64,000 bases of DNA from Aquitalea magnusonii (lineage in GTDB: Bacteria > Pseudomonadota > Gammaproteobacteria > Burkholderiales > Chromobacteriaceae): the NCBI RefSeq assembly GCF_003202035.1, contig NZ_QJKC01000015.1, forward strand, positions 1 to 64,000, given 5' to 3'. Shown here piece after piece: positions 1-64,000 of the stretch. Made by a program: the position numbers and the translations under genes. The notes under the pieces are model-generated. The model searched no databases. It was not told the origin of the DNA and saw nothing but the letters and a program-made list of their open reading frames with translations. Position 1 is the first letter of the stretch, and the number at the start of each line of letters is the position of its first letter.

Positions 1-1
1 T

Positions 2-106
2 GGGCAGGCGGGATTGGTGGCGGCGCAGCAGGACTTGCTGGATGGCTTGAGCCGCGAGATAGCGGCGGCGCTGGCGGCGCAGCCGGCGTGGTTGCGGAGT
101 CAGTAA
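2..106 (+). CDS. C-terminal fragment of a PqiC/YmbA-like lipoprotein (partial)
   Basis: An open frame enters from the left edge and stops at TAA 104-106, leaving 34 residues. The tail, with LVAAQQDLLDGLSREIAAAL, looks like the C-terminal helix of PqiC/YmbA (ABC-type transport auxiliary lipoprotein) proteins, which work with MlaD/MCE-family proteins in moving lipid between the membranes. Only the tail is visible, so the signal peptide and lipobox cannot be checked. It runs tail to tail into the next gene, overlapping its stop codon by 7 bp. The family call is by pattern and is tentative. Confidence 0.45.
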   Translation, partial: GQAGLVAAQQDLLDGLSREIAAALAAQPAWLRSQ

Positions 107-822
107 CAGAGCGCAGCGCGCTCACTGCCGGCCAGCCGGCCCGATAGCGCCACCAGCGCCGGCAAACAGGCCGAGGCGGAAGCCACACGCTCGAATGCCG
201 CCTGCCAGGCCGGCGCAATATGTGGCCGCAGAAAAGCCAGCAATTGCCGGCGGCCATCCTCGACCACCTGGTCGGCCGCGGCCGACTGCCCGGCCCGTTC
301 CGGGTGGGCAATCCATGCTGCCTGCAACAACTGGAAATGCACCGCCAGCATGCGGATGGCGGCAACACTGCCCTCAAACAGGCCATCCTCGCGCAGCTTG
401 AGAAACAGCGACTCGATGCCGACGGCAATCTGCTCCACTTCGAACTTCTGATAGCTGGCGCGCAATTGTGCATTGAAGGGAAACAGGCTGGCGCTGCTTT
501 GCAGCAGGAAGCGGTAGTCCCATTGATGCTGCAGGACGGCATCCAGCACCACCACCAGCTCCTCCAGCGAGTGACGGCGCGCGTCCGCCTCGGCCAGCAG
601 CCAGGCCATCCGGTCGCCATAAGACTGATAGAGCGCCTGAATGATGTCCTCCTTGCTGGAGAAGTGGTAGTACAGATTGCCAGTACTCATCGCCAGGTGA
701 CGGGCAATGTGGTTGGTCGTGACATTGCGCTCCCCCTGCTGGTTGAACAATTGCAGGCTGGCCTGCGCGATACGGCTGGCGGTGGGACTGATGCCCGTCT
801 TGCGCTTGAGTGTGGATTTCAT
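100..822 (-). CDS. TetR/AcrR-family transcriptional regulator
   Basis: A 240-residue protein with an N-terminal TetR helix-turn-helix: ASRIAQASLQLFNQQGERNV, then a recognition region ending STGNLYYHFSSKEDI at about residues 40-60. The helical ligand domain that follows resembles no specific subgroup I can name. I chose the ATG at 822, which starts MKSTLKRKTG and leaves a normal short leader before the HTH. A GTG at 882 would add 20 atypical residues and overlap the upstream MFS gene. Neither start has a convincing Shine-Dalgarno. It follows the MFS gene on the same strand (stop at 861), so the two are probably co-transcribed and the regulator is a likely repressor of that efflux gene (inference). 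Confidence 0.85.
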   Translation of the reverse strand: MKSTLKRKTGISPTASRIAQASLQLFNQQGERNVTTNHIARHLAMSTGNLYYHFSSKEDIIQALYQSYGDRMAWLLAEADARRHSLEELVVVLDAVLQHQWDYRFLLQSSASLFPFNAQLRASYQKFEVEQIAVGIESLFLKLREDGLFEGSVAAIRMLAVHFQLLQAAWIAHPERAGQSAAADQVVEDGRRQLLAFLRPHIAPAWQAAFERVASASACLPALVALSGRLAGSERAALCY

Positions 823-860
823 CAGCGAGGATTTTGTCTGCCACGGCGGATGGCGAACGG

Positions 861-2375
861 TTAGTCGAATTGGCGCTGCCACAATACCAGCAGCACCAGC
901 AAGGCGGCGATGAGGTATTCGGCCCGGAAAAAATCCTGGCAGGACAACAGCATCGCCTGCCGACCCAGCTCCCCCGCCAGCATGGCCATTCTTTGTCCCT
1001 GGCCCAGCTGTGGAAACACCTGGTGCAGATAGTCCATGGCCTGATCGAACAGCGGGTTGTTCCAGCTGAAACCTTCAGCCAGCCGCTGGTAGTGCTGCGC
1101 ATTGCGCGCCTGCAAGAATACCGTGCTGCCGGCCACGCCCATCGAGATCGCCAGCTGGCGGATGATGTTCTTGGTTTGATAGGCCTGGGCAAATTGCTCG
1201 GGCTCCACCGCACGGAAGGTGCCTTGCGCCACCGCCATGATGAACAGCGACATGAAACCGCCATTGAGCAGCAGCAGCGCCACCAGATAGCGGATATCCA
1301 CCGCAGGGCTGACACCGGCCATCAGCAGGCCATACAGCGCCAGCAGGGCGCAGGCCAGCATCATCATCATGCGCAGCCCCGGCGCGCTGCGGCGAAACAG
1401 CGCCGCGGCATACAACGTGGCAAAGCCGATGCCGGCCAGAAAGCTGACCGACAACAAGCGCCCGGTGGTCGGCACGTCAAATCCCAGCGCTTGCTGCACC
1501 ATGACCGGCAGGATGTAGCTGTTGGCCGACACCAGCAGGTAGCAGCAAAAGTAGCAAGCCAGCCCCAGCAGATAAGGCAGGCGTGCGAAAGCCGGCCAGC
1601 GGCCAGCCTGGCCGGCATGACGGCCTTGCAGCCGGCTGGCCAGCAGTGCGGCAGCACAGCAGCCCAGCAGCAAGCCCAGCAGGATTTGTGGCCGGCTGAA
1701 AAAATCATACGGCAGTTGCTGGATCAGCCACTGCCCGGACAGCACGGCCGCCGCCAGCCAGGCCAGCGAATGGCCGGAATGCGCCGCCGGCAACTGCGCT
1801 TGCGCCTGCTGGCTCAACAGGCGCGTGGCCGGCAGCGTCAGCACCAGCCAGGGCAGAATGCCCCAGAATATCCAGCGCCAGTCCAGATGCAGCAGCGCCT
1901 GCGCGCCCAGCAAGGGGCCCAGCGCCGAACCCAGCATCAAGGCATAGCCAAAGCACAGCAGGCCCAGCATGCGGCTGCGTTCCTGCAAGCCATGCACCTC
2001 CACCCGCGCCGCCGTGAAAAACACCGCCCCACCCAGCCCCTGCACCGCCCGGCCAATGATGAAGGCGCCGGGTGAGGCGGCGCAGGCACACAGCACCGCC
2101 CCCAGCCCGAACAGCAGCAGCGACAGCCGGACAAAGCGGCGCAAGCCCAGCCACTGGCAGCACCAGCGGTGATTGAACAACACCAGGATGGCCGCCGTGG
2201 CATAGGCCATGGCGGCGTAGCTGAATTCTTCCGGAGCCGCGCCTATGCCCCCCATCACCGCACTGGCGGCAAAATTCAGCATGCCGTTCTGGATGAATTC
2301 CAGGCTGGCCACCAGCATGATGGCGACCAGATAGGCCGGGGAGAAACCGTTTGGGCGGGCAGTGGCAGACGACAT
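861..2375 (-). CDS. MFS transporter, DHA2-like (about 14 TM)
   Basis: A 504-residue, very hydrophobic protein with the loop pattern of the drug:H+ antiporter-2 group: AMAYATAAILVLF, then FIIGRAVQGLGGAVFF as the motif C-like segment near residue 115, with about 14 predicted membrane spans. The family exports hydrophobic drugs, dyes or other amphiphiles from the inner membrane. The ATG at 2375 (MSSATARPNG) is preferred over a TTG at 2420, because the extra residues are not membrane-like and AGG lies about 10 nt upstream of the ATG. It is divergent from the LysR gene at 2462 and followed by a TetR gene, so two regulators border one pump. Substrate unknown. Confidence 0.8.
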   Translation of the reverse strand: MSSATARPNGFSPAYLVAIMLVASLEFIQNGMLNFAASAVMGGIGAAPEEFSYAAMAYATAAILVLFNHRWCCQWLGLRRFVRLSLLLFGLGAVLCACAASPGAFIIGRAVQGLGGAVFFTAARVEVHGLQERSRMLGLLCFGYALMLGSALGPLLGAQALLHLDWRWIFWGILPWLVLTLPATRLLSQQAQAQLPAAHSGHSLAWLAAAVLSGQWLIQQLPYDFFSRPQILLGLLLGCCAAALLASRLQGRHAGQAGRWPAFARLPYLLGLACYFCCYLLVSANSYILPVMVQQALGFDVPTTGRLLSVSFLAGIGFATLYAAALFRRSAPGLRMMMMLACALLALYGLLMAGVSPAVDIRYLVALLLLNGGFMSLFIMAVAQGTFRAVEPEQFAQAYQTKNIIRQLAISMGVAGSTVFLQARNAQHYQRLAEGFSWNNPLFDQAMDYLHQVFPQLGQGQRMAMLAGELGRQAMLLSCQDFFRAEYLIAALLVLLVLWQRQFD

Positions 2376-2461
2376 GGCGGCATGACCTGATAAGCAGTGC
2401 TGCCAGTGTAGGAGGAGCAAATACTTTAATAAAATCGATATTTGTCATACCATTTATTATT

Positions 2462-3463
2462 ATGAATAATATCGACCCCCTGCTGCTGCGACGGCTGGAT
2501 CTGAACAGCCTGGTCGTGCTGCACACCCTGCTCACCACCCGCAGCGTCAGCCAGAGCGCCGACAAGCTGTGCCTGGGGCAGCCCGCGGTCAGCCATATCC
2601 TCAAGCATCTGCGCCAGCAACTGGCCGATGAGCTGCTGTGCCGCTATGGCCGCAGCATGGTGCTCACCCCACTGGCCGAATCACTGCTGCTGCCGCTGGG
2701 ACAGTGGCTGCAACAAGGACAGCAGCTGCTGCAAGTACATGCCTTCGATATCCGCAGCATCAGGCAGACCGTGCGCCTGGCCATGCCCGATCTGCTGGAA
2801 GCCGCCCTGTTGCCCGCACTCATCATCGCGCTGCAAAAAGAAGCCCCCGGCCTTACCCTGGAAGTACAGGCCATGGCGGCACGCCAGGTTGAAGCGGCGC
2901 TGGCCGACGGCCAGATCGATTGCGCCATCGGCTACTTTCCCCGGCTGCAAGGCCATGCCTGCCGCCAAATCATCCTGGACAGCCGCTTCATCTGCCTTTA
3001 TCACCCGGACCAGCTGACACTGCCGGCCATGCTGAGCGCCAGCGCCGTGGCGCAAGCACCGCATATTTTCACCTCCTACACCGGAGAGAGCGCCGGCCTG
3101 ATCGACGACTACCTGCGGCGACACGGCCAGCAGCGGCGGATTCTGGCCAGCACGGCCAGCCTGCTGGCCATTCCCGGCATTCTCGAACAGGTCGCGGCGG
3201 TTTCCGTATTGCCGGAAGTCATCGGCCCCATCGTCCAGCGCCACAGCCCCGGCCTGCACTGGCAGCCCATCACCGATGCGGCCCTGACCATTCCCATCGA
3301 GTTGCTGTGGCATCCCCGATTCAATGCCGACCCCTTGCAGCAATTCCTGCGGCAACTGATCATCAGCCAGGCCGCCCTGTTGCAACAAGCGATAGCCAGT
3401 TTCATTGCCGGCCCGCCGGACCAGCACGGCCGCGGCCGCACAGCGAGCGCCGGCCAGGCATGA
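2462..3463 (+). CDS. LysR-family transcriptional regulator
   Basis: A 333-residue LysR protein. The winged HTH occupies residues 10-68 (LNSLVVLHTLLTTRSVSQSA, then LGQPAVSHILKHLRQQL), followed by a two-lobe substrate-binding domain. The start at 2462 (MNNIDPLLLRR) gives the usual short N-terminal lead; an in-frame ATG at 2351 would run through the promoter of the divergent MFS gene. The 86-bp gap to that gene holds an AT-rich, roughly symmetrical stretch around ATCGAT (near 2427-2445), a candidate LysR site. The C-terminus is slightly long and Ala/Gly/Arg-rich. It may control the divergent MFS gene (inference from LysR habit). Confidence 0.85.
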   Translation: MNNIDPLLLRRLDLNSLVVLHTLLTTRSVSQSADKLCLGQPAVSHILKHLRQQLADELLCRYGRSMVLTPLAESLLLPLGQWLQQGQQLLQVHAFDIRSIRQTVRLAMPDLLEAALLPALIIALQKEAPGLTLEVQAMAARQVEAALADGQIDCAIGYFPRLQGHACRQIILDSRFICLYHPDQLTLPAMLSASAVAQAPHIFTSYTGESAGLIDDYLRRHGQQRRILASTASLLAIPGILEQVAAVSVLPEVIGPIVQRHSPGLHWQPITDAALTIPIELLWHPRFNADPLQQFLRQLIISQAALLQQAIASFIAGPPDQHGRGRTASAGQA

Positions 3464-3501
3464 CGACATGCTGCACCAGCAGCCCAATCAACGAGAACAC
3501 C

Positions 3502-4152
3502 ATGCGAGTAAAAAGCGAAGCGCGCCGGCAAGCCATCATTGAAGGCGCAGCCAAAGTCTTTCTGGAACACGGCTATGAAAGCACCTCCATGCTGGAGATC
3601 GCGGCACGGGCCGGCGTGTCCAAACCAACGCTCTACAGCTATTTCGAATCAAAAGACGAGCTGCTGCTGGAAGTGATGAAAATGCTGATAGCGGAACTGA
3701 TGCCGTCTTCCTTCGCCCAGCTGCAATCCGACCAGGACCTGCCAAGCTGCTTGCAGCGCTTTGGCGAACATTTTCTTGCCCACGTGCTGCAGCCGGACCT
3801 GGTCACCTTGCGCGGCATCATCATGACCGAAGGCCGCCGCTCGGACATCGGCGCCAGGCTCTATGAAAAAGGCTGGTCGCAAGAAGTCGGCAAACTGGCC
3901 GCTTTCCTGCAACAGGCCATGGCGGCGGGCCATCTGCGGCCGGCCAATCCGGCCACGGCAGCGGCCCATCTGCTGGGCATGCTGGAATCGGAATACCAGG
4001 ACTACCTGCTGGGTGCCACGGCAGGACCGGCCCAGCCACAGCACATTTCCCGTACCGTGCAGGACGCCGTCGACGTCTTCCTGCGTGGCTATGCTCCCGC
4101 CCCCAAGGCCGCACAGCTGGATGTGGCGGCCTATCAGAAATACTACTACTGA
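3502..4152 (+). CDS. TetR/AcrR-family transcriptional regulator
   Basis: A 216-residue regulator. The HTH (residues 8-55) reads ARRQAIIEGAAKVFLEHGYE, then ISK-type recognition helix AGVSKPTLYSYFESKDELL. The C-terminal part (LQPDLVTLRGIIMTEGRR, then LLGMLESEYQDYLLG) matches the AcrR-like C-terminal domain often found in regulators of RND or MFS pumps. The ATG at 3502 begins MRVKSEARR; the longer open frame upstream overlaps the LysR gene in another frame and is not coding. It lies 38 bp after the LysR stop on the same strand, and convergent with the LysO gene. Its target is not visible from the sequence. Confidence 0.85.
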   Translation: MRVKSEARRQAIIEGAAKVFLEHGYESTSMLEIAARAGVSKPTLYSYFESKDELLLEVMKMLIAELMPSSFAQLQSDQDLPSCLQRFGEHFLAHVLQPDLVTLRGIIMTEGRRSDIGARLYEKGWSQEVGKLAAFLQQAMAAGHLRPANPATAAAHLLGMLESEYQDYLLGATAGPAQPQHISRTVQDAVDVFLRGYAPAPKAAQLDVAAYQKYYY

Positions 4153-4167
4153 GCCCGGCCGCCAGCC

Positions 4168-5085
4168 TCAGCCAGTGGCAGACAGGCAGACCATGATCAA
4201 CAGCGGGCTGAGCAGGGTCAGCACAAAACCGCTGATCAGCGCCAGCGACACATGCTGGCTGCCACACTGCTGGCGGATCAGCGGCAGGGTGGCATCCAGT
4301 GCGGTGGCACCGCAGATGCCGATGGCCTCACGGCTGAAGCGCGCGCCCACCAGATACAGCATGGCAATGGCAATCAGCTCGCGAAACAGATCAACCAGCA
4401 AGGCGATGGCGCCATACACGCTGCCCAGCTTGCTGCCGACCAGAATGCTGGACAGGGTCACCCAGCCAAAACCGCTGGACAAGGCCAGGCCGGTCCATAG
4501 CCCCTGGCCGGTAAACAGGGCCGCCAGCAAGCCGCCAGCCAGCGAGCCGGCCACCACCAGCAAGGGTACCGCCATCACAGCCGGGGCACGCCAGGCAGCG
4601 CCCAGCCTTACCCCCACCAGATCGATACCGACCAGCACAATCAGCAGATAGAGCAATTGCGTGGTGGTGACACCCGCCAGCCAGGGCAGCGGGTAGCTGC
4701 TGGCCACCACCCCGGCCGCCACCATGCCCAGCGCCAGCAGGCAATCGCGCAGCGCCTGCCATAGCTGGGGCCAGGATGCCTCCGCCCCCTGCCCGGCCGC
4801 CCTGCCCTGGTGCGGCTGGGGCAGGCAGCACAGGATCAGCCCCCACGGCAGCAGGGTGGTCATCAGGGCAAACACCAGCGCCGTGCCCAGGGCCTGGCCC
4901 AGCCCGGCAGCCGCCGTCAGCACATGGCCAAATTCCTTGCCGCAAAAAAACAGCAGCAGCCAGATCAGCGGCGTCAGCAGCCTGGCGGCATGGCGCGAAT
5001 GCTGGCGCGGCAGCAGCAGCCCTGCGCCATAGCCGGCCAGCAAGGCCAGCAGAATGGGAAGGATGGCCGCCACAATCAGCTGCAT
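4168..5085 (-). CDS. lysO: LysO-family lysine/cation exporter
   Basis: A 305-residue membrane protein with about eight spans. It has the LysO/YbjE (DUF340) pattern: an N-terminal pair of helices ending with the charged loop FFCGKEFG at residues 46-53, and a second half with LLIVLVGIDLVGVRLG, then SSGFGWVTLSSILVG and CGATALDATLPLI. E. coli LysO exports L-lysine and confers thialysine resistance, in the inner membrane. The family length is about 300 residues, so it is complete. The LysR gene at 5299 is divergent from it across a 213-bp gap and is the natural candidate regulator. The substrate here is by family only. Confidence 0.8.
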   Translation of the reverse strand: MQLIVAAILPILLALLAGYGAGLLLPRQHSRHAARLLTPLIWLLLFFCGKEFGHVLTAAAGLGQALGTALVFALMTTLLPWGLILCCLPQPHQGRAAGQGAEASWPQLWQALRDCLLALGMVAAGVVASSYPLPWLAGVTTTQLLYLLIVLVGIDLVGVRLGAAWRAPAVMAVPLLVVAGSLAGGLLAALFTGQGLWTGLALSSGFGWVTLSSILVGSKLGSVYGAIALLVDLFRELIAIAMLYLVGARFSREAIGICGATALDATLPLIRQQCGSQHVSLALISGFVLTLLSPLLIMVCLSATG

Positions 5086-5298
5086 GACCGGCCCGCCCTG
5101 GCAATGCCGCTGGCGCCATTCCGCCGCGCCAGCGGGCTGGTGATGTGGTAGTGCATGAAATTCTCCCCTTGCCGTGACGGCAGCTGCTGTTCAAACCGTC
5201 AGTATTCAGCAGACGGGCCATCACAGGAATGAACAAGATTTGCTTTCAGAATTCCACAAAGCGGAATAATCTGCCGACAGACCGACACAGGAGCCATC

Positions 5299-6213
5299 AT
5301 GCTGAACCGGCTGGAAATGCTGCGCATCTTCTGCTGCGCCGCCGAGACGCGCAATTTCAGGGAAGCGGCCCAGCAATTGGGCATCTCGCCGCAGGCAGTC
5401 ACCCGCGCCATCCAGCAGCTGGAAAGCCAGCTGGGCGAATTGCTGTTTCACCGCAATACCCGGCAGTGCCGGGTCACACGCAGCGGCGAGCGCCTGGCCG
5501 CCCAGGCCAGGCTGAGTGTCGAAGGCATAGACAGCCTGTTCCGCCTGGCCGAAGACAGCGCCACCCAGCCGGTGGAAGGGCATGTGCGGCTGACCGCGCC
5601 GGAAGCCATCGGCCAGGCCAGCCTGGTACATAGCCTGGCGCGGCTGCGCCAACAGCACCCCGGCCTGCGCTTCGAACTGCATCTGGAAGACGATGAAACC
5701 AATGTGGTGGACGAACAGATCGACATCGGCATCCGCCATGGCCTGATCCGCGACAGCCGCTTTGTCGCCCGGCAGGTGGCGGAAGTGCGCTTCTTCATGG
5801 TGGCCTCCCCCGCCCTGCTGCAACAGACCGGCAGCCCGCAAACCCTGGCCGAGCTGCAAGCCCAGCCCGTGGTCAGCACCATAGACCAGCGCACCGGCCG
5901 CCCCTGGCCCTGGTTTTTCCGGCAGGACGCGCAATGGATCCCGCGCGAACCGGCCTTGCTCGGCAACAGCACGCAAGCCGAGTGCGCCGCCGCGCTGGCT
6001 GGCCTCGGCTTTGCCCAGCTGCCCGGCTTTATCGCCATACCGCATCTGCGCCAGGGCACGCTGTGCGAAGTGCTGCCGGCGCTGGCCCCCATGCCGTGGG
6101 CGCTGAGTGTGTACCGGCCACAGCGCAGCCCGGTGCCGCCGCGCATGCGTGCGGTGTACGACTGGCTGGTCAGGGACTTTTCCAATCCCGACTTCTTCCC
6201 GGCCAGCCCCTGA
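5299..6213 (+). CDS. LysR-family transcriptional regulator
   Basis: A 304-residue LysR protein. The HTH is in residues 1-60 (MLNRLEMLRIFCCAAETRNF, then LGISPQAVTRAIQQLESQLG). The effector domain resembles the CrgA/DmlR branch: RLTAPEAIGQASLVHSLARL, EQIDIGIRHGLIRDS. A GGAG at 5290-5293 sits just before the ATG. It is divergent from the LysO exporter gene and convergent with the next MFS gene. A role in controlling the exporter is inferred from position only. Confidence 0.85.
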   Translation: MLNRLEMLRIFCCAAETRNFREAAQQLGISPQAVTRAIQQLESQLGELLFHRNTRQCRVTRSGERLAAQARLSVEGIDSLFRLAEDSATQPVEGHVRLTAPEAIGQASLVHSLARLRQQHPGLRFELHLEDDETNVVDEQIDIGIRHGLIRDSRFVARQVAEVRFFMVASPALLQQTGSPQTLAELQAQPVVSTIDQRTGRPWPWFFRQDAQWIPREPALLGNSTQAECAAALAGLGFAQLPGFIAIPHLRQGTLCEVLPALAPMPWALSVYRPQRSPVPPRMRAVYDWLVRDFSNPDFFPASP

Positions 6214-6221
6214 GCACACAG

Positions 6222-6246
6222 GCCAGGCAGGCGATGGCTGCCTGGC
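6222..6246. terminator. Hairpin between convergent LysR and MFS genes
   Basis: GCCAGGCAG (6222-6230) pairs perfectly with CTGCCTGGC (6238-6246) around a 7-nt loop, between two convergent stop codons. There is no U-tract on either side, so it may protect 3' ends rather than act as a strong intrinsic terminator. Confidence 0.4.
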
Positions 6247-6260
6247 GGCCCGGCCTACAG

Positions 6261-7472
6261 TCAGCGCCAGCGCACCAGCAAGGCCAGCAGTGCAAGAACG
6301 GTGCTCATGCCGGTCACCGCCAGCCAGCCCCATTGCGCCAGCAACAGACTGCCGCCGATGGCACCGCCCGCCATGCCGATGAAAATACCAACAAACAGTA
6401 CGGCGTTAAGCCGGCTGCGGGCTGCGGGCTCAATGCCGTACACGATGGTTTGGTGGGCAATCAGGGCGGCTTGCACCCCCAGATCAAAGCCGATGGCCCC
6501 CACACCCAGCAGCCACAGCTGCGCAGCAGGTGTCAGCCAGGGGGCCAGGCACAGGACAGCAAACGCGATGGCAGTAAGCCCGGCACCCAACCGGGTCACC
6601 ATGGCCGGGCCACGGCGATCTGCCAATTGCCCGGCCAGCGGGGCGGCCAGTGCTCCGGCAGCACCGGCCAGACCAAAACTGCCGGCAGCGGCGCTCCCCA
6701 AATGAAAAGGCGCGGCATGCAGCATGATGGCCAGCGTGGACCAGAAGGCACTAAAAGCCATGGACAGCAGCCCCTGGGCCAGCGCGGCCCGGCGCAACGC
6801 GGCATGCCGGCGCAGCAAATCCCACAGCGAAGCCAGCAGCCGGCCATACGACAGGGTCGTGGTCGGGGCAAAGCCGGGCAGCCAGCGCCATGCGGCCGCA
6901 GCAATCAATGCCACCCCCGCAGCCGCCAGCAGAAACATGCTGCGCCAGCCCGCCTGCTCGGCCACCAGCCCGCTCACCACCCGCGACAGCAGTATTCCCA
7001 GCAACAGGCCGGTCATGACCGTGCCCACCACCTTGCCACGGCTGTGCTCATGCGCCAGTGTCGCCGCTGCCGGCACAATATCCTGCGCCACGGTGGCTGT
7101 CAGCCCGACGGCCAGGCTGGCCGCCAGCAAAACAGGCAGCGACGGTGCCAGCGCACAGGCCAGCAAGGCCAGCACCAGTAATAGCGACTTCAGCACGATG
7201 ATATGGCGGCGGTCATGGCGGTCACCCAACGGTGCCAGCAGCAGAATCCCCAGCGCATAGCCAAGCTGGGTCAGGGTGGGAACCAGCCCGATGTCGCGGC
7301 TGCTGGCACCGATGGACCCCGCCAGCACGCCCAGCATCGGCTGGCTGTAATACAGCGAAGCCACTGACAAGCCGGCGCCGGTGGCCAGCAACAAGGTCAG
7401 CGCCCGTCCCGGCTGCTGCGGCGCGACCTGGCCTGCGCCAGCCTGCTCATGCGTTTCATGGATGATGGTCAT
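6261..7472 (-). CDS. MFS transporter, 12 TM (YgaY/EmrD-like)
   Basis: A 403-residue permease. Motif A is visible as LAPLGDRHDRRHIIV (about residues 80-95), and the second-half equivalent as GQLADRRGPAMVTRLG. About twelve hydrophobic spans; length is typical. The ATG at 7472 (MTIIHETHEQ) has GGAG 10 nt upstream, so I prefer it to the longer frame from 7544. It is divergent from the LysR gene at 7569 with a 96-bp gap, the common layout of an efflux gene and its LysR activator. Likely a drug or metabolite exporter of the inner membrane; substrate unknown. Confidence 0.8.
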   Translation of the reverse strand: MTIIHETHEQAGAGQVAPQQPGRALTLLLATGAGLSVASLYYSQPMLGVLAGSIGASSRDIGLVPTLTQLGYALGILLLAPLGDRHDRRHIIVLKSLLLVLALLACALAPSLPVLLAASLAVGLTATVAQDIVPAAATLAHEHSRGKVVGTVMTGLLLGILLSRVVSGLVAEQAGWRSMFLLAAAGVALIAAAAWRWLPGFAPTTTLSYGRLLASLWDLLRRHAALRRAALAQGLLSMAFSAFWSTLAIMLHAAPFHLGSAAAGSFGLAGAAGALAAPLAGQLADRRGPAMVTRLGAGLTAIAFAVLCLAPWLTPAAQLWLLGVGAIGFDLGVQAALIAHQTIVYGIEPAARSRLNAVLFVGIFIGMAGGAIGGSLLLAQWGWLAVTGMSTVLALLALLVRWR

Positions 7473-7568
7473 GTTGTAGCACTCCGTAGGAAGAATGGAG
7501 TGCAGTGTGCATGCAATGGCAGCAAGGATGTAGCAGGCTGACATGCAGATCTGTTATACATTCAACGT

Positions 7569-8555
7569 ATGAAAAAAGCCGTCATCACCAGCCATGGCAC
7601 ATCCCCGTCGCGGGTAAGCGATCACCTGCAATCAGCCGGTGCCGGCGACCGGCTCGCACTGATGCAAACCTTTGTGCGCATCGTTGAAGCGGGCAATCTG
7701 TCGGCCGCCGCCCAACAGCTGGGCACCACCCAGCCCACAGTCAGCCGTCGCTTGCAGACGCTGGAAAAATCACTCGGCGTACGCCTGTTGCAGCGCTCCA
7801 CCCACACCATGCGCCTGACCATGGACGGCGAGCGCTGCTTTGCCCGGGCCAAGGAATTGCTCTCCAGCTGGGACGCCTTCGAATCCGAACTGCGCGGGGC
7901 TGGCGAACAACCGGAGGGCGTGCTGCGGGTCGTGGCACCCCATGCCTTCGGCCAGGAAAAATTGATCGCCCCGCTGGCAAGCTATTTGCGACGCTATCCA
8001 CGCATGCGGGTGGAGTGGCTGCTGCATGACGACTCTGCCATTCAGGACTTCATCAGCTCCGGCATCGACTGTGCCATCCAGGTGGGTGAGATCACCGACT
8101 CCTCGCTGGTTGCCATCAGGCTGGCGGAAGTACCGCGCATCGTGGTGGCCGCACCCTCCCTGCTGAGCAGCACCATGCCGCCACACACGCCGGCAGATCT
8201 GGCCAGCCTGCCCTGGCTGGCCCTGCGCACCTATTACCGCCATGAAGTCCGGCTACGCCATCTGGCCAGCGGCGAAGAACAAACCATTCCCATTGAGCCA
8301 CTCATCAGCACCGACAGCCTGTACGCGCTACGTAGCGCAGCAGTCATGGGACTGGGCGTGGGCGTGGGCTCAGCCTGGGTCATGACCGAAGACCTGGCAG
8401 CCGGTCGCTTGCAACAAGTGCTGCCGGAGTGGCAAGCCGCGCCCTTGCCAGTCAGCCTGGTTTATCCCTATAGCCGCTTCTATCCGGCGCGCTTGCGCTG
8501 CTTCATGGAAGTGATGCGCGCGGCATTGCCGCAGGCGATTGCGCCAACGACCTAG
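7569..8555 (+). CDS. LysR-family transcriptional regulator
   Basis: A 328-residue LysR protein with an N-terminal extension of about 28 residues before the HTH (LALMQTFVRIVEAGNLSAAA, then LGTTQPTVSRRLQTLEKSLG). The effector domain is of the CrgA/DmlR type (VLRVVAPHAFGQEKLIAPLA, SSGIDCAIQVGEITDS). The in-frame start at 7569 leaves the extension in; an internal Met at residue 32 (MQTFVRIVEAG) would remove it but lies too close to the HTH. It is divergent from the MFS gene at 7472, which is its likely target (inference). Confidence 0.85.
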   Translation: MKKAVITSHGTSPSRVSDHLQSAGAGDRLALMQTFVRIVEAGNLSAAAQQLGTTQPTVSRRLQTLEKSLGVRLLQRSTHTMRLTMDGERCFARAKELLSSWDAFESELRGAGEQPEGVLRVVAPHAFGQEKLIAPLASYLRRYPRMRVEWLLHDDSAIQDFISSGIDCAIQVGEITDSSLVAIRLAEVPRIVVAAPSLLSSTMPPHTPADLASLPWLALRTYYRHEVRLRHLASGEEQTIPIEPLISTDSLYALRSAAVMGLGVGVGSAWVMTEDLAAGRLQQVLPEWQAAPLPVSLVYPYSRFYPARLRCFMEVMRAALPQAIAPTT

Positions 8556-8757
8556 CGTGCCGCAGTTTTACTGTATGAGGCCATCGTCTTGGGCAAGCTG
8601 GCATAGCTGCAACGCTATGCAATACCACGGCAGGAAAGGCCAGCACTGCCCGCCCAGGCGCATGCAGCATGCGGCTGACACCCGTTCCGGCCAGCCTGGC
8701 TACACATGCGTGGCCAGCCCATCCGGCAAATCCGCACACGCTGTTTTGATAAACAAC
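8556..8757. other. Intergenic stretch upstream of the nemR promoter
   Basis: No gene, repeat or strong terminator is visible in this stretch between the LysR gene and the nemR promoter. The segment around 8589-8632 contains a loose inverted GCATAGC..GCTATGC pair that could form a hairpin after the LysR stop, but no U-tract follows. Confidence 0.4.
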
Positions 8758-8787
8758 TTGCAAACTAGACGACTGGTCTAGTACTAT
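8758..8787 (+). promoter_or_regulatory. nemR promoter with NemR-type operator in the spacer
   Basis: TTGCAA (8758-8763) and TACTAT (8782-8787) are spaced by 18 bp. The whole spacer is filled by a perfect inverted repeat, ACTAGAC-N5-GTCTAGT (8764-8782). E. coli NemR binds TAGAC-N-GTCTA type sites, so this is very likely the autorepression operator. The ATG at 8795 lies only 7 nt after the -10 hexamer, which places the transcription start at or next to the start codon. Confidence 0.75.
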
Positions 8788-8794
8788 TCACTGC

Positions 8795-9409
8795 ATGTCA
8801 CGTCCCAGCCAGTTTTCCGATACCCGCGAACACCTGCTTGCCACCGGAGAGTCCATCATCCTGGGCAAGGGGTTTTCTGCCGTGGGCCTGGCCGAAATCC
8901 TCGGCTGCGCCGGTGTGCCCAAAGGTTCGTTCTACCATTACTTCCGTTCCAAGGAAGGCTTTGGCGTGGAAATGCTGCGGCGTTACTTTGAACATTACGA
9001 TGCGCGCCTGCTGGAAGCGCTGGACCCAAGCCAGGGGGATGCACGCAGCTGTCTGCTGCACTATTTCTCCGGCTGGCTGGACCGCCACCAGCAATGTGAT
9101 GAAGGCAATCAGAGCTGTCTGGCCATCAAGCTGGCGGCCGAGGTGTCCGACCTGTCCGAACCCATGCGCGAAGCGCTGGCCGAGGGCATGGGCCGGGTAA
9201 TTATCCGGCTGGCCGACTGTATTCGCCGCGGTCAGCAGGAAGGCAGCTTGTGCACCCGCCTGTCGGCCGAAGACACCGCAGGCAGCCTGTACAGCCTGTG
9301 GGTAGGTTCCGCCCTGCTGTTCAAGGTGCAACACACCCAGCAGCCCATGCTGCAGGCCCAGGCGCTGACCGCCGCCATGCTCAAGCCAGGTGACTGTCAG
9401 GCAGGCTAA
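8795..9409 (+). CDS. nemR: NemR-like TetR-family repressor
   Basis: A 204-residue TetR repressor. The N-terminus DTREHLLATGES, the HTH segment VPKGSFYHYFRSKEGFGVEM (residues 41-60) and the central CLAIKLAAEVSDLSEPM are close to E. coli NemR, which releases DNA on reaction with quinones, HOCl, methylglyoxal or N-ethylmaleimide. The reactive Cys106 of E. coli NemR corresponds to Cys108 here. The start agrees with the E. coli N-terminus, yet no Shine-Dalgarno precedes it and the -10 box is 7 nt away, so translation may be leaderless. It has its own terminator and an operator shared in type with the downstream operon. Confidence 0.9.
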   Translation: MSRPSQFSDTREHLLATGESIILGKGFSAVGLAEILGCAGVPKGSFYHYFRSKEGFGVEMLRRYFEHYDARLLEALDPSQGDARSCLLHYFSGWLDRHQQCDEGNQSCLAIKLAAEVSDLSEPMREALAEGMGRVIIRLADCIRRGQQEGSLCTRLSAEDTAGSLYSLWVGSALLFKVQHTQQPMLQAQALTAAMLKPGDCQAG

Positions 9410-9436
9410 CAAGATAAGCAACACGCATTGATCTTG

Positions 9437-9460
9437 CCCGCCCTTGCGGCGGGTATTTTT
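9437..9460 (+). terminator. Intrinsic terminator after nemR
   Basis: CCCGCC (9437-9442) and GGCGGG (9448-9453) form a perfect 6-bp stem with a 5-nt loop, followed by TATTTTT. The end of the U-tract overlaps the -35 box of the next promoter. Confidence 0.8.
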
Positions 9461-9488
9461 GACACAGCAACTAGACGACCGGTCTATT
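9459..9488 (+). promoter_or_regulatory. Promoter and NemR operator of the nitroreductase-nemA operon
   Basis: A consensus TTGACA (9459-9464) and TCTATT (9483-9488) are spaced by 18 bp. TAGAC-GACCG-GTCTA (9472-9486) is an inverted repeat of the same kind as the one before nemR and covers the spacer and the -10 region. Binding of the repressor would block polymerase. This is the expected control point for the nitroreductase, nemA and DJ-1 genes. Confidence 0.75.
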
Positions 9489-9514
9489 TATTTTCACCCA
9501 CACGGGAGAATGCC

Positions 9515-10255
9515 ATGAACAGCACATTGGAACTGATGCAGCAGCATCGCAGTGTCCGCAGCTACCAGGACAAACCCATCCCCGCCGCAGTACTGGATAC
9601 GGTACTGGACGCCGCCTGGAAAGGCCCTACCTCCATCAATGGCCAGCAGGTGTCGCTGGTGGTGGTGCAGGACGCCGCCCGCCGCCAGCAGATTGCCGAG
9701 ATTGCCGGTGGCCAGCCGTGGATTGCCCAGGCCCCGGTGTTTGTCACCCTGGTGGTGGATTTCTACAAGACCCGCCTTGGAGTGGAAGCTGCCGGTGCCA
9801 AGCAGGTGATTCAGGACAGCGTGGAAGGCTTTGCCGTGGGCGCGGTGGATGCCGGCATTGCGCTGGGCAATCTGATGACCGCCGCCCGCGCTGCCGGCCT
9901 GGGCGTGGTGCCCATCGGCGGCATCCGCCGCAATCCGCAAGCCATGATCGAGCTGCTGCAATTGCCGGAATACACCTTCCCCATTGCCGGCGTGGTGATG
10001 GGCTATACCGATCAGGACAGCAGCATCAAGCCGCGCCTGCCGCGTGCCAGCTTTGTCCACCACGAGCACTACCAGGCTGCGCAGCTGCCCGAACACATCC
10101 GCCAGTACGACCAGACGCTGAGCGCCTACTGGCAACAGATCGGCCGCAGCGACGGCCTGCCGTGGACGGCCAATACCGCCCAGTACTACCAGAATGTCTA
10201 TTTCCCCGATGTCGCTCCGCTTGCCCGCAAACAGGGCTTTGGTTTTGATCGTTAA
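9515..10255 (+). CDS. NfsA/FRP-type NADPH-dependent flavin nitroreductase
   Basis: A 246-residue nitroreductase-fold protein: MNSTLELMQQHRSVRSYQDK gives the FMN-binding arginines at residues 11-15, GPTSINGQQVSLVVV the second FMN contact, and GLGVVPIGGIRRNP the loop typical of the NfsA/Frp group. These enzymes reduce nitroaromatics, quinones and flavins with NAD(P)H as cytoplasmic FMN dimers. The length fits the family. GGGAG precedes the ATG at a good distance. It is the first gene of a NemR-controlled operon with nemA and a DJ-1 protein, which suits a role in removing reactive electrophiles. The exact substrate cannot be told. Confidence 0.88.
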   Translation: MNSTLELMQQHRSVRSYQDKPIPAAVLDTVLDAAWKGPTSINGQQVSLVVVQDAARRQQIAEIAGGQPWIAQAPVFVTLVVDFYKTRLGVEAAGAKQVIQDSVEGFAVGAVDAGIALGNLMTAARAAGLGVVPIGGIRRNPQAMIELLQLPEYTFPIAGVVMGYTDQDSSIKPRLPRASFVHHEHYQAAQLPEHIRQYDQTLSAYWQQIGRSDGLPWTANTAQYYQNVYFPDVAPLARKQGFGFDR

Positions 10256-10286
10256 TCATTTCATCTGCACAGGAAAGGTCTGATTC

Positions 10287-11387
10287 ATGAGCCTGGATAA
10301 ACTGTTTACCCCGCTGCAAGTGGGTGCCGTCACCCTGAACAACCGCGTGGCCATGGCCCCGCTTACCCGCCTGCGCAATACCGAGCCGGGTGATGTGCCC
10401 ACCGAGCTGTCGGTGCAGTACTACACCCAGCGCGCCAGCGCCGGGCTGATCATTGCCGAAGGCACCCATATCTCGCGCACCGCCAAGGGCTATGCCGGCG
10501 CACCGGGCATTTATAGCGAAGAACAGGTGGCCGCCTGGAGCAAGGTGAATGCCTCCGTTCACGCCGCCGGTGGCAAGACCGCGCTGCAACTGTGGCACAC
10601 CGGCCGTATCTCGCACCGCTCCTTGCAGCCGGATGGCGAAGCCCCGGTAGCCCCGTCGGCCATCCGCGCCGAGAGCAATACCAATGTGCGCCAGCCGGAT
10701 GGCAGCCTGGCCCGCGTACCCTGCGATGAGCCGCGCGCGCTGGAAATCTCCGAACTGGCCGACATCCTGGAAGACTACCGCCGCGCCACCGACAACGCCC
10801 GTCGCGCCGGTTTCGACCTGGTGGAAATCCACGGAGCCCACGGCTATCTGCTCGACCAGTTCCTGTCGCCGGAAGCCAATGTGCGTACCGATGCCTACGG
10901 TGGCAGCGTGGAAAACCGCGCCCGCTTCCTGCTGGAAGTGGTGGATGCCGTGGTGGCCGAATGGGACGCCGAACACGTAGGCATCCGCATTTCGCCGCTG
11001 GGTGTGTTCAATGGCCTGTCCAATGTGGAAGAACAGGACATCGCGCTGTATGTGATCGAACAGCTGGCCAAGCGCAAGCTGGCTTTCCTGCACATTTCCG
11101 AGCCGGACTGGGCCGGTGGCCCGGCGCTGAGCGAAGCCTTCCGTCAGGAAATCCGCAAGCGCTATCCGGGGGTGATCATCGCCGCCGGTGGCTATAACGC
11201 GGAAAAAGCGGAAAAGCTGATTGGCGAAGGCTATATCGATGCCGTGGCCTTTGGCCGCAGCTATATCGCCAACCCGGACCTGGTGGAACGCCTGCGCAGC
11301 GGCGCCGCGCTGAATACGCCGGATGCCGCCACCTTCTACGGTGGCGATGCACGGGGCTATACCGACTACCCGACGCTGAACAACTGA
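10287..11387 (+). CDS. nemA: Old Yellow Enzyme, N-ethylmaleimide reductase
   Basis: A 366-residue FMN-dependent alkene reductase of the classical OYE group. Visible landmarks: [19 protein letters not shown] (FMN and substrate loop), [10 protein letters not shown], then [20 protein letters not shown] with the paired H-x2-H substrate anchors, then [20 protein letters not shown], and [12 protein letters not shown] plus [12 protein letters not shown] for phosphate binding. It reduces activated C=C bonds and nitro compounds with NAD(P)H in the cytoplasm. The length equals E. coli NemA. It lies 31 bp after the nitroreductase in the same NemR-type operon. Confidence 0.93.
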
Positions 11388-11456
11388 AGCTGCATCACAA
11401 CTAGCCAATGGCCGGGCCGGCAACACGGCCCGGCACACACCACACGAGAACACCCC

Positions 11457-12134
11457 ATGAAAAAAGTCCTGTTTGTCCTCACCAGCCATGACACGCTGGG
11501 CAATACCGGCCACAAAACCGGTTTCTGGATCGAAGAATTCGCCGCACCTTACTACGCGCTGGCCGACAAGGGCGTTGCCATCACCCTGGCCTCGCCCAAG
11601 GGTGGCCAGCCGCCGATCGACCCCAAGAGTGCCGACCCGGCCTTCAGCACCCCGGCCACCGAACGCTTCAACCAGGACGCTGCCCTGCAAGCCGTGCTGG
11701 CCAATACCGTGGCGCTGGACAGCGTAAACGCCGGTGATTTCGACGCCGTGTTCTACCCCGGCGGCCATGGCCCGCTGTGGGACCTGGTCGACAACCGCGC
11801 GTCCATCGCCCTGATCGAAGCCTTTGTTGCCGCCAGCAAGCCGGTAGCCGCCGTCTGCCATGCCTCGGCCGTGCTGGTGAATGCGCGTGATGGCGCAGGC
11901 CAGCCGCTGGTAGCCGGACGCAAGGTCACCGGTTTTTCCAATACCGAGGAAGACGCGGTTCAACTGACCGACATCGTGCCGCTGCTGGTGGAAGACGCGC
12001 TGCAAGCCAAGGGTGGTCTTTATGAAAAAGGCCCGGACTGGGGCGTGTTTGCCGTGGAAGATGGCCTGCTGATTACCGGCCAGAACCCGGCCTCGTCCGA
12101 ACTGGTGGCAGAAAAACTGCTGGCGCGGCTGTAA
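11457..12134 (+). CDS. DJ-1/PfpI-family protein (class I glutamine amidotransferase-like)
   Basis: A 225-residue DJ-1/PfpI protein of the Hsp31-like type 1 glutamine amidotransferase subgroup. The nucleophile elbow is AAVCHAS with Cys134-His135; the partner glutamate is in WIEEF (residues 24-28), and FYPGGHGPLWDL (99-110) forms the typical glycine loop. Members act as glyoxalase III (methylglyoxal to lactate without glutathione), chaperones or deglycases. Its place as last gene of an operon behind NemR operators supports reactive-aldehyde removal (inference; E. coli NemR controls gloA instead). A strong terminator follows. Confidence 0.85.
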   Translation: MKKVLFVLTSHDTLGNTGHKTGFWIEEFAAPYYALADKGVAITLASPKGGQPPIDPKSADPAFSTPATERFNQDAALQAVLANTVALDSVNAGDFDAVFYPGGHGPLWDLVDNRASIALIEAFVAASKPVAAVCHASAVLVNARDGAGQPLVAGRKVTGFSNTEEDAVQLTDIVPLLVEDALQAKGGLYEKGPDWGVFAVEDGLLITGQNPASSELVAEKLLARL

Positions 12135-12157
12135 GACAGTCCTCCCGCGCCCTGCCC

Positions 12158-12186
12158 GGCCCCGCCTGCTGCGGGGCCTTTTTATT
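12158..12186 (+). terminator. Intrinsic terminator of the nemA operon
   Basis: GGCCCCGC (12158-12165) pairs with GCGGGGCC (12171-12178) around CTGCT, followed by TTTTTATT. Confidence 0.9.
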
Positions 12187-12280
12187 GCGGCAAAGCCTTG
12201 CAACGACTGCCAGAATAGCAGCGCGATGCAGGGAAAGTAGCAAGAGCAAGACGCAGCAACCGTGTTGTGCCTGGCCGCGG

Positions 12281-13219
12281 TTAATGCGCCCCCTCCTGCG
12301 CGCCCAGCGCAGACAGACAGCGCAGCGCCTGCGGCACCACCTCGATATGCGCCGGCGCATGGCCGGCCAGCTCGCCATCCACCTCCAGCGGGCAGTTCTG
12401 GCCCGTGATGCGCAGGCTGCGCACACTCAGATAGCGCACCCGCTTATCCAGCACCGGCTGCGCCTTGCGCAAGGTGGGCAGGAAACGCACAAAATCCCAG
12501 CTGCCGGCATTGGCAATCATCACCACCTCCAGCAGGCCGTCATCCAGCCGCGCCAGCGGCGCAATGCCCAGACCGCTGCCGAAATAGCGGCCATTGGCCA
12601 CACACAGGCTGATGAATTCACCGCTGATCACCTCGCCATCATCCACCACCAGCTGCATGCGGCGTGGCCGGTAGCGCAGCAGGGTCAACACGATAGACCA
12701 GTAAAAAGCCACACTGGCCGGCAGCCAGCGCGGCAGCCGCTTTACCTGCTCCACGATGGCAGAGCTGATGCCCAGCGAGGCAATATTGCCAAACCACACC
12801 ACCCGCTCACCTTCAGGTCCACCCGCCAGCGTCAGCCGCCCCAGGTCGATACGGCGCACCTGGCCGGCGCGGATCAGCCCGTCCAGCTGCTCCACCGAAT
12901 CACTCACCCCCAGCGAACGCACAAAATCATTACCCGTGCCAAAAGGCAGCGCCCCTAGCGCCACCCGCTCACGCGCCGCAGCCGGCGCACGCATCACGCC
13001 GTTGATCACTTCGTGGATGGTGCCATCGCCGCCCACGGCAATGAGAAAGTCGCAGCCCTGCGTCACCGCCGCCAGAGCCATGGCTTCGGCACTGACGGCC
13101 GAAGTGGTGATGTGAATGTCCACCTGGAAGTGCTGGCCAAACTTTTCCAGCAGGCGATTGGGCAGCGAGCGCGGGCAGCGCTGGCCGTGCAGGATGAAAA
13201 CCAGCCGGGTCTGATCCAT
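12281..13219 (-). CDS. YegS/DAGK-type lipid kinase
   Basis: A 312-residue diacylglycerol-kinase-catalytic-domain protein. The nucleotide loop is LIAVGGDGTIHEVINGVM (about residues 58-75), and ALGALPFGTGNDFVRSLG is the second conserved block. The second lobe ends with LEVDGELAGHAPAHIEVVP, the usual DGE motif. The family (YegS, DgkB, BmrU) phosphorylates diacylglycerol, phosphatidylglycerol or similar lipids at the membrane face. Length is normal. It stands alone, divergent from queC. The lipid substrate cannot be deduced. Confidence 0.87.
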   Translation of the reverse strand: MDQTRLVFILHGQRCPRSLPNRLLEKFGQHFQVDIHITTSAVSAEAMALAAVTQGCDFLIAVGGDGTIHEVINGVMRAPAAARERVALGALPFGTGNDFVRSLGVSDSVEQLDGLIRAGQVRRIDLGRLTLAGGPEGERVVWFGNIASLGISSAIVEQVKRLPRWLPASVAFYWSIVLTLLRYRPRRMQLVVDDGEVISGEFISLCVANGRYFGSGLGIAPLARLDDGLLEVVMIANAGSWDFVRFLPTLRKAQPVLDKRVRYLSVRSLRITGQNCPLEVDGELAGHAPAHIEVVPQALRCLSALGAQEGAH

Positions 13220-13514
13220 AACATAAAGAGACGTGAAGTGAAGGGCTGGATTATCAGGCAGATGTCATGCTTTTGAAACATCCACCTGGTGGCAGCCACC
13301 AGGGCCGGCAGGATGGGGACAAAACAGCAAAATCAAGGGCATAAACCCGGCGCAAACTGGCCGGGGCAGCAGTTTTCTGGTAGATTTGGCGGTTTTGCTG
13401 CGCCGTTCACAGGCTGCCGCCGCCTGCCGGGTGAGACCGATCCCGTGTGTGCGACGCGACAGCGCCGGCCACAGCCAGCAAGGCCACCTCGACTGTTTAT
13501 CGATGGATCACACT
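13220..13514. other. Intergenic region between the lipid kinase gene and queC
   Basis: These 295 bp between divergent genes hold no gene I can support. CCGGC..GCCGG (around 13348-13364) and other GC-rich inverted segments could fold in a queC leader. I looked for a preQ1 aptamer and did not find its conserved core. Confidence 0.4.
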
Positions 13515-14219
13515 ATGAACCCCAATTCCACGCCGACTGCGGAAAAAGCCCTGGTGGTGCTTTCCGGCGGTCAGGACTCCACCACCTGCCTGTACTGGGC
13601 GCTGCAAAAATTCGGCGCCGGCAATGTGGAAGCCGTCACCTTTGATTATGGCCAGCGCCACCGCGTGGAGCTGGACTGCGCGCGCAAGATCGCCGCCATG
13701 GCCGGCGTACGCCAGACCGTGCTGCCCATCGACACCTTTGCCGCCATTGGCGGCAATGCGCTGACCGACGACAGCATCCAGCCGGAAACAGGCAGCCGCG
13801 ACGACGACGCCCTGCCCAATACCTTTGTGCCGGGCCGCAACCTGATCTTCCTCACCTTTGCCGCCGCCTTTGGCTATACCCGTGGCGCACGCCATATCGT
13901 TACCGGCGTGGCCCAGACCGACTACTCCGGCTACCCGGACTGCCGCGAAAACACCCTGCAGGCACTGCAGCTGGCGGTACGGCTGGGCATGGACAGCCGG
14001 GTCGAACTGCACACCCCGCTGATGTATCTGAGCAAGGCCGAAACCGTCACCCTCGCCCAACAAACAGGCGCGATGGAAGCGCTGGCCTGGAGCCATACCT
14101 GCTATAACGGCGCGGTGCCACCCTGCGGCCATTGCGCCTCCTGCGAGCTGCGCGCCAAGGGCTTTGCCGAAGCCGGCGTGGCCGACCCGCTGGTCGAACG
14201 CTGCGCCAGGGAGGTCTGA
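13515..14219 (+). CDS. queC: 7-cyano-7-deazaguanine synthase
   Basis: A 234-residue QueC. The N-terminal PP-loop is VVLSGGQDSTTCLYWAL (about residues 14-30), with the family blocks FDYGQRHRVELDCA and FVPGRNLIFLTFAAAFGYTR. The C-terminal zinc site has four cysteines: CYNGAVPPCGHCASC. It converts 7-carboxy-7-deazaguanine to preQ0 with ammonia and ATP, in queuosine synthesis. An in-frame ATG at 13503 would add MDHT; 13515 is kept because it matches usual QueC lengths. It begins a tight operon with queD (1-bp gap) and queE. Confidence 0.95.
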   Translation: MNPNSTPTAEKALVVLSGGQDSTTCLYWALQKFGAGNVEAVTFDYGQRHRVELDCARKIAAMAGVRQTVLPIDTFAAIGGNALTDDSIQPETGSRDDDALPNTFVPGRNLIFLTFAAAFGYTRGARHIVTGVAQTDYSGYPDCRENTLQALQLAVRLGMDSRVELHTPLMYLSKAETVTLAQQTGAMEALAWSHTCYNGAVPPCGHCASCELRAKGFAEAGVADPLVERCAREV

Positions 14220-14220
14220 C

Positions 14221-15252
14221 ATGCATGCATCCTGCCTGCTGGCCGGTGGCCGCTTTGAAGCGGCGCGCCGCGTGCCCGGAGACGAACAACGCCTGAACGG
14301 CCTGCACGGCCACAGCTTCCGTGCCCTGGCCCGTGCCGATGTCACCCACATTGCACAAAACGAACTGCACGCCGCACTGGAGCGGGTACTGGCACCGCTA
14401 GACTATGCCGATCTCAACCAGCAGCTGGCACAGTGCGACGACCTGAGCCTGGCGCAGCACATCAAGGATGCCCTGCCCTGCCCGGCCGCCCTGCTGCTGC
14501 AAAGCACCCCCGAGCGCGGGGTGATGCTGGAAAACGGTACCGCCCTCTATTGGATCGCCGCCCGTTTCGAAGCCGCCCACCATCTGCCCAATGTGCCGGC
14601 CGGCCACAAATGCGGCCGCCTGCACGGCCACGGCTTTGGCGTACGCATTGTTGCCAATGCCCAGTACTGCAGCCAGCGCCAGCTGGAAGCCGCCTGGGCA
14701 CCGCTGTTTTTGCGGCTGCACCAACGCTATCTGAACGACATTCCGGGGTTGGAAAACCCCACCAGCGAGGTGATTGCCGCCTGGCTGTACCACGCGCTGC
14801 AAGACGCAGGCCTGACAGGCCTGGCCTGGGTGGAAGTACGCGAAACCCATACCGCCGGCAGCCAGTTCGACGGCAAGCGCTTCCGCATCTGGAAGGAACA
14901 GCGCTTTGAAAGCGCCGTGCCTTTCGACTGCCATGGCAACTACAGCGGCCACAGCTATCTGGTGCGGCTGATGCTCACCGGCAGCCTGGACCGCACCATG
15001 GGCTGGCTGCTGGACTTTGGCGACGTCAAGGACCGCTTCAAACCGCTGTACCGCCAGCTGGACCACAATCCGCTGGACAAGCTGGCCGGCGTGCGCGACG
15101 GCCACAGCCAGTCGGTGGCCGAGTGGATTCATGCCCACCTGTCACCACTGGTGCCGGAGCTGGCCCGTATCGACCTGATGGACGACGAGCACAGCGGCGT
15201 TTCCCTGCTGTTCCATGACGACATGCGCTGGCCGCTGTTGCAGGGGGAATGA
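14221..15252 (+). CDS. queD: Triple-domain 6-carboxytetrahydropterin synthase (QueD)
   Basis: A 343-residue protein, almost three times a normal QueD (about 120). It contains three T-fold units in a row. Residues 1-105 have RFEAARR and LHGHSF. Residues 110-225 have FEAAHHLP, GHKCGRLHGHGF (Cys131; zinc histidines 120, 135, 137) and EVRETHT (Glu208). Residues 228-343 have SGHSY, LLDFGDVK, LDHNPLD (Asp281, His282) and ENIAE-like SQSVAEW. The middle unit lacks the catalytic Asp-His (it reads LHQRYLND), while the third has it but lacks the Cys and a full zinc site. QueD makes 6-carboxytetrahydropterin from dihydroneopterin triphosphate. It starts 1 bp after queC and overlaps queE by 4 bp. Confidence 0.88.
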   Translation: MHASCLLAGGRFEAARRVPGDEQRLNGLHGHSFRALARADVTHIAQNELHAALERVLAPLDYADLNQQLAQCDDLSLAQHIKDALPCPAALLLQSTPERGVMLENGTALYWIAARFEAAHHLPNVPAGHKCGRLHGHGFGVRIVANAQYCSQRQLEAAWAPLFLRLHQRYLNDIPGLENPTSEVIAAWLYHALQDAGLTGLAWVEVRETHTAGSQFDGKRFRIWKEQRFESAVPFDCHGNYSGHSYLVRLMLTGSLDRTMGWLLDFGDVKDRFKPLYRQLDHNPLDKLAGVRDGHSQSVAEWIHAHLSPLVPELARIDLMDDEHSGVSLLFHDDMRWPLLQGE

Positions 15253-15884
15253 GCATGTACACGGTAAAGGAAATCTTCTATACCCTGCAGGGCGAAGGCC
15301 GCCAGGCTGGCCGCGCCGCCGTGTTCTGCCGCTTTGCCGGCTGTAATCTGTGGTCGGGCCGCGAGGAAGACCGCAGCAAAGCCGTCTGCCAGTTCTGTGA
15401 TACCGACTTTGTCGGCACCGGTCCGGACGGCGGCAAATTCGCCAGCGCCGCCGAACTGGCTGCGCGCATTGCCAGTGAATGGCCAGCCGGCAGCGGCGGC
15501 ACGCCCTATGTGGTATGCACCGGTGGTGAGCCGCTATTGCAGCTGGACGCCGAGCTGATCGCTGCCCTGCATGCCGAGGGCTTTGAAATCGCGGTGGAAA
15601 CAAATGGCACCATCGCCGCCCCGGCAGGTATTGACTGGATCTGCGTCAGCCCCAAGGCGGGTGCACCCTTGCTGCAAACCAGCGGCAACGAGCTGAAGCT
15701 GGTCTACCCGCAAGCCACCCAGCTACCGGAAACCGTCGCCCACTTGCAGTTCGACACTTTCTACCTGCAGCCGATGGACGGACCGGAGCTGGCAGCCAAT
15801 ACCCGCGCCGCCATTGCCTACTGCATGGCCCATCCGCGCTGGCGGCTGTCGGTGCAGACGCACAAGGTGGTCAACATCCGTTAA
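15249..15884 (+). CDS. queE: 7-carboxy-7-deazaguanine synthase (radical SAM)
   Basis: A 211-residue QueE. The N-terminal YTVKEIFYTLQGEGRQAGRA and FCRFAGCNLW precede the QueE-type cluster motif, in which the first cysteine is followed by a 14-residue insert and then CQFCDTDF, instead of the usual CX3CX2C. VCTGGEPLLQLD is the SAM-binding GGE motif. It converts 6-carboxytetrahydropterin to 7-carboxy-7-deazaguanine. The start codon overlaps the queD stop (ATGA), indicating translational coupling; a second Met two codons later is an alternative. A strong terminator follows. Confidence 0.95.
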   Translation: MSMYTVKEIFYTLQGEGRQAGRAAVFCRFAGCNLWSGREEDRSKAVCQFCDTDFVGTGPDGGKFASAAELAARIASEWPAGSGGTPYVVCTGGEPLLQLDAELIAALHAEGFEIAVETNGTIAAPAGIDWICVSPKAGAPLLQTSGNELKLVYPQATQLPETVAHLQFDTFYLQPMDGPELAANTRAAIAYCMAHPRWRLSVQTHKVVNIR

Positions 15885-15888
15885 ACCG

Positions 15889-15917
15889 TCGGGCGCCTGG
15901 TCGCCCGATTTTTTTTT
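15889..15917 (+). terminator. Intrinsic terminator of the que operon
   Basis: TCGGGCG (15889-15895) pairs perfectly with CGCCCGA (15902-15908) around a 6-nt loop, followed by nine or more T. Confidence 0.93.
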
Positions 15918-16140
15918 GCCTGTCATTGTAAGAAGCCGACAGTAAGGCCGACTTATGCTGCAGAGACGGTCACGCAGCAGGCTTGCGGGAAACATCGTTG
16001 AAATTTTTGCAACAGCAGCCAAGCGCAGCGAAATGCAAATAATTTCAAAAAATTTTCCGCCACCGTGTAAGAAAGCCCCGGCCCGCGCGACTGACTCCTG
16101 AAACCCGGCACTTGCCGCTACCCCCCGACAGGAGATTGAC

Positions 16141-16407
16141 ATGAACGCTTCCAAGACCTTGCTTGCTTCCGCCCTCGGTGCTGTCGTTACCCTGGCCGCC
16201 CTGGCCGCCGCACCGGCCCAGGCCGCCGAACAGGAAAAATGCTATGGCGTGGCCATGGCCGGCATGAACGACTGCGCCTCCGCCACCGGCGTGCATGGCT
16301 GTAAAGGCCAGGCCACCATGGACAAGGACCCGGGCGACTGGAAGCTGGTAGCCAAGGGCAGCTGCCAACAGATGGGTGGCAATACCATGGCACCAATGAA
16401 ACAATAA
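16141..16407 (+). CDS. Bufferin precursor, BufA1/DUF2282 family (copy 1)
   Basis: An 88-residue secreted peptide precursor. Residues 1-28 are a Sec signal peptide (basic start, hydrophobic core, cleavage likely at AQA-AE). The mature part has four cysteines at 34, 45, 54 and 75 in the BufA1 (DUF2282) pattern: EKCYG, NDCAS, HGCKGQ, KGSC. In the bufferin family the MNIO enzyme modifies core cysteines to thiooxazoles, and the exported product binds copper. RBS AGGAGA precedes the ATG. It is the first gene of the cluster bufA-bufA-bufB-bufC-doxX. The symbol is withheld because two copies exist. Confidence 0.9.
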   Translation: MNASKTLLASALGAVVTLAALAAAPAQAAEQEKCYGVAMAGMNDCASATGVHGCKGQATMDKDPGDWKLVAKGSCQQMGGNTMAPMKQ

Positions 16408-16435
16408 ACAGTCTATCTTTAACATGACGTACGCC

Positions 16436-16456
16436 GGGTAGCCCGCCAGGCTGCCC
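16436..16456 (+). promoter_or_regulatory. Hairpin between the two bufferin precursor genes
   Basis: GGGTAGCC (16436-16443) and GGCTGCCC (16449-16456) pair with one G-U, and the flanking GCCG/CGGC extends the stem with a small internal loop. No U-tract follows, so it is more likely an RNA stabiliser or processing site than a terminator. Confidence 0.5.
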
Positions 16457-16516
16457 GATCCGGCGCAAATGGCTCACCATAAAACCCGCTTGAACCTGCC
16501 TCAAAGGAGAATCACC

Positions 16517-16771
16517 ATGAATGTATCCAAAGCCCTGCTTGCCACCGCCCTCGGTACCGTTGTCGCCATGGGCGCCCTGAGCGCCACCCCGGCCGCCGCT
16601 GCCGACAAGGAAAAATGCTTCGGCATCGCCCAGGCTGGCAAGAACGACTGCGCTTCCGCCACCGGCACCCACTCCTGCGCCGGCCAGGCCACCAAGGACA
16701 AGGATCCGGGCGACTGGAAATACGTTGCCAAGGGCAGCTGTGAAAAAATGGGCGGCATGCTGGCCAAGTAA
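16517..16771 (+). CDS. Bufferin precursor, BufA1/DUF2282 family (copy 2)
   Basis: An 84-residue paralogue of the previous precursor with the same layout: a signal peptide to about residue 29 ([10 protein letters not shown]) and four cysteines at exactly the same positions 34, 45, 54 and 75 (EKCFG, NDCAS, HSCAGQ, KGSC). The block [15 protein letters not shown] is nearly identical between the copies. The ATG at 16517 with AAGGAGA upstream is preferred over an in-frame ATG at 16469, which would put charged residues before the signal peptide. The two copies differ mainly in the C-terminal tail, which suggests duplication. Expected periplasmic or exported copper-binding product. Confidence 0.9.
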
Positions 16772-16784
16772 TCCGCCCCGGCAT

Positions 16785-16808
16785 GGTTGCCGGCCCGCGC
16801 CGGCAACC
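16785..16808 (+). terminator. Perfect GC-rich hairpin between bufA copy 2 and bufB (attenuator)
   Basis: GGTTGCCGGC (16785-16794) and GCCGGCAACC (16799-16808) form a 10-bp perfect stem with a 4-nt loop, followed by TTCCCTTC. The weak T-rich tail suggests partial termination or a stabilised precursor mRNA, so that peptide is made in excess over the modifying enzyme. Confidence 0.65.
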
Positions 16809-16840
16809 TTCCCTTCACCTCCCTTCCGGTAAACCTGGTC

Positions 16841-17671
16841 ATGACTCCGTCTTCCCTTCCCGCCGTCGCCGGCATCGGCTTGCGCGCACCCCACTATCGT
16901 CAGGTCATGGACACCCTGCCGCCACTAGGCTGGGTGGAAGTCCACAGCGAAAACTTTTTCGATGGCGGCATGCCCTTGGCCATGCTGCAGCGGGTGGCCA
17001 GCCACTATCCGCTGTCGCTGCACGGCGTGGGACTGGGACTGGGTTCGCTGGTACGTCCGGACGGAGAGCATCTGGCCGCCCTCAAGCGGCTGGTGGATGC
17101 CATCAAGCCGCCCGCGGTATCGGAACACCTGTCGTTCAACCACAGTGCCCAGCGCTATGTGAACGACCTGCTGCCCATCCCCTATACCATGGCCTCGCTG
17201 GCGGTGATTGCCAGCCATGTGGATGAAACGCAGCAGGCGCTGGGACGGCGCATCCTGCTGGAAAACCTGTCCAGCTATGTGGAGTTTCCCGGCAACGAGA
17301 TGAACGAAGGCGAGTTTCTGGCCGAACTGGTGGCCCGCACCGGCTGTGGTCTGCTGCTGGACGTCAACAATCTCTACGTCAACGGCATCAATCTGGGCAC
17401 GGACGTGCAGGCCGTACTCTCTGCGCTACCCGCAGCGGCGATTGGCGAAATCCACCTGGCCGGCTATAGCGAGGGCGAAGGCATGCTGGTGGACACCCAC
17501 AGCCAGCCGGTGCATCCCGGCGTATGGCAGCTGTACGCCCAGGTCATCACCAGCATCGGCCCGCGCCCGACGCTGATTGAGTGGGACCTGGACATTCCGC
17601 CACTGGACACGCTGCAGGCCGAAGCAGCCAAGGCCGACACCATCCTGCAAGGAGCACGCCATGACGCCTGA
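16841..17671 (+). CDS. bufB: BufB, multinuclear non-heme iron oxidative enzyme (MNIO, DUF692)
   Basis: A 276-residue DUF692 protein with a TIM-barrel pattern. Conserved blocks that carry the metal ligands of MNIO enzymes are visible: EVHSENFFDGG (residues 33-43), LHGVGLGLG (60-68), VSEHLSFN, ENLSSY, LLLDVNNLYVN, EIHLAGY, DTHSQPVH and EWDLDIPP. Family members carry two or three irons and oxidise precursor cysteines; in bufferin systems they form thiooxazoles with BufC as partner. The ATG at 16841 is used; an earlier in-frame ATG at 16787 lies inside the upstream hairpin. It overlaps bufC by 11 bp. Confidence 0.92.
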   Translation: MTPSSLPAVAGIGLRAPHYRQVMDTLPPLGWVEVHSENFFDGGMPLAMLQRVASHYPLSLHGVGLGLGSLVRPDGEHLAALKRLVDAIKPPAVSEHLSFNHSAQRYVNDLLPIPYTMASLAVIASHVDETQQALGRRILLENLSSYVEFPGNEMNEGEFLAELVARTGCGLLLDVNNLYVNGINLGTDVQAVLSALPAAAIGEIHLAGYSEGEGMLVDTHSQPVHPGVWQLYAQVITSIGPRPTLIEWDLDIPPLDTLQAEAAKADTILQGARHDA

Positions 17672-18410
17672 AGCACGCTGGCAGGCAGAGCTGCTGGAGC
17701 TGATCGCCCATACCGCGCAGCAGCCGGATGCCGCTCTGGGCCTGCGCCCGGCCGGACTGGCGGTCTATCGCAACAACTACCGCGTCGGCCTGATCGAAAC
17801 CCTCAAGATGATCTATCCGGTGACCGGCCAGATCGTCGGCGAGGAATTCATGACCGGGCTGGCCCGTGAATACAGCAAGCAGCACGCCTCATACAGTGGC
17901 AATCTGCACCGCTATGGCGGCAGCTTTGGTGATTTCCTGCAGGACTTCCCGCCGGCACAGACACTGCCTTATCTGGCCGATGTGGCCCGGCTGGAATGGG
18001 CAGTGCACCGCAGCTATTACGCCATCGACCAGACCCCGCTGACGGCCAGCGCGCTGACGGACATCCATCCGGAACAGTTCGGCCAGCTGCGCTTCGCTTT
18101 TTGCGACAGCAGCCGCGCATTGTCATCCCGCTGGCCGGTGGTCTCGATCTGGCAGGGACACCAACCCGGACAGACGCTGAATGTGAACCTGGAGGCCGGC
18201 GGCGAACCGGCACTGGTCAGCCGCCACGCCGGCAAGGTCCGGGTGCAGGCAGAAACGGCCGGCATGGCCGCACTATTGCTGGCGCTGCAGGATGGCCAGC
18301 CGCTGGGCGAGGCCGCCGGGCAGGCCCTGGCAGCACAGGATGATTTCGATCTGCAAGCCGGGCTGGCACGGCTGTTTGCCGATGGCCTGCTCAGCCACTA
18401 CCAACTGTAA
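17661..18410 (+). CDS. bufC: BufC, partner protein of the MNIO enzyme (DUF2063)
   Basis: A 249-residue protein. The N-terminal half is the DUF2063 domain: LGLRPAGLAVYRNNYRVGLI, then LKMIYPVTGQIVGEEFMTGL and YGGSFGDFLQDFP, with LPYLADVARLEWAVHRSYYA at the end of the domain. The C-terminal part is a small mixed domain. In MNIO systems this partner binds the precursor leader and docks it to BufB. AAGGAG precedes the ATG, which lies inside the end of bufB, so the two are translationally coupled. Confidence 0.9.
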   Translation: MTPEARWQAELLELIAHTAQQPDAALGLRPAGLAVYRNNYRVGLIETLKMIYPVTGQIVGEEFMTGLAREYSKQHASYSGNLHRYGGSFGDFLQDFPPAQTLPYLADVARLEWAVHRSYYAIDQTPLTASALTDIHPEQFGQLRFAFCDSSRALSSRWPVVSIWQGHQPGQTLNVNLEAGGEPALVSRHAGKVRVQAETAGMAALLLALQDGQPLGEAAGQALAAQDDFDLQAGLARLFADGLLSHYQL

Positions 18411-18479
18411 AACCACGCAGGCAGCCCATCCGCCAGCACGCGGAGGGACGCGGCTTGCCCACCTCACGGGAGACCGACC

Positions 18480-18947
18480 ATGCAAGTTCTCAGACAAAAA
18501 CTGCTGCCGCTGCAGCGGCTGTTCGACCAGGCCAGTCACACCGCCCGTCCGCTGGTGCTGCTGCTGTTCCGGCTGTGGGTGGCCAATGTGTTTTTCAAAT
18601 CCGGCCTGACCAAGCTGGAGGACTGGGACACCACGCTATTGCTGTTTTCCAATGACTACCATGTGCCGCTGCTGCCACCCGCGCTGGCCGCGGTGATGGG
18701 CACCTTTGGCGAAACGGTGTTTTCCAGCCTGCTGGTGGCCGGCCTGTTTGGCCGCTTTGCCGCCGCCGGGCTGTTCGTGGTCAACCTGATGGCCGTCATC
18801 AGCTATCCCGACCTCACCGACATCACCCGCCAGTTCCACTACTACTGGGCCATGCTGCTGCTGACCCTGTTTGCTTTCGGCCCCGGCTGCCTGTCGCTGG
18901 ATGCCGCCTGGCGGAGCTGGCGCGGCAAGCCGCGCTTGCCGGCCTGA
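18480..18947 (+). CDS. DoxX-family membrane protein of the bufferin cluster
   Basis: A 155-residue inner-membrane protein with four predicted spans. DoxX features are ARPLVLLLFRLWVANVFFKSGL, FGETVFSSLLVAGLFGRFAA and a C-terminal span FHYYWAMLLLTLFAFGPGCLSLD. DoxX proteins are a usual fifth gene of bufferin clusters; their role there is not established and may be redox or metal handling at the membrane. A GGGAG precedes the ATG, 69 bp after bufC. Confidence 0.85.
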   Translation: MQVLRQKLLPLQRLFDQASHTARPLVLLLFRLWVANVFFKSGLTKLEDWDTTLLLFSNDYHVPLLPPALAAVMGTFGETVFSSLLVAGLFGRFAAAGLFVVNLMAVISYPDLTDITRQFHYYWAMLLLTLFAFGPGCLSLDAAWRSWRGKPRLPA

Positions 18948-19069
18948 AGCCTGCGGGCAGGCCCGGCGCGGCACCAGCCGCCGCCAGCCTGCCCTGATAC
19001 ACGGGCATTCCGGCAGACTGCCCGGCAGTGGCATAATGGCGTATTGCCCAACTCCACATCCGCCCGCCC

Positions 19070-19912
19070 ATGTCTCTTACCCTCGTCATCCAGTCCCCCC
19101 GTCTCGACAGCAAGGAATTGCAGGAACTGGCCGCACTGGCCGGTGCCAGCCGCATCAGCCAGCCCTCGCTCGAATGTGCCCGGCTGGAGCAGGCCGACCC
19201 GGCCAGCCGTGATGCCATCAGCGCCTGCTGCCAGGCCCTGGGCTACGACTTCGCCTTTGTCGACAGCAGCCTGCAGCTGGCCAACTTCGGCCTGCTGGTG
19301 TCCGATATGGACTCCACCCTGATCACCATCGAGTGCATCGACGAAATCGCCGACATGCAGGGCATCAAGCCGCAGGTGGCCGCCATTACCGAACGCTCGA
19401 TGCGTGGCGAACTGGACTTCTCCGCCTCGCTGCGCGAACGGGTGAGCCTGCTGGCCGGCCTGCCGGAAAGCGCGCTGGAAAAGGTCTATAAAGAACGCCT
19501 GCAACTGAGCCCCGGCGCCGAGCAGCTGCTGGCCAGCTGCAAGGAAAACGGCATCCGCTTCATGCTGGTTTCCGGCGGTTTCACCTTCTTTACCGAAAAA
19601 CTCAAGCAGCAACTGGGTCTGGACTACGCCTACGCCAACCAGCTGGAAGTGGTGGACGGCAAACTGACCGGCCGCGTGGTGGGCGAGATAGTCGACGCCG
19701 CCGCCAAGCAGCGCCTGCTGATTGAAAAACGCACACAACTGGGCTTGCGCCCGGATCAGGTCATCGCCATGGGTGATGGCGCCAACGACCTGCTGATGCT
19801 GGGAGAGGCCGGCGTCGGCATCGCCTACCGCGCCAAGCCGGTGGTGCAGGCCCAGGCCGATGTGGCCATCAATGTCATGGGGCTGGACGGCGTCAGCAGA
19901 CTGTTCGCCTGA
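19070..19912 (+). CDS. serB: Phosphoserine phosphatase
   Basis: A 280-residue SerB of the haloacid dehalogenase superfamily. An N-terminal domain (about 1-80) is followed by the catalytic DMDSTLITIECIDEIADMQG, then MLVSGGFTFF (motif II), and AMGDGANDLLMLGEAGVGIA (motif III) with the metal-binding aspartate. It hydrolyses phosphoserine to serine in the last step of serine synthesis. The length is usual for the two-domain form. It is followed closely (23 bp) by a small gene of unknown role. Confidence 0.95.
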   Translation: MSLTLVIQSPRLDSKELQELAALAGASRISQPSLECARLEQADPASRDAISACCQALGYDFAFVDSSLQLANFGLLVSDMDSTLITIECIDEIADMQGIKPQVAAITERSMRGELDFSASLRERVSLLAGLPESALEKVYKERLQLSPGAEQLLASCKENGIRFMLVSGGFTFFTEKLKQQLGLDYAYANQLEVVDGKLTGRVVGEIVDAAAKQRLLIEKRTQLGLRPDQVIAMGDGANDLLMLGEAGVGIAYRAKPVVQAQADVAINVMGLDGVSRLFA

Positions 19913-19935
19913 TTGCCCATTGCGAGGAGAGCGTC

Positions 19936-20448
19936 ATGAGCCCGCTGCCACAGCTGGACAGTGCCAGTTTCGATGCCATGTTGCCGCTGAGCGTGCACTT
20001 GCTCAGCGAAGAGCAATGCTCACCGGCGCGCCAGCGCGAAACCCGGCTGGCGCTGCGGGTGCTGGCCGCACCCAGCGAAACGCCGGAAGAACCCGACCCG
20101 ATGCTGGTGAGGCTGGAGGCCAAGCTGGATCTGGCGCTGGAAATCTCGCTGCTCGGCCATCACCCCGACCGACCGCCACTGACCCGCTGCCGGCTGGGAC
20201 TGGACAGCATCGCCTGGTTGTCCGACCACCCGTGGCGGGTGGGTGACACGGTGCAGATCGCCCTGTCGCCCAATGCCGATTCGGCGCTGATGCTGTTTCT
20301 GGCCGCGCGCATCGAGGCGCAGTGCCCGACACCGGACGAGGCCTATGCCATTACCGCCCGCCTGCAACTGCCGGCAGACGAACAGACCGGCCCGCTATGG
20401 GAACGCTGGGTTTTCCGCCGCCACCGCCGCGCCATCCTGGAACGCTGA
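19936..20448 (+). CDS. Putative atypical PilZ-like protein
   Basis: A 170-residue soluble protein without signal peptide or membrane span. The order of elements resembles atypical (tPilZ) domains: a helical stretch DPMLVRLEAKLDLALEISLL (residues 55-75), a short GLDSIAWL strand, WRVGDTVQIALSP, a barrel strand LMLFLAARIEAQ and a C-terminal helix WERWVFRRHRRAILER. The canonical RxxxR and DxSxxG motifs of c-di-GMP binding are not present. I do not recognise a specific function. It follows serB at 23 bp and precedes a PAS/GGDEF-like gene, which would fit a signalling role (inference). Confidence 0.5.
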   Translation: MSPLPQLDSASFDAMLPLSVHLLSEEQCSPARQRETRLALRVLAAPSETPEEPDPMLVRLEAKLDLALEISLLGHHPDRPPLTRCRLGLDSIAWLSDHPWRVGDTVQIALSPNADSALMLFLAARIEAQCPTPDEAYAITARLQLPADEQTGPLWERWVFRRHRRAILER

Positions 20449-20551
20449 AACACCGCCAGCGGCGGCTGCCGTCTGCAGGTGAAATCCTCCGCCTGCTGGC
20501 TTAGACTGAACACATCAGGCACTCAACTGCCATTCAGCCCAGGTATGCCCC

Positions 20552-21487
20552 ATGGCCAGCTTCCCCTCTTTCCAGTCGCTGATCGACACCGTGCAAGGTG
20601 CCCTGTTGCTGGCACAGCCCGCCAGCGGCCGCATCATCAGCGCCAACCAGCTGGCGGCCATCCTGCTGGCCACACCGCACGACGAATTGCTGGGCCGCGA
20701 TTTCGTGCAGTATCTGCAGCACCCGGCCGATGCCGCCGAACTCATGACCTTGCTGGCCAGCAACAGCATGGTCTATAACCGGCGCCTGCAAATGAAAACC
20801 GCCACCGGCCGGCATTTCGAGGTGCAGCTATCGCTGCGCGAGGTGCTGCTGGATGACAGCATGACGCTGGTGATCAGCTTCAGTGACCGTACCGAAAGTC
20901 AGCTGATGAGCCAATTGCTCAATTTCGAACACCAACTGGTGGAACGCTCGCTCAATCTGGTGAAAAGCATGAAGCACGAACAACAGCCCAGCCACGATGA
21001 CGACCAGCTCACCGGCGTGGTGGGCATGCCGCAACTACTGAGCGGAGCGCATGCCGAAACCGGGCGCATCCGCCGCTATGGCGGCGATCTGTCAGGCATG
21101 GCGGTGCAACTGATCAATATTCCGCAGCTGATCCCGCAACAGGACAATGGCTCGGCCCGACGCCACCTGCTGCGGCTGGCCGGCAGCCTGTGCGTGCAGA
21201 GCACGCGTGACAGCGATCAGGTGGCACGGCAGGAAGATGATGTGTTTCTGGTGCTGATGCCCAATACCAATCTGGAAGGCGCCCACGAACTGGGACGCAG
21301 GCTGCTGCACTCGCTGGGCCAACTGACCTATATCCATCAGGGACAGGAACAAAAGGCCCAGGCCTGCATCGGCATCAGTGCGCTGCGGCGGGAAGAAAAC
21401 TCGCCCAATGCCATGCTGGAGCGTTTGCAGGGTGCATTGAGCCTGGCGCGCATTGCCGGCGCCAACCAGATACACCGCCAGGCCTGA
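20552..21487 (+). CDS. PAS-domain protein with a degenerate GGDEF domain
   Basis: A 311-residue cytoplasmic protein. Residues 5-120 form a PAS domain (DTVQGALLLAQPASGRIISA, RDFVQYLQHPADAAELMTLL). After a linker at about 130-150, a GGDEF-like fold begins with DDQLTGVVGMPQLL and continues with RIRRYGGDLSGMAVQLI. At the signature position the sequence is RQEDDVFLVLMP in place of RYGGDEFLVLLP, so the GG and the catalytic acid are lost and diguanylate cyclase activity is unlikely. It may sense GTP or act as a scaffold or receptor. Preceded by a putative PilZ-like gene. Confidence 0.7.
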   Translation: MASFPSFQSLIDTVQGALLLAQPASGRIISANQLAAILLATPHDELLGRDFVQYLQHPADAAELMTLLASNSMVYNRRLQMKTATGRHFEVQLSLREVLLDDSMTLVISFSDRTESQLMSQLLNFEHQLVERSLNLVKSMKHEQQPSHDDDQLTGVVGMPQLLSGAHAETGRIRRYGGDLSGMAVQLINIPQLIPQQDNGSARRHLLRLAGSLCVQSTRDSDQVARQEDDVFLVLMPNTNLEGAHELGRRLLHSLGQLTYIHQGQEQKAQACIGISALRREENSPNAMLERLQGALSLARIAGANQIHRQA

Positions 21488-21493
21488 GCGGGC

Positions 21494-22126
21494 TCAGCCA
21501 CGGCCCTGGCGGGCCAGATGCACAGCCATGACCGCCAGCACGCCGCCCATCAGCCAGCGCTGCAGGCGCAAAAACAGCGGACGGCCACTCAGGAAACGCG
21601 CCATGCTGCCGGCCAGCAACAGCAGCAGCGCATTGACCAGCAGGCTGATGGTGATCTGGGTAAAGCCCAGCCACAGCGACTGGGCCAGCACACTGCCCTG
21701 CGCGGTATCGATAAACTGCGGCAGCAGCGACAGATACATCACCGCCACCTTGGGATTCAACAGATTGGTCAGCATGCCCATGGCAAACAGCTTGCGTGGG
21801 CTGTCTGCGGCCAGCTGGCGCAGCTCGAAAGGCGAGCGGCCACCCGGTCGCAGCGCCTGCCAGGCCAGATACATGAGATAGCCCGCCCCGGCCAAACGCA
21901 GCGCATCGTAAGCCAGCGGCACCGCCAGCAGCAGCGCGCTGATGCCCAGCGCGGCGCATAACATGTAGCAGAGAAAGCCCGCGCCGACGCCCGCCAGCGA
22001 AATCAGGCCGGCGCGCCGCCCCTGGCAGATGGAGCGCGACAAGAGATAGGCCATATTGGGGCCTGGCGTCAGCACCATGCCCAGCGCCAGCAGGGCAAAG
22101 GTCAACCAGTGCAGGGACGGTGGCAT
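21494..22126 (-). CDS. LysE/RhtB-family amino-acid exporter
   Basis: A 210-residue inner-membrane protein with about six spans. The family signature GMVLTPGPNMAYLLSRSICQ is at residues 15-34, followed by GAGYLMYLAWQALR and GMLTNLLNPKVAVMYLSLLP. LysE/RhtB proteins export amino acids such as lysine, homoserine or threonine. It ends 7 bp from the convergent PAS/GGDEF gene and follows mpl on the same strand. The substrate is not deducible. Confidence 0.88.
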   Translation of the reverse strand: MPPSLHWLTFALLALGMVLTPGPNMAYLLSRSICQGRRAGLISLAGVGAGFLCYMLCAALGISALLLAVPLAYDALRLAGAGYLMYLAWQALRPGGRSPFELRQLAADSPRKLFAMGMLTNLLNPKVAVMYLSLLPQFIDTAQGSVLAQSLWLGFTQITISLLVNALLLLLAGSMARFLSGRPLFLRLQRWLMGGVLAVMAVHLARQGRG

Positions 22127-22152
22127 GGCGGGCTTTCTTCAGGGATGGGCGT

Positions 22153-23538
22153 TCAGTGTGCCTGAGCGGCAGCCAGTCCATCCAGCAGTTTCTGGTGAAT
22201 GCCACCGAAACCGCCATTGCTCATCACCAGGATATGGTCGCCGGTCTTGGCCTCGGCCAGAATGGCGGCGATCAGCGTATCCAGCTGGTCGAAGGTTTGC
22301 GCCTGGTCGCCCAGCGGCAGCAAGGCCTCGGCCGGGCTCCAGTTGAGGCCGGCGGCCGAGCAGAATACCCGGTCGGCCCGTGTCAGCGAGCCGGGCAAGG
22401 CGTCCTTCATGGTGCCCAGCTTCATGGTATTGGAGCGTGGCTCCAGCACCGCCAGAATGCGCGCGCTGCCGACATGGCGGCGCAAGCCTTCCAGCGTGGT
22501 GGCAATGGCGGTGGGGTGATGGGCAAAGTCGTCGTAGACGGTGATACCAGCCACCTGGCCACGCACTTCCATGCGGCGTTTGACATTGTCAAAGCGCGCC
22601 AGCGCGGCGATGGTATCGCGCACCGCCACGCCGGCATGGCGGGCAGCGGCAATGGCGGCCACCGCATTCAGGCGGTTGTGCTCGCCCAGCAGCTTCCACT
22701 CCACCCGGCCTTGCAGCTGGCCATGCAGCAGCACATCGAAATGTCCCTCGGCATCCGGCTCACCGGCCTGCCAGCCATCCGCCACGCCGAAAGCCTCCAC
22801 CGGCGTCCAGCAGCCACGTTCCAGCACCCGCGTGAGGCTGGCTTCGCGCCCGTTATTGACAATCAGGCCCTGCGCCGGAATGGTGCGCACCAGGTGATGG
22901 AACTGGGTTTCGATGGCGGCCAGGTCGGGGAAGATATCCGCGTGATCGTATTCCAGATTGTTCAGGATGGCAGTACGCGGACGGTAGTGGACAAACTTGG
23001 AACGCTTGTCGAAAAAGGCGGTGTCGTATTCATCGGCCTCGATCACAAAGAAGGGGCTGATGCTGGCCGGGTCCTGTGCCGGCACACCGGGCAGGCGGGC
23101 GGACACGCCAAAATTCTGCGGAATGCCGCCAATCAGGAAACCCGGCGCCAGGCCGGCATCTTCCAGAATCCACGCCAGCATGGAGCTGGTGGTGGTCTTG
23201 CCGTGGGTTCCGGCCACCGCCAGCACCCATTTGTCGTGCAGCACATTCTCGGCCAGCCACTGCGGGCCGGAAATATAGGGCAGCCCGCGATTGAGGATTT
23301 CCTCCATCAGCGGCTTGCCACGGCTCACCACATTACCGATGACATACACATCGGCCCCCAGCTCCAGCTGTTCGGCGCCAAAACCCTGGGTCAGAGTGAT
23401 GCCCATGGCCTCCAGCTGGGTACTCATCGGGGGATAGACGTTGGCATCACAACCGGTGACGGTGTGACCGGCCTGCTTGGCAATGGCAGCAATGCCGCCC
23501 ATGAAGGTGCCGCAAATGCCCAGGATATGAATGTGCAT
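22153..23538 (-). CDS. mpl: UDP-N-acetylmuramate:L-Ala-gamma-D-Glu-meso-DAP ligase
   Basis: A 461-residue Mur-ligase family enzyme. MHIHILGICGTFMGGIAAIA starts the Rossmann-type UDP domain, AVAGTHGKTTTSSMLAWILE is the ATP P-loop, and the central domain has NLEYDHADIF and GEHNRLNAVAAIAAA; VYDDFAHHPTAIATTLEGLR marks the C-terminal domain. Mpl recycles the murein tripeptide by joining it to UDP-MurNAc in the cytoplasm. The ATG at 23538 is used; an upstream in-frame start would add 19 unusual residues. Gene stands alone. Confidence 0.95.
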   Translation of the reverse strand: MHIHILGICGTFMGGIAAIAKQAGHTVTGCDANVYPPMSTQLEAMGITLTQGFGAEQLELGADVYVIGNVVSRGKPLMEEILNRGLPYISGPQWLAENVLHDKWVLAVAGTHGKTTTSSMLAWILEDAGLAPGFLIGGIPQNFGVSARLPGVPAQDPASISPFFVIEADEYDTAFFDKRSKFVHYRPRTAILNNLEYDHADIFPDLAAIETQFHHLVRTIPAQGLIVNNGREASLTRVLERGCWTPVEAFGVADGWQAGEPDAEGHFDVLLHGQLQGRVEWKLLGEHNRLNAVAAIAAARHAGVAVRDTIAALARFDNVKRRMEVRGQVAGITVYDDFAHHPTAIATTLEGLRRHVGSARILAVLEPRSNTMKLGTMKDALPGSLTRADRVFCSAAGLNWSPAEALLPLGDQAQTFDQLDTLIAAILAEAKTGDHILVMSNGGFGGIHQKLLDGLAAAQAH

Positions 23539-23683
23539 GACAGTAAATGCTGTGTTGACCGCGAGGGGGCTATTATAACGCCGCCTTGGCCGCATAATTC
23601 ACTTGTTCGCACGCCGCCCGTGACGCGGCACATTGCCCTCAATCACCGTGGTCAGCTAACGCTGCCCCCTCTGGAGAATCACC

Positions 23684-24370
23684 ATGACCCACGACCTCGT
23701 CATCCAGCGCCCCGACCAGCCACAGCAACTGATGCTGCTGTTTCATGGCGTGGGCGCCAGCCCGGAAAGCATGCAGCCAGTGGGCCAGTATCTGGCCAAA
23801 GGCTTTCCGCAGGCGCTGATTGTCAGCGTGGCCGGCAGCCATGCCAGCGATCTGGGCCAGGGTTTCCAATGGTTTTCGGTACAGGGCGTCACCGAGGAAA
23901 ATCGCCCGGCCCGGGTGGCCGCGGCCCTGCCCGACTTTTTTGCGGCAGTCACACGCTGGCAACAGGACAGCGGCCTGGGCCATGCGGCCACCGCACTGGT
24001 GGGTTTCAGCCAGGGTGCCATCATGGCGCTGGAAGCGGCCGCCGCCAGGCCGGAACTGGCCAGCCGCGTGCTGGCGTTCAGCGGCCGCTTCGCCAGCCTG
24101 CCAGACGCACCGCTGGCGCAGACCACGGTGCATCTGTTCCATGGCAAGGCGGATCCGGTGATTCCCTATCAGCACAGCGTTCAGGCGGCCGAGCATCTGA
24201 TCGCACTGGGCAGCGATGTCACAGCCGAGATCGAGCCCTTTGTCGGCCACCACATTGATGAAGATTTGCTGGAGAAGGCAAGGGACTACCTGCAAGCGCA
24301 TATTCCCCGCCATGTATGGGACGAAGCCATGCGCACCAGCCCGGAACCGGCGGCCATCAAGCCCAGGTAG
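23684..24370 (+). CDS. ypfH: Alpha/beta-hydrolase esterase (YpfH-like)
   Basis: A 228-residue carboxylesterase/phospholipase family enzyme. LMLLFHGVGASPESM gives the oxyanion region, ALVGFSQGAIMALEAAA the nucleophile elbow (Ser in GFSQG), HGKADPVIPYQHS the catalytic aspartate and FVGHHIDEDLL the histidine. It acts on short acyl or acylglycerol esters in the cytoplasm. A GGAG precedes the ATG. A strong hairpin follows before the convergent nhaD. Confidence 0.85.
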   Translation: MTHDLVIQRPDQPQQLMLLFHGVGASPESMQPVGQYLAKGFPQALIVSVAGSHASDLGQGFQWFSVQGVTEENRPARVAAALPDFFAAVTRWQQDSGLGHAATALVGFSQGAIMALEAAAARPELASRVLAFSGRFASLPDAPLAQTTVHLFHGKADPVIPYQHSVQAAEHLIALGSDVTAEIEPFVGHHIDEDLLEKARDYLQAHIPRHVWDEAMRTSPEPAAIKPR

Positions 24371-24396
24371 GCAGGCCCAGTTCAGCAAGCCGCATC

Positions 24397-24431
24397 CGGC
24401 GCGCGCCCCGCAGGGGCGGCGCGCCGTTTTT
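24397..24431. terminator. Terminator between the esterase gene and nhaD
   Basis: CGGCGCGC (24397-24404) pairs with GCGCGCCG (24419-24426), with an inner GCCCC/GGGGC stem and a single bulged G, followed by TTTTT. It serves the plus strand best. Confidence 0.8.
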
Positions 24432-24434
24432 GCA

Positions 24435-25835
24435 TCAGAAGAAGATCCAGGTCAGCAGGGCAAACAGCGGCATCAGCACGCCGATGGACCACAGCATGTA
24501 GGCAAAGAAACTGGGCATGGCCACGCCGCGCTGCTCGGCAATGGCCTTCACCATGAAATTAGGCGCATTGCCGATATAGGTATTGGCCCCCATGAACACC
24601 GCCCCCATGGAAATGGCCAGCAGCGTCTGCGCCAGCGGCCCCATCAGCGTGCTGGCGTCGCCGTCGGCCAGGTTGAAGAACACCAGGTAGGTGGGTGCAT
24701 TGTCCAGGAAACTGGACAGCAGCCCGGTCATCCAGAAATACATGGCATTCACCGGCTGGCCATCCGCCCCGGATACCGCATGCACCAGCCCGGCCAGCTG
24801 CCCGGCAGTGCCGGCACGCAGGATGGCGATGGCCGGCGCGATGGTGACAAAGATGCCGGCAAACAGCTTGCCCACTTCCAGAATCGCTGCCCAGTTGAAC
24901 TCATTGCCCGCCCGCACCTGCTTGGGGGTGATCCACAGGGAAATAATGGTCAGCAGCAGCAACAGGCCGTCGCGCACCAGATTCTGCAATTCGGCATGCA
25001 CGCCGGCCAGCTCGAAGTGCAGCGCCGGCTGCCAGAAACCGGACAACAAGACCGCTCCCACCACGCCGGCCAGCAGCAGGAAATTGATCTTGCCGTACAA
25101 GCGCAAGGGCTGGTCGTGGTGCGGCTTGAACTCCTCGTCCTCACGGCGGTAGAAATAGCTGTCCACCGCATAGAACACCAGCAACAGCAAGGCCGCCAGC
25201 AGCGCCACCGGTAGCAGCATGTGCTGGAAGGTCCAGCCAAAAGTCACACCCTTGAGAAAGCCCAGAAACAGCGGCGGGTCGCCCAGCGGCGTCAGGCCGC
25301 CACCGACATTGGCCACCAGGAAAATGAAGAACACCACCACATGCACCTGGTGCTTGCGGTTGTCATTGGCCTTGAGCAAGGGCCGGATCAGCAGCATGGC
25401 CGCCCCGGTGGTACCCATGATGGAGGCCAGCAGCGTGCCGATGGCCAGGATGCTGGTATTGACCCTGGGCGAACCATGCAGGCTGCCACCCACCAGAATG
25501 CCGCCGGACACGGTATACAGCGCCAGCAGCAGCATGATGAAGGGAATGTATTCCGTCACCAGCGCATGCACGATCAGGCTGATGGCGCTGCCCACCCCGA
25601 AGCTGGCGGTAAAGGGCAGCAGGAACAAAACCGTCCAGCAGGCGGTGATCTTGCCGAAATGGTGGTGCCAGAAGCCCGGTGCAAAAATGGGAAACAGGGC
25701 AATGGACAACAGGATGCCGGCAAAGGGCAGCACCCAGGCCAGGCTGAGCGTGCTGCCATCCAGATCGGCCGCCTGCGCCAGCGCAGGCAGGGCCAGCAGC
25801 GGCAGAACAAGCAGATTGCGCAGTGCGTAAGGCAT
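24435..25835 (-). CDS. nhaD: NhaD-type sodium:proton antiporter
   Basis: A 466-residue inner-membrane protein with a cleavable-looking N-terminus (LLALPALAQA) and about twelve spans. NhaD landmarks are TEYIPFIMLLLALYTVSGGI, TGAAMLLIRPLL, VANVGGGLTPLGDPPLFLGF with its conserved GDPP motif, SSFLDNAPTYLVFFN and GANTYIGNAPNFMVK. The family exchanges Na+ or Li+ for H+. The gene is in one piece and of normal length, and lies 96 bp downstream of gloA. Confidence 0.92.
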   Translation of the reverse strand: MPYALRNLLVLPLLALPALAQAADLDGSTLSLAWVLPFAGILLSIALFPIFAPGFWHHHFGKITACWTVLFLLPFTASFGVGSAISLIVHALVTEYIPFIMLLLALYTVSGGILVGGSLHGSPRVNTSILAIGTLLASIMGTTGAAMLLIRPLLKANDNRKHQVHVVVFFIFLVANVGGGLTPLGDPPLFLGFLKGVTFGWTFQHMLLPVALLAALLLLVFYAVDSYFYRREDEEFKPHHDQPLRLYGKINFLLLAGVVGAVLLSGFWQPALHFELAGVHAELQNLVRDGLLLLLTIISLWITPKQVRAGNEFNWAAILEVGKLFAGIFVTIAPAIAILRAGTAGQLAGLVHAVSGADGQPVNAMYFWMTGLLSSFLDNAPTYLVFFNLADGDASTLMGPLAQTLLAISMGAVFMGANTYIGNAPNFMVKAIAEQRGVAMPSFFAYMLWSIGVLMPLFALLTWIFF

Positions 25836-25864
25836 TGAAGCTCCGTGAATACCGCGTACACATG

Positions 25865-25892
25865 AAAAAGGCCGGAACCCTGTGCTCCGGCC
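25865..25892 (-). terminator. Intrinsic terminator of gloA (minus strand)
   Basis: GGCCGGA (25870-25876) and TCCGGCC (25886-25892) form a 7-bp stem; on the minus strand the stem is followed by TTTTT (25869-25865). Confidence 0.8.
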
Positions 25893-25931
25893 TGTGACGG
25901 CCCACCTGCGCAGGCCATGCAGCCGGAAGCC

Positions 25932-26321
25932 TTACAGGCTGCCCTTCTGGATGAACTCGATCTTGTAGCCGTCCGGATCTTCCACAAAAGCGATGACCGT
26001 GGTGCCGTGCTTCATCGGGCCGGCCTCACGTACCACCTTGCCGCCCTTGGCGCGCACCGCCTCACAGGCCTGGTAGGCATCCTCCACCCCGATGGCAATA
26101 TGGCCGAAGGCGTTGCCCAGTTCATAGCTATCGGTATCCCAGTTATGGGTCAGCTCCAGCACGGTATGGCTGGCTTCGTCCCCGTAGCCGACAAAAGCCA
26201 GGGTAAAGCGGCCTTCCGGGTAGTCCTGGCGGCGCAGCAGGCGCATGCCCAGTACATCCTGGTAAAAGGCCAGCGAACGTTCCAGATTGCCGACGCGCAG
26301 CATGGTGTGCAGAAATTGCAT
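25932..26321 (-). CDS. gloA: Lactoylglutathione lyase (glyoxalase I)
   Basis: A 129-residue glyoxalase I of the Ni-type bacterial group. [20 protein letters not shown] carries the first metal histidine (His5), [17 protein letters not shown] carries a glutamate, [15 protein letters not shown] carries the second histidine, and [15 protein letters not shown] carries the last glutamate. It converts the methylglyoxal-glutathione adduct to lactoylglutathione. Unlike in E. coli it is not next to nemRA. It precedes nhaD and has its own terminator. Confidence 0.95.
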
Positions 26322-26373
26322 GATATGACTCCTGTATCGAGTAAACCGCCTGCGCTCACGACCGGACAGGCGC

Positions 26374-27084
26374 CTAGCCGAAACGAAACAGGCTACTCCC
26401 CTGTTGTTTCAGCCAATGGCGAGCATTTTTCCAGTCGGGAAACAAGCGGGCGGTTTCCGCCCAGAAGGCGGAAGAATGGTTCATGTGCAGCAAATGCGCC
26501 AGCTCATGGGCCAGCACATAATCGATGATGGGCAGCGGGGCCTGCATCAGCCGCCAGTTAAGACGGATATCGCCGCGGGCGGTACAGCTGCCCCAGCGGG
26601 TGCGTGCCGATGACAGCGACAGCTTGCCCGGCTGACGCGGGCAGTGCGCGGCCAAATGGCCCAGCCGCTGGGCAAAGCATAACTGGGCCTGACGCTTGAG
26701 CCAGGCGCTGACCACGGCCTGCAGGCCAACCGTGTCGCCGGGGGCAATACCGCACACCTGCAGCACTTCGCCGTCCAGCCGCGCCGTGCGGCGCTGGCCG
26801 CTCTGCAGCTGGATGGACAGTTGACGTCCCAGATAGGACAAGCTTGTCAGATCAGCCAGTTGCTGTTTTTGTTCCCGCTGCATCACCACATGGCGGGCAA
26901 TCCAGTCCTGCCGCGCCAGCAAGACCTCGCGCAGACGGGCCTGGCTGATGCGTGGATGGGCAATCAGCTCCACCCGGCCATCGGCAATGCGGATGCCGAT
27001 GCTTTTGCGCACCCGTCGTATCAGGTGCACATCCACCGCGCCCTCAGGCAGCGGCAGGATGGTCCAGGCGGCGGCGCTTGTCAT
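26374..27084 (-). CDS. YgjP-type zinc metallopeptidase (DUF45, M48-like)
   Basis: A 236-residue protein. The zinc motif [18 protein letters not shown] (HExxH near residue 190) and the preceding [20 protein letters not shown] block are typical of YgjP/DUF45 proteins; [16 protein letters not shown] provides the third ligand region. Family members are soluble zinc-dependent hydrolases of unclear substrate. The ATG at 27084 is inside the end of plsC, an overlap of 41 bp in another frame. A TTG at 27114 would extend it further and is less likely. Confidence 0.85.
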
Positions 27085-27814
27085 CGGGATGGGCAAAGGG
27101 ACCGACGCCGCCAATCTCGCGCTGGCGCGCCTCGATCCACTGCTGTGCCTGCTGGGTCATGGCCTCCGGGCCAACACCGTCTTGCGGGCGGATGGCCGGG
27201 CCGATCACCACGGTGATCTCGCCCGGATATTTCAGAAAGGCATTGCGTGGCCAGAATTCGCCGGCATTGTGCGCCACCGGCACCAGCGGCATGTCCAGCT
27301 GGCGTGCCATGCGTGCCGCACCATGCTTGTATTTGCCGGCCACACCCGGCTTGGTGCGGGTGCCTTCGGGAAACACGGTAATCCAGAAGCCGTGCTTCTT
27401 GCGCTCCAGCCCCTGTTGCAGCATGCGGTCATTGGCGCGGGAACGGTCGGAACGGTTGATGGCAATGGGGTTCATCAAGGCCAGGCCCCAGCCGAAGAAG
27501 GGCAACCACAGCAGCTCGCGCTTGGCGACATAAATCTGCGAAGGAAAGATTTTCTGCAAGGCCAGCGTTTCCCAGCCGGACTGATGTTTGGAGCAGATGA
27601 TGGAAGGCTCGGACGGAATGTTTTCCGTGCCGATCACCCGGTATTTCAGCCCCACCACATGCACCAGCAGCCACAGCATGATCTTGGCCCAGCTCTCGCC
27701 AAACACATGGCGGGTACGGCGCGGCAGCGGTGCGGCGATGAACAGGCCCAGAAAGCACAGCGGCGTGACAATCAGCAGCAACAGCCAGTAAATCAGATTA
27801 CGAATCCAGATCAT
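27044..27814 (-). CDS. plsC: 1-acyl-sn-glycerol-3-phosphate acyltransferase
   Basis: A 256-residue PlsC-family membrane enzyme. An N-terminal hydrophobic segment (IYWLLLLIVTPLCFLGLFI) is followed by the catalytic block SKHQSGWETLAL (HX4E type, as in Neisseria NlaA), then NPIAINRSDR and TVFPEGTRTKPG with the FPEGT motif, and MPLVPVAHNAGEFW. It acylates lysophosphatidic acid to phosphatidic acid. It follows gmhB at 29 bp, an order shared with other Neisseriales, and its 3' end overlaps the zinc peptidase gene. Confidence 0.93.
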   Translation of the reverse strand: MIWIRNLIYWLLLLIVTPLCFLGLFIAAPLPRRTRHVFGESWAKIMLWLLVHVVGLKYRVIGTENIPSEPSIICSKHQSGWETLALQKIFPSQIYVAKRELLWLPFFGWGLALMNPIAINRSDRSRANDRMLQQGLERKKHGFWITVFPEGTRTKPGVAGKYKHGAARMARQLDMPLVPVAHNAGEFWPRNAFLKYPGEITVVIGPAIRPQDGVGPEAMTQQAQQWIEARQREIGGVGPFAHPDDKRRRLDHPAAA

Positions 27815-27843
27815 GGGTTATATCAGCCTTGGACTTAGCCAGT

Positions 27844-28380
27844 TCACAGATTGATCAAGTGCTCGGCGGCGTCGAACAGGTCGTCGAACACCAGCGTTCC
27901 TTCGGGCAGGCCGCCCTTTTCCAGGGTTTGCATGCCCTTGCCGGTACGCACCAGGATGGGCTGGCCACCCACGGCGGCAACGGATTCCAGATCGCGCAGG
28001 CTGTCGCCAATCAGCGGCAGGCCCTGCAGCTTGACATTGAAGCGCTCGGCCAGCTCCAGCACCATGCCCGGCAGCGGCTTGCGGCATTCGCAGCCATGAT
28101 CCGGGCCATGCGGGCAGTAGGCGATGGCGTCGATGCGGCCACCGGCCTGCCCGACCAGCCGGTGCATCTTTTCATGCATGGCATTGAGCGCGTGCACATC
28201 GAACAGGCCACGGGCCAGCCCGGACTGGTTGGTCGCCACCACCACATGCCAGCCAGCCTGGGTCAGGTTGGCAATGGCTTCCAGGCTGTGCGGCAGCGGC
28301 ACCCACTCCATGGTGTTCTTGACGAAATCATCGCGGTCTTCGTTGATGACGCCATCGCGGTCCAGGATAACGAGTTTCAT
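27844..28380 (-). CDS. gmhB: D-glycero-D-manno-heptose 1,7-bisphosphate phosphatase
   Basis: A 178-residue HAD phosphatase. The nucleophile motif is VILDRDGVINEDRDDF (residues 3-18), motif II is VVVATNQSGLARGLF, and the GmhB zinc loop is CPHGPDHGCECRKP. PLIGDSLRDLESV carries motif III. It removes the C7 phosphate in ADP-heptose synthesis for LPS core. The ATG at 28380 is used; a longer frame to 28470 runs through the repeat element and is not coding. Confidence 0.94.
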   Translation of the reverse strand: MKLVILDRDGVINEDRDDFVKNTMEWVPLPHSLEAIANLTQAGWHVVVATNQSGLARGLFDVHALNAMHEKMHRLVGQAGGRIDAIAYCPHGPDHGCECRKPLPGMVLELAERFNVKLQGLPLIGDSLRDLESVAAVGGQPILVRTGKGMQTLEKGGLPEGTLVFDDLFDAAEHLINL

Positions 28381-28411
28381 GATTAAGAGAGCACTTCCTG
28401 AGTAGGGCTCA

Positions 28412-28518
28412 GGGAGCGGGGAGTGGGGAGTGGGGAGTAAACAGCCATGTGTTTTGCCATGACATGGCAAGGGGCCACACTTGCCGCCTCCTCCCTACTC
28501 CCGACTCTCCACTCCCTT
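28412..28518. repeat. Inverted heptamer arrays flanking a palindrome
   Basis: Four tandem heptamers GGGAGCG, GGGAGTG, GGGAGTG, GGGAGTA occupy 28412-28439. Four copies in opposite orientation (CTCCCTA, CTCCCGA, CTCTCCA, CTCCCTT) occupy 28491-28518. Between them TTGCCATG-A-CATGGCAA (28454-28470) is a perfect palindrome. The whole 107-bp element could fold into a nested cruciform or RNA stem between glyS and gmhB. It resembles a small mobile repeat, but no transposase or target-site duplication is visible. Confidence 0.75.
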
Positions 28519-28524
28519 CCCGGG

Positions 28525-30585
28525 TTAATCCGCCAGCAGCGAGATATCCGCCACGCGGTTGAACAGGGCTGCCAGGCGGGCCAGCAAGGCGATGCGGTTG
28601 GCCCGTACTGCCAGGTCGTCCGCCATCACCATCACGCCATCAAAGAAGGCATCCACCGGCGCCTTCAGGCTGGACAGCTGCGCCAGCGCACCGGCAAAGT
28701 CGTGGGCGGCAAACTTGGCGTCCACCTGCGGTGCCAGTTCGCTCACCGCAGCGTACAGTGCCTGCTCGGCCGCTTCGCTCAGCAGGGCCGGATTGACCTC
28801 GCCCACTTCGCCTTCGGTTTTCTTCAGGATGTTCTTCACCCGCTTGTTGGCGGCAGCCAGGGTGGCGGCTTCCGGCAGCGCCTTGAAGGCAGCCACCGCA
28901 GCCAGCACCGCCGGCACTTCGTTCAGCACGGAAGGTGCCAGTGCCAGCACGGCGTCCACTTCGTCGGCCTGATAGTCGGCCGCCAGATAGTTCTTCAGGC
29001 GGTCCATCATGAAGGCAAACACTTCATCTGCCGTGGTGGCGGACAGCTTGCCGGCCGGGAAGGCCGCAGCCACCAGCGCCAGCAGGGCCTTCAGGTCCAG
29101 CTTGGCGGCCAGCACCATGCGCAGCACGCCCAGCGCAGCGCGACGCAGGGCGTACGGGTCCTTGTCGCCAGTGGGAATCAGGCCAATGCCCCAGATACCG
29201 ACAATGGCTTCCAGCTTGTCAGCCAGTGCCACGGCGGTGGCGATATCGCCCTGCGGCAGGCTGTCACCGGCAAAGCGCGGGTGGTAGTGGCCTTCGATGG
29301 CGGCGGCAACTACCTCGCTTTCGCCGTCGTGCTGGGCGTAGTACATGCCCATCACGCCTTGCAGTTCGGGGAATTCACCCACCATGTCGGTGACCAGGTC
29401 GGCCTTGGCCAGCAAGGCGGCACGCTCGGCCACGGACTGGTCCGCACCCAGTTGCGCGGCAATCTGGCCGGCGATGGACTGCAGGCGCTCCACGCGTTCC
29501 AGCTGGCTGCCGATCTTGTTGTGGTAAACCACTTCGGCCAGTTTGGCCAGACGGGTTTCCAGACGGGCTTTCTGGTCCTGTTCGAAGAAGAACTTGGCAT
29601 CGGACAGGCGGGCGCGCAGCACGCGCTCATTACCCTGGATGATGTGGCTGGGGTCGGCGGTTTCCAGATTGGACACCAGCAGGAAGCGGTTCATCAGCTT
29701 GCCATTGGCATCCAGCAGCGGGAAGTACTTCTGGTTCTGCTGCATGGTGAGAATCAGGCATTCCTGCGGCACCTTGAGGAATTCGGCCTCGAAGCCGGCT
29801 TCCAGCACCACCGGCCACTCCACCAGGGCGGTCACTTCGTCCAGCAGGGCATCGTCGGCGGCAATGGTGGCACCATGCACGGCGGCGGCGTCAGCCAGGC
29901 GCTTCTTGATCAGTTCGCGGCGGGCATTGAAGCTGGCCAGCACCTTGCCCTGCTCGAACAGCACGCGGGCGTAGTCATCGGCTTTTTCGACAAACACATC
30001 GCCGGAGGACAGGAAGCGGTGACCACGGGTGGCATTGCGGCTGGACAGGCCCAGCACGCCGCCTTCGATCACGGTTTCGCCCCATAGCATGATCAGGCCA
30101 TGTACCGGACGCACAAACTGGTAGTCCAGATCGCCCCAGTGCATCAGCTTGGGAATCGGCAACTTTTTCAGCGCCAGCGCCACGATATCGGTGAGCACGG
30201 CAGCCAGTGCTTCGCCCGTTTTGGTGCTCTCGTAGGCAAATACATCCTGCTTGCCATCGCTCATGGTGCTGAGCGCAGACACGTCCACGCCGCAGGAGCG
30301 GGCAAAACCGGCCAGCGCCGGCGTGGGCTGGCCATCTTTCATGCCAGCGGCCACGGCCGGGCCCTTGCGCACGATTTTCTGATCCGGCTGCACCGCCAGC
30401 ACCGCCGGCACCTGCACCGCCAGACGGCGCGGCGAGGCAAAGGCAATGGCCTCGACATCGGCAGCGACAAATTGCAGTTTTTTCAGTTCTTCGGAAATGG
30501 TCTGGGCAAAGCTGAGCGACAGCTTTTCCAGCGCCTTGGGCGGCAGCTCTTCGGTGAGCAACTCGATAAGCAGGGTGGCGTTCAT
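28525..30585 (-). CDS. glyS: Glycyl-tRNA synthetase, beta subunit
   Basis: A 686-residue GlyS, the usual length. Recognisable blocks are MNATLLIELLTEELPPKALE at the N-terminus, RKGPAVAAGMKDGQPTPALA, ATRGHRFLSS, WPVVLEAGFEAEFLKVPQEC, LTMQQNQKYFPLLDANGKLM and LSDAKFFFEQDQKARLE. The beta chain binds tRNA-Gly and edits, and works with GlyQ as an alpha2beta2 enzyme. glyQ lies upstream on the same strand with one small gene between. Confidence 0.97.
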   Translation of the reverse strand: MNATLLIELLTEELPPKALEKLSLSFAQTISEELKKLQFVAADVEAIAFASPRRLAVQVPAVLAVQPDQKIVRKGPAVAAGMKDGQPTPALAGFARSCGVDVSALSTMSDGKQDVFAYESTKTGEALAAVLTDIVALALKKLPIPKLMHWGDLDYQFVRPVHGLIMLWGETVIEGGVLGLSSRNATRGHRFLSSGDVFVEKADDYARVLFEQGKVLASFNARRELIKKRLADAAAVHGATIAADDALLDEVTALVEWPVVLEAGFEAEFLKVPQECLILTMQQNQKYFPLLDANGKLMNRFLLVSNLETADPSHIIQGNERVLRARLSDAKFFFEQDQKARLETRLAKLAEVVYHNKIGSQLERVERLQSIAGQIAAQLGADQSVAERAALLAKADLVTDMVGEFPELQGVMGMYYAQHDGESEVVAAAIEGHYHPRFAGDSLPQGDIATAVALADKLEAIVGIWGIGLIPTGDKDPYALRRAALGVLRMVLAAKLDLKALLALVAAAFPAGKLSATTADEVFAFMMDRLKNYLAADYQADEVDAVLALAPSVLNEVPAVLAAVAAFKALPEAATLAAANKRVKNILKKTEGEVGEVNPALLSEAAEQALYAAVSELAPQVDAKFAAHDFAGALAQLSSLKAPVDAFFDGVMVMADDLAVRANRIALLARLAALFNRVADISLLAD

Positions 30586-30588
30586 GAT

Positions 30589-31023
30589 TTATTCAGGTTT
30601 CTTGTGCGGAGCGGTTTTGGCGAGATAGCACACGACTTGCAACATGGTGTCAGCCACCGAGCCGGCTTCCACCGGCTGCCATTTCCAGGCAAAACGTTGT
30701 ACCGGAAACATGGTGGAGTACAGCTGACGACCGCTTTTACTGGCGTATTCGAAGCCGACAAAAACATATTGCTGTCTGGCGCAATCGGCATAGCCGGTGG
30801 TGCGACGGATGTAATACTTGATGTCGGTGGCCTTGTCGTACTGGCGTTCGCTGAACCGTTCCTGATTCACAAAATGGACCAGCCCGTCTTTCTCCACCCA
30901 GATGGCATTGCGGTCCATGGCCAGTTCCAGGGCAGAGCCCTGCTGGTAGACGCCCCAATCGGCGGTTTCGGCCAGCGCCGGCGCGGCGGCCAGGGCAAGC
31001 AACAGGCTGATCCTGAGTTTCAT
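30589..31023 (-). CDS. Small secreted protein, surface-adhesin E-like
   Basis: A 144-residue protein with a signal peptide (MKLRISLLLALAAAPALA, cleaved before ETAD). The mature part has WGVYQQGSALELAMDRNAIW, then a pair of cysteines far apart (YADCARQQYV and VVCYLAKTA) that could form one disulfide, and the late tryptophan-rich FAWKWQPVEAGSVAD. This layout resembles the surface-adhesin E (PF16747) family, mostly uncharacterised periplasmic or outer-membrane proteins. It sits between glyQ (6 bp) and glyS (3 bp), so it must be co-transcribed with both. Function unknown. Confidence 0.65.
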   Translation of the reverse strand: MKLRISLLLALAAAPALAETADWGVYQQGSALELAMDRNAIWVEKDGLVHFVNQERFSERQYDKATDIKYYIRRTTGYADCARQQYVFVGFEYASKSGRQLYSTMFPVQRFAWKWQPVEAGSVADTMLQVVCYLAKTAPHKKPE

Positions 31024-31029
31024 TGGCAA

Positions 31030-31920
31030 TCAGGCCTTGGGACACATGGGAAAGCCCAGCGCCTCGCGCGAGGCGTAATAGGCTTGTGCCACGCCACGCG
31101 ACAGGGTGCGTACCCGGCCGATATAGGTGGCACGTTCGGTCACCGAAATGGCACCACGCGCATCCAGCAGGTTGAAGCAGTGGCCGGCCTTGAGCACCAT
31201 TTCGTAAGCCGGCAGCGCCAGCGGGATGTCCAGCAGGCGCTTGGCTTCGGATTCGTAGTAGCTGAACAGTTCGAACAGCTTGGGCACATTGGCGTGTTCG
31301 AAGTTGTAGGTGGACTGCTCCACTTCGTTCTGGTGGTAAACGTCGCCGTAGGTCACACGCTGACCATTCGGGTAAACCGTCCACAGCAGGTCGTAGACGT
31401 TTTCCACACCTTGCAGATACATGGCCAGACGCTCGATGCCATAGGTGATCTCACCCAGCACCGGCTTGCAATCCAGGCCGCCCACTTGCTGGAAGTAGGT
31501 GAACTGGGTCACTTCCATGCCGTTCAGCCACACTTCCCAGCCCAGGCCCCAGGCACCCAGCGTCGGGTTTTCCCAGTCGTCCTCGACAAAACGGATGTCG
31601 TGCACGGTGGGGTCGATGCCCAGCACCTTGAGCGAACCCAGGTAGAGTTCCTGGATATTGGCCGGCGACGGCTTGAGCGCTACCTGGAACTGGTAGTAAT
31701 GCTGCAGGCGGTTCGGGTTTTCACCGTAGCGGCCGTCCTTGGGACGACGCGAGGGCTGCACATAGGCTGCATTCCACGGCTCCGGGCCGATGGCACGCAG
31801 ACAGGTGGCCGGATGCGAGGTACCGGCGCCCACCTCCATGTCGAAGGGTTGCATGATGACGCACCCTTGCTCGTTCCAATAATTCTGGAGGGTAAGGATG
31901 ATTTCCTGGAAGGTAAGCAT
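31030..31920 (-). CDS. glyQ: Glycyl-tRNA synthetase, alpha subunit
   Basis: A 296-residue GlyQ with class II synthetase motifs: [20 protein letters not shown] at the start, [20 protein letters not shown] (motif 2 region), [20 protein letters not shown], and [20 protein letters not shown] as motif 3. It makes glycyl-adenylate and charges tRNA-Gly with GlyS. It is the first gene of glyQ-(adhesin E-like)-glyS. Confidence 0.97.
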
Positions 31921-32036
31921 AGACGTGGGGTAGCTAGTGAAAAGTCAAAGGACGATTCTACCGCCTAGCGCCCCCGGCGAAAAGCAAGGCGACGGCCAGA
32001 ACGCACGCCGCGTTGTGCCTTGCACGAAAAGCCAGC

Positions 32037-32798
32037 TTATTCCGACAGATGATAATGCTGGCGCAAACGCTGCAACAGGCCGGCTTGCTGCTGCAGGAAT
32101 TGGTTGAATTGGTCGATGATTTCCGGATAGCGCGTGGAGGACAGCATCAGCGGCACCCGGTCCACCGGCAATTCGCGTGCCGGTTCCAGCTGGCCGGCGG
32201 CCGCCATGCTACGCGCCATGCGCATGCCGACATTCCAGTCCAGATAGACCGCCTGCACGCGCCCGACCAGCAACTGCCGCAACAGCCCCTGCTGCGAGCT
32301 GTTTTCCGTCAGCCGGATCTGGCCGCTGTGCAACTGGTCCAGATAAGCCACCGGGGTAAAACCGGTGAGGGTGGCCATATTGTGCAGCTGCTCCAGCTTC
32401 AAGGGCTGATGTGGCGCACGCACCAGCAGGCCCTCGCTCAGCGTCACCAGCGGCAGGCTGTAGCTGAGTAGCACGCCACGCCTGGCTTCCACACTCCAGC
32501 GCGGATGATCGGGAAATTTGAAATCGACACTCTGCTCGGCCAGAAAGGCATGCATCAGCCGTGCAGTCGGCATCGGCTTGTAGACAAAGACATAGCCCTG
32601 ACGGCGGGCAAAGGCATCCAGCACATCCCGCGCCAGCCCCCGGTAATTGCCATTGCTGTCCAGATAGTAATAAGGCGCGTAATCCAGCGCCTCGACCCCG
32701 ATGGTCAGAACGCGGGAGTCCGCCAGCGCAGGCAGTGCATGCAGCACGGCCCAGCATGACAGCAGACACCACCTGCCCATCCACCCCTTGTTACCCAT
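32037..32798 (-). CDS. Periplasmic solute-binding protein (SBP_bac_3-like)
   Basis: A 253-residue secreted protein. A signal peptide covers about residues 1-26 (CLLSCWAVLHALPALA). The mature region starts RVLTIGVEALDYAPYYYLD, then YRGLARDVLDAFARRQGYVF and PTARLMHAFLAEQSVDFKFP, as in family 3 binding proteins; LLVRAPHQPLKLEQLHN is the usual hinge region. No permease or ATPase is adjacent, so it may be an orphan sensor or binding protein. Ligand unknown. A start at Met7 is also possible. Confidence 0.75.
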   Translation of the reverse strand: MGNKGWMGRWCLLSCWAVLHALPALADSRVLTIGVEALDYAPYYYLDSNGNYRGLARDVLDAFARRQGYVFVYKPMPTARLMHAFLAEQSVDFKFPDHPRWSVEARRGVLLSYSLPLVTLSEGLLVRAPHQPLKLEQLHNMATLTGFTPVAYLDQLHSGQIRLTENSSQQGLLRQLLVGRVQAVYLDWNVGMRMARSMAAAGQLEPARELPVDRVPLMLSSTRYPEIIDQFNQFLQQQAGLLQRLRQHYHLSE

Positions 32799-32986
32799 GT
32801 ACTTTACTCATCCTGATCGCGCAAGTTAGCAGCCTAAATAGCCCTGATGTCAGCATGATGACCAGCAGGACCGATCATGACATCTTGCCAAATTGACATG
32901 ACACATTACAGCGCCCCACCCCAGGGGAAAAAGGGCAGACACAGGGGCAATCACGACATCAGCGCAAGCCACCACCGCAATGACAA
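32799..32986. other. Intergenic region upstream of the solute-binding protein gene
   Basis: No gene is seen here. It should contain the promoter of the divergent-facing solute-binding gene on the minus strand, but I find no clear -35/-10 pair. The tdh terminator lies just beyond it. Confidence 0.4.
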
Positions 32987-33005
32987 GGCCCGGTCATGCC
33001 GGGCC
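32987..33005 (-). terminator. Hairpin downstream of tdh
   Basis: GGCCCGG (32987-32993) and CCGGGCC (32999-33005) form a perfect 7-bp stem with a 5-nt loop. On the minus strand it is followed by TTGTCATT, a weak T-rich tail. Confidence 0.6.
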
Positions 33006-33048
33006 TGTTGTCATCAGCCTGCCTGGCTTGGCAGGCGAGTCCGGGCCA

Positions 33049-34074
33049 TCAGTTCCAGTCCAGAATCACCTTGCCGCTTTGGCCGGACAGCATGGTGGCA
33101 AAGCCCTGCTCGAAATCATCCACCTTGAAGTGATGGGTGATGATGGGGCGGATGTCCAGCCCGGACTGGATCAGCGCCACCATCTTGTACCAGGTTTCAA
33201 ACATCTCGCGGCCATAGATGCCCTTGATTTCCAGGCCCTTGAAGATGACCTGGTTCCAGTCGATGGCGGTATTGGATGGCGGAATGCCCAGCAGCGCCAC
33301 CTTGCCGCCGTGGTTCATGGTTTCCAGCATCTGGCGGAAGGCCTGCGGATTACCGGACATTTCCAGGCCCACATCAAAGCCTTCGCACATATGCAGCTCG
33401 CTCATCACCTGTTTCAGGTCTTCACGCGCCACGTTCACCGCACGGCTGGCCCCCATCTGGCGTGCCAGATCGAGGCGGTAGTCGTTGACGTCGGTGATGA
33501 CGATATGGCGCGCCCCCACATGCTTGGCAATGGCCACCGCCATGATGCCGATGGGGCCGGCGCCGGTGATCAGCACATCCTCGCCCACCAGATTGAAGGA
33601 CAGCGCGGTATGCACCGCATTGCCGAAGGGGTCGAAGATGGCCGCCAGATCATCGGAAATGTCGTCCGGAATCGGGAAGGCATTAAAGGCCGGAATCACC
33701 AGGTATTCGGCAAATGCGCCTTCGCGGTTGACGCCCACGCCCACGGTGTTGCGGCACAGGTGGCGACGGCCGGCACGACAGTTGCGGCAATGGCCGCAGG
33801 TGATATGACCTTCGCCGGACACACGCTGGCCGATTTCAAAGCCACGCACTTCGGAGCCCATGGCGGCCACCACGCCCACGTATTCGTGGCCGACGTGCAT
33901 CGGTACCGGAATGGTTTTTTGCGCCCATTCATCCCAGTTCCAGATATGGATGTCGGTGCCGCAGATGGCGGTTTTGCTGATCTTGATCAGCAGGTCGTTA
34001 TGGCCGATTTCCGGCTGGGCCACATCGTTCATCCACAAACCGGGTGCGGACTTGAGTTTGGAGAGTGCTTTCAT
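33049..34074 (-). CDS. tdh: L-threonine 3-dehydrogenase
   Basis: A 341-residue zinc alcohol-dehydrogenase family protein. The catalytic zinc Cys is in [19 protein letters not shown] (about residues 34-48), [10 protein letters not shown] supplies the histidine and glutamate, the structural zinc site is [16 protein letters not shown], and the NAD fold is [19 protein letters not shown]. It oxidises threonine to 2-amino-3-ketobutyrate. The ATG at 34074 ([12 protein letters not shown]) is used. kbl is upstream on the same strand (69-bp gap), giving the standard two-step threonine to glycine pathway. Confidence 0.96.
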
Positions 34075-34143
34075 TGCGTTTACCTGCCTGTCTGTTGCGC
34101 GCCCGCCGGCCAGCAGGCCCACGGGCAAAAGTCTGGATGCGGT

Positions 34144-35343
34144 TCAGTCGATCACTTTCAGCTCACGGCCCACCTTGATGAAGGCGGCCACCGCACGCTG
34201 CACCTGCTCCACCGTGTGACCGGCGGACATCTGGGTGCGGATACGCGCCTTGCCCTTGGGTACCACCGGGAAGGAGAAGCCGATCACATACACCCCTTCT
34301 TGCAGCAGGCGGGCCGCCATTTCGCCAGCCAGACGGGCATCGCCCAGCATCACCGGGATGATGGGATGCTGGCCCGGCACCAGGGTGAAGCCGGCCGCGG
34401 ACATTTCGTTGCGGAACAGCTCGGCATTGCGCTTGAGCTGGGCGCGCAGCTGCTGGCCTTCGTTCTGGATCAGCTTGAGCACTTCCAGGCTGGCCGCGGC
34501 AATGGCCGGAGCCAGGCTGTTGGAGAACAGATAAGGACGCGAACGCTGACGCAACAGGTCGATGATGGGTTTGCGGCCGGATACATAGCCACCGGAAGCG
34601 CCGCCCAGCGCCTTGCCCAGCGTGCCGGTGTAGATGTCCACCTTGTCGGCCACGCCGCACAACTCTGGCGTACCGGCACCGTTTTCGCCGATGAAACCGA
34701 CGGCGTGGGAGTCGTCCACCATCACCAGCGCACCATGGCGGCCGGCCACTTCGCACAGGGTTTTCAGGTCGGCAATGATGCCGTCCATGGAGAACACGCC
34801 GTCAGTGACAATCAGCTTGAAGCGCGCACCGGCCGCTTCGGCGGCAATCAGCTGGGCTTCCAGATCGGCCATGTCGTTGTTTTTGTAGCGGAAACGCTTG
34901 GCCTTGCACAGGCGCACGCCATCAATGATGGAGGCGTGGTTCAGCTCGTCGGAAATCACCGCGTCTTCTTCACCCAGCAAGGTTTCGAACACGCCGCCGT
35001 TGGCGTCGAAACAGCTGGAATACAGGATGGTGTCGTCGGTGCCAAGGAAGCCGGAAATGGCGTGTTCCAGATCCTTGTGCACCTGCTGGGTACCACAGAT
35101 GAAGCGCACCGAGGCGCAGCCATAGCCATAGTCGTCCAGCCCGCGCTTGGCGGCGTCGATCAGGCGGGCATCATCAGCCAGCCCCAGATAGTTGTTAGCG
35201 CAGAAGTTGAGTACATGCGCACCACCAGCCAGCGCGATATCGGAGCGCTGCGGGGTGGCAATCACCCGTTCCGGCTTTTCAAATCCATCGGCGCGAATTT
35301 GGGCCAGCGTGGCTTCCAGGTGGGCAAGATAGGTATGGTTCAT
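34144..35343 (-). CDS. kbl: 2-amino-3-ketobutyrate CoA ligase (glycine C-acetyltransferase)
   Basis: A 399-residue PLP enzyme of the alpha-oxoamine synthase family. Visible blocks: [60 protein letters not shown] (the aspartate and histidine near PLP) and [20 protein letters not shown] with the PLP lysine in TLGKALGG. It splits 2-amino-3-ketobutyrate with CoA into glycine and acetyl-CoA. The ATG at 35343 is preferred to one eight codons earlier. Operon with tdh. Confidence 0.96.
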
Positions 35344-35418
35344 GGCAGGGATGTCCTTGTAGGCCAATCGTGAGGCGCCGGGACTGCAGTCGCAGCGGGA
35401 TCACCGCGCGCCGGAAAC

Positions 35419-35523
35419 TGTCATCCATTCTAGCCCAGCGCATACGGCTTTATCAGTGACAGTTGTCAAGGAAATCACTTGCCAGCTGTCACCCTGCAAT
35501 CAGCAGCGGGAGAGCAACTGTCA
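35419..35523. promoter_or_regulatory. Cluster of TGTCA/TGACA motifs upstream of kbl-tdh
   Basis: Five pentamers occur in 105 bp: TGTCA at 35419, 35464, 35487 and 35519, and TGACA at 35457. Those at 35457 and 35464 form TGACA-GT-TGTCA, a palindrome. The region lies between the kbl start and the end of the carnitine operon, so it is a candidate multi-site operator for kbl-tdh. The cognate regulator is unknown. Confidence 0.4.
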
Positions 35524-35583
35524 TCATTCAACCGACAGCGTCATCCAGCGCCAGCGCATGGCCGACCGAGCGCCGGCCACCCC

Positions 35584-36549
35584 TCACAGATCCAGCACCA
35601 GCCGTGCACCGCGCGCGCGCGATACACAGATCAGCAGGCTCTTTTGCGCCTGCTTTTCTTCGTCACTGAGGTACTGGTCGCGATGTTCAGCCTCGCCCTC
35701 GACAATGCCCACCTCACAGGTGCCACATACGCCCTCGCGGCACAGGCAATCCACGGCAACCGTGCCATCGCTCTCGATGGCTTGCAGAATGCTTTGCCCT
35801 GCCGCCACCGGGATTTCGCGCCCGGAACGGGCCAGCACCACGGTAAATGCCGCTCCGCCTTGCGTGCTGGCGGCAAACTGTTCCCAGTGCAGGCGCGCTG
35901 GCGCTATGCCCTGCGCCGCCCCGGCCACCTGCACCGCCTCGATCAGCGACTGCGGCCCGCAGACATAGACATGGTCCTGCTCGGCCATCTGCTGCAGCAA
36001 GCCGGCGACATCGCACAACTCGCCTTGGGCGGCATCATGAAAATGGCAGTGCGCACCGTAGCGGGCGGTCAGTTCTTCAACAAACGCTGCTTGTTCGCGA
36101 CTGCGAAAAGCGTAATGCAGTTCAAAGCTTGCGCCGCTGGCCTGTAACTCTTCCATCTGCGACATGAAGGGCGTGATGCCGATGCCACCGGCAATCAGAA
36201 TCTGCCGGCCACTGCTGGCATGCAGTGGGAATAAATTGTTAGGTGGCGATATCTGCAGAATATCGCCCTCGGCCAGTTGTTCGTGCATGAAGGCCGAACC
36301 GCCGCGGGAGGCTTCTTCGCGCCGCACGGCAATCTGGTAGTGCTGCAACTGGAAAGGCGAGCTGAGCAGGGAATAGGCGTTATAGAGCAAACCGCTGGCG
36401 GCGGGGATTTGCACAATGACATGGCTGCCGCCGCCAAATGCCGGCAGGCTGCCGCCATCTGCGGCCTGCAGGGTGAAGCGTTTGATCAGGGGGCTGGCTT
36501 GTTCTATCCGCACCACGCGGACGGCAATATTCGGGGTCTGGTGGGTCAT
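35584..36549 (-). CDS. cntB: Carnitine monooxygenase reductase (CntB/YeaX-like)
   Basis: A 321-residue reductase of the phthalate dioxygenase reductase type. The flavin domain has LLYNAYSLLSSPFQLQHYQI, the NAD domain has ILIAGGIGITPFMSQMEEL and HVYVCGPQSLIEAV, and the C-terminal plant-type [2Fe-2S] domain has CREGVCGTC (CX4CX2C) and a fourth Cys in LLICVSRA. It passes electrons from NAD(P)H to the CntA oxygenase. It is the last gene of the operon, as yeaX is in E. coli. Confidence 0.9.
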   Translation of the reverse strand: MTHQTPNIAVRVVRIEQASPLIKRFTLQAADGGSLPAFGGGSHVIVQIPAASGLLYNAYSLLSSPFQLQHYQIAVRREEASRGGSAFMHEQLAEGDILQISPPNNLFPLHASSGRQILIAGGIGITPFMSQMEELQASGASFELHYAFRSREQAAFVEELTARYGAHCHFHDAAQGELCDVAGLLQQMAEQDHVYVCGPQSLIEAVQVAGAAQGIAPARLHWEQFAASTQGGAAFTVVLARSGREIPVAAGQSILQAIESDGTVAVDCLCREGVCGTCEVGIVEGEAEHRDQYLSDEEKQAQKSLLICVSRARGARLVLDL

Positions 36550-36593
36550 GTTGCTTGATGCTCGGGGTTGACTGGAAACACGGCGCGGGACGT

Positions 36594-38042
36594 TCAGCAC
36601 GCCATGCACAGGTATTTGGACTCAAGATAGTCATCAATGCCGTAACGGGAGCCCTCGCGCCCCAGACCGGACTGCTTGATGCCGCCAAAGGGGGCCACCT
36701 CGTTGGACACCATGCCGGTGTTGATGCCGACAATGCCGTACTCCAGTTGCCGGGCGACGCGCCACACGCGGCTGATGTCGCGGCTGTAGAAGTAGGCGGC
36801 CAGGCCGTAAATGGTGGCATTGGCCAGCATGACGACCTCTTGGTCGCTGGCAAACGGCATCACCGGTGCCAGCGGTCCGAAAATTTCCTCGTCGAGCAGG
36901 CGCATGCCCGGCTTCACATCGGCAATGACAGTGGGGGCAAAGTACTGCGGCCCGGCGGCCAGGCTTTGTCCGCCAGTCAGCAAGCGGGCACCCTGCTGCA
37001 CGGCATCGTCCAGCAGGGATTGCACCTTGCTGACGGCACGGGCAGAAATCAATGGGCCGATCTCGCTGGCCTCGGCAAAGCCATTCCCCACCCGCAATTC
37101 GGCAACCCTGGCGCAGAAACGCTCCAGAAAACCGGTATACACCGACTGGTGAACATAAAAGCGGTTGACGCAGACACAGGTCTGGCCGGCATTGCGGAAC
37201 TTGGCCTGGATGGCACCCTCCACCGCAGCGTCCAGATCGGCATCGTCAAACACGATGAAGGGCGCATTGCCGCCCAGTTCCAGCGAGACTTTCTTGATGG
37301 TGCCGGCGCACTGCGCCATCAGCAGCCTGCCGATTGGCGTGGAGCCGGTAAAGCTGAGCTTGCGTACCAGCGGATGGGTGCTGAACTGCTGGCCAATGGC
37401 CTGGGCATCGCCAGTAACGATATTGAACACACCCGGCGGAATGCCGGCACGGTGGGCCAGCTCGGCCAGCGCCAGGGCGGATAGCGGGGTTTCGTTGGCC
37501 GGCTTGATGACGATGGTACAGCCAGCCGCCAGCGCCGGGGCAGCCTTGCGGGTAATCATGGCGGCCGGGAAATTCCACGGTGTGATGGCGGCACAAACCC
37601 CAATCGGCTCGCGCATCACCAGCAGTGTCTGGTCCTGGCGCGGCGCCGGAATCACATCGCCATACAGACGCTTGGCTTCTTCGGCAAACCATTCGACAAA
37701 TGAGGCGGCATAGCGGATTTCACCGCGCGCCTCGGCCAGTGGCTTGCCCTGCTCCCAGGTCATCAGCCGCGCCAGGTCTTCTTCGTGTTGCTCCAGCAGG
37801 AAAAACCACCGACGCAATAGCCGGGCGCGTTCTTTTGCCGTCAGGTCGCGCCAGGCCGGCAGCGCCGCATCGGCGGCCTGAATGGCACGCATGGCTTCCG
37901 CTTCACCCATCAACGGAAGATGGGCAATCAGCTGATCCGTGGCCGGGTCGTGTACGGCAAAGGTGTCCGCCCCATCGGCAGCGCACCATTGGCCATTGAT
38001 ATACGCGTGCTGTCGCAACAGCAGGGGTTCTTGCAATTTCAT
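36594..38042 (-). CDS. Aldehyde dehydrogenase (GabD-like), probable malic semialdehyde dehydrogenase
   Basis: A 482-residue NAD(P)-dependent aldehyde dehydrogenase close to succinate-semialdehyde dehydrogenases: ITPWNFPAAMITRKAAPALA, FTGSTPIGRLLM, VSLELGGNAPFIVFDD with the general-base glutamate and FRNAGQTCVCVNRFYVHQS with the catalytic cysteine; EIFGPLAPVMPF near the end. In this operon it lies between cntA and cntB, where the expected product of CntA is malic semialdehyde, an analogue of succinic semialdehyde. Oxidation would give malate. The family fold is certain, the substrate is inferred from context. Confidence 0.88.
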   Translation of the reverse strand: MKLQEPLLLRQHAYINGQWCAADGADTFAVHDPATDQLIAHLPLMGEAEAMRAIQAADAALPAWRDLTAKERARLLRRWFFLLEQHEEDLARLMTWEQGKPLAEARGEIRYAASFVEWFAEEAKRLYGDVIPAPRQDQTLLVMREPIGVCAAITPWNFPAAMITRKAAPALAAGCTIVIKPANETPLSALALAELAHRAGIPPGVFNIVTGDAQAIGQQFSTHPLVRKLSFTGSTPIGRLLMAQCAGTIKKVSLELGGNAPFIVFDDADLDAAVEGAIQAKFRNAGQTCVCVNRFYVHQSVYTGFLERFCARVAELRVGNGFAEASEIGPLISARAVSKVQSLLDDAVQQGARLLTGGQSLAAGPQYFAPTVIADVKPGMRLLDEEIFGPLAPVMPFASDQEVVMLANATIYGLAAYFYSRDISRVWRVARQLEYGIVGINTGMVSNEVAPFGGIKQSGLGREGSRYGIDDYLESKYLCMAC

Positions 38043-38096
38043 CGGATACTCCGCAAAAGCGGCGGCGACCGCCAACCGGCACCGCCGCAGGTGGCA

Positions 38097-39215
38097 TCAG
38101 TCCTGGTGCTGGCGCGCCACCAGCTGGTGGAAGTGGGCAATGCCGTGCTCACTGATGCCGCTGCGCTGGCGATCAGTCATGATGCGGCCCTGCCCGCGGT
38201 AGCCACGCGACTTCAGCCCGCGCTGCACGCTCTCCACCAGTCGCAGGTCTTCCGGCCGGAAGACGGTGCGATACCACTCCACCAGTGCCTGCTGTTCTGC
38301 GGTCAGCTCCTTGTTGCGGAAATAAATGTCGTAGTACTGCAAGGTGGTCTCGGCATCCTGCGGGTATTCATAGATGACCGTCATGAAATCGGCACCGGGC
38401 GGTACGTTGAACATGGTGCAGGGCCAGGCCCAGTAGCCGCTGAAGCTGGGGTTCTGTACCGTGGGGTCGATCTTGAAGGACTTTTCCGACGAGCGTGCCA
38501 GGCCGAACTGCAGTGTCCAGTTGCCATGCAGGGTGTGCGTGTACTTGTCCACCTGCACCGAATCGGCAAAGCCCGGATGTGCCGGCGCGCAGTGGTAGCA
38601 CTCCATATAGTTGTCGACGATGATTTTCCAGTTGGCCGGCGTGGTGGTGATAAAGCGCGCCGCCAGATGCAGCTGGTCGATCACCGGGCAGGCTGCACGC
38701 AAACTCTCGGCCAGGCCGGGTAGCTGATCCTCCACCGGGTCGGCATCCAGATTCATGTTGATAAACACGAAACCGGCATATTCCTCCACCCTGAGCGGCG
38801 ACAGCGCAGCCTTTTGCGGGTCGAAATCGACCACGTTTTCACAATTGCGCGCATGACCCAGCTGGCCATCCAGCTTGAAGGTCCAGGCATGATAGGGACA
38901 GGTGATCACATTCTTGGCCCGGCCACTGCCTTGCAGCAGCTGGTGGCCACGGTGCGGACAAACATTGTAAAAGCTGCGCAATACCCCATCCCGGCCACGC
39001 ACCACGATGATGCTTTCGCCTGCCACATCGCGGGTGATGTAGTCGTTGGATTCGGCCAGTTCGCTGCCATGTGCCACACAGATCCAGCTATTGGCAAAAA
39101 TCTTCTCCTTCTCGAACTGATAGACCCGGTCGGAGGTGTAGTACTCGGCGGGCAGGGTCCAGGCACGTTCGTGATCGGCACAGAAATCCGGGTTCAATCG
39201 GGTGTAGTCATTCAT
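38097..39215 (-). CDS. cntA: Carnitine monooxygenase oxygenase subunit (CntA/YeaW)
   Basis: A 372-residue Rieske oxygenase. The Rieske cluster is Cys86-Pro-His88 (VCPHRGH) and Cys106-Pro-Tyr-His109 (TCPYHAW). The mononuclear iron site has His208 and His213 in YMECYHCAPAHPGF and Asp323 in RPEDLRLVE. Glu205 takes the place of the usual bridging aspartate, the CntA hallmark. All these positions equal those I recall for Acinetobacter CntA, which cleaves carnitine to trimethylamine and malic semialdehyde. YeaW-type homologues can also use gamma-butyrobetaine or betaine. Electrons would come from CntB. Confidence 0.92.
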   Translation of the reverse strand: MNDYTRLNPDFCADHERAWTLPAEYYTSDRVYQFEKEKIFANSWICVAHGSELAESNDYITRDVAGESIIVVRGRDGVLRSFYNVCPHRGHQLLQGSGRAKNVITCPYHAWTFKLDGQLGHARNCENVVDFDPQKAALSPLRVEEYAGFVFINMNLDADPVEDQLPGLAESLRAACPVIDQLHLAARFITTTPANWKIIVDNYMECYHCAPAHPGFADSVQVDKYTHTLHGNWTLQFGLARSSEKSFKIDPTVQNPSFSGYWAWPCTMFNVPPGADFMTVIYEYPQDAETTLQYYDIYFRNKELTAEQQALVEWYRTVFRPEDLRLVESVQRGLKSRGYRGQGRIMTDRQRSGISEHGIAHFHQLVARQHQD

Positions 39216-39356
39216 GGGTGTTCTCCTCTGCTTGGGGTCGTCACAGGGCTGCTAATGCCTGCCCTTTTCTTGTCCGGTCATGCCCGACGAACAAGCATGG
39301 CAAGACCGGTGGAAAGGTCGCGCAGCGGCACCAGCCGCCACGCTGCGCAACAGATG

Positions 39357-40310
39357 TCATGGCTGAGCGGCCAGCATGCGGCGTATGGCATCGCGCAGCG
39401 CCTGGTACATGCGCGCCGTCTCGCGGCCCTGCGGCCAGAAGCGCAGGCAGCCATGCAGTAGCCCGTGGCCGACATGACATTCCGCCGCAATGCCTTGCGC
39501 CCGCAGGCGCTGCACATAAAGCAGGCCATCGTCACGAAGTGGGTCGTACTCCGCCACTGCAACAAAGGCCGGGGGCAGCGCGCTCAGATCGCCCGCCGCC
39601 AGGGGTGCCAGCCGTGGATCGGCATGCAGTGCCGGGTCGGCTGCGTACTGCTCCAGGTAATAGCGCATGTCAGCGCGGCTGAGCAGCGGGGCATCGGCAT
39701 GTTCACTGGCCGCAGGCTCGGTCGGCACGGCCGCCAGTGCCGGGTAGAGCAGCGCTTGCCCGCACAGCGGCGGACCAGGCCTGCCACGGGCCGCCAGGCA
39801 TAGTGCTGCGGCCAGATTGCCACCGGCACTGTCACCGGCAACCACGACACGGGCGGTGTCGATACCCAGCCCGAGGCCATCCAGCCGCAACGCGTCCCAT
39901 ACCGCCAGGCAATCCTCGAAGGCGGCAGGAAACGCATGCTCCGGAGCCAGGCGGTAATCGACCACCAGCACAGCCGCGGCACACTGCAGCGCCAGCGGTG
40001 CCGCGATAACGACATGGGAATCCAGTCCACCGAGCATCCAGCCGCCGCCATGCAGATACAGCACACAGGGCCAACCGGCAGGCGGTCTGTCCGCCGCGGG
40101 GCGGTACAGGCGCAAGGGGATGGCCCTGCCGGCCACCGGCAACGCAAGCTCGGTCACCTGCAGCCCCGCCGGCAGCGGCGGGGTGAAGTAACGGCACAGG
40201 GCATCGTAGGCGACACGCATTTCGGACAGGCTGTCGTCAGCGGGCTGAAACAGGGCGCACTGCTTGACAAAAGACTGCATTTCCACAGAAAGCTGATAGC
40301 GACTGGCCAT
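39357..40310 (-). CDS. HSL-type alpha/beta-hydrolase esterase in the carnitine operon
   Basis: A 317-residue esterase of the hormone-sensitive lipase family. LYLHGGGWMLGGLDSH is the oxyanion HGGG motif (about residues 78-95), VDYRLAPEHAFPAAFEDC follows, and VVVAGDSAGGNLAAALC has the nucleophile in GDSAGG. The catalytic aspartate is in VAEYDPLRDDG and the histidine near VGHGLLHGCLRF. It starts 8 bp after the BCCT transporter gene and precedes cntA. An O-acylcarnitine hydrolase role is inferred from this position; E. coli has no such gene in the matching locus. Confidence 0.85.
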   Translation of the reverse strand: MASRYQLSVEMQSFVKQCALFQPADDSLSEMRVAYDALCRYFTPPLPAGLQVTELALPVAGRAIPLRLYRPAADRPPAGWPCVLYLHGGGWMLGGLDSHVVIAAPLALQCAAAVLVVDYRLAPEHAFPAAFEDCLAVWDALRLDGLGLGIDTARVVVAGDSAGGNLAAALCLAARGRPGPPLCGQALLYPALAAVPTEPAASEHADAPLLSRADMRYYLEQYAADPALHADPRLAPLAAGDLSALPPAFVAVAEYDPLRDDGLLYVQRLRAQGIAAECHVGHGLLHGCLRFWPQGRETARMYQALRDAIRRMLAAQP

Positions 40311-40318
40311 GGCCGGGC

Positions 40319-41893
40319 TCAGGAGCTGGACTGGTTGCTGGCCACGGCAGGGGGTGGCTGTTCGCCTATCTGGTGTGCCGGGACCGCACCATAATCTTCA
40401 TGCAGCCACTTGAGCAGGCCATACACCATCACCAGCGTGATCAGGGCAAAGGGGATGGCCGTCACAATCACCGTGGTCTTCATGGTATTGAGCGGTGCCT
40501 TGGCAAAAATCATCGCCAGCGGCACCAGCGTGAGCATGACGCACCAGAACAGGCGGTCGATGGGTGATGGGTCCTCCCCTTCGGCCAGGTTGCGGGTACA
40601 GGTGGCGGAGACGGCATAACCTACCGCATCCATGTGCGCGGCCAGAAAGATCGCCATCACCGCCAGAAAGAAGGCCATCACCACACGGCCAGCGGGCAAT
40701 AGCGCCAGCAACTGCGCAATCGCCGACTCCCCTCCCTCGGCCTGCAATACCTGCGGCACCGCCACCAAGCCATTGATGAAGCTGTGCACGCTATAGCTTT
40801 CCAGCACGCCGTAAACAAACCAGATGCCGGCACAGCCGCCAAACATCATGGCCAGCAGTACCTCTCGGATGGTGCGGCCGCGGGAAACGCGGGTGACAAA
40901 CAAGGCCACCCCCGGTGCATAGGAAATCCACCACAGCCAGTAAAACACCGTCCACTCACGGGTAAACTTGCCGTCGCCCAGCGGGTCGGTAAACAAGCTC
41001 ATGTCGACAAAACTGCTGAGCATCAGCCCCAGGCTGGACAAGACATTACTGGTAATGAAGTGGGTTGGCCCCAGCAGATACACATAAGCGGCCAGTGCCA
41101 GCACGCCCCAGCACACCATCTGGCTCAGGCGCTTCATGCCACCATCCATGCCCACCCAGGATGACAGGGTAAACAGTACGGCAACTGAAAGAATCACCAC
41201 CAGCTGCGTGACAAAACTATCCGGAATGCCGGTTAGCGTGGATAGCAAGCGGGTAAAGGTGGTGGCGGTCAGCACCAGGGAAATGGTCAAGGCCCCGAAC
41301 ATGCACAGCATGAATAGCAAATCCACCAGGCGGCCCAGCGGGCCGTCAGACCGACGACCGGTAATGGCGGCAACGATGGCCGCCAGGCTCAAGCCCTTGT
41401 TTTTGCGCACGTGATAGTAGTAACACATGGCCACCGAGCCCACGGCATACATGGCCCAGGCACTCAGGCCGGAATGAAACAGCGAATAAGCCACACTGTA
41501 TTTCAGCGCCTGCGGCGATGCCGGCGGCAGGTTCAGACCGGGGGTCTGGTAGTAATACGCCCAGTCCAGAAAGCCCCAGTACAGGGCGGACGAGCCCATG
41601 CCGGACATGATGAACATGAAAATCCACGACAAGGTGGAATAATCCGGGCCGCCTTCGCCCAGACGGATCTGCCCGTACTTGCTCAGCGCCAGCCAGGCAA
41701 CAAACAGCACCGAGCCAAAGGCAAACAGCAAGATCGGCGAGGCAAATACATTGGTACACCAGGTCATCAATCGATCCGCCACCTCGATCGAAGCCTGCGG
41801 CATGGCGATCATCACCACCACCATCACCATCACGATCAGCAAACTGACCAGTGCCAGCGGCACATCGCGCCGGCTGTGTGTGAGCTTGTGCAT
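40319..41893 (-). CDS. yeaV: BCCT-family transporter (YeaV/CaiT-like)
   Basis: A 524-residue betaine/choline/carnitine transporter with about twelve spans. The family segments are [20 protein letters not shown] (TM3 region) and the tryptophan-rich signature [20 protein letters not shown], then [16 protein letters not shown]. In place of the GMGIG motif of sodium-linked betaine carriers it has GMGSS, as in CaiT-type carriers. It is positioned as yeaV is in E. coli (dmlA-yeaV-yeaW-yeaX). Likely carnitine or a related quaternary amine (inference). Confidence 0.88.
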
Positions 41894-41973
41894 CTTGCCT
41901 CCCTGCTGCCAGGCCCAGGCCTGGCCTGATTCGGAAATAAGGAAATTACGCTGTCCTGCCCGTACGCCGTGGC

Positions 41974-43077
41974 TCAGTCTTCCACCGCCAGCGGAGCCTG
42001 CATCACAGCTGCGGCAATGGCCTGGCCCAGCTCGGTGGTGCTGGCCCGGCCCCCCAGATCAGCGGTCAGCGGACCGCTCAGCAGCACAGACTCGATGGCC
42101 CGCATGATGGCATCGTGGGCGGCGCGGCAAGGCCCCTGGCTGCGGCCAAGAAAATCCAGCATCAGCGCACCTGACCAGATCATGGCGATGGGGTTGGCGA
42201 TGTTTTTGCCGAAGATGTCCGGCGCAGAACCGTGTACCGGTTCAAACAGGGAGGGGAAACGGCGCTCGGGATTGAGATTGGCCGACGCAGCCAGGCCAAT
42301 GGTGCCGGTACAAGCCGGGCCGAGGTCGGACAGGATGTCGCCAAACAGATTGGAAGCCACCACCACATCGAAGCGGTCGGGCTGCAATACAAAACGTGCA
42401 GCCAGAATATCCACATGCTGCCGTTCCCATTGCACCTCCGGGTAGTGCTGTGCCACCGCCGCCACCCGCTCATCCCAATAGGGCATGCTCACCGCGATGC
42501 CGTTGGATTTGGTGGCGGCGGTCAGCTTTTTGCGCGGCCGGCTTTGTGCCAGGGCAAAAGCGTGATGCAGGATGCGATCCACGCCATGGCGGGTAAATAT
42601 TGCTTGCTGCAACACCAGCTCGCGTTCCGTTCCTTCGAACATGCGGCCACCGACTGCGGAGTACTCGCCCTCGGTATTTTCCCGCACCACCAGGAAATCG
42701 ATCTCACCCGGCTGACGATTGGCCAGCGGACAGGGCACACCGGGCAGCAAACGCACCGGACGCAGATTGACGTATTGGTCGAACTGGCGGCGGAACTTCA
42801 ACAGCGAACCCCACAGCGACACATGGTCCGCCACCTTGTCCGGCATGCCGACGGCTCCGAAATAGATGGCGTCAAAGCCGCGCAAGGTGTCGAACCAGTT
42901 GTCCGGCATCATCTGGCCGTGTTGCAGGTAGTAGTCACAGCTGGCCCAGTCAAACCGGCTAATCGACAAGTCGATGTCAAAGCGCCTGGCCGCCGCCTCC
43001 AGCACCCGCAAGCCTTCCGGTAGCACTTCCTGCCCGATGCCATCGCCTGCGATGGCGGCAATCCTGTAAGCCCGCAT
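41974..43077 (-). CDS. dmlA: D-malate/tartrate dehydrogenase (decarboxylating)
   Basis: A 367-residue isocitrate/isopropylmalate dehydrogenase family protein of the TtuC/DmlA type: [20 protein letters not shown] at the start, [80 protein letters not shown] and [21 protein letters not shown]. coli DmlA (YeaU) oxidises D-malate to pyruvate and CO2 with NAD. A strong GAGGAGG precedes the ATG at 43077. It is the first gene of the operon and is divergent from the LysR gene, as in E. coli dmlRA. Confidence 0.9.
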
Positions 43078-43187
43078 CCTGCCCTCCTCTGTTCTTTCGT
43101 CGTAATGACCTTGTACTTCGAGGCCTAGCATGGCGGAAAACAAAGCCCGGATAATTGGCTGATCCGTGCATACAGAAAACACGAAAC

Positions 43188-44093
43188 ATGAAGGATCTGC
43201 TGCAGCTTGAAGATTTGCGGGTATTTTGCCTGGTCGTGCGCAAGGGCGGATTTGCTGCGGCCGCCGAAGCCATGGCCGCCTCGCCGGCCTATGTCAGCAA
43301 ACGCATTCGCGTGCTGGAGCAATGCCTGGATTGTCGTCTGCTGGACCGCACCACCCGGCGCATCGCCATGACCGAGCGGGGAGAACGCATCTACCAATGG
43401 GCGGGCAAAATACTGCAGGACGTGGAACAGATGAGCGTGGAGATCGGGAGTGCGCGGGAGCAGCCGCGCGGCATCATCCGCATCAGCAGCAGCTTTGGTT
43501 TTGGCCGGGTGCATCTGGCACCGGCACTGGGCGAACTGGCAGGACACTACCCGGAGCTGAACATCCGCTTCGAAGTGGCCGATTGTCTGATCGACCTGGC
43601 CCAAGAAGGCATCGACCTGGACATCCGCGTGGGCAACGAGATTGCCCCGCAGCTACTGGCGCGCAAGCTGGCGGATAACCGACGCATCCTGTGTGCGGCG
43701 CCGGCTTATGTGGCAAGACATGGCGCTCCGGCCACGCTCAATGCACTGAGCCGGCACAATTGCCTGGTCATCAAGGAAAGGGATCATCCCTTCGGGGTAT
43801 GGCGGCTGACCGGCCCGCAAGGGGAATGCAGCATCCGGGTGCAGGGTGCGCTGGCGGCCAACCATGGCGAAGTGGTACACCAGTGGGCCTTGCAGGGCCA
43901 CGGCATCATGTTGCGCTCGCTATGGGATGTGGCCGGCGAGCTGGAACGGGGAGAACTGGTACGGGTATTGCCCGATTACTACCTGCAGGCTGATATCTGG
44001 GCAGTGTATCCGGAAAAGCTGGCCAGCTCGGCCAAGCTGCGTGTCTGTGTCGAATTCATCCAGCAGTATTTCCGGCGCAGCCGGCTGGCGTGA
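43188..44093 (+). CDS. dmlR: LysR-family regulator, DmlR-like
   Basis: A 301-residue LysR regulator. HTH residues 8-66: LEDLRVFCLVVRKGGFAAAA, then SPAYVSKRIRVLEQCLDCRL. The effector domain (RISSSFGFGRVHLAPALGEL, EGIDLDIRVGNE) is of the DmlR/CrgA branch. It is divergent from dmlA over 110 bp, exactly like dmlR (yeaT) and dmlA in E. coli, so I expect it to activate the operon in response to D-malate or a carnitine product. The ATG at 43188 (MKDLLQLEDL) is used instead of an upstream TTG. Confidence 0.85.
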   Translation: MKDLLQLEDLRVFCLVVRKGGFAAAAEAMAASPAYVSKRIRVLEQCLDCRLLDRTTRRIAMTERGERIYQWAGKILQDVEQMSVEIGSAREQPRGIIRISSSFGFGRVHLAPALGELAGHYPELNIRFEVADCLIDLAQEGIDLDIRVGNEIAPQLLARKLADNRRILCAAPAYVARHGAPATLNALSRHNCLVIKERDHPFGVWRLTGPQGECSIRVQGALAANHGEVVHQWALQGHGIMLRSLWDVAGELERGELVRVLPDYYLQADIWAVYPEKLASSAKLRVCVEFIQQYFRRSRLA

Positions 44094-44128
44094 TGCCAGC
44101 CCGTCGCTGCATTTGCCGGCCCGCGCCG

Positions 44129-44344
44129 CTATTTCGGCTTGCGCAAGCTGGCCGGGGTATGGCCGGCCGGGCTGTCCGGCCCGTCTTCATCCTCATCATC
44201 CTCAGCCGCATAGGGCTGCGGCTTGACACCAGGCAGGTCGACTGGCGGCGGGGCCTTGGACAGTCTGGCCAGTGAACCGATGGTGGACATCACCAGCGCC
44301 ACGATGACAAACAGCCAGAACCAGGTGGAATGCAGAATATCCAT
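44129..44344 (-). CDS. Small single-pass membrane protein, acidic tail
   Basis: A 71-residue protein with one transmembrane helix (FWLFVIVALVMSTIGSLARL, residues 8-28) and a proline- and acid-rich cytoplasmic tail (AAEDDEDEDGPDS). AAGGAAGAGG just before the ATG is a very strong ribosome site, which supports the call. It lies 65 bp downstream of hemB on the same strand and ends close to the convergent dmlR-like gene. I do not recognise a family and cannot assign a role. Confidence 0.6.
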   Translation of the reverse strand: MDILHSTWFWLFVIVALVMSTIGSLARLSKAPPPVDLPGVKPQPYAAEDDEDEDGPDSPAGHTPASLRKPK

Positions 44345-44409
44345 GGCCTCTTCCTTCAAGGGTTCTCCTGCCAGCGGCCGGCAGGCATCCGGCCGCTGGC
44401 AAGCAAAGC

Positions 44410-45570
<1,161 letters not shown>

Positions 45571-45758
45571 TCAGGAAAAATCATACCAAGCATTCTTGTC
45601 ACTCATGGCGGCTGGCGCTAAATGTTGTGTAAAAACAGCATTTTTATAAGACAAAATGTCTAATTTGCCAAAATGCAACAGTTAAAATACTTAGCAAAAC
45701 GCGGGTTCATGCTGAAAAACAACAATGAAAAACAATATTCACCGGATGGACATTGAAC

Positions 45759-45788
45759 TTTAAAACAAACACAAGTATTTGTTTTAAA
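45759..45788. repeat. Perfect 11-bp inverted repeat in the AT-rich region
   Basis: TTTAAAACAAA (45759-45769) and TTTGTTTTAAA (45778-45788) form a perfect inverted repeat around an 8-nt loop. The right arm overlaps TTGTTTTAAAACAA (45779-45792), itself a palindrome. It lies about 220-250 bp before the porin start and may be a regulator site. Confidence 0.55.
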
Positions 45789-45959
45789 ACAATAAAATAA
45801 AACAAAACACATGAAATTAGTCCATTTGCACTGATTAATTAGGCAAGTTCTCATGGCAATTTGTTAATAAATGTTCGTTGACGGTTACAAAGGTGTTTCG
45901 CACACTCAGCCCCGTTGGTGAAATCAAGTTTTCACATGGCTTGCTTTACACCGCGCCCA

Positions 45960-45982
45960 GCCTGCCAACAGATCAGGCAGGC
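45960..45982 (+). promoter_or_regulatory. Hairpin in the porin 5' leader
   Basis: GCCTGCC (45960-45966) pairs with GGCAGGC (45976-45982), about 20 nt before the ribosome site AAAGGA and 30 nt before the ATG. A stem at this spot could stabilise the mRNA of an abundant porin or be a target for a small RNA. Confidence 0.45.
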
Positions 45983-46011
45983 CAGAAAAAACTACTAAAG
46001 GATTTAGAGGA

Positions 46012-47121
46012 ATGAAAAAACTCGTACTCGTTGCTGCCATCGCAGCCGCCATGCCGGTACTGGCCCAGGCCGACGTGACCATCTACGGCTCGATCCGTGC
46101 CGGTCTGGACAGCATGAAAAGCACTGATACCAACTTCAAGTCGAGCACGGGTGTAGACGACTTTGCCAGCCGTATCGGTTTCAAGGGAAGCGAAGACCTG
46201 GGTAATGGTCTGAAAGCCATATGGCAGGTTGAAACCGGCCTGAACGTTGATGGTGTTGCCACCAGCGGTACCGGTTCCGGCACCTTTGCCAACCGCACCA
46301 GCTTTGTTGGCGTGGAAGGCAACTTCGGTAAGGTTCGTCTGGGCTACATCGACGATGTTCTGGGTGAAACCGAGTCCACCGACAACCTGTACGGCCCGCG
46401 TCGCGATGCCAGCACCGGCATGGCCTTCCCGCTGTATGAAGGCACGGATGTTTTCGGTGCCTATGGTGATGGCCGCGTAAAAAACGGCGTGCGCTATGAC
46501 AGCCCAGACCTGAACGGCTTCAATGCCATGGTTCACCTCGGTTCCGGTGAAGCACAAGCCGCTGGCGGCAAGAAAACCGGCAACACCCTGGGTACCCGTC
46601 TGGCCTACGCCAATGCCGGCTTCTTCGGTGCCTATGCCTACATGGCCAAGTACAACACCGTGGCAGACCACAACAGCGGTGTACATCGCGTTGAATTCGG
46701 TTACGACGCCAACAACCTCTACCTGGCTGCCACTTTGCAGAAAACCACCCTGTGGGGCGATGCATGGGCCAAGAACACCGATGGCAGCTATGCTGTTTCC
46801 GGTATTGCTGGCACTACCATTGCCAATACCGGTGCCAACAAGCTGACCAGCCGCTCCTGGGCACTCAATGCGGCCTACACCATCGGCGCCTTCAAGCCGT
46901 CTTTTGTGTACTCCAAGCGTAGCAGCGTGAAAGTGGACGGCCAGTCGCAAGACTGGGGTGCCAGCCAGTGGGCTGCCGCACTGGATTACACCCTGAGCAA
47001 GCGCACCATGGTTGAAGCCGGTTACGGTCAGGTGAAAGAAGACAAGGGCGCGCAAACCGCTCAGGGCTGGGCGCAGGACAAGGCCACCATTACCTGGCTG
47101 ATGCTGAAGCACAACTTCTAA
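46012..47121 (+). CDS. Gram-negative porin (Neisseria PorB-type)
   Basis: A 369-residue outer-membrane trimeric porin. Residues 1-19 are a signal peptide (MKKLVLVAAIAAAMPVLAQA). The mature start DVTIYGSIRAGLDSM, then SRIGFKGSEDLGNGLKAIWQ and NRTSFVGVEGNFGKVRLGYI (the last ending before loop 3), are typical of beta-proteobacterial general porins. The chain ends with LMLKHNF, whose terminal Phe is the assembly signal. It forms a 16-strand diffusion channel. The gene stands alone with a strong terminator and a long regulatory region. Confidence 0.93.
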   Translation: MKKLVLVAAIAAAMPVLAQADVTIYGSIRAGLDSMKSTDTNFKSSTGVDDFASRIGFKGSEDLGNGLKAIWQVETGLNVDGVATSGTGSGTFANRTSFVGVEGNFGKVRLGYIDDVLGETESTDNLYGPRRDASTGMAFPLYEGTDVFGAYGDGRVKNGVRYDSPDLNGFNAMVHLGSGEAQAAGGKKTGNTLGTRLAYANAGFFGAYAYMAKYNTVADHNSGVHRVEFGYDANNLYLAATLQKTTLWGDAWAKNTDGSYAVSGIAGTTIANTGANKLTSRSWALNAAYTIGAFKPSFVYSKRSSVKVDGQSQDWGASQWAAALDYTLSKRTMVEAGYGQVKEDKGAQTAQGWAQDKATITWLMLKHNF

Positions 47122-47160
47122 GCTGTGCTGCCTGGCTGGTTCCTTTGAAGAAAGTTCTTT

Positions 47161-47188
47161 GCCACCGCCTGGTCGCGGTGGCTTTTTT
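47161..47188 (+). terminator. Intrinsic terminator of the porin gene
   Basis: GCCACCGC (47161-47168) pairs with GCGGTGGC (47175-47182) around a 6-nt loop, followed by TTTTTT. Confidence 0.92.
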
Positions 47189-47212
47189 CATTTCGTCGTC
47201 CGGCACAGGCTC

Positions 47213-47243
47213 AAAAAACAAAACCCCCGGAAAACCGGGGGTT
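47213..47243 (-). terminator. Intrinsic terminator of dnaJ (minus strand)
   Basis: AACCCCCGG (47222-47230) pairs with CCGGGGGTT (47235-47243) around AAAA. On the minus strand it is followed by TTTTGTTTTTT. Confidence 0.9.
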
Positions 47244-47286
47244 GTTCAACAAGGTCTGTACGCAGGGCCAGACGCGGTTTGCCAGC

Positions 47287-48414
47287 TTACTCGAAGAAAT
47301 CGCGCAGCTTGTCCATGAAGGATTTGGAGCGCGGATTATGCATGGCCACGTCGCCCTGACTGATGGCTTCAAATTCGCGCAGCAATTCTTTCTGGCGCTC
47401 GGTCAGCTTGACCGGGGTTTCCACCACCACATGGCAGTGCAGATCGCCATAGTCGGTGCCACGTACCGCTTTCACGCCCTTGCCACGCAGACGGTATACC
47501 CGGCCGCTTTGCGTTTCGGCAGCAATCTTCACCTTGGCCATGCCATCCAGGGTGGGGATTTCCACCTCGCCACCCAATGCTGCTGTCGCGAAGGAAATCG
47601 GCATCTCGCAATGCAGGTCCATGCCATCGCGCTGGAACACCGCATGCTGCTTGATGTGAGTGACCACATACAAATCACCAGCCGGGCCGCCATTCTGCCC
47701 CGGCTCGCCTTCGCCGGACAGGCGGATGCGGTCGCCCTCGTCCACGCCAGCCGGAATCTTCACGTTCAGGGTCTTGGTGGTCTTCTTCTGACCAGCACCA
47801 TGGCAGCTGGTGCAAGGATCGCTGATCTGCTTGCCGGTGCCGTGGCAGGTCGGGCAGGTTTGCTGGATGGAGAAGAAGCCCTGGCTCATGCGTACCTGAC
47901 CATGGCCACCGCAGGTGGAGCAGGTCTTGGGCTGGGTGCCCGGCTTGGCACCGGTGCCGTGGCACACTTCGCAGTCTTCATGCGAGGGGATGCGGATCTG
48001 CTTTTCGCAGCCACGCGCCGCTTCTTCCAGCGAAATATCCAGGTTATAGCGCAGGTCGGCACCACGATAGACATTGGAACGGCCACCGCCCGCACCGCCC
48101 CGGCCACCGCCGAAGATGTCGCTGAAAATATCGGCGAAATCGCCAAAGCCACCAAAACCGGCACCACCGCCACCAGCGCCGGCTTGCGGATCTACCCCGG
48201 CATGGCCGAACTGGTCGTAGGCGCCACGTTTCTGGCTGTCAGAGAGGATTTCATAGGCCTCTTTGACTTCCTTGAATTTCTCTTCGGCTTCCTTGCTGTC
48301 CGGATTGCGGTCCGGGTGATATTTCATCGCCAGCTTGCGGTATGCCTTTTTGATGTCGTCCTCGGAAGCATCGCGATTGACGCCGAGCACATCATAAAAA
48401 TCTCTTTTGGACAT
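47287..48414 (-). CDS. dnaJ: Chaperone protein DnaJ (Hsp40)
   Basis: A 375-residue type I Hsp40. The J-domain has [10 protein letters not shown] with HPD (residues 33-35). A Gly/Phe-rich stretch with [20 protein letters not shown] follows. The zinc domain has four repeats: [24 protein letters not shown] and CTSCHGAG. The C-terminal substrate domains follow. It delivers unfolded clients to DnaK and stimulates its ATPase. It is downstream of dnaK on the same strand, separated by 129 bp with a hairpin. Confidence 0.97.
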
Positions 48415-48477
48415 GGTGTTTCACTCTCTGGCCGCGACCAGCGGTGCGGCAGGCAATGATCTTCTTGATACGGCAAA

Positions 48478-48519
48478 GGCACAGAGGCCGGTGGAGCAGT
48501 CTCCGCCATTCCCTGTGCC
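48478..48519 (-). promoter_or_regulatory. Hairpin in the dnaK-dnaJ intergenic region
   Basis: GGCACAG (48478-48484) pairs with CTGTGCC (48513-48519); inside, GGTGGAG (48490-48496) pairs with CTCCGCC (48501-48507) with one wobble. No U-tract follows on the minus strand, so it may act as an mRNA stabiliser, processing site or weak attenuator that sets the DnaK:DnaJ ratio. Confidence 0.55.
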
Positions 48520-48543
48520 TCGTTCAGTCAGCAAGCCTGTGGC

Positions 48544-50463
48544 TTACTTTTTGTCTTTTACTTCTTCGAACTCGGCATCCACCACATCGCCTTCGTCCTT
48601 GGCCTTGCCGGCATCGGCGGCACCCTGACCCGCCTCAGCCTGCTGTGCCTGGGCATACATGATTTCGCCCAGCTTCTGGCTGGCCTTGGCCAGTTCTTCG
48701 GTCTTGGCTTCGATCACTGCCTTGTCTTCGCTCTTCACCACTTCTTCCGCGGCTTTGACAGCGTCTTCGATCTTGGCCTTTTCCGCGGCGTCGATCTTGT
48801 CGCCGTGCTCTGCCAGCGACTTCTTCACGCTGTGGATCAGACCTTCGGCCTGGTTGCGGGCAGTCACCAGCTCGTGCAGCTTCTTGTCTTCCTCGGCATT
48901 GGCTTCGGCATCCTTCACCATGCGCTGGATTTCCTCTTCCGACAGACCGGAAGAAGCCTGGATGGTGATGTTGGCCTGCTTGCCGCTGGCCTTGTCCTTG
49001 GCCGATACGTGCAGGATACCGTTGGCATCGATGTTGAATTCCACTTCGATCTGCGGAATGCCACGCGGTGCCGGCGGAATGTCACCCAGATTGAACTGGC
49101 CCAGGCTCTTGTTGGCGGCAGCCTTTTCACGCTCGCCTTGCAGCACATGGATGGTCACCGCAGTCTGGTTGTCATCCGCCGTGGAGAAGGTTTGCGATGC
49201 CTTGGTCGGGATCGTGGTGTTCTTCTGGATCAGCTTGGTCATCACGCCGCCCAGGGTTTCGATACCCAGCGACAGCGGGGTCACGTCCAGCAGCAGCACG
49301 TCTTTGCGGTCACCCGACAGTACCGAACCCTGGATCGCTGCACCAACGGCCACGGCTTCATCCGGGTTCACGTCCTTGCGCGGTTCCTTGCCGAAGAATT
49401 CCTTAACGGCATCCTGTACTTTCGGCATACGGGTCTGACCACCCACCAGAATCACGTCGGTGATGTCGGACAACGATACGCCAGCATCCTTCAATGCCAC
49501 GCGGCACGGTTCGATGGAGCGGGTGATCAGGTCGTCAACCAGGCTTTCGAACTTGGCGCGGGTAATCTTCATCGCCAGGTGCTTCGGACCGGTGGCATCC
49601 ATGGTGATGTACGGCAGGTTCACCTCGGTCTGGGTGGCGCTGGACAGCTCGATCTTGGCTTTTTCAGCGGCTTCCTTCAGACGCTGCAGGGCCATTACAT
49701 CGTTCTTCAGGTCCACGCCCTGTTCGCGCTTGAATTCGGTCACGATGTAGTCGATCAGGCGCTGGTCGAAGTCTTCACCGCCCAGGAAGGTGTCACCGTT
49801 GGTGGACAGCACTTCGAACTGGTGCTCGCCGTCAACGTCGGCGATTTCGATGATGGAGACGTCGAAGGTACCGCCACCCAGGTCGTATACGGCGATCTTG
49901 CGGTCACCTTCCTGCTTGGCCAGACCAAAGGCCAGGGCAGCTGCGGTCGGTTCGTTGATGATGCGCTTCACTTCCAGGCCGGCGATACGACCGGCATCCT
50001 TGGTGGCCTGACGCTGGCTGTCGTTGAAGTAGGCCGGTACGGTGATCACCGCTTCGGTCACTTCTTCACCCAGGTAGTCTTCGGCAGCCTTTTTCATCTT
50101 GCGCAGTACTTCTGCGGAGATTTGCGGTGGAGCCAGTTCCTGATCGCGTACCTTGACCCAGGCGTCGCCATTGGGCGCCTTCATGATCTGGAAAGGCATC
50201 AGGTCGATGTCTTTTTGTACTTCCTTGTCTTCAAAGCGGCGACCGATCAGGCGCTTGGCGGCGTACAGGGTGTTTTTCGGGTTGGTGACAGCCTGACGCT
50301 TGGCCGGTGCGCCAACCAGGATTTCGCCATCGTCCAGATAAGCGATGATGGACGGGGTGGTGCGTGCGCCTTCGGCGTTTTCAATGACTTTCGGGTTGCC
50401 GCCTTCAACTACGGCTACGCAGGAGTTGGTGGTGCCCAGATCGATACCAATGATTTTGCCCAT
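48544..50463 (-). CDS. dnaK: Chaperone protein DnaK (Hsp70)
   Basis: A 639-residue Hsp70. [20 protein letters not shown] is the phosphate-1 loop, [14 protein letters not shown] and [15 protein letters not shown] follow in the ATPase domain, then [20 protein letters not shown] at the linker and peptide-binding domain. The acidic tail ends [11 protein letters not shown]. It refolds proteins with DnaJ and GrpE. Upstream is grpE (132 bp), with a possible sigma-32 -35 element CTTGAA (minus strand, 50558-50563) but a poor -10. Confidence 0.98.
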
Positions 50464-50595
50464 ATTCCTTATTCCTTTATCTCAATTCGTTGCGACTGCG
50501 GCCAAACGCTGATAGCCGTGGCCTGTTGTTTTCATAGGTATTGGCTATGCTGTCTTTTTCAAGTGGCTGCCAAGAACCTTTTTATGACTCTCGTG

Positions 50596-51141
50596 TCAGG
50601 CTTTGGCCTTGGCCACGATCACCATGGCCGGACGCAGCGTGCGCTCAGCCAGTTGATAGCCTTTTTGCAGCACCCGTAACACCGTATTGGCTTCAGCGTC
50701 GGATTCTTCCGCGCTCATGGCCTGGTGTAGATGCGGATCCAGCTTGTCGCCTACCGCCGGGGAGATTTCCTTGATCTGTACCTTGTCAAAGGCGGCCACC
50801 AGTTGCTTCAGCGTCATGTCCACGCCCATCTTCAGGGTGTCGATCTGGCCGCTCTGATCCAGCAGCGCCATTTCCAGGTAGTCCTTTACCGGCACCAGCT
50901 CCTGGGCAAACTTGTTGATGGCGTACTTCTGGGTATTAAGCAGCTCTTCGGCATTGCGACGACGCTGGTTTTCCTGATCGGCACGGCTGCGCAGCAGTTG
51001 ATCCTGCAGTTCGGCAAGCTGTGCCTCCAGTGCGGCGATGCGCTGTTCGGCGGTTTGCTCGACAGTCTGTTCGCTGGCTGCTGCGTTGATGGTTTCGTCG
51101 ACCGCGGCTTCGTTGGTCGCGTTGTTCTGGTTTTCCTGCAT
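50596..51141 (-). CDS. grpE: Nucleotide exchange factor GrpE
   Basis: A 181-residue GrpE. A Gln/Asn/Ala-rich N-terminus leads into a long coiled coil ([20 protein letters not shown]), then [20 protein letters not shown], and the C-terminal beta domain has [20 protein letters not shown] and [20 protein letters not shown]. It releases ADP from DnaK. It is first in grpE-dnaK-dnaJ, divergent from aceA. A heat-shock promoter lies upstream. Confidence 0.97.
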
Positions 51142-51187
51142 GGCAAGACCTCAAGTGAATCAGCTTTTAACGATGTCCCGATGCCAG

Positions 51188-51213
51188 ATAAGGTCTCTCT
51201 GCGGGAATTCAAG
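51188..51213 (-). promoter_or_regulatory. Candidate sigma-32 promoter of grpE
   Basis: On the minus strand CTTGAA (51213-51208) is followed after 14 bp by CCTTAT (51193-51188), close to the heat-shock consensus CTTGAA-N11-15-CCCCAT. The start of grpE is about 50 nt downstream. Confidence 0.6.
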
Positions 51214-51403
51214 TCCCGGTTCTTGCCCAGGGTTCACAACCGCTGTGACCAGCGCTCACCGCACAGTGCGTTTTCGGACTTTTCTTTTCGCAACTGCAAC
51301 AAAAACTGGGCGATCAATTATTCATTTTTCGCCACAATTGTCACCTTCTGAACATCGTGTTTTTTTCGGTGTTGCACCGCACACAAGCGATTTTTTTTGT
51401 GCT

Positions 51404-51409
51404 TATAAT
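51404..51409 (+). promoter_or_regulatory. Consensus -10 box of aceA
   Basis: TATAAT at 51404-51409 is a perfect -10 hexamer, with no good -35 box 16-18 bp upstream, which suggests activator dependence. It gives a leader of about 180 nt before the aceA ATG. Confidence 0.5.
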
Positions 51410-51595
51410 GGGCCACACACGCTGAATGACCCACCCGAGCAAAGCCGTTATCCGCGGGCTTTTGGTGGTCAGAACGGGCAACAGGCAAAAACCGTTGTCA
51501 ACAAAATCACTCCGGAAAAACCGGAATGTCATTTGGCCAGAGGATTGCCGGAATTCACCGGACTGCAGAGAAAACTATTCGAGAAGGGTTTGAAC

Positions 51596-52894
51596 ATGAC
51601 TACTCGCGAACAACGTATCGCCGCCATTCAACATGACTGGGACACCAACCCGCGCTGGAAAGGTATCAAGCGTGGTTACACCGCCGCCGACGTAGAGCGT
51701 CTGCGTGGTTCGGTGCAAGTGGAACACACCCTGGCCCGCCAAGGCGCCGAGAAACTGTGGAACCTGGTCAACAACGAACCCTACATCAACTGTCTGGGCG
51801 CCCTGACCGGTGGTCAGGCCATGCAGCAGGTCAAGGCTGGCATCAAGGCCATCTACCTGTCCGGCTGGCAAGTGGCTGCTGACAACAACGAATACTCCGC
51901 CATGTACCCGGACCAATCGCTGTATCCGGTTGACTCGGTGCCGAAGGTGGTGGAGCGTATCAACAATGCCTTTACCCGCGCCGACGAAATCCAGCACTCC
52001 AAGGGTGTGGAAAAAGGCCAGCCGGGCTTTGTTGACTACTACGCGCCCATCGTGGCCGATGCCGAAGCCGGTTTCGGTGGCGTACTGAACGCCTACGAAC
52101 TGATGAAGGCCATGATCCGCGCTGGCGCGGGTGGCGTACACTTCGAAGACCAACTGGCCTCGGTGAAGAAATGTGGCCACATGGGCGGCAAGGTACTGGT
52201 ACCGACCCAGGAAGCCATCCAGAAGCTGATCGCCGCCCGTATGGCTGCCGACGTGTACGGCGTGCCGACCCTGGTGATTGCCCGTACCGACGCAGAAGCT
52301 GCTGACCTGATCACCAGCGACTACGACGCCAACGACAAGCCTTTCCTGACTGGCGAGCGCACTGCCGAAGGCTTCTACAAGACCAAGAAGGGTCTGGAAC
52401 AAGCCATCAGCCGCGCCGTGGCCTACGCTGACTACGCCGACCTGGTATGGTGCGAAACCGGTACGCCGGATCTGGAATTTGCCCGCAAGTTTGCCGAAGC
52501 GGTACACGCCAAGCACCCGGGCAAGCTGCTGGCCTACAACTGCTCGCCGTCCTTCAACTGGAAGAAGAACCTGGACGATGCCACCATCGCCAAGTTCCAG
52601 CGCGAACTGGGTGCCATGGGCTACAAATACCAGTTCATCACTTTGGCTGGTATCCACAACATGTGGTACAACATGTACGACCTGGCACAAGACTACGTTG
52701 CCCGCGGCATGTCGGCTTATGTGGAAAAGGTACAAGAACCGGAATTCGCCGCTCGCGAACGTGGCTACACCTTCGTATCCCACCAGCAGGAAGTGGGCAC
52801 CGGCTACTTCGACGACATCACCACCGTGATCCAGGGCGGCCAGTCCAGCGTGACCGCGCTGACCGGTTCCACCGAAGAAGAGCAGTTCCACTAA
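51596..52894 (+). CDS. aceA: Isocitrate lyase
   Basis: A 432-residue isocitrate lyase. The catalytic cysteine lies in [14 protein letters not shown], the metal region in [20 protein letters not shown], and [20 protein letters not shown] is the conserved C-terminal block. It cleaves isocitrate to glyoxylate and succinate, the first step of the glyoxylate shunt. The ATG at 51596 ([10 protein letters not shown]) has GAGAAGG upstream and matches the family start. aceB is 3.9 kb downstream on the same strand, separated by three genes; no aceK is present. Confidence 0.97.
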
Positions 52895-52933
52895 GCAGTC
52901 TGTGACCGGGTCGGTTCGCCGGCCCCGGCCACC

Positions 52934-52966
52934 ACGCCCGCCAGCCTTGCGCTCGCGGGCGTTTTG
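52934..52966 (+). terminator. Intrinsic terminator of aceA
   Basis: ACGCCCGC (52934-52941) pairs with GCGGGCGT (52955-52962), with inner AGC/GCT pairing in the loop, followed by TTTT. Confidence 0.8.
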
Positions 52967-53156
52967 CATGACTGAGCGTAGTCTGCCTGACTGGTTAGCC
53001 CACTATTTTATTAATCTTGGCTAAACAATCAATTCATGGAAAACGACTTTTCTGTCGCCTGAGCATCTCTATACTGAGCACTGCTATCGTTTCTGGCAGT
53101 CATTGCTTAATGGCTGCCAGACAAGCTGATCCATCACCAGAAAAAAGGTTGTTTCC

Positions 53157-53711
53157 ATGGCAAAAGTCGTCGTCGTTTATCACTCCGGTTACGGTCATAC
53201 CCAGCGCGTTGCCCAGCAAGTGGCCGCCGGTGCCCATGCCGAACTCATCGCCATCGATGCCGAAGGCAATGTGCCGGACAGCGCCTGGGATACCCTGGCC
53301 GCTGCCGACGCCATCATTTTTGGCTCCCCCACCTATATGGGCAGCCCGAGCTGGCAGTTCAAGAAATTTGCCGATGCCAGCTCCAAGGCCTGGTTTACCC
53401 GTGCCTGGCAGGACAAGGTGTTTGGCGGCTTTACCAATAGCGCCAGCCTGAACGGCGACAAGCAGGTAGCGCTGATCAATCTGCAGACCCTGGCTTCGCA
53501 GCACGGCGGCATCTGGGTCAGCCTGGGCCTGCTGCCCAGCAACAGCAAGGCGGCAGCGCGTACCGACGTCAATAACCTGGGCGGTTCGGTTGGCCTGCTG
53601 GTGCAATCCCCGTCGGATGCCAGCGTGGATGAAATCCCGCAAGGTGATCTGGACACTGCCAAGCAATACGGCGCGCGCGTGGCTGCCATCGCCGCCAAGC
53701 TGCGCGGCTGA
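53157..53711 (+). CDS. Flavodoxin-family NAD(P)H-quinone oxidoreductase (WrbA-like)
   Basis: A 184-residue flavodoxin-fold protein. VVVYHSGYGHTQRVAQQVAA is the FMN phosphate loop at residues 5-24, FGSPTYMGSPSWQFKKFAD the second FMN loop, and KVFGGFTNSASLNGD the third. The WrbA group reduces quinones by two electrons. It is slightly shorter than E. coli WrbA (198). It lies after aceA, with its own strong terminator. Confidence 0.85.
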   Translation: MAKVVVVYHSGYGHTQRVAQQVAAGAHAELIAIDAEGNVPDSAWDTLAAADAIIFGSPTYMGSPSWQFKKFADASSKAWFTRAWQDKVFGGFTNSASLNGDKQVALINLQTLASQHGGIWVSLGLLPSNSKAAARTDVNNLGGSVGLLVQSPSDASVDEIPQGDLDTAKQYGARVAAIAAKLRG

Positions 53712-53735
53712 TCCGGCCGATTGCAGATGTAAAAA

Positions 53736-53761
53736 AAGCCACCGTTACCGGTGGCTTTTTC
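53736..53761. terminator. Bidirectional terminator
   Basis: AAGCCACCG (53736-53744) pairs with CGGTGGCTT (53749-53757); preceded by seven A and followed by TTTTT, it can stop both the flavodoxin gene and the convergent permease gene. Confidence 0.88.
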
Positions 53762-53777
53762 ATGGGCCATATCTGGC

Positions 53778-55175
53778 TCAGGACGGTTTGTGCAGGTGGG
53801 AGTGCTTGCGCGAATAGCCGAAGTACACCACCAGGCCAATCACCAGCCATACCACGAAGCACAGCCAGGTCAGTGCCGACAGCTGCGCCATCAGGAACAC
53901 GCAGAAGATCACCGCCAGTGCCGGGATATAAGGGACGCCCGGGCAGACAAACTTGCGCGGCAGATTGGGTTCGGTCTTGCGCAGCTTGATGATGGCAATG
54001 GCAATCAGCGAGAACGCCGCCAGGGTACCGATGTTCACCAGCTCGGCCAGGGTGTGCAGCGGAATGAAACCGGCAATCAGCGCAATGATGGTGCCGATCA
54101 GCCAGGTGGCCTTGTACGGCGTGCCGTATTTGGGGTTCACCTCGGAGAAGATCTTCGGCAGCAGGCCATCGCGGCTCATGGCGAACAGGATGCGGGTCTG
54201 ACCGTAGGTCATCACCAGAATCACCGTCAGCATGCCCAGAATGGCACCCAGGTCGACAAAGCCGGCAAACCAGTCCAGCTTGGCCACTTGCAGGGCCAGC
54301 GAAACCGGGTGGTCGATGCCGGCAAACTGGGCGTAAGGCACGATGCCGGTCATGATGGCCGACACGATGACATACAGGATGGAGCAGATGGCCAGCGACC
54401 AGATCACGCCCTTGGGAATGTCACGCGCCGGGTCTTTCACTTCCTCTGCCGCGCAAGTGACGGCATCAAAACCCAGGAAGCTGAAGAATACGATGGCCGC
54501 GCCATGGAACACGCCGTTCATGCCATAAGGCAGGGCCGGGCTCCAGTTGACCGGCTTGACGTGCCAGATGCCGATGGCGATGAACATCAGCACCACGGCC
54601 ACCTTGATCAGCACCACGATATTGTTGACCCGCTTGGATTCCTTGATGCCAAAGGCCAGCAAGGCGGTGATCAGCATGGCGATGGTAAAGGCCGGCAGGT
54701 TGAACAGGGTGCTCTTGCCCGGTACGGCACCGGCAGCGGCGGTCAGGGCCTCCGGCAGGTGTACACCAAAACCGCCCAGCAGGCTCTGGAAGTAGCCGGA
54801 CCAGCCCACGGATACCGCCGAGGAGGCCAGCAGGTATTCCAGCATCAGGTCCCAGCCGATGATCCAGGCGATCAGCTCGCCCAGCGTGGCATAAGCATAA
54901 GTGTAGGTGGAGCCGGAAATCGGCAGCATGGCCGCAAATTCGGCATAGCACAGTGCGGCAAAACCGCAGGCAAAGGCGCCGATGATGAAGGACAGCACCA
55001 GGCCCGGACCGGCCACGGTGGCACCGGTGCCGGTCAGCACGAAAATGCCGGTGCCGATGATGGCGCCGATCCCCAGCATGGTCAGGTCGAAAGCCGTCAG
55101 CTCCTTGCGAAGCCCTTTGGCGGTCTGGGCAAATTCCAGCATGCCCTGAACGCTCTTCTTGCGCATCAAACTCAT
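53778..55175 (-). CDS. APC-family amino-acid permease (CAT/YfnA-like)
   Basis: A 465-residue inner-membrane transporter with about twelve spans. The start of TM1 is LTMLGIGAIIGTGIFVLTGT (the unwound GXG helix), then FAALCYAEFAAMLPISGSTY and YLLASSAVSVGWSGYFQSLL. FFSFLGFDAVTCAAEEVKDP is the TM6 signature of the cationic amino-acid (CAT) group. It likely imports an amino acid with protons; substrate unknown. The ATG at 55175 is used rather than an upstream frame. Confidence 0.88.
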   Translation of the reverse strand: MSLMRKKSVQGMLEFAQTAKGLRKELTAFDLTMLGIGAIIGTGIFVLTGTGATVAGPGLVLSFIIGAFACGFAALCYAEFAAMLPISGSTYTYAYATLGELIAWIIGWDLMLEYLLASSAVSVGWSGYFQSLLGGFGVHLPEALTAAAGAVPGKSTLFNLPAFTIAMLITALLAFGIKESKRVNNIVVLIKVAVVLMFIAIGIWHVKPVNWSPALPYGMNGVFHGAAIVFFSFLGFDAVTCAAEEVKDPARDIPKGVIWSLAICSILYVIVSAIMTGIVPYAQFAGIDHPVSLALQVAKLDWFAGFVDLGAILGMLTVILVMTYGQTRILFAMSRDGLLPKIFSEVNPKYGTPYKATWLIGTIIALIAGFIPLHTLAELVNIGTLAAFSLIAIAIIKLRKTEPNLPRKFVCPGVPYIPALAVIFCVFLMAQLSALTWLCFVVWLVIGLVVYFGYSRKHSHLHKPS

Positions 55176-55710
55176 GTTCAGACTATCCTGTGTGCGCCGC
55201 TCCCCTTGCCATGTTTGGGCAGCGGGGTAGCCGGCGTTGATGATCATACTCAGCCCTTCCGTGGCTGCCCCGTCTGTTGCCGGTTCGTGACCGACACCTC
55301 AACGCAGGGCACTGCAACGGAAAACGCGCGATCTTACAGGAAGGGGGGAACAGTTCAAGCCATAAAATCGGACAAAGTGTATCCATTATCCATTACCGGG
55401 CAGTTCTGGCAGCAGGATTTGCTGCAAAGCTGTCATAAGTCTGCAAGACAAGGCAGTTAATGGCACTACCCGACCAATAATCCGGTAGAAATTGCCAAAA
55501 AAACGCAATGCCATGCCTATTTGACCGCAGTTTGCCCTGGTGCAAGCCTGGCTCACCCGGATGCAAGCCAATGCAACAACCTGCCATGACAGCAGACTGA
55601 ATCAGCGGCAGGCGTGGATGCTGGCATCGCCAGACATGGCGGGGAAAGCCACAGGCATGGCAGTCGGCCGGGAACCGCCGCAGCGGCCAGGCAGGCGGCA
55701 ATGCCGCTGC
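55176..55710. other. Intergenic region between the permease and a LysR gene
   Basis: No gene is supported in these 535 bp. Open frames here lack coding character. The permease promoter should lie in the left part (minus strand), but no clear -35/-10 pair stands out, and I see no repeat. Confidence 0.5.
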
Positions 55711-56607
55711 TCAATCCCAATAGCCCGGTGCGGTATAAATCTGCCGCAGATGCTCGATGAAATGCCGCACCCGTGCCGGCAGAAAGCGTCGCTGCGGCAC
55801 CACCGCATACACCGGGTAGTCCGGTGCGGCAAACTGGTCGAGCACCGTCACCAGCCGCCCTTCCGACACATCATCCTTCACTTCCCACAGCGAGCGCCAG
55901 GCCAGGCCCAGGCCCTGCAAGGCCCAGTCGTGCAGCACGGCACCGTCATTGCACTCCTGCCGCCCGGACACGCGCAGGTTGATCAGCTCGCCATCGCGCT
56001 CGAAGCTCCAGCCACGGCTCTGGCTCTCGCCCAGCGACAGGCAGTTATGGCTGGCCAGCTCGTCCAGCGTACGTGGAATGCCATGTCGAGCCAGATAGGC
56101 CGGCGAGGCCACCACCACGCGGCGGTTTTCCGCCAGTCGCATCGCCACCAGCGAGGAGTCGGCCAGATCAGAAATACGGATGGCGCAGTCGATGCGTTCG
56201 CGCTGCAAGTCGATCAGCCGGTCAGACAAGTCCAGTGTGACCCGGATATCCGGCTGCGCCAGCTGAAAGGCCGCAATATGCGGGGCCACATGGCGCCGGC
56301 CAAACCCGGCTGGTGCCGACACGCGCAAATGGCCACGCGCCCGGCCGCTGCCGGAGGCCACCGCCGCCTCGGCCTCGGACAGCTCGGACAGGATGCGCTG
56401 GCAGTCTTCGAAAAACGCTGCCCCCTCCTGGGTCAGGGTCACGCTGCGCGTGGTACGCACCAGCAATTTCACCCCCAGCCGCTCCTCCAGCGCATCCAGC
56501 CGCCGCCCTATCATGGCCGGCACCACCCCTTGCTGGCGTGCAGCTGCCGACAGGCTGCCGTGATTGACCACAGCGACAAAGGTTTCCAGCTGCTTGAATT
56601 CGCTCAT
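55711..56607 (-). CDS. LysR-family transcriptional regulator next to aceB
   Basis: A 298-residue LysR protein. HTH residues 4-62: FKQLETFVAVVNHGSLSAAA, then GVVPAMIGRRLDALEERLGV. Effector domain: LRVSAPAGFGRRHVAPHIAA and RERIDCAIRISDLADSSLVA, of the CrgA/DmlR branch. It is divergent from aceB across 148 bp. That gap has the palindrome TACTT-GA-AAGTA (56612-56623) next to this gene's start and several ATGC repeats, a candidate autoregulatory and aceB-regulating site (inference). Confidence 0.85.
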   Translation of the reverse strand: MSEFKQLETFVAVVNHGSLSAAARQQGVVPAMIGRRLDALEERLGVKLLVRTTRSVTLTQEGAAFFEDCQRILSELSEAEAAVASGSGRARGHLRVSAPAGFGRRHVAPHIAAFQLAQPDIRVTLDLSDRLIDLQRERIDCAIRISDLADSSLVAMRLAENRRVVVASPAYLARHGIPRTLDELASHNCLSLGESQSRGWSFERDGELINLRVSGRQECNDGAVLHDWALQGLGLAWRSLWEVKDDVSEGRLVTVLDQFAAPDYPVYAVVPQRRFLPARVRHFIEHLRQIYTAPGYWD

Positions 56608-56755
56608 TGCATACTTGAAAGTAAAAGATGTTATGCCTATTTATGCATTTTTTTTTACTGTTTGGCTAGATACACTGGCTGTCATCGCAATGCAGCATTT
56701 TGATCAATCAGGACGGTAGTCCGCCGCCCACGGCAATTCAATCAGGAGCAAGCAC

Positions 56756-58351
56756 ATGGCTGTCACCCTTCCGCAAGGCGTGGAAATCCTCGCCCCGCTG
56801 ACCCCGGCGTTTGAAGAAATCCTCACCACCGAGGCGCTGGCCTTTGTGGCCAAGCTGCACCGCCAGTTTGAAGCGCGCCGCCGCGAACTGATCGCCGCCC
56901 GCGTGGTACGCCAGGCCGAACTGGATGCCGGCAAGCTGCCGGACTTCCTGCCGGAAACCGCCGCCATCCGTGCTGGCGACTGGAAGATTGCCCCGCTGCC
57001 GCAGGATTTGCTGGACCGCCGCGTGGAAATCACCGGGCCGGTTGACCGCAAGATGATGATCAATGCGCTGAATTCCGGTGCCAAGAGCTTCATGGCCGAC
57101 TTCGAGGACTCCAACTGTCCGAGCTGGGAAAACCAGATCAGCGGCCAGATCAATGTGCGCGATGCCTATCGCAAGACCATTTCCTTTGCCAATCCGGACG
57201 GCAAGCAATACCGCCTGAACGATAGCGTGGCCACGCTGATCCTGCGTCCGCGCGGCTGGCACCTGATGGAAAAGCATGTCACCGTGGATGGTGAGATTGT
57301 CTCGGGTTCGCTGTTCGACTTTGCCCTGTCCTTCTTCCACAACATCGCCTATCTGCAAAGCGTGGGCAGCGCCACCTATTACTACCTGCCGAAGATGGAA
57401 GGCCATCTGGAAGCACGCCTGTGGAACGATGTATTCGTGTTTGCCCAGAACGAGCTGGGTATCCCGCAAGGCACAATCAAGGCCACCGTACTGATCGAAA
57501 CCATTCTCGCGGCTTTCGAGATGGACGAAATCCTCTACGAACTGCGCGAACACAGCTCCGGCCTGAATGCCGGCCGCTGGGACTACATTTTCAGCTGCAT
57601 CAAGAAGTTCAAGCAGAACCGCGACTTCTGCCTGGCCAACCGCGCACAGATCACCATGACCGTGCCCTTCATGCGTGCCTATGCCCTGCTGCTGCTGAAA
57701 ACCTGCCACCAGCGCAACGCACCGGCCATCGGCGGCATGGCGGCGCTGATTCCGATCAAGAACGATCCGGTTGCCAATGAAAAGGCACTGGGCGGTGTGA
57801 AGGCCGACAAGGACCGCGATGCCACCGACGGCTACGACGGCGGCTGGGTAGCGCACCCGGGGCTGGTGCCGATTGCCAACGAAGCCTTCAGCCGCGTGCT
57901 GGGCGATGCGCCTAACCAGATTGCCAAGCAGCGCCCGGATGTGAACGTTACCGCTGCCGATCTGCTGAACTTCCAGCCGGAAGCGCCGATCACCGAAGCC
58001 GGCCTGGCGATGAACATCAATGTGGGTATCCAGTATCTGGGCTCGTGGATTTCCGGCAACGGCTGCGTGCCCATCCATAATCTGATGGAAGACGCTGCTA
58101 CTGCAGAAATTTCCCGCTCGCAGATCTGGCAGTGGATTCGCAGCCCCAAGGGCGTGCTGGATGATGGCCGCAAGGTGACGGTGGAACTGTTCCGCGAACT
58201 GCAGGCCGCGGAAGTGGCCAAGCTGAAAGCCGAATACGGCAGCCGCTGGACCAAGCAATACGAAGACGCGGCCGGCATGTTCGACCTGCTGACCACCTCG
58301 GACGACTTTGTCGAGTTCCTGACCCTGCCAGGCTACGACTACATCGATTAA
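56756..58351 (+). CDS. aceB: Malate synthase A
   Basis: A 531-residue malate synthase A. Conserved blocks include [60 protein letters not shown] with active-site residues, [40 protein letters not shown] and the late [17 protein letters not shown]. It condenses glyoxylate with acetyl-CoA to malate. GGAGC precedes the ATG. Together with aceA it completes the glyoxylate shunt; the divergent LysR gene is its likely regulator. Confidence 0.97.
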
Positions 58352-58393
58352 ACGATCGACCCTATAGCTGGCAATTTGCCAGCTTACACTCAT

Positions 58394-58421
58394 GCGGCCC
58401 GTGATCCGGGCCGCTTTTTTT
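58394..58421 (+). terminator. Intrinsic terminator of aceB
   Basis: GCGGCCCG (58394-58401) pairs with CGGGCCGC (58407-58414) around a 5-nt loop, followed by seven T. Another perfect hairpin, AGCTGGCA/TGCCAGCT (58366-58384), lies just upstream without a U-tract. Confidence 0.9.
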
Positions 58422-58576
58422 ATGCCTACCCGCCGAATCGGCAACTTCCTGTCTCCAATATCCAATTTCAGCCATTTTATTGCGCACCGCAGCAAGAAAA
58501 ATCTTTGGCATTGGAATAAAATTGCGCGAAATAAACATTTTCCAAAAAAATCTATCCTGACTCACAAGGAAACGCC

Positions 58577-59536
58577 ATGTCCCTACGCCATCGCCAACTG
58601 CTGGCCGCTGCCGCTGCCGTGTTGTCCCTGTCTGCCGCCGCGGCGGAAATGCAATCTGTCGCCATTACCGCCATCGTCGATCACCCGGCACTGGACGCTG
58701 CACGCAAGGGCATCACCGATGAACTGAAAGCCGCCGGCTACGGTGAAGACAAGGTCAAGGTGCAATACCAGAGCGCCCAGGGCAACCCGGCCACGGCCGG
58801 CCAGATCGCCCGCAAATTCGTCGGTGACAAGCCGGACGTCGCCGTCGCCATCGCCACCCCGTCCGCCCAGGCCCTGGTGGCCGCCAGCAAGACCCTGCCC
58901 ATCGTGTTCACTGCCGTCACCGATCCGGTGGCTGCCAAGCTGGTGAGCAGCTGGAAACCCAGTGGCAGCAATGTCACCGGTGTATCCGACATGCTGCCGC
59001 TGGGCCCGCAGGTGGACCTGATCCTGAAAGTGAAACCGGCCGCCAAACGCATCGGCATGGTTTATAGCCCGGGTGAAGTCAACTCCACCATCGTGGCCAA
59101 AGAGCTGAAGGCCGAGCTGGCCAAGCGCGGCATGACCCTGGTGGAAGCCCCGGCCGCCCGTACCGTCGACGTGGCCCCGGCCGCCAAGAGCCTGATCGGC
59201 AAGGTGGATGCCATCTACACCAGCACCGACAACAATGTGGTGTCCACTTACGAATCGCTGGTGGCCGTGGCCAACCAGGCCAAACTGCCGCTGATTGCCT
59301 CGGATACCGATTCGGTCAAGCGTGGTGCCATCGCCGCCCTGGGCATGAACTACTACGACATGGGCCGCCAGACCGGCAAGATCGTCATCCGCATCCTGAA
59401 GGGTGAAAAGCCCGGCAGCATTGCCCCGGAAGTGGGCAGCAAGCTGAGCCTGACCGTTAACCCGTCTGCCGCCATGAAGCAAGGTGCCCCGCTGTCAGCC
59501 ACCCTGCTGAAAGAAGCCCAGAACACCGTCAAGTAA
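58577..59536 (+). CDS. ABC transporter substrate-binding protein (TrpX-like, PF04392)
   Basis: A 319-residue secreted binding protein. Residues 1-23 are a signal peptide (LLAAAAAVLSLSAAAAE). The mature domain has MQSVAITAIVDHPALDAARK, GNPATAGQIARKFVGDKPDV and IVFTAVTDPVAAKLVSSWKP, then SGSNVTGVSDMLP, as in the TrpX/YtrP type. It has no lipobox. The permease and ATPase genes follow on the same strand. The TrpXYZ system of Streptococcus takes up tryptophan; here the ligand is open. Confidence 0.88.
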   Translation: MSLRHRQLLAAAAAVLSLSAAAAEMQSVAITAIVDHPALDAARKGITDELKAAGYGEDKVKVQYQSAQGNPATAGQIARKFVGDKPDVAVAIATPSAQALVAASKTLPIVFTAVTDPVAAKLVSSWKPSGSNVTGVSDMLPLGPQVDLILKVKPAAKRIGMVYSPGEVNSTIVAKELKAELAKRGMTLVEAPAARTVDVAPAAKSLIGKVDAIYTSTDNNVVSTYESLVAVANQAKLPLIASDTDSVKRGAIAALGMNYYDMGRQTGKIVIRILKGEKPGSIAPEVGSKLSLTVNPSAAMKQGAPLSATLLKEAQNTVK

Positions 59537-59556
59537 GCAATAGCTGCGCAGCCCTG

Positions 59557-59587
59557 CCCTGATGGCCTGATGGCCGTCGGGGCTTTG
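59557..59587 (+). terminator. Attenuator-like hairpin between binding protein and permease
   Basis: CCCTGATGGCC (59557-59567) pairs with GGCCGTCGGGG (59572-59582) using two G-U pairs around a 4-nt loop, followed by CTTTG. The weak T-run suggests partial termination, so that the binding protein is made in excess over the membrane parts. Confidence 0.6.
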
Positions 59588-59667
59588 TCCGTCATCACCG
59601 CCCTGCCTGCCCTGGCAGGGCCCGCCGGCTCCCCCATCCGGGCAGCCGGTTTGTCGTAGAGGTTTTC

Positions 59668-60570
59668 ATGTCCCTGATTTCACTGATGGGCGCGCTGGAA
59701 ATCGGCCTGATCTTTGCGCTGGTCGCACTGGGCGTGCTGATTTCCTTTCGCCTGCTCAATTTCCCCGATCTCACCGCCGACGGCAGCTTCCCGCTGGGCG
59801 GTGCCGTCGCCGCCGTATTGATTGCCGGCGGCCATGACCCGTGGCTGGCCTGTGGCCTGGCCGCCATCGCCGGCGCCGCCGCCGGCTGGCTCACCGCCTG
59901 GCTGAACGTCCGCCTGGGCATACTGCAATTGCTGGCCAGCATCCTGGTGATGATTGCGCTGTACTCGATCAACCTGCGCATCATGGGCGCGCCCAATATC
60001 GCGCTGATCGGCCTGCCCACTGTGTTCACCCCCTTTGTCAGCACCGTCAATGACAATGCCTGGCTGATCCAGCCGGCGGTACTGGCCGTCATCGTGGTGT
60101 TGGCCAAGCTGTTGCTGGATGCCTTCTTTGCCTCCGAAGCCGGACTGGCGCTGCGCGCCACCGGCGCCAATCCGCGCATGGCGCGTGCCCAGGGCATCTC
60201 CACCGACCGCATGACCCTGGCCGGCATGGCGCTATCCAATGCGCTGATTGCCCTGGCCGGCGCCCTCTATGTGCAAACCCAGGGCGGTGCCGACATTTCC
60301 ATGGGTATCGGCACCATCGTGGTCGGCCTGGCGGCGGTGATCATTGGCGAAACCCTGCTGCCACCACGCAGCCTGTGGCTGGTGACCCTGGCCACCGTGC
60401 TGGGCGCCCTGCTCTATCGCCTGCTGATTGCCCTGGCCCTGAATGCCGACTTCATCGGCCTGCAAGCGCAGGACCTGAACCTCATTACCGCCGTGCTGGT
60501 GGGTCTGGCGCTGGTACTGCCCAAGATCAAGGCCAAACTGCGCAACAAGCAAGGAGGACGCACCGCATGA
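59668..60570 (+). CDS. ABC transporter permease (TrpY-like)
   Basis: A 300-residue inner-membrane permease with about nine spans, of the branched-chain/ribose type permease family. Visible parts are FALVALGVLISFRLLNFPDL, TADGSFPLGGAVAAVLIAGG and the cytoplasmic coupling loop SEAGLALRATGANPRMARAQ. It forms the channel for the TrpX-like binding protein. Its stop overlaps the ATPase start by 4 bp (ATGA), with AAGGAGG for the next gene inside its end. Confidence 0.9.
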   Translation: MSLISLMGALEIGLIFALVALGVLISFRLLNFPDLTADGSFPLGGAVAAVLIAGGHDPWLACGLAAIAGAAAGWLTAWLNVRLGILQLLASILVMIALYSINLRIMGAPNIALIGLPTVFTPFVSTVNDNAWLIQPAVLAVIVVLAKLLLDAFFASEAGLALRATGANPRMARAQGISTDRMTLAGMALSNALIALAGALYVQTQGGADISMGIGTIVVGLAAVIIGETLLPPRSLWLVTLATVLGALLYRLLIALALNADFIGLQAQDLNLITAVLVGLALVLPKIKAKLRNKQGGRTA

Positions 60571-61361
60571 TGCGCGCCGACAATCTGTTCAAAACCTTCA
60601 ACCCCGGTACGCCGCTGGAAAACCCGGTGCTGCGCGGCCTGTCGCTCACCATCGAATCCGGCCAGTTCGTCACCGTGATCGGTAGCAATGGCGCGGGCAA
60701 ATCCACCTTTCTCAATGCCATCAGCGGCGACATCAGCCCGGATAGCGGCAGCCTGTTTATCGATGGCCAGGATGTGACGCGCCAGACGGCCTGGCAACGC
60801 GCCGGGCTGGTAGCCCGTGTGTTCCAGGACCCGCTGGCCGGCACCTGCGAAGGCCTGTCCATCGAGGAAAACCTGGCGCTGGCCATGCAGCGCGGCCAGG
60901 GGCGCGGTCTGTCACGGGCAGTGAAAGCCAGCTATCGCGAACAATTCCGCGCCAAGCTGGCCACCCTGCAACTGGGGCTGGAAAACCGGCTGGGCGACCG
61001 CATGGGCCTGCTCTCCGGTGGCCAGCGCCAGGCAGTGAGCCTGCTGATGGCGTCCTTGCAGCCTTCGCGCCTGTTGCTGCTGGACGAGCACACCGCTGCG
61101 CTCGACCCCAAAACCGCCGCCTTCGTGCTGCAACTGACCGACCGCATCGTCAGCGAAAACCAGCTGACCGCGCTGATGGTGACCCACTCCATGCGCCAGG
61201 CGCTGGATCATGGCCATCGCACCGTGATGCTGCATCAGGGCCGGGTGGTGCTGGATGTCAGCGGTGAGGAGCGCAGCCGCATGGATGTGCCCGACCTGCT
61301 GGCCATGTTCGAGCAGACACGGGGCGAAAAGCTGGACGACGACGCCCTGTTGCTGGGCTGA
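60567..61361 (+). CDS. ABC transporter ATP-binding protein (TrpZ-like)
   Basis: A 264-residue ATPase. Walker A is VIGSNGAGKSTFLNAISGDI (about residues 36-55), the Q-loop is near RVFQDPLAGTCEG, the signature is LLSGGQRQAVSLLMAS, and Walker B is RLLLLDEHTAALDPKTA with the H-loop in MVTHSMRQALDHG. It powers import by the adjacent permease. A second ATG follows directly. The operon ends with a strong terminator. Confidence 0.93.
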   Translation: MMRADNLFKTFNPGTPLENPVLRGLSLTIESGQFVTVIGSNGAGKSTFLNAISGDISPDSGSLFIDGQDVTRQTAWQRAGLVARVFQDPLAGTCEGLSIEENLALAMQRGQGRGLSRAVKASYREQFRAKLATLQLGLENRLGDRMGLLSGGQRQAVSLLMASLQPSRLLLLDEHTAALDPKTAAFVLQLTDRIVSENQLTALMVTHSMRQALDHGHRTVMLHQGRVVLDVSGEERSRMDVPDLLAMFEQTRGEKLDDDALLLG

Positions 61362-61374
61362 GCCTGCGCAAGAT

Positions 61375-61415
61375 CGTTGGCTGGGACGGCACAGCCCAGC
61401 CAACGACCATTTTCT
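61375..61415 (+). terminator. Terminator of the TrpXYZ-like operon
   Basis: CGTTGGCTGGG (61375-61385) pairs perfectly with CCCAGCCAACG (61395-61405), followed by ACCATTTTCTT. An 11-bp stem with a broken U-tract. Confidence 0.8.
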
Positions 61416-61486
61416 TGTCATAAAAACGAACCTTCTGCAGCAACTCTGCTCAAAAGCCTGTTTGAAAACATCAGCAGGGAGCTTGC

Positions 61487-62182
61487 ATGAACAACTACCT
61501 CATCCCCGCCCTGATCTGGGCCAGCCTGTCCGGGGTGTCGGCCATGGCCAGCGCGGCCGACACTATCGAATTGCGTCTTTCCGCCTCAGCCCAGCAGGAA
61601 GTGGCCAATGACCAGCTGCAGGCCACACTGTATTTGCAGGACAGGAGCGAGCAGCCCGCGCTGCTGGCAGACCACCTGAACAAGGGCATTGCCCGTGGCC
61701 TGGCGGCCGGCAAGGCCTACCCGCAGGTGGAGCTGAGTAGCGGCAGCTACAATAGCTGGCCCAGCTATGACAAAGGCGGCAAGATCAATGGCTGGCAAGG
61801 CCGGGCGGAAATCCGCCTGAAAAGCCGCAACATGACGCAGGCGGCGGAACTGGTCGCACAATTGCAAAAAACCATGCTGCTGGAGGGTGTGCAGTTCAGT
61901 GTTTCCGATAATGCCCGCCGCGCCGCTGAAAAAGCCATGATTCCGGCCGCACTGGCAGAAATGCAGCAACAAGCCGATATCACCGCCAAAACCCTGGGGA
62001 AAAGCCGGGTCACCATCAAGGAACTGGAATTCGGCAATGCCGCCCCGGCTTATCGCCCCCCCATGCTGATGCGGGCCGCCGCCGCGCCCATGGCCAAGGA
62101 GATGGATGTGGCCCAGCCAGACTGGCAGCCGGGGCAAAGCCAGCTGCAGCTGCAGATTACCGGCAAGATCGAACTCGACTAG
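61487..62182 (+). CDS. SIMPL-domain periplasmic protein (DUF541)
   Basis: A 231-residue secreted protein. Residues 1-24 are a signal peptide (IWASLSGVSAMASAADTI). The SIMPL/DUF541 fold follows: IELRLSASAQQEVANDQLQA, GWQGRAEIRLKSRNMTQAAE and QFSVSDNARRAAEKAMIPAA, ending in an alanine- and methionine-rich tail MLMRAAAAPMAKEM. Family members (e.g. YggE) affect oxidative stress or envelope state, but the reaction is unknown. It is monocistronic between two terminators. Confidence 0.85.
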   Translation: MNNYLIPALIWASLSGVSAMASAADTIELRLSASAQQEVANDQLQATLYLQDRSEQPALLADHLNKGIARGLAAGKAYPQVELSSGSYNSWPSYDKGGKINGWQGRAEIRLKSRNMTQAAELVAQLQKTMLLEGVQFSVSDNARRAAEKAMIPAALAEMQQQADITAKTLGKSRVTIKELEFGNAAPAYRPPMLMRAAAAPMAKEMDVAQPDWQPGQSQLQLQITGKIELD

Positions 62183-62239
62183 CTCACACTCAACTAGGGC
62201 TTTATGCATGCGCAGCCATGCGCTAAAGTAAGCACATAA

Positions 62240-62265
62240 CGGGCTGAGTTCATCAGCCCGCTTTT
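62240..62265 (+). terminator. Terminator of the SIMPL gene
   Basis: CGGGCTGA (62240-62247) pairs with TCAGCCCG (62253-62260) around a 5-nt loop, followed by CTTTT. Confidence 0.85.
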
Positions 62266-62290
62266 ACGACCCGCCGAGCACCCTACCACC

Positions 62291-62902
62291 ATGAAACTGA
62301 TTGCCTCCCTCACCAGCCCGTATGCCCGCAAGGTACGCATCGTGCTGGCCGACAAGAAGATTGATTGCCCGCTGGAAGAGGACATGCCATGGAATCCGGA
62401 CAGCCAGGTCCCGCATTACAATCCACTGGGCAAGGTCCCCGTGCTGGAGCTGGATGACGGCAGCACCCTGTTCGATTCACGGGTCATCGTGGAATACCTG
62501 GACAATATCTCGCCGGTGGCGCGCCTGCTACCGCAGGAAAACCGCCGCCTGATCAACACCCGCCGCTGGGAAGCGCTGGCCGATGGCATCACCGATGCTG
62601 TGGTGGCCATCGTGCTGGAGCAGCGCCGCCCGGCCGACAAGCAGATGCCGGAGTGGATTGCCCGCCAGCAGGACAAGGTAGACCGCGGCCTGGCCGCCCT
62701 GTCCAGCGACCTGGGTGAACGCCAGTGGTGCAATGGCGAGAGCTACAGCCTGGCCGATATCGCCGTCGGCTGCTGCCTGGCCTATCTGGATTTCCGCTTC
62801 CCCGCCATCGACTGGCGTGCCAGCTATCCCAATCTGGCCACCCTGCTGGAACGCTTGTCCACCCGTCAGTCTTTCATCGATACCCAGCCACCCGCAGTCT
62901 GA
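62291..62902 (+). CDS. Glutathione S-transferase
   Basis: A 203-residue GST. The thioredoxin-like domain starts MKLIASLTSPYARKVRIVLA with the catalytic Ser/Tyr region, then HYNPLGKVPVLELDDGSTLF (cis-Pro) and DSRVIVEYLD for glutathione binding. The helical domain has GLAALSSDLGERQWCNGESY and SLADIAVGCCLAYLDFRFP, with the usual N-capping box aspartate. Close to the YibF type. It conjugates or reduces electrophiles in the cytoplasm; substrate unknown. Confidence 0.9.
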   Translation: MKLIASLTSPYARKVRIVLADKKIDCPLEEDMPWNPDSQVPHYNPLGKVPVLELDDGSTLFDSRVIVEYLDNISPVARLLPQENRRLINTRRWEALADGITDAVVAIVLEQRRPADKQMPEWIARQQDKVDRGLAALSSDLGERQWCNGESYSLADIAVGCCLAYLDFRFPAIDWRASYPNLATLLERLSTRQSFIDTQPPAV

Positions 62903-62914
62903 GCCAGGCACATG

Positions 62915-62941
62915 AAAAAACCGGGCCAGTCCCGGTTTTTT
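62915..62941. terminator. Bidirectional terminator between GST and ynfA
   Basis: AAAAAACCGGG and CCCGGTTTTTT around CCAGT form a stem with A- and T-tracts on either side, able to stop both convergent genes. Confidence 0.85.
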
Positions 62942-62958
62942 GTTGCGCCCCCCCACGC

Positions 62959-63291
62959 TCATGCCTGCCGCGGTGCCAGCATGATGATGCCCATCCCCAG
63001 CAGCGCCAGCGTGGCCCCCAGCACATCCCACAGTCCCGGCCGCACCCCATCGACCAGCCACAGCCACAGCAAGGCCACCACCACGTAGACACCGCCATAA
63101 GCAGCATAGACACGCCCCGCCGCGGCCGGATGCAGGGTCAGCAGCCAGACAAACAGCAGGAGTGCCAGCGCCGCCGGCAGCAACAGCCAGACCGAGCCCT
63201 GCTGCTTCAGCCACAACCAGGGCAGATAGCAGCCGGTAATCTCGGCCAGAGCGGTCAGGCCAAACAACAGCAATAACTTCAACAAGGCCAC
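62959..63291 (-). CDS. ynfA: YnfA-family small membrane protein (UPF0060)
   Basis: A 110-residue inner-membrane protein with four spans. The family pattern is clear: [20 protein letters not shown] near the start, [20 protein letters not shown] in the middle and [17 protein letters not shown] at the end. It is related to the small multidrug resistance proteins; function is not settled. The start codon is GTG (63291), since no ATG is available upstream in frame. Confidence 0.9.
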
Positions 63292-63334
63292 AAATGTTTT
63301 CCTTTAGTCGATTTTCCCGGCGCCGCTGGCAAGG

Positions 63335-64000
63335 TCAGTGGGCGGCCTGTGCCAATTCCTGTTGATACGCGGCCACTTCTTCTGCCATCCAGCCGGCAAA
63401 ATCACGCTGTTTGCGCTGCGAACTCTCCCGCGCCGGCCACACCAGCCAGTGCGGGTAAGGATAAGACACCACGATATCACTCAGCTGCACCAGCGTGCCG
63501 GCTTGCAAGGCGGCATGCACCAGGCTGCGCCGCTCCAGCGCCACCCCCTGCCCCTGCTGTACCGCCTGCAGCACCAGATTGGAATCGTTGATCCACAAAC
63601 CGGCCTGGGCCGGCTCGGCCACGCCGGCAGCCTGACACCAGCCCATCCAGCTCTCCACCGTACGCACCACCGGCCCGGCCACGATCTCGGCCGGCGTGCG
63701 CGGCAACCGCCCTTGACGGAAGCTTGGCGCAGCCACCACCACCAGTTCGTCATCAAACAAATGCTGTTGTTGCAGCCCCTCCCAATCGCCCTGCCCCATG
63801 CGGATGCCGATATCCACCAGCCCCTGGCGCAAATCCTGGATATCCAGGCTGGCACGCAGGCTGATGCGGTAGTGCGGGAAACGCGCCTGAAAGCGTGGCA
63901 GGCGCGGCAGCAGCCAGTGCGCGCCAAAGGAAGGCAGCACCGCCAGCACCAGCTCGCCATCGCGCGGCCGTGCCTGTACCAATCGTGTAGCCTCGGTTAA
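63335..64000 (-). CDS. LysR-family regulator, C-terminal part (cut by window edge)
   Basis: The frame is open to the right edge, so the visible 221 residues are the end of a LysR protein, and the N-terminal HTH lies outside. The effector domain reads LVLAVLPSFGAHWLLPRLPR, IQDLRQGLVDIGIRMGQGDW and WINDSNLVLQAVQQGQGVAL, which fits GcvA-type LysR proteins. A TTG at 63982 could be mistaken for a start, but codons before it (reading LTEATR, typical of the end of the linker helix) continue the fold. Target unknown. Confidence 0.85.
   Translation of the reverse strand, partial: LTEATRLVQARPRDGELVLAVLPSFGAHWLLPRLPRFQARFPHYRISLRASLDIQDLRQGLVDIGIRMGQGDWEGLQQQHLFDDELVVVAAPSFRQGRLPRTPAEIVAGPVVRTVESWMGWCQAAGVAEPAQAGLWINDSNLVLQAVQQGQGVALERRSLVHAALQAGTLVQLSDIVVSYPYPHWLVWPARESSQRKQRDFAGWMAEEVAAYQQELAQAAH

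What the first reader, a model, noticed from the sequence alone, without database searches (positions are those of the whole stretch)
16141..18947. Complete bufferin-type (copper RiPP) cluster with two tandem precursors
Two secreted peptides of 88 and 84 residues keep four cysteines at identical positions (34, 45, 54, 75). They are followed by a DUF692 MNIO enzyme, a DUF2063 partner that overlaps it by 11 bp, and a DoxX protein. This is the known bufferin layout, where core cysteines become thiooxazoles that bind copper. The duplicate precursors differ most outside the shared DKDPGDWK block, so they might yield two products. No ECF sigma/anti-sigma pair, usual in some relatives, is nearby, so its control is open.
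Basis: partly seen in the sequence, partly recalled or inferred. Interest (0 to 1): 0.75.

Follow-up and report, generated by a model that had tools for sequence, protein, structure and literature searches.

The report
Copper-peptide cluster with remote sigma control
This is a bufferin cluster, a known kind of gene set that makes copper-binding peptides; its two peptide genes have diverged and both been kept, and its supposedly missing switch is probably a stress sigma factor encoded elsewhere in the genome.

Summary
Window 16141-18947 holds two DUF2282 (Buf1) precursors, an MNIO (BufB), a DUF2063 partner and DoxX. Bufferins and tandem precursors are already published (PMC12452194 section 14), so the cluster is a new member of a known kind.

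Three things are added. (2) Two ECF-type promoters, TGTAAGAA-N14-CGAC, precede the operon in 10 of 10 genomes. (3) The likely reader is an ECF sigma with a zinc-finger (ZAS-type) anti-sigma on another contig. Among 33 family genomes with bufA the promoter is present in 26 of 27 with this sigma and 0 of 6 without (not corrected for descent). Homologous pairs adjoin bufferin genes in three other genomes, and the motif precedes msrA, msrB and msrP in relatives.

Chemistry, copper binding and sigma dependence could not be tested here.

The parts
15888..15917 (+). intrinsic terminator after queE, insulating the operon
   Evidence: terminator scan; stem and T run aligned in all 10 genus sequences
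15927..15955 (+). P1, distal ECF-type promoter TGTAAGAA-N14-CGAC
   Evidence: 0.01 matches expected in the window, 2 found; conserved in 10 of 10 genus genomes
16066..16094 (+). P2, proximal ECF-type promoter TGTAAGAA-N14-CGAC, 75 nt from its first base to the bufA_1 ATG
16141..16407 (+). bufA_1, Met-enriched Buf1 precursor, 88 aa
   Evidence: DUF2282 78.2 bits; 4-9 Met in the mature part in 10 genomes
16517..16771 (+). bufA_2, Buf1 precursor of the usual type, 84 aa
   Evidence: DUF2282 87.1 bits
16785..16808 (+). stem-loop between bufA_2 and bufB; role unknown
   Evidence: fold of 16769-16845 has z -2.65, 1 of 200 shuffles as good; the stretch is clearly present in only 5 of 10 aligned genomes
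16841..17671 (+). bufB, MNIO bufferin maturase, 276 aa from the ATG
   Evidence: NCBIfam MNIO_BufB 354.4 against 310; nearest solved structure by sequence 3bww, E 3.5e-32
17661..18410 (+). bufC, DUF2063 partner of the MNIO, 249 aa
   Evidence: Pfam DUF2063; AlphaFold2 model, mean pLDDT 91.5, matches 8hi7/8hci (TglHI holoenzyme) and 3dee (NGO1945)
18480..18947 (+). doxX, DoxX-family membrane protein, 155 aa
   Evidence: Pfam DoxX 57.3 bits

Best explanation
A Buf1 bufferin operon in an Aquitalea species. Shown by sequence: two four-Cys precursors with secretion-type N-termini, MNIO BufB, DUF2063 partner BufC, DoxX, and two tandem ECF-type promoters. Inferred: under metal or oxidant stress a cytoplasmic zinc-finger anti-sigma releases its ECF sigma factor (both encoded behind radA, sigma match at G000:C5:80448-80981, in trans); RNA polymerase with that sigma reads P1 and P2; BufBC converts the two central Cys (45, 54) of both peptides to thiooxazoles before Sec export; Cys34 and Cys75 form a disulphide; the peptides hold excess copper in the periplasm. 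The Met-enriched first peptide is a distinct product whose Met residues add copper ligands and/or oxidisable groups. In relatives the same promoter word also precedes methionine sulfoxide reductases, so the operon probably belongs to an envelope metal/oxidant-damage response.
For: Families over Pfam cut-offs and BufB over its NCBIfam cut-off; BufC fold. Promoter word twice, spacing 14, in 10 of 10 genus genomes; of 52 upstream regions before bufA genes 26 carry [TC]GTAA-N17-CGAC, against 38 of 15,600 shuffles, and spacing 17 gives 38 sites while each other spacing from 11 to 24 gives 0-3. In those 38 sites the third base after CGAC, not part of the search, is A in 38. Published ECF promoters of bufferin-type operons have the same build: Caulobacter sigmaF GTAACC-N16-CGAA, Neisseria sigmaE GTMAGBWTT-N12/13-CGTCTAAH. 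Own ECF: TIGR02943 250.5 bits against 162.2; its neighbour is an anti-sigma, NF052368 70.1 against 50, with Cys5, His31, Cys35, Cys38, the spacing of MseR Cys4, His30, Cys34, Cys37. Co-occurrence 26 of 27 against 0 of 6. ECF/ZAS homologues adjoin buf genes in G044, G040 and G024:C11. Met counts and dN/dS of 0.11 and 0.10.
Against: No expression data; no promoter was tested. Co-occurrence is not corrected for descent, and the 150-bit limit and the [TC] first base were chosen after seeing the data; G026 has the sigma but not the N17 site. The genome's own msrB has no site with up to 3 mismatches in about 550 nt upstream; own msrA and msrP were not checked. The only site in 5.7 kb around the own ecf lies inside the gene, so ordinary autoregulation is not seen. 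The linked loci of G040 and G052 showed no such site. The meningococcal homologue did not respond to peroxide, diamide or singlet oxygen. Modification and copper binding were not testable.
Confidence: 0.7

Rival explanations
1. Same bufferin operon, but the two boxes are read by another ECF sigma factor of the genome, or are sites of a copper-responsive transcription factor.
For: The genome has 18 Sigma70_r4_2 matches, 15 over the cut-off, and only the one ECF was profiled across genomes. The own ecf shows no external autoregulatory site.
Against: Fixed spacing, one orientation and a non-palindromic word fit a promoter better than an operator. The sigma tracks the site in 26 of 27 genomes against 0 of 6, and its homologues adjoin buf genes elsewhere. 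No sigma-70 promoter passed the strict scan of 15700-19200, which is weak evidence.
Confidence: 0.2
2. The two precursors are functionally redundant; the pair only raises dosage, and the Met enrichment of the first is neutral drift.
For: Both carry the four Cys and the shared DKDPGDWK block; one maturase serves both. Other genera manage with one precursor.
Against: 17 alignment columns separate the copies in at least 9 of 10 sequences each; Met42 and the Thr-Met-Ala-Pro-Met-Lys tail are fixed in the first copy; dN/dS is 0.11 and 0.10.
Confidence: 0.3
3. The operon works mainly against oxidants (for example hypochlorite) or other metals, copper binding being secondary.
For: The motif precedes msrA, msrB and msrP in relatives. 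Gold as well as copper induces the Legionella GIG operon (PMC5413113 passages); Caulobacter sigmaF, which drives two DUF2282 operons and YedY, acts in chromium and cadmium stress (PMC3511200 passages).
Against: [quoted passage not shown] No Msr gene of the window's own genome was shown to carry the site (msrB only).
Confidence: 0.25

Closest known systems
Buf1 (DUF2282) bufferin operons, type Caulobacter CC3254-CC3257 under sigmaF/NrsF
   Same: Precursor, MNIO, DUF2063 partner and DoxX in the same order (table); ECF-type promoter of the same build; Caulobacter sigmaF also drives an unlinked DUF2282 operon and YedY, so ECF control in trans is precedented.
   Different: Two diverged tandem precursors, the first Met-enriched; no NrsF in the genome; the candidate sigma has a ZAS-type anti-sigma; spacing is one base shorter.
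Neisseria sigmaE (Ecf)/MseR regulon: operon NMB2140-2145 and msrA/msrB
   Same: ECF with ZAS anti-sigma; -35 GTMAG, -10 CGTCTAA, 21-22 bases between box starts against GTAAG and CGACTNA, 21 bases here; methionine sulfoxide reductase among the targets (here in relatives).
   Different: The gonococcal counterpart makes an EGKCG-repeat peptide (gonophorin; PMC13097082 passages), not a DUF2282 peptide; there the sigma gene is in the operon, here it is in trans.
Captophorins / EGKCG peptides (fontiphorin, oxazolin, gonophorin)
   Same: MNIO with DUF2063 partner installing 5-thiooxazoles on Cys; copper binding.
   Different: Those have repeated Lys-Cys motifs; this belongs to the DUF2282 group.

Membership tests
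Buf1 bufferin cluster | precursor matching DUF2282 with four conserved Cys | tested here: met
   78.2 and 87.1 bits against 22.4; Cys 34, 45, 54, 75. No NCBIfam BufA model passes.
Buf1 bufferin cluster | Sec signal peptide on the precursor | tested here: inconclusive
   Hydrophobic N-terminus with an Ala-x-Ala-type end seen by eye in both; no predictor was run.
Buf1 bufferin cluster | MNIO maturase of the BufB kind | tested here: met
   NF050167 354.4 bits against 310.
Buf1 bufferin cluster | DUF2063 partner protein | tested here: met
   Pfam 70.6 against 27.2; fold like 3dee and TglHI entries. NCBIfam HvfC below its cut-off.
Buf1 bufferin cluster | DoxX gene (frequent, not universal) | tested here: met
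   Pfam 57.3 against 23.6.
Buf1 bufferin cluster | central Cys converted to thiooxazoles, outer Cys in a disulphide | not testable with these tools
   needs mass spectrometry or NMR
Buf1 bufferin cluster | copper binding and copper-stress phenotype | not testable with these tools
   needs bench work
ECF/ZAS (Neisseria sigmaE/MseR-like) control | ECF sigma and adjacent zinc-finger anti-sigma in the genome | tested here: met
   G000:C5, Sigma70_r2 and r4_2, TIGR02943; zf-HC2 and NF052368 antisigmaE over cut-off.
ECF/ZAS (Neisseria sigmaE/MseR-like) control | matching promoter before the operon | tested here: met
   two sites, 10 of 10 genomes; build compared with the published consensus
ECF/ZAS (Neisseria sigmaE/MseR-like) control | sigma gene linked to the peptide operon | tested here: not met
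   in trans here: buf on C15, sigma on C5; linked in G044, G040 and G024:C11
ECF/ZAS (Neisseria sigmaE/MseR-like) control | transcription depends on the sigma | not testable with these tools
   needs deletion strains
Caulobacter sigmaF/NrsF control | NrsF in the genome and a GTAACC-N16-CGAA promoter | tested here: not met
   no NrsF; TGTAACC-N16-CGAA seen before bufA only in L062 and L068 (g9) of the 40 loci scanned

The most novel reading that the evidence does not exclude
In this family one ZAS-type ECF regulon unites bufferins with periplasmic methionine-sulfoxide repair, and in Aquitalea the first bufferin has become a Met-rich, dual copper and oxidant sink. The anti-sigma gene may in addition be fed by a promoter hidden inside the sigma gene (TGTAA-N17-CGAC in 21 of 30 orthologues, 108 nt before the end of the coding sequence in 19 of those 21), closing a negative feedback loop.
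Probability: 0.28. Interest if true: 0.68.

Novelty: new member of a known kind. Interest (0 to 1): 0.43.

Why it matters
Many bufferin clusters have no sigma gene beside them, so their control is unassigned. A shared promoter word and a named trans-acting sigma/anti-sigma pair make that question directly testable in laboratory bacteria. It would also join copper-binding peptides and methionine-sulfoxide repair in one response, and it offers a natural pair of precursors for asking what one maturase tolerates and what extra Met residues do.

Tried and rejected
Rfam on the window: 0 matches at gathering score. tRNA: 0. Strict sigma-70 scan of 15700-19200: 0 promoters, 0.6 expected in shuffles. 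NrsF/sigmaF control: rejected for this genome. Gene-to-gene hairpins as regulators: the one at 16785 folds well but the stretch is clearly present in only 5 of 10 genomes. PDB sequence search: bufC 0 matches at E 0.001, bufA_2 only 2 unrelated chains at E 0.41 and 0.48.

I first took the motif inside the ecf genes for coding coincidence (it encodes a conserved stretch of the sigma), then one search suggested synonymous constraint. The full test (30 orthologues) is mixed: Ala158 is GCG in 29 of 29 and Cys151 TGT in 29 of 30, but Cys161, outside the motif, is TGT in 28 of 30, and 9 of 30 orthologues lack the motif. The 6 of 63 hits inside ecf genes are therefore not counted as support. The own msrB has no site.

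Paper views: PMC12452194 outline and abstract, passages, section 14 (24); PMC13097082 passages, section 11 (99); PMC12538549 passages; PMC3511200, PMC3240639, PMC7907618, PMC2893595 and PMC5413113 passages only. The founding bufferin paper (Leprevost et al.) was not seen. In the listings of searches I saw no title or abstract start describing ECF/ZAS control of a DUF2282 cluster in this family or a Met-rich Buf1. These listings are capped, the library lacks most subscription papers, and two listed papers that mention both subjects (PMC13192273, PMC6180224) were not opened.
Full report
1. The observation. Pfam gives DUF2282 twice, MbnB_TglH_ChrH, DUF2063 and DoxX, all over the curated cut-offs. 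NCBIfam names the MNIO a bufferin maturase, 354.4 bits against 310; no precursor, HvfC or HvfX model passes its cut-off. Both precursors have Cys at 34, 45, 54 and 75. bufB and bufC overlap by 11 bp, 17661-17671. The AlphaFold2 model of BufC (mean pLDDT 91.5) has three Foldseek hits with E at most 0.001: 8hi7 and 8hci (TglHI holoenzyme) and 3dee (NGO1945). The window's genome shows no other DUF2282 and no other MNIO, so both precursors probably depend on this one maturase.

2. Where it is. I searched 61 genomes for DUF2282 (45 have it) and fetched 40 loci. Of the 40, 16 show queE before and serB after the buf genes, 23 show serB and 18 queE, so in the family the cluster looks like an old resident. 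GC shows no break around it.

3. Two precursors. All 10 genus genomes searched have exactly two DUF2282 genes, in tandem. By the coordinates, 16 of the 45 genomes hold a tandem pair (my count: same strand, less than 500 nt apart). Tandem precursors are already in print (PMC12452194 section 14). In a tree of 58 rows the 10 first copies form a clade of their own (100/99); the 10 second copies are separated from them but group together with three g7 (Chromobacterium-genus) rows (95/76), and deeper forks are unresolved. dN/dS (Nei-Gojobori, 45 pairs each) is 0.11 and 0.10. The first copy has 4-9 Met in its mature part (10 sequences), the second 1-2 (10), and 38 other DUF2282 peptides 0-4, mean 1.34. 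Met42, Met83 and Met86 are fixed in the first copy (10 of 10), Lys42 in the second (10 of 10). In Buf1 the central Cys are the reported modification sites and the outer two form a disulphide; for this pair that means Cys45/Cys54 and Cys34/Cys75, by inference.

4. Promoters. Aligning 10 upstream regions showed TGTAAGAA and CGAC, twice each, amid varying sequence. The spacing is exactly 14 in both sites of all 10 genomes. In the window 2 matches stand against 0.01 expected, and 0 of 100 shuffles had 2. The same word lies before bufA in other genera. With TGTAAGAA-N14-CGAC, 61 genomes gave 59 matches against 14 for the reversed control; in the 10 genus genomes 34 against 1 (sums mine). A refined pattern taken from those sites, TGTAAKRA-N14-CGACYNA, gave 63 against 1. 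By downstream gene, of the 63: 28 bufA, 2 Buf2-type precursors, 9 msrA/msrB/msrP, 7 a Sel1-repeat gene, 7 an HD-domain gene (4 examined, 3 by near-identical site), 6 inside ecf genes, 4 others (ecf by coordinates). One example each of MsrB, MsrP, MsrA, Sel1 and HD and both Buf2-type peptides were checked against Pfam or NCBIfam; the rest are by eye. Among 38 sites found before bufA with [TC]GTAA-N17-CGAC, the third base after CGAC is A in 38 and the sixth base of the first box is G in 32; these sites are related, not independent. Of 52 upstream regions 26 carry the site, against 38 of 15,600 mononucleotide shuffles.

5. Which sigma. Published ECF promoters of bufferin-type operons are built alike: Caulobacter sigmaF GTAACC-N16-CGAA, Neisseria sigmaE GTMAGBWTT-N12/13-CGTCTAAH. 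The genome has no NrsF and no Sigma70_r4_2 match on this contig. It has an ECF of the TIGR02943 family, followed by a 59-residue zinc-finger anti-sigma and preceded by radA (by eye), on contig C5. Of 33 family genomes with bufA, the site is present in 26 of 27 with this sigma (at least 150 bits) and 0 of 6 without; Fisher p = 6e-6, uncorrected for descent, with limits set after seeing the data. The exception is G026; G024, at 133 bits, counts as 'without'. In G025 and G034 (g9) the bufA promoter is of sigmaF type and NrsF lies beside bufA. Homologues of the ECF/ZAS pair adjoin buf genes in G044 (a site between ZAS and bufA), G040 (no site seen) and G024:C11 (divergent, N18 sites on both sides); in G052 an ECF homologue adjoins bufA, but neither ZAS nor site was seen.

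6. Reading. I take this as a Buf1 operon under a ZAS-type ECF in trans. Shown: gene content, conserved promoter words, co-occurrence, linkage elsewhere. Inferred: sigma dependence, signal, modification, copper binding, the role of the extra Met. Against it: no expression data; own msrB without a site; the only site within 5.7 kb around the own ecf lies inside that gene; the signal is unknown, and meningococcal sigmaE did not respond to three oxidants.

7. Novelty. The cluster is a new member of a known kind, and ECF control in trans is precedented by Caulobacter sigmaF. What I did not see in print, within the listings of searches, is a ZAS-type ECF assigned to DUF2282 clusters of this family, and the Met-rich paralogue.

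Noticed in passing
L132 (G000:C5), inside the ecf gene, 108 nt before the end of its coding sequence: The promoter word recurs inside the sigma gene, just before the anti-sigma gene, in 21 of 30 orthologues; the synonymous-codon test is mixed. Possibly an internal promoter for the anti-sigma.
   Followed up: partly
L073 (G000:C7:83923-83951): The same promoter word stands 46-48 nt before the ATG of a Sel1-repeat protein with a secretion-type N-terminus in 7 of the 10 genus genomes.
   Followed up: partly
L074 (G000:C9:171547-171575) and L101 (G022:C2): The word also precedes an HD-domain (HD-GYP-like) gene in the window's genome and in another genus, hinting at a link to c-di-GMP turnover.
   Followed up: partly
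L207-L210 (G043): A genome without DUF2282 has four sites: before msrP, msrA, a DUF1223 gene and a cytochrome b561 gene.
   Followed up: partly
L051:2187-3125 (G015): A serine hydrolase that looks like a class A beta-lactamase (by eye) lies between bufA and bufB; this genome has only a distant ECF relative and no promoter word.
   Followed up: no
L125 (G031:C9:68890-68918): The word lies about 150 nt before a gene that looks by eye like a glutamate-cysteine ligase.
   Followed up: no
G019 contigs C13, C34, C36: A second DUF2282 gene appears with the same score on three contigs, with an ECF homologue at the same distance each time: recent copies or redundant assembly.
   Followed up: no
window 44001-52000: GC drops to about 0.57 from 0.60-0.66 in the rest of the window.
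   Followed up: no
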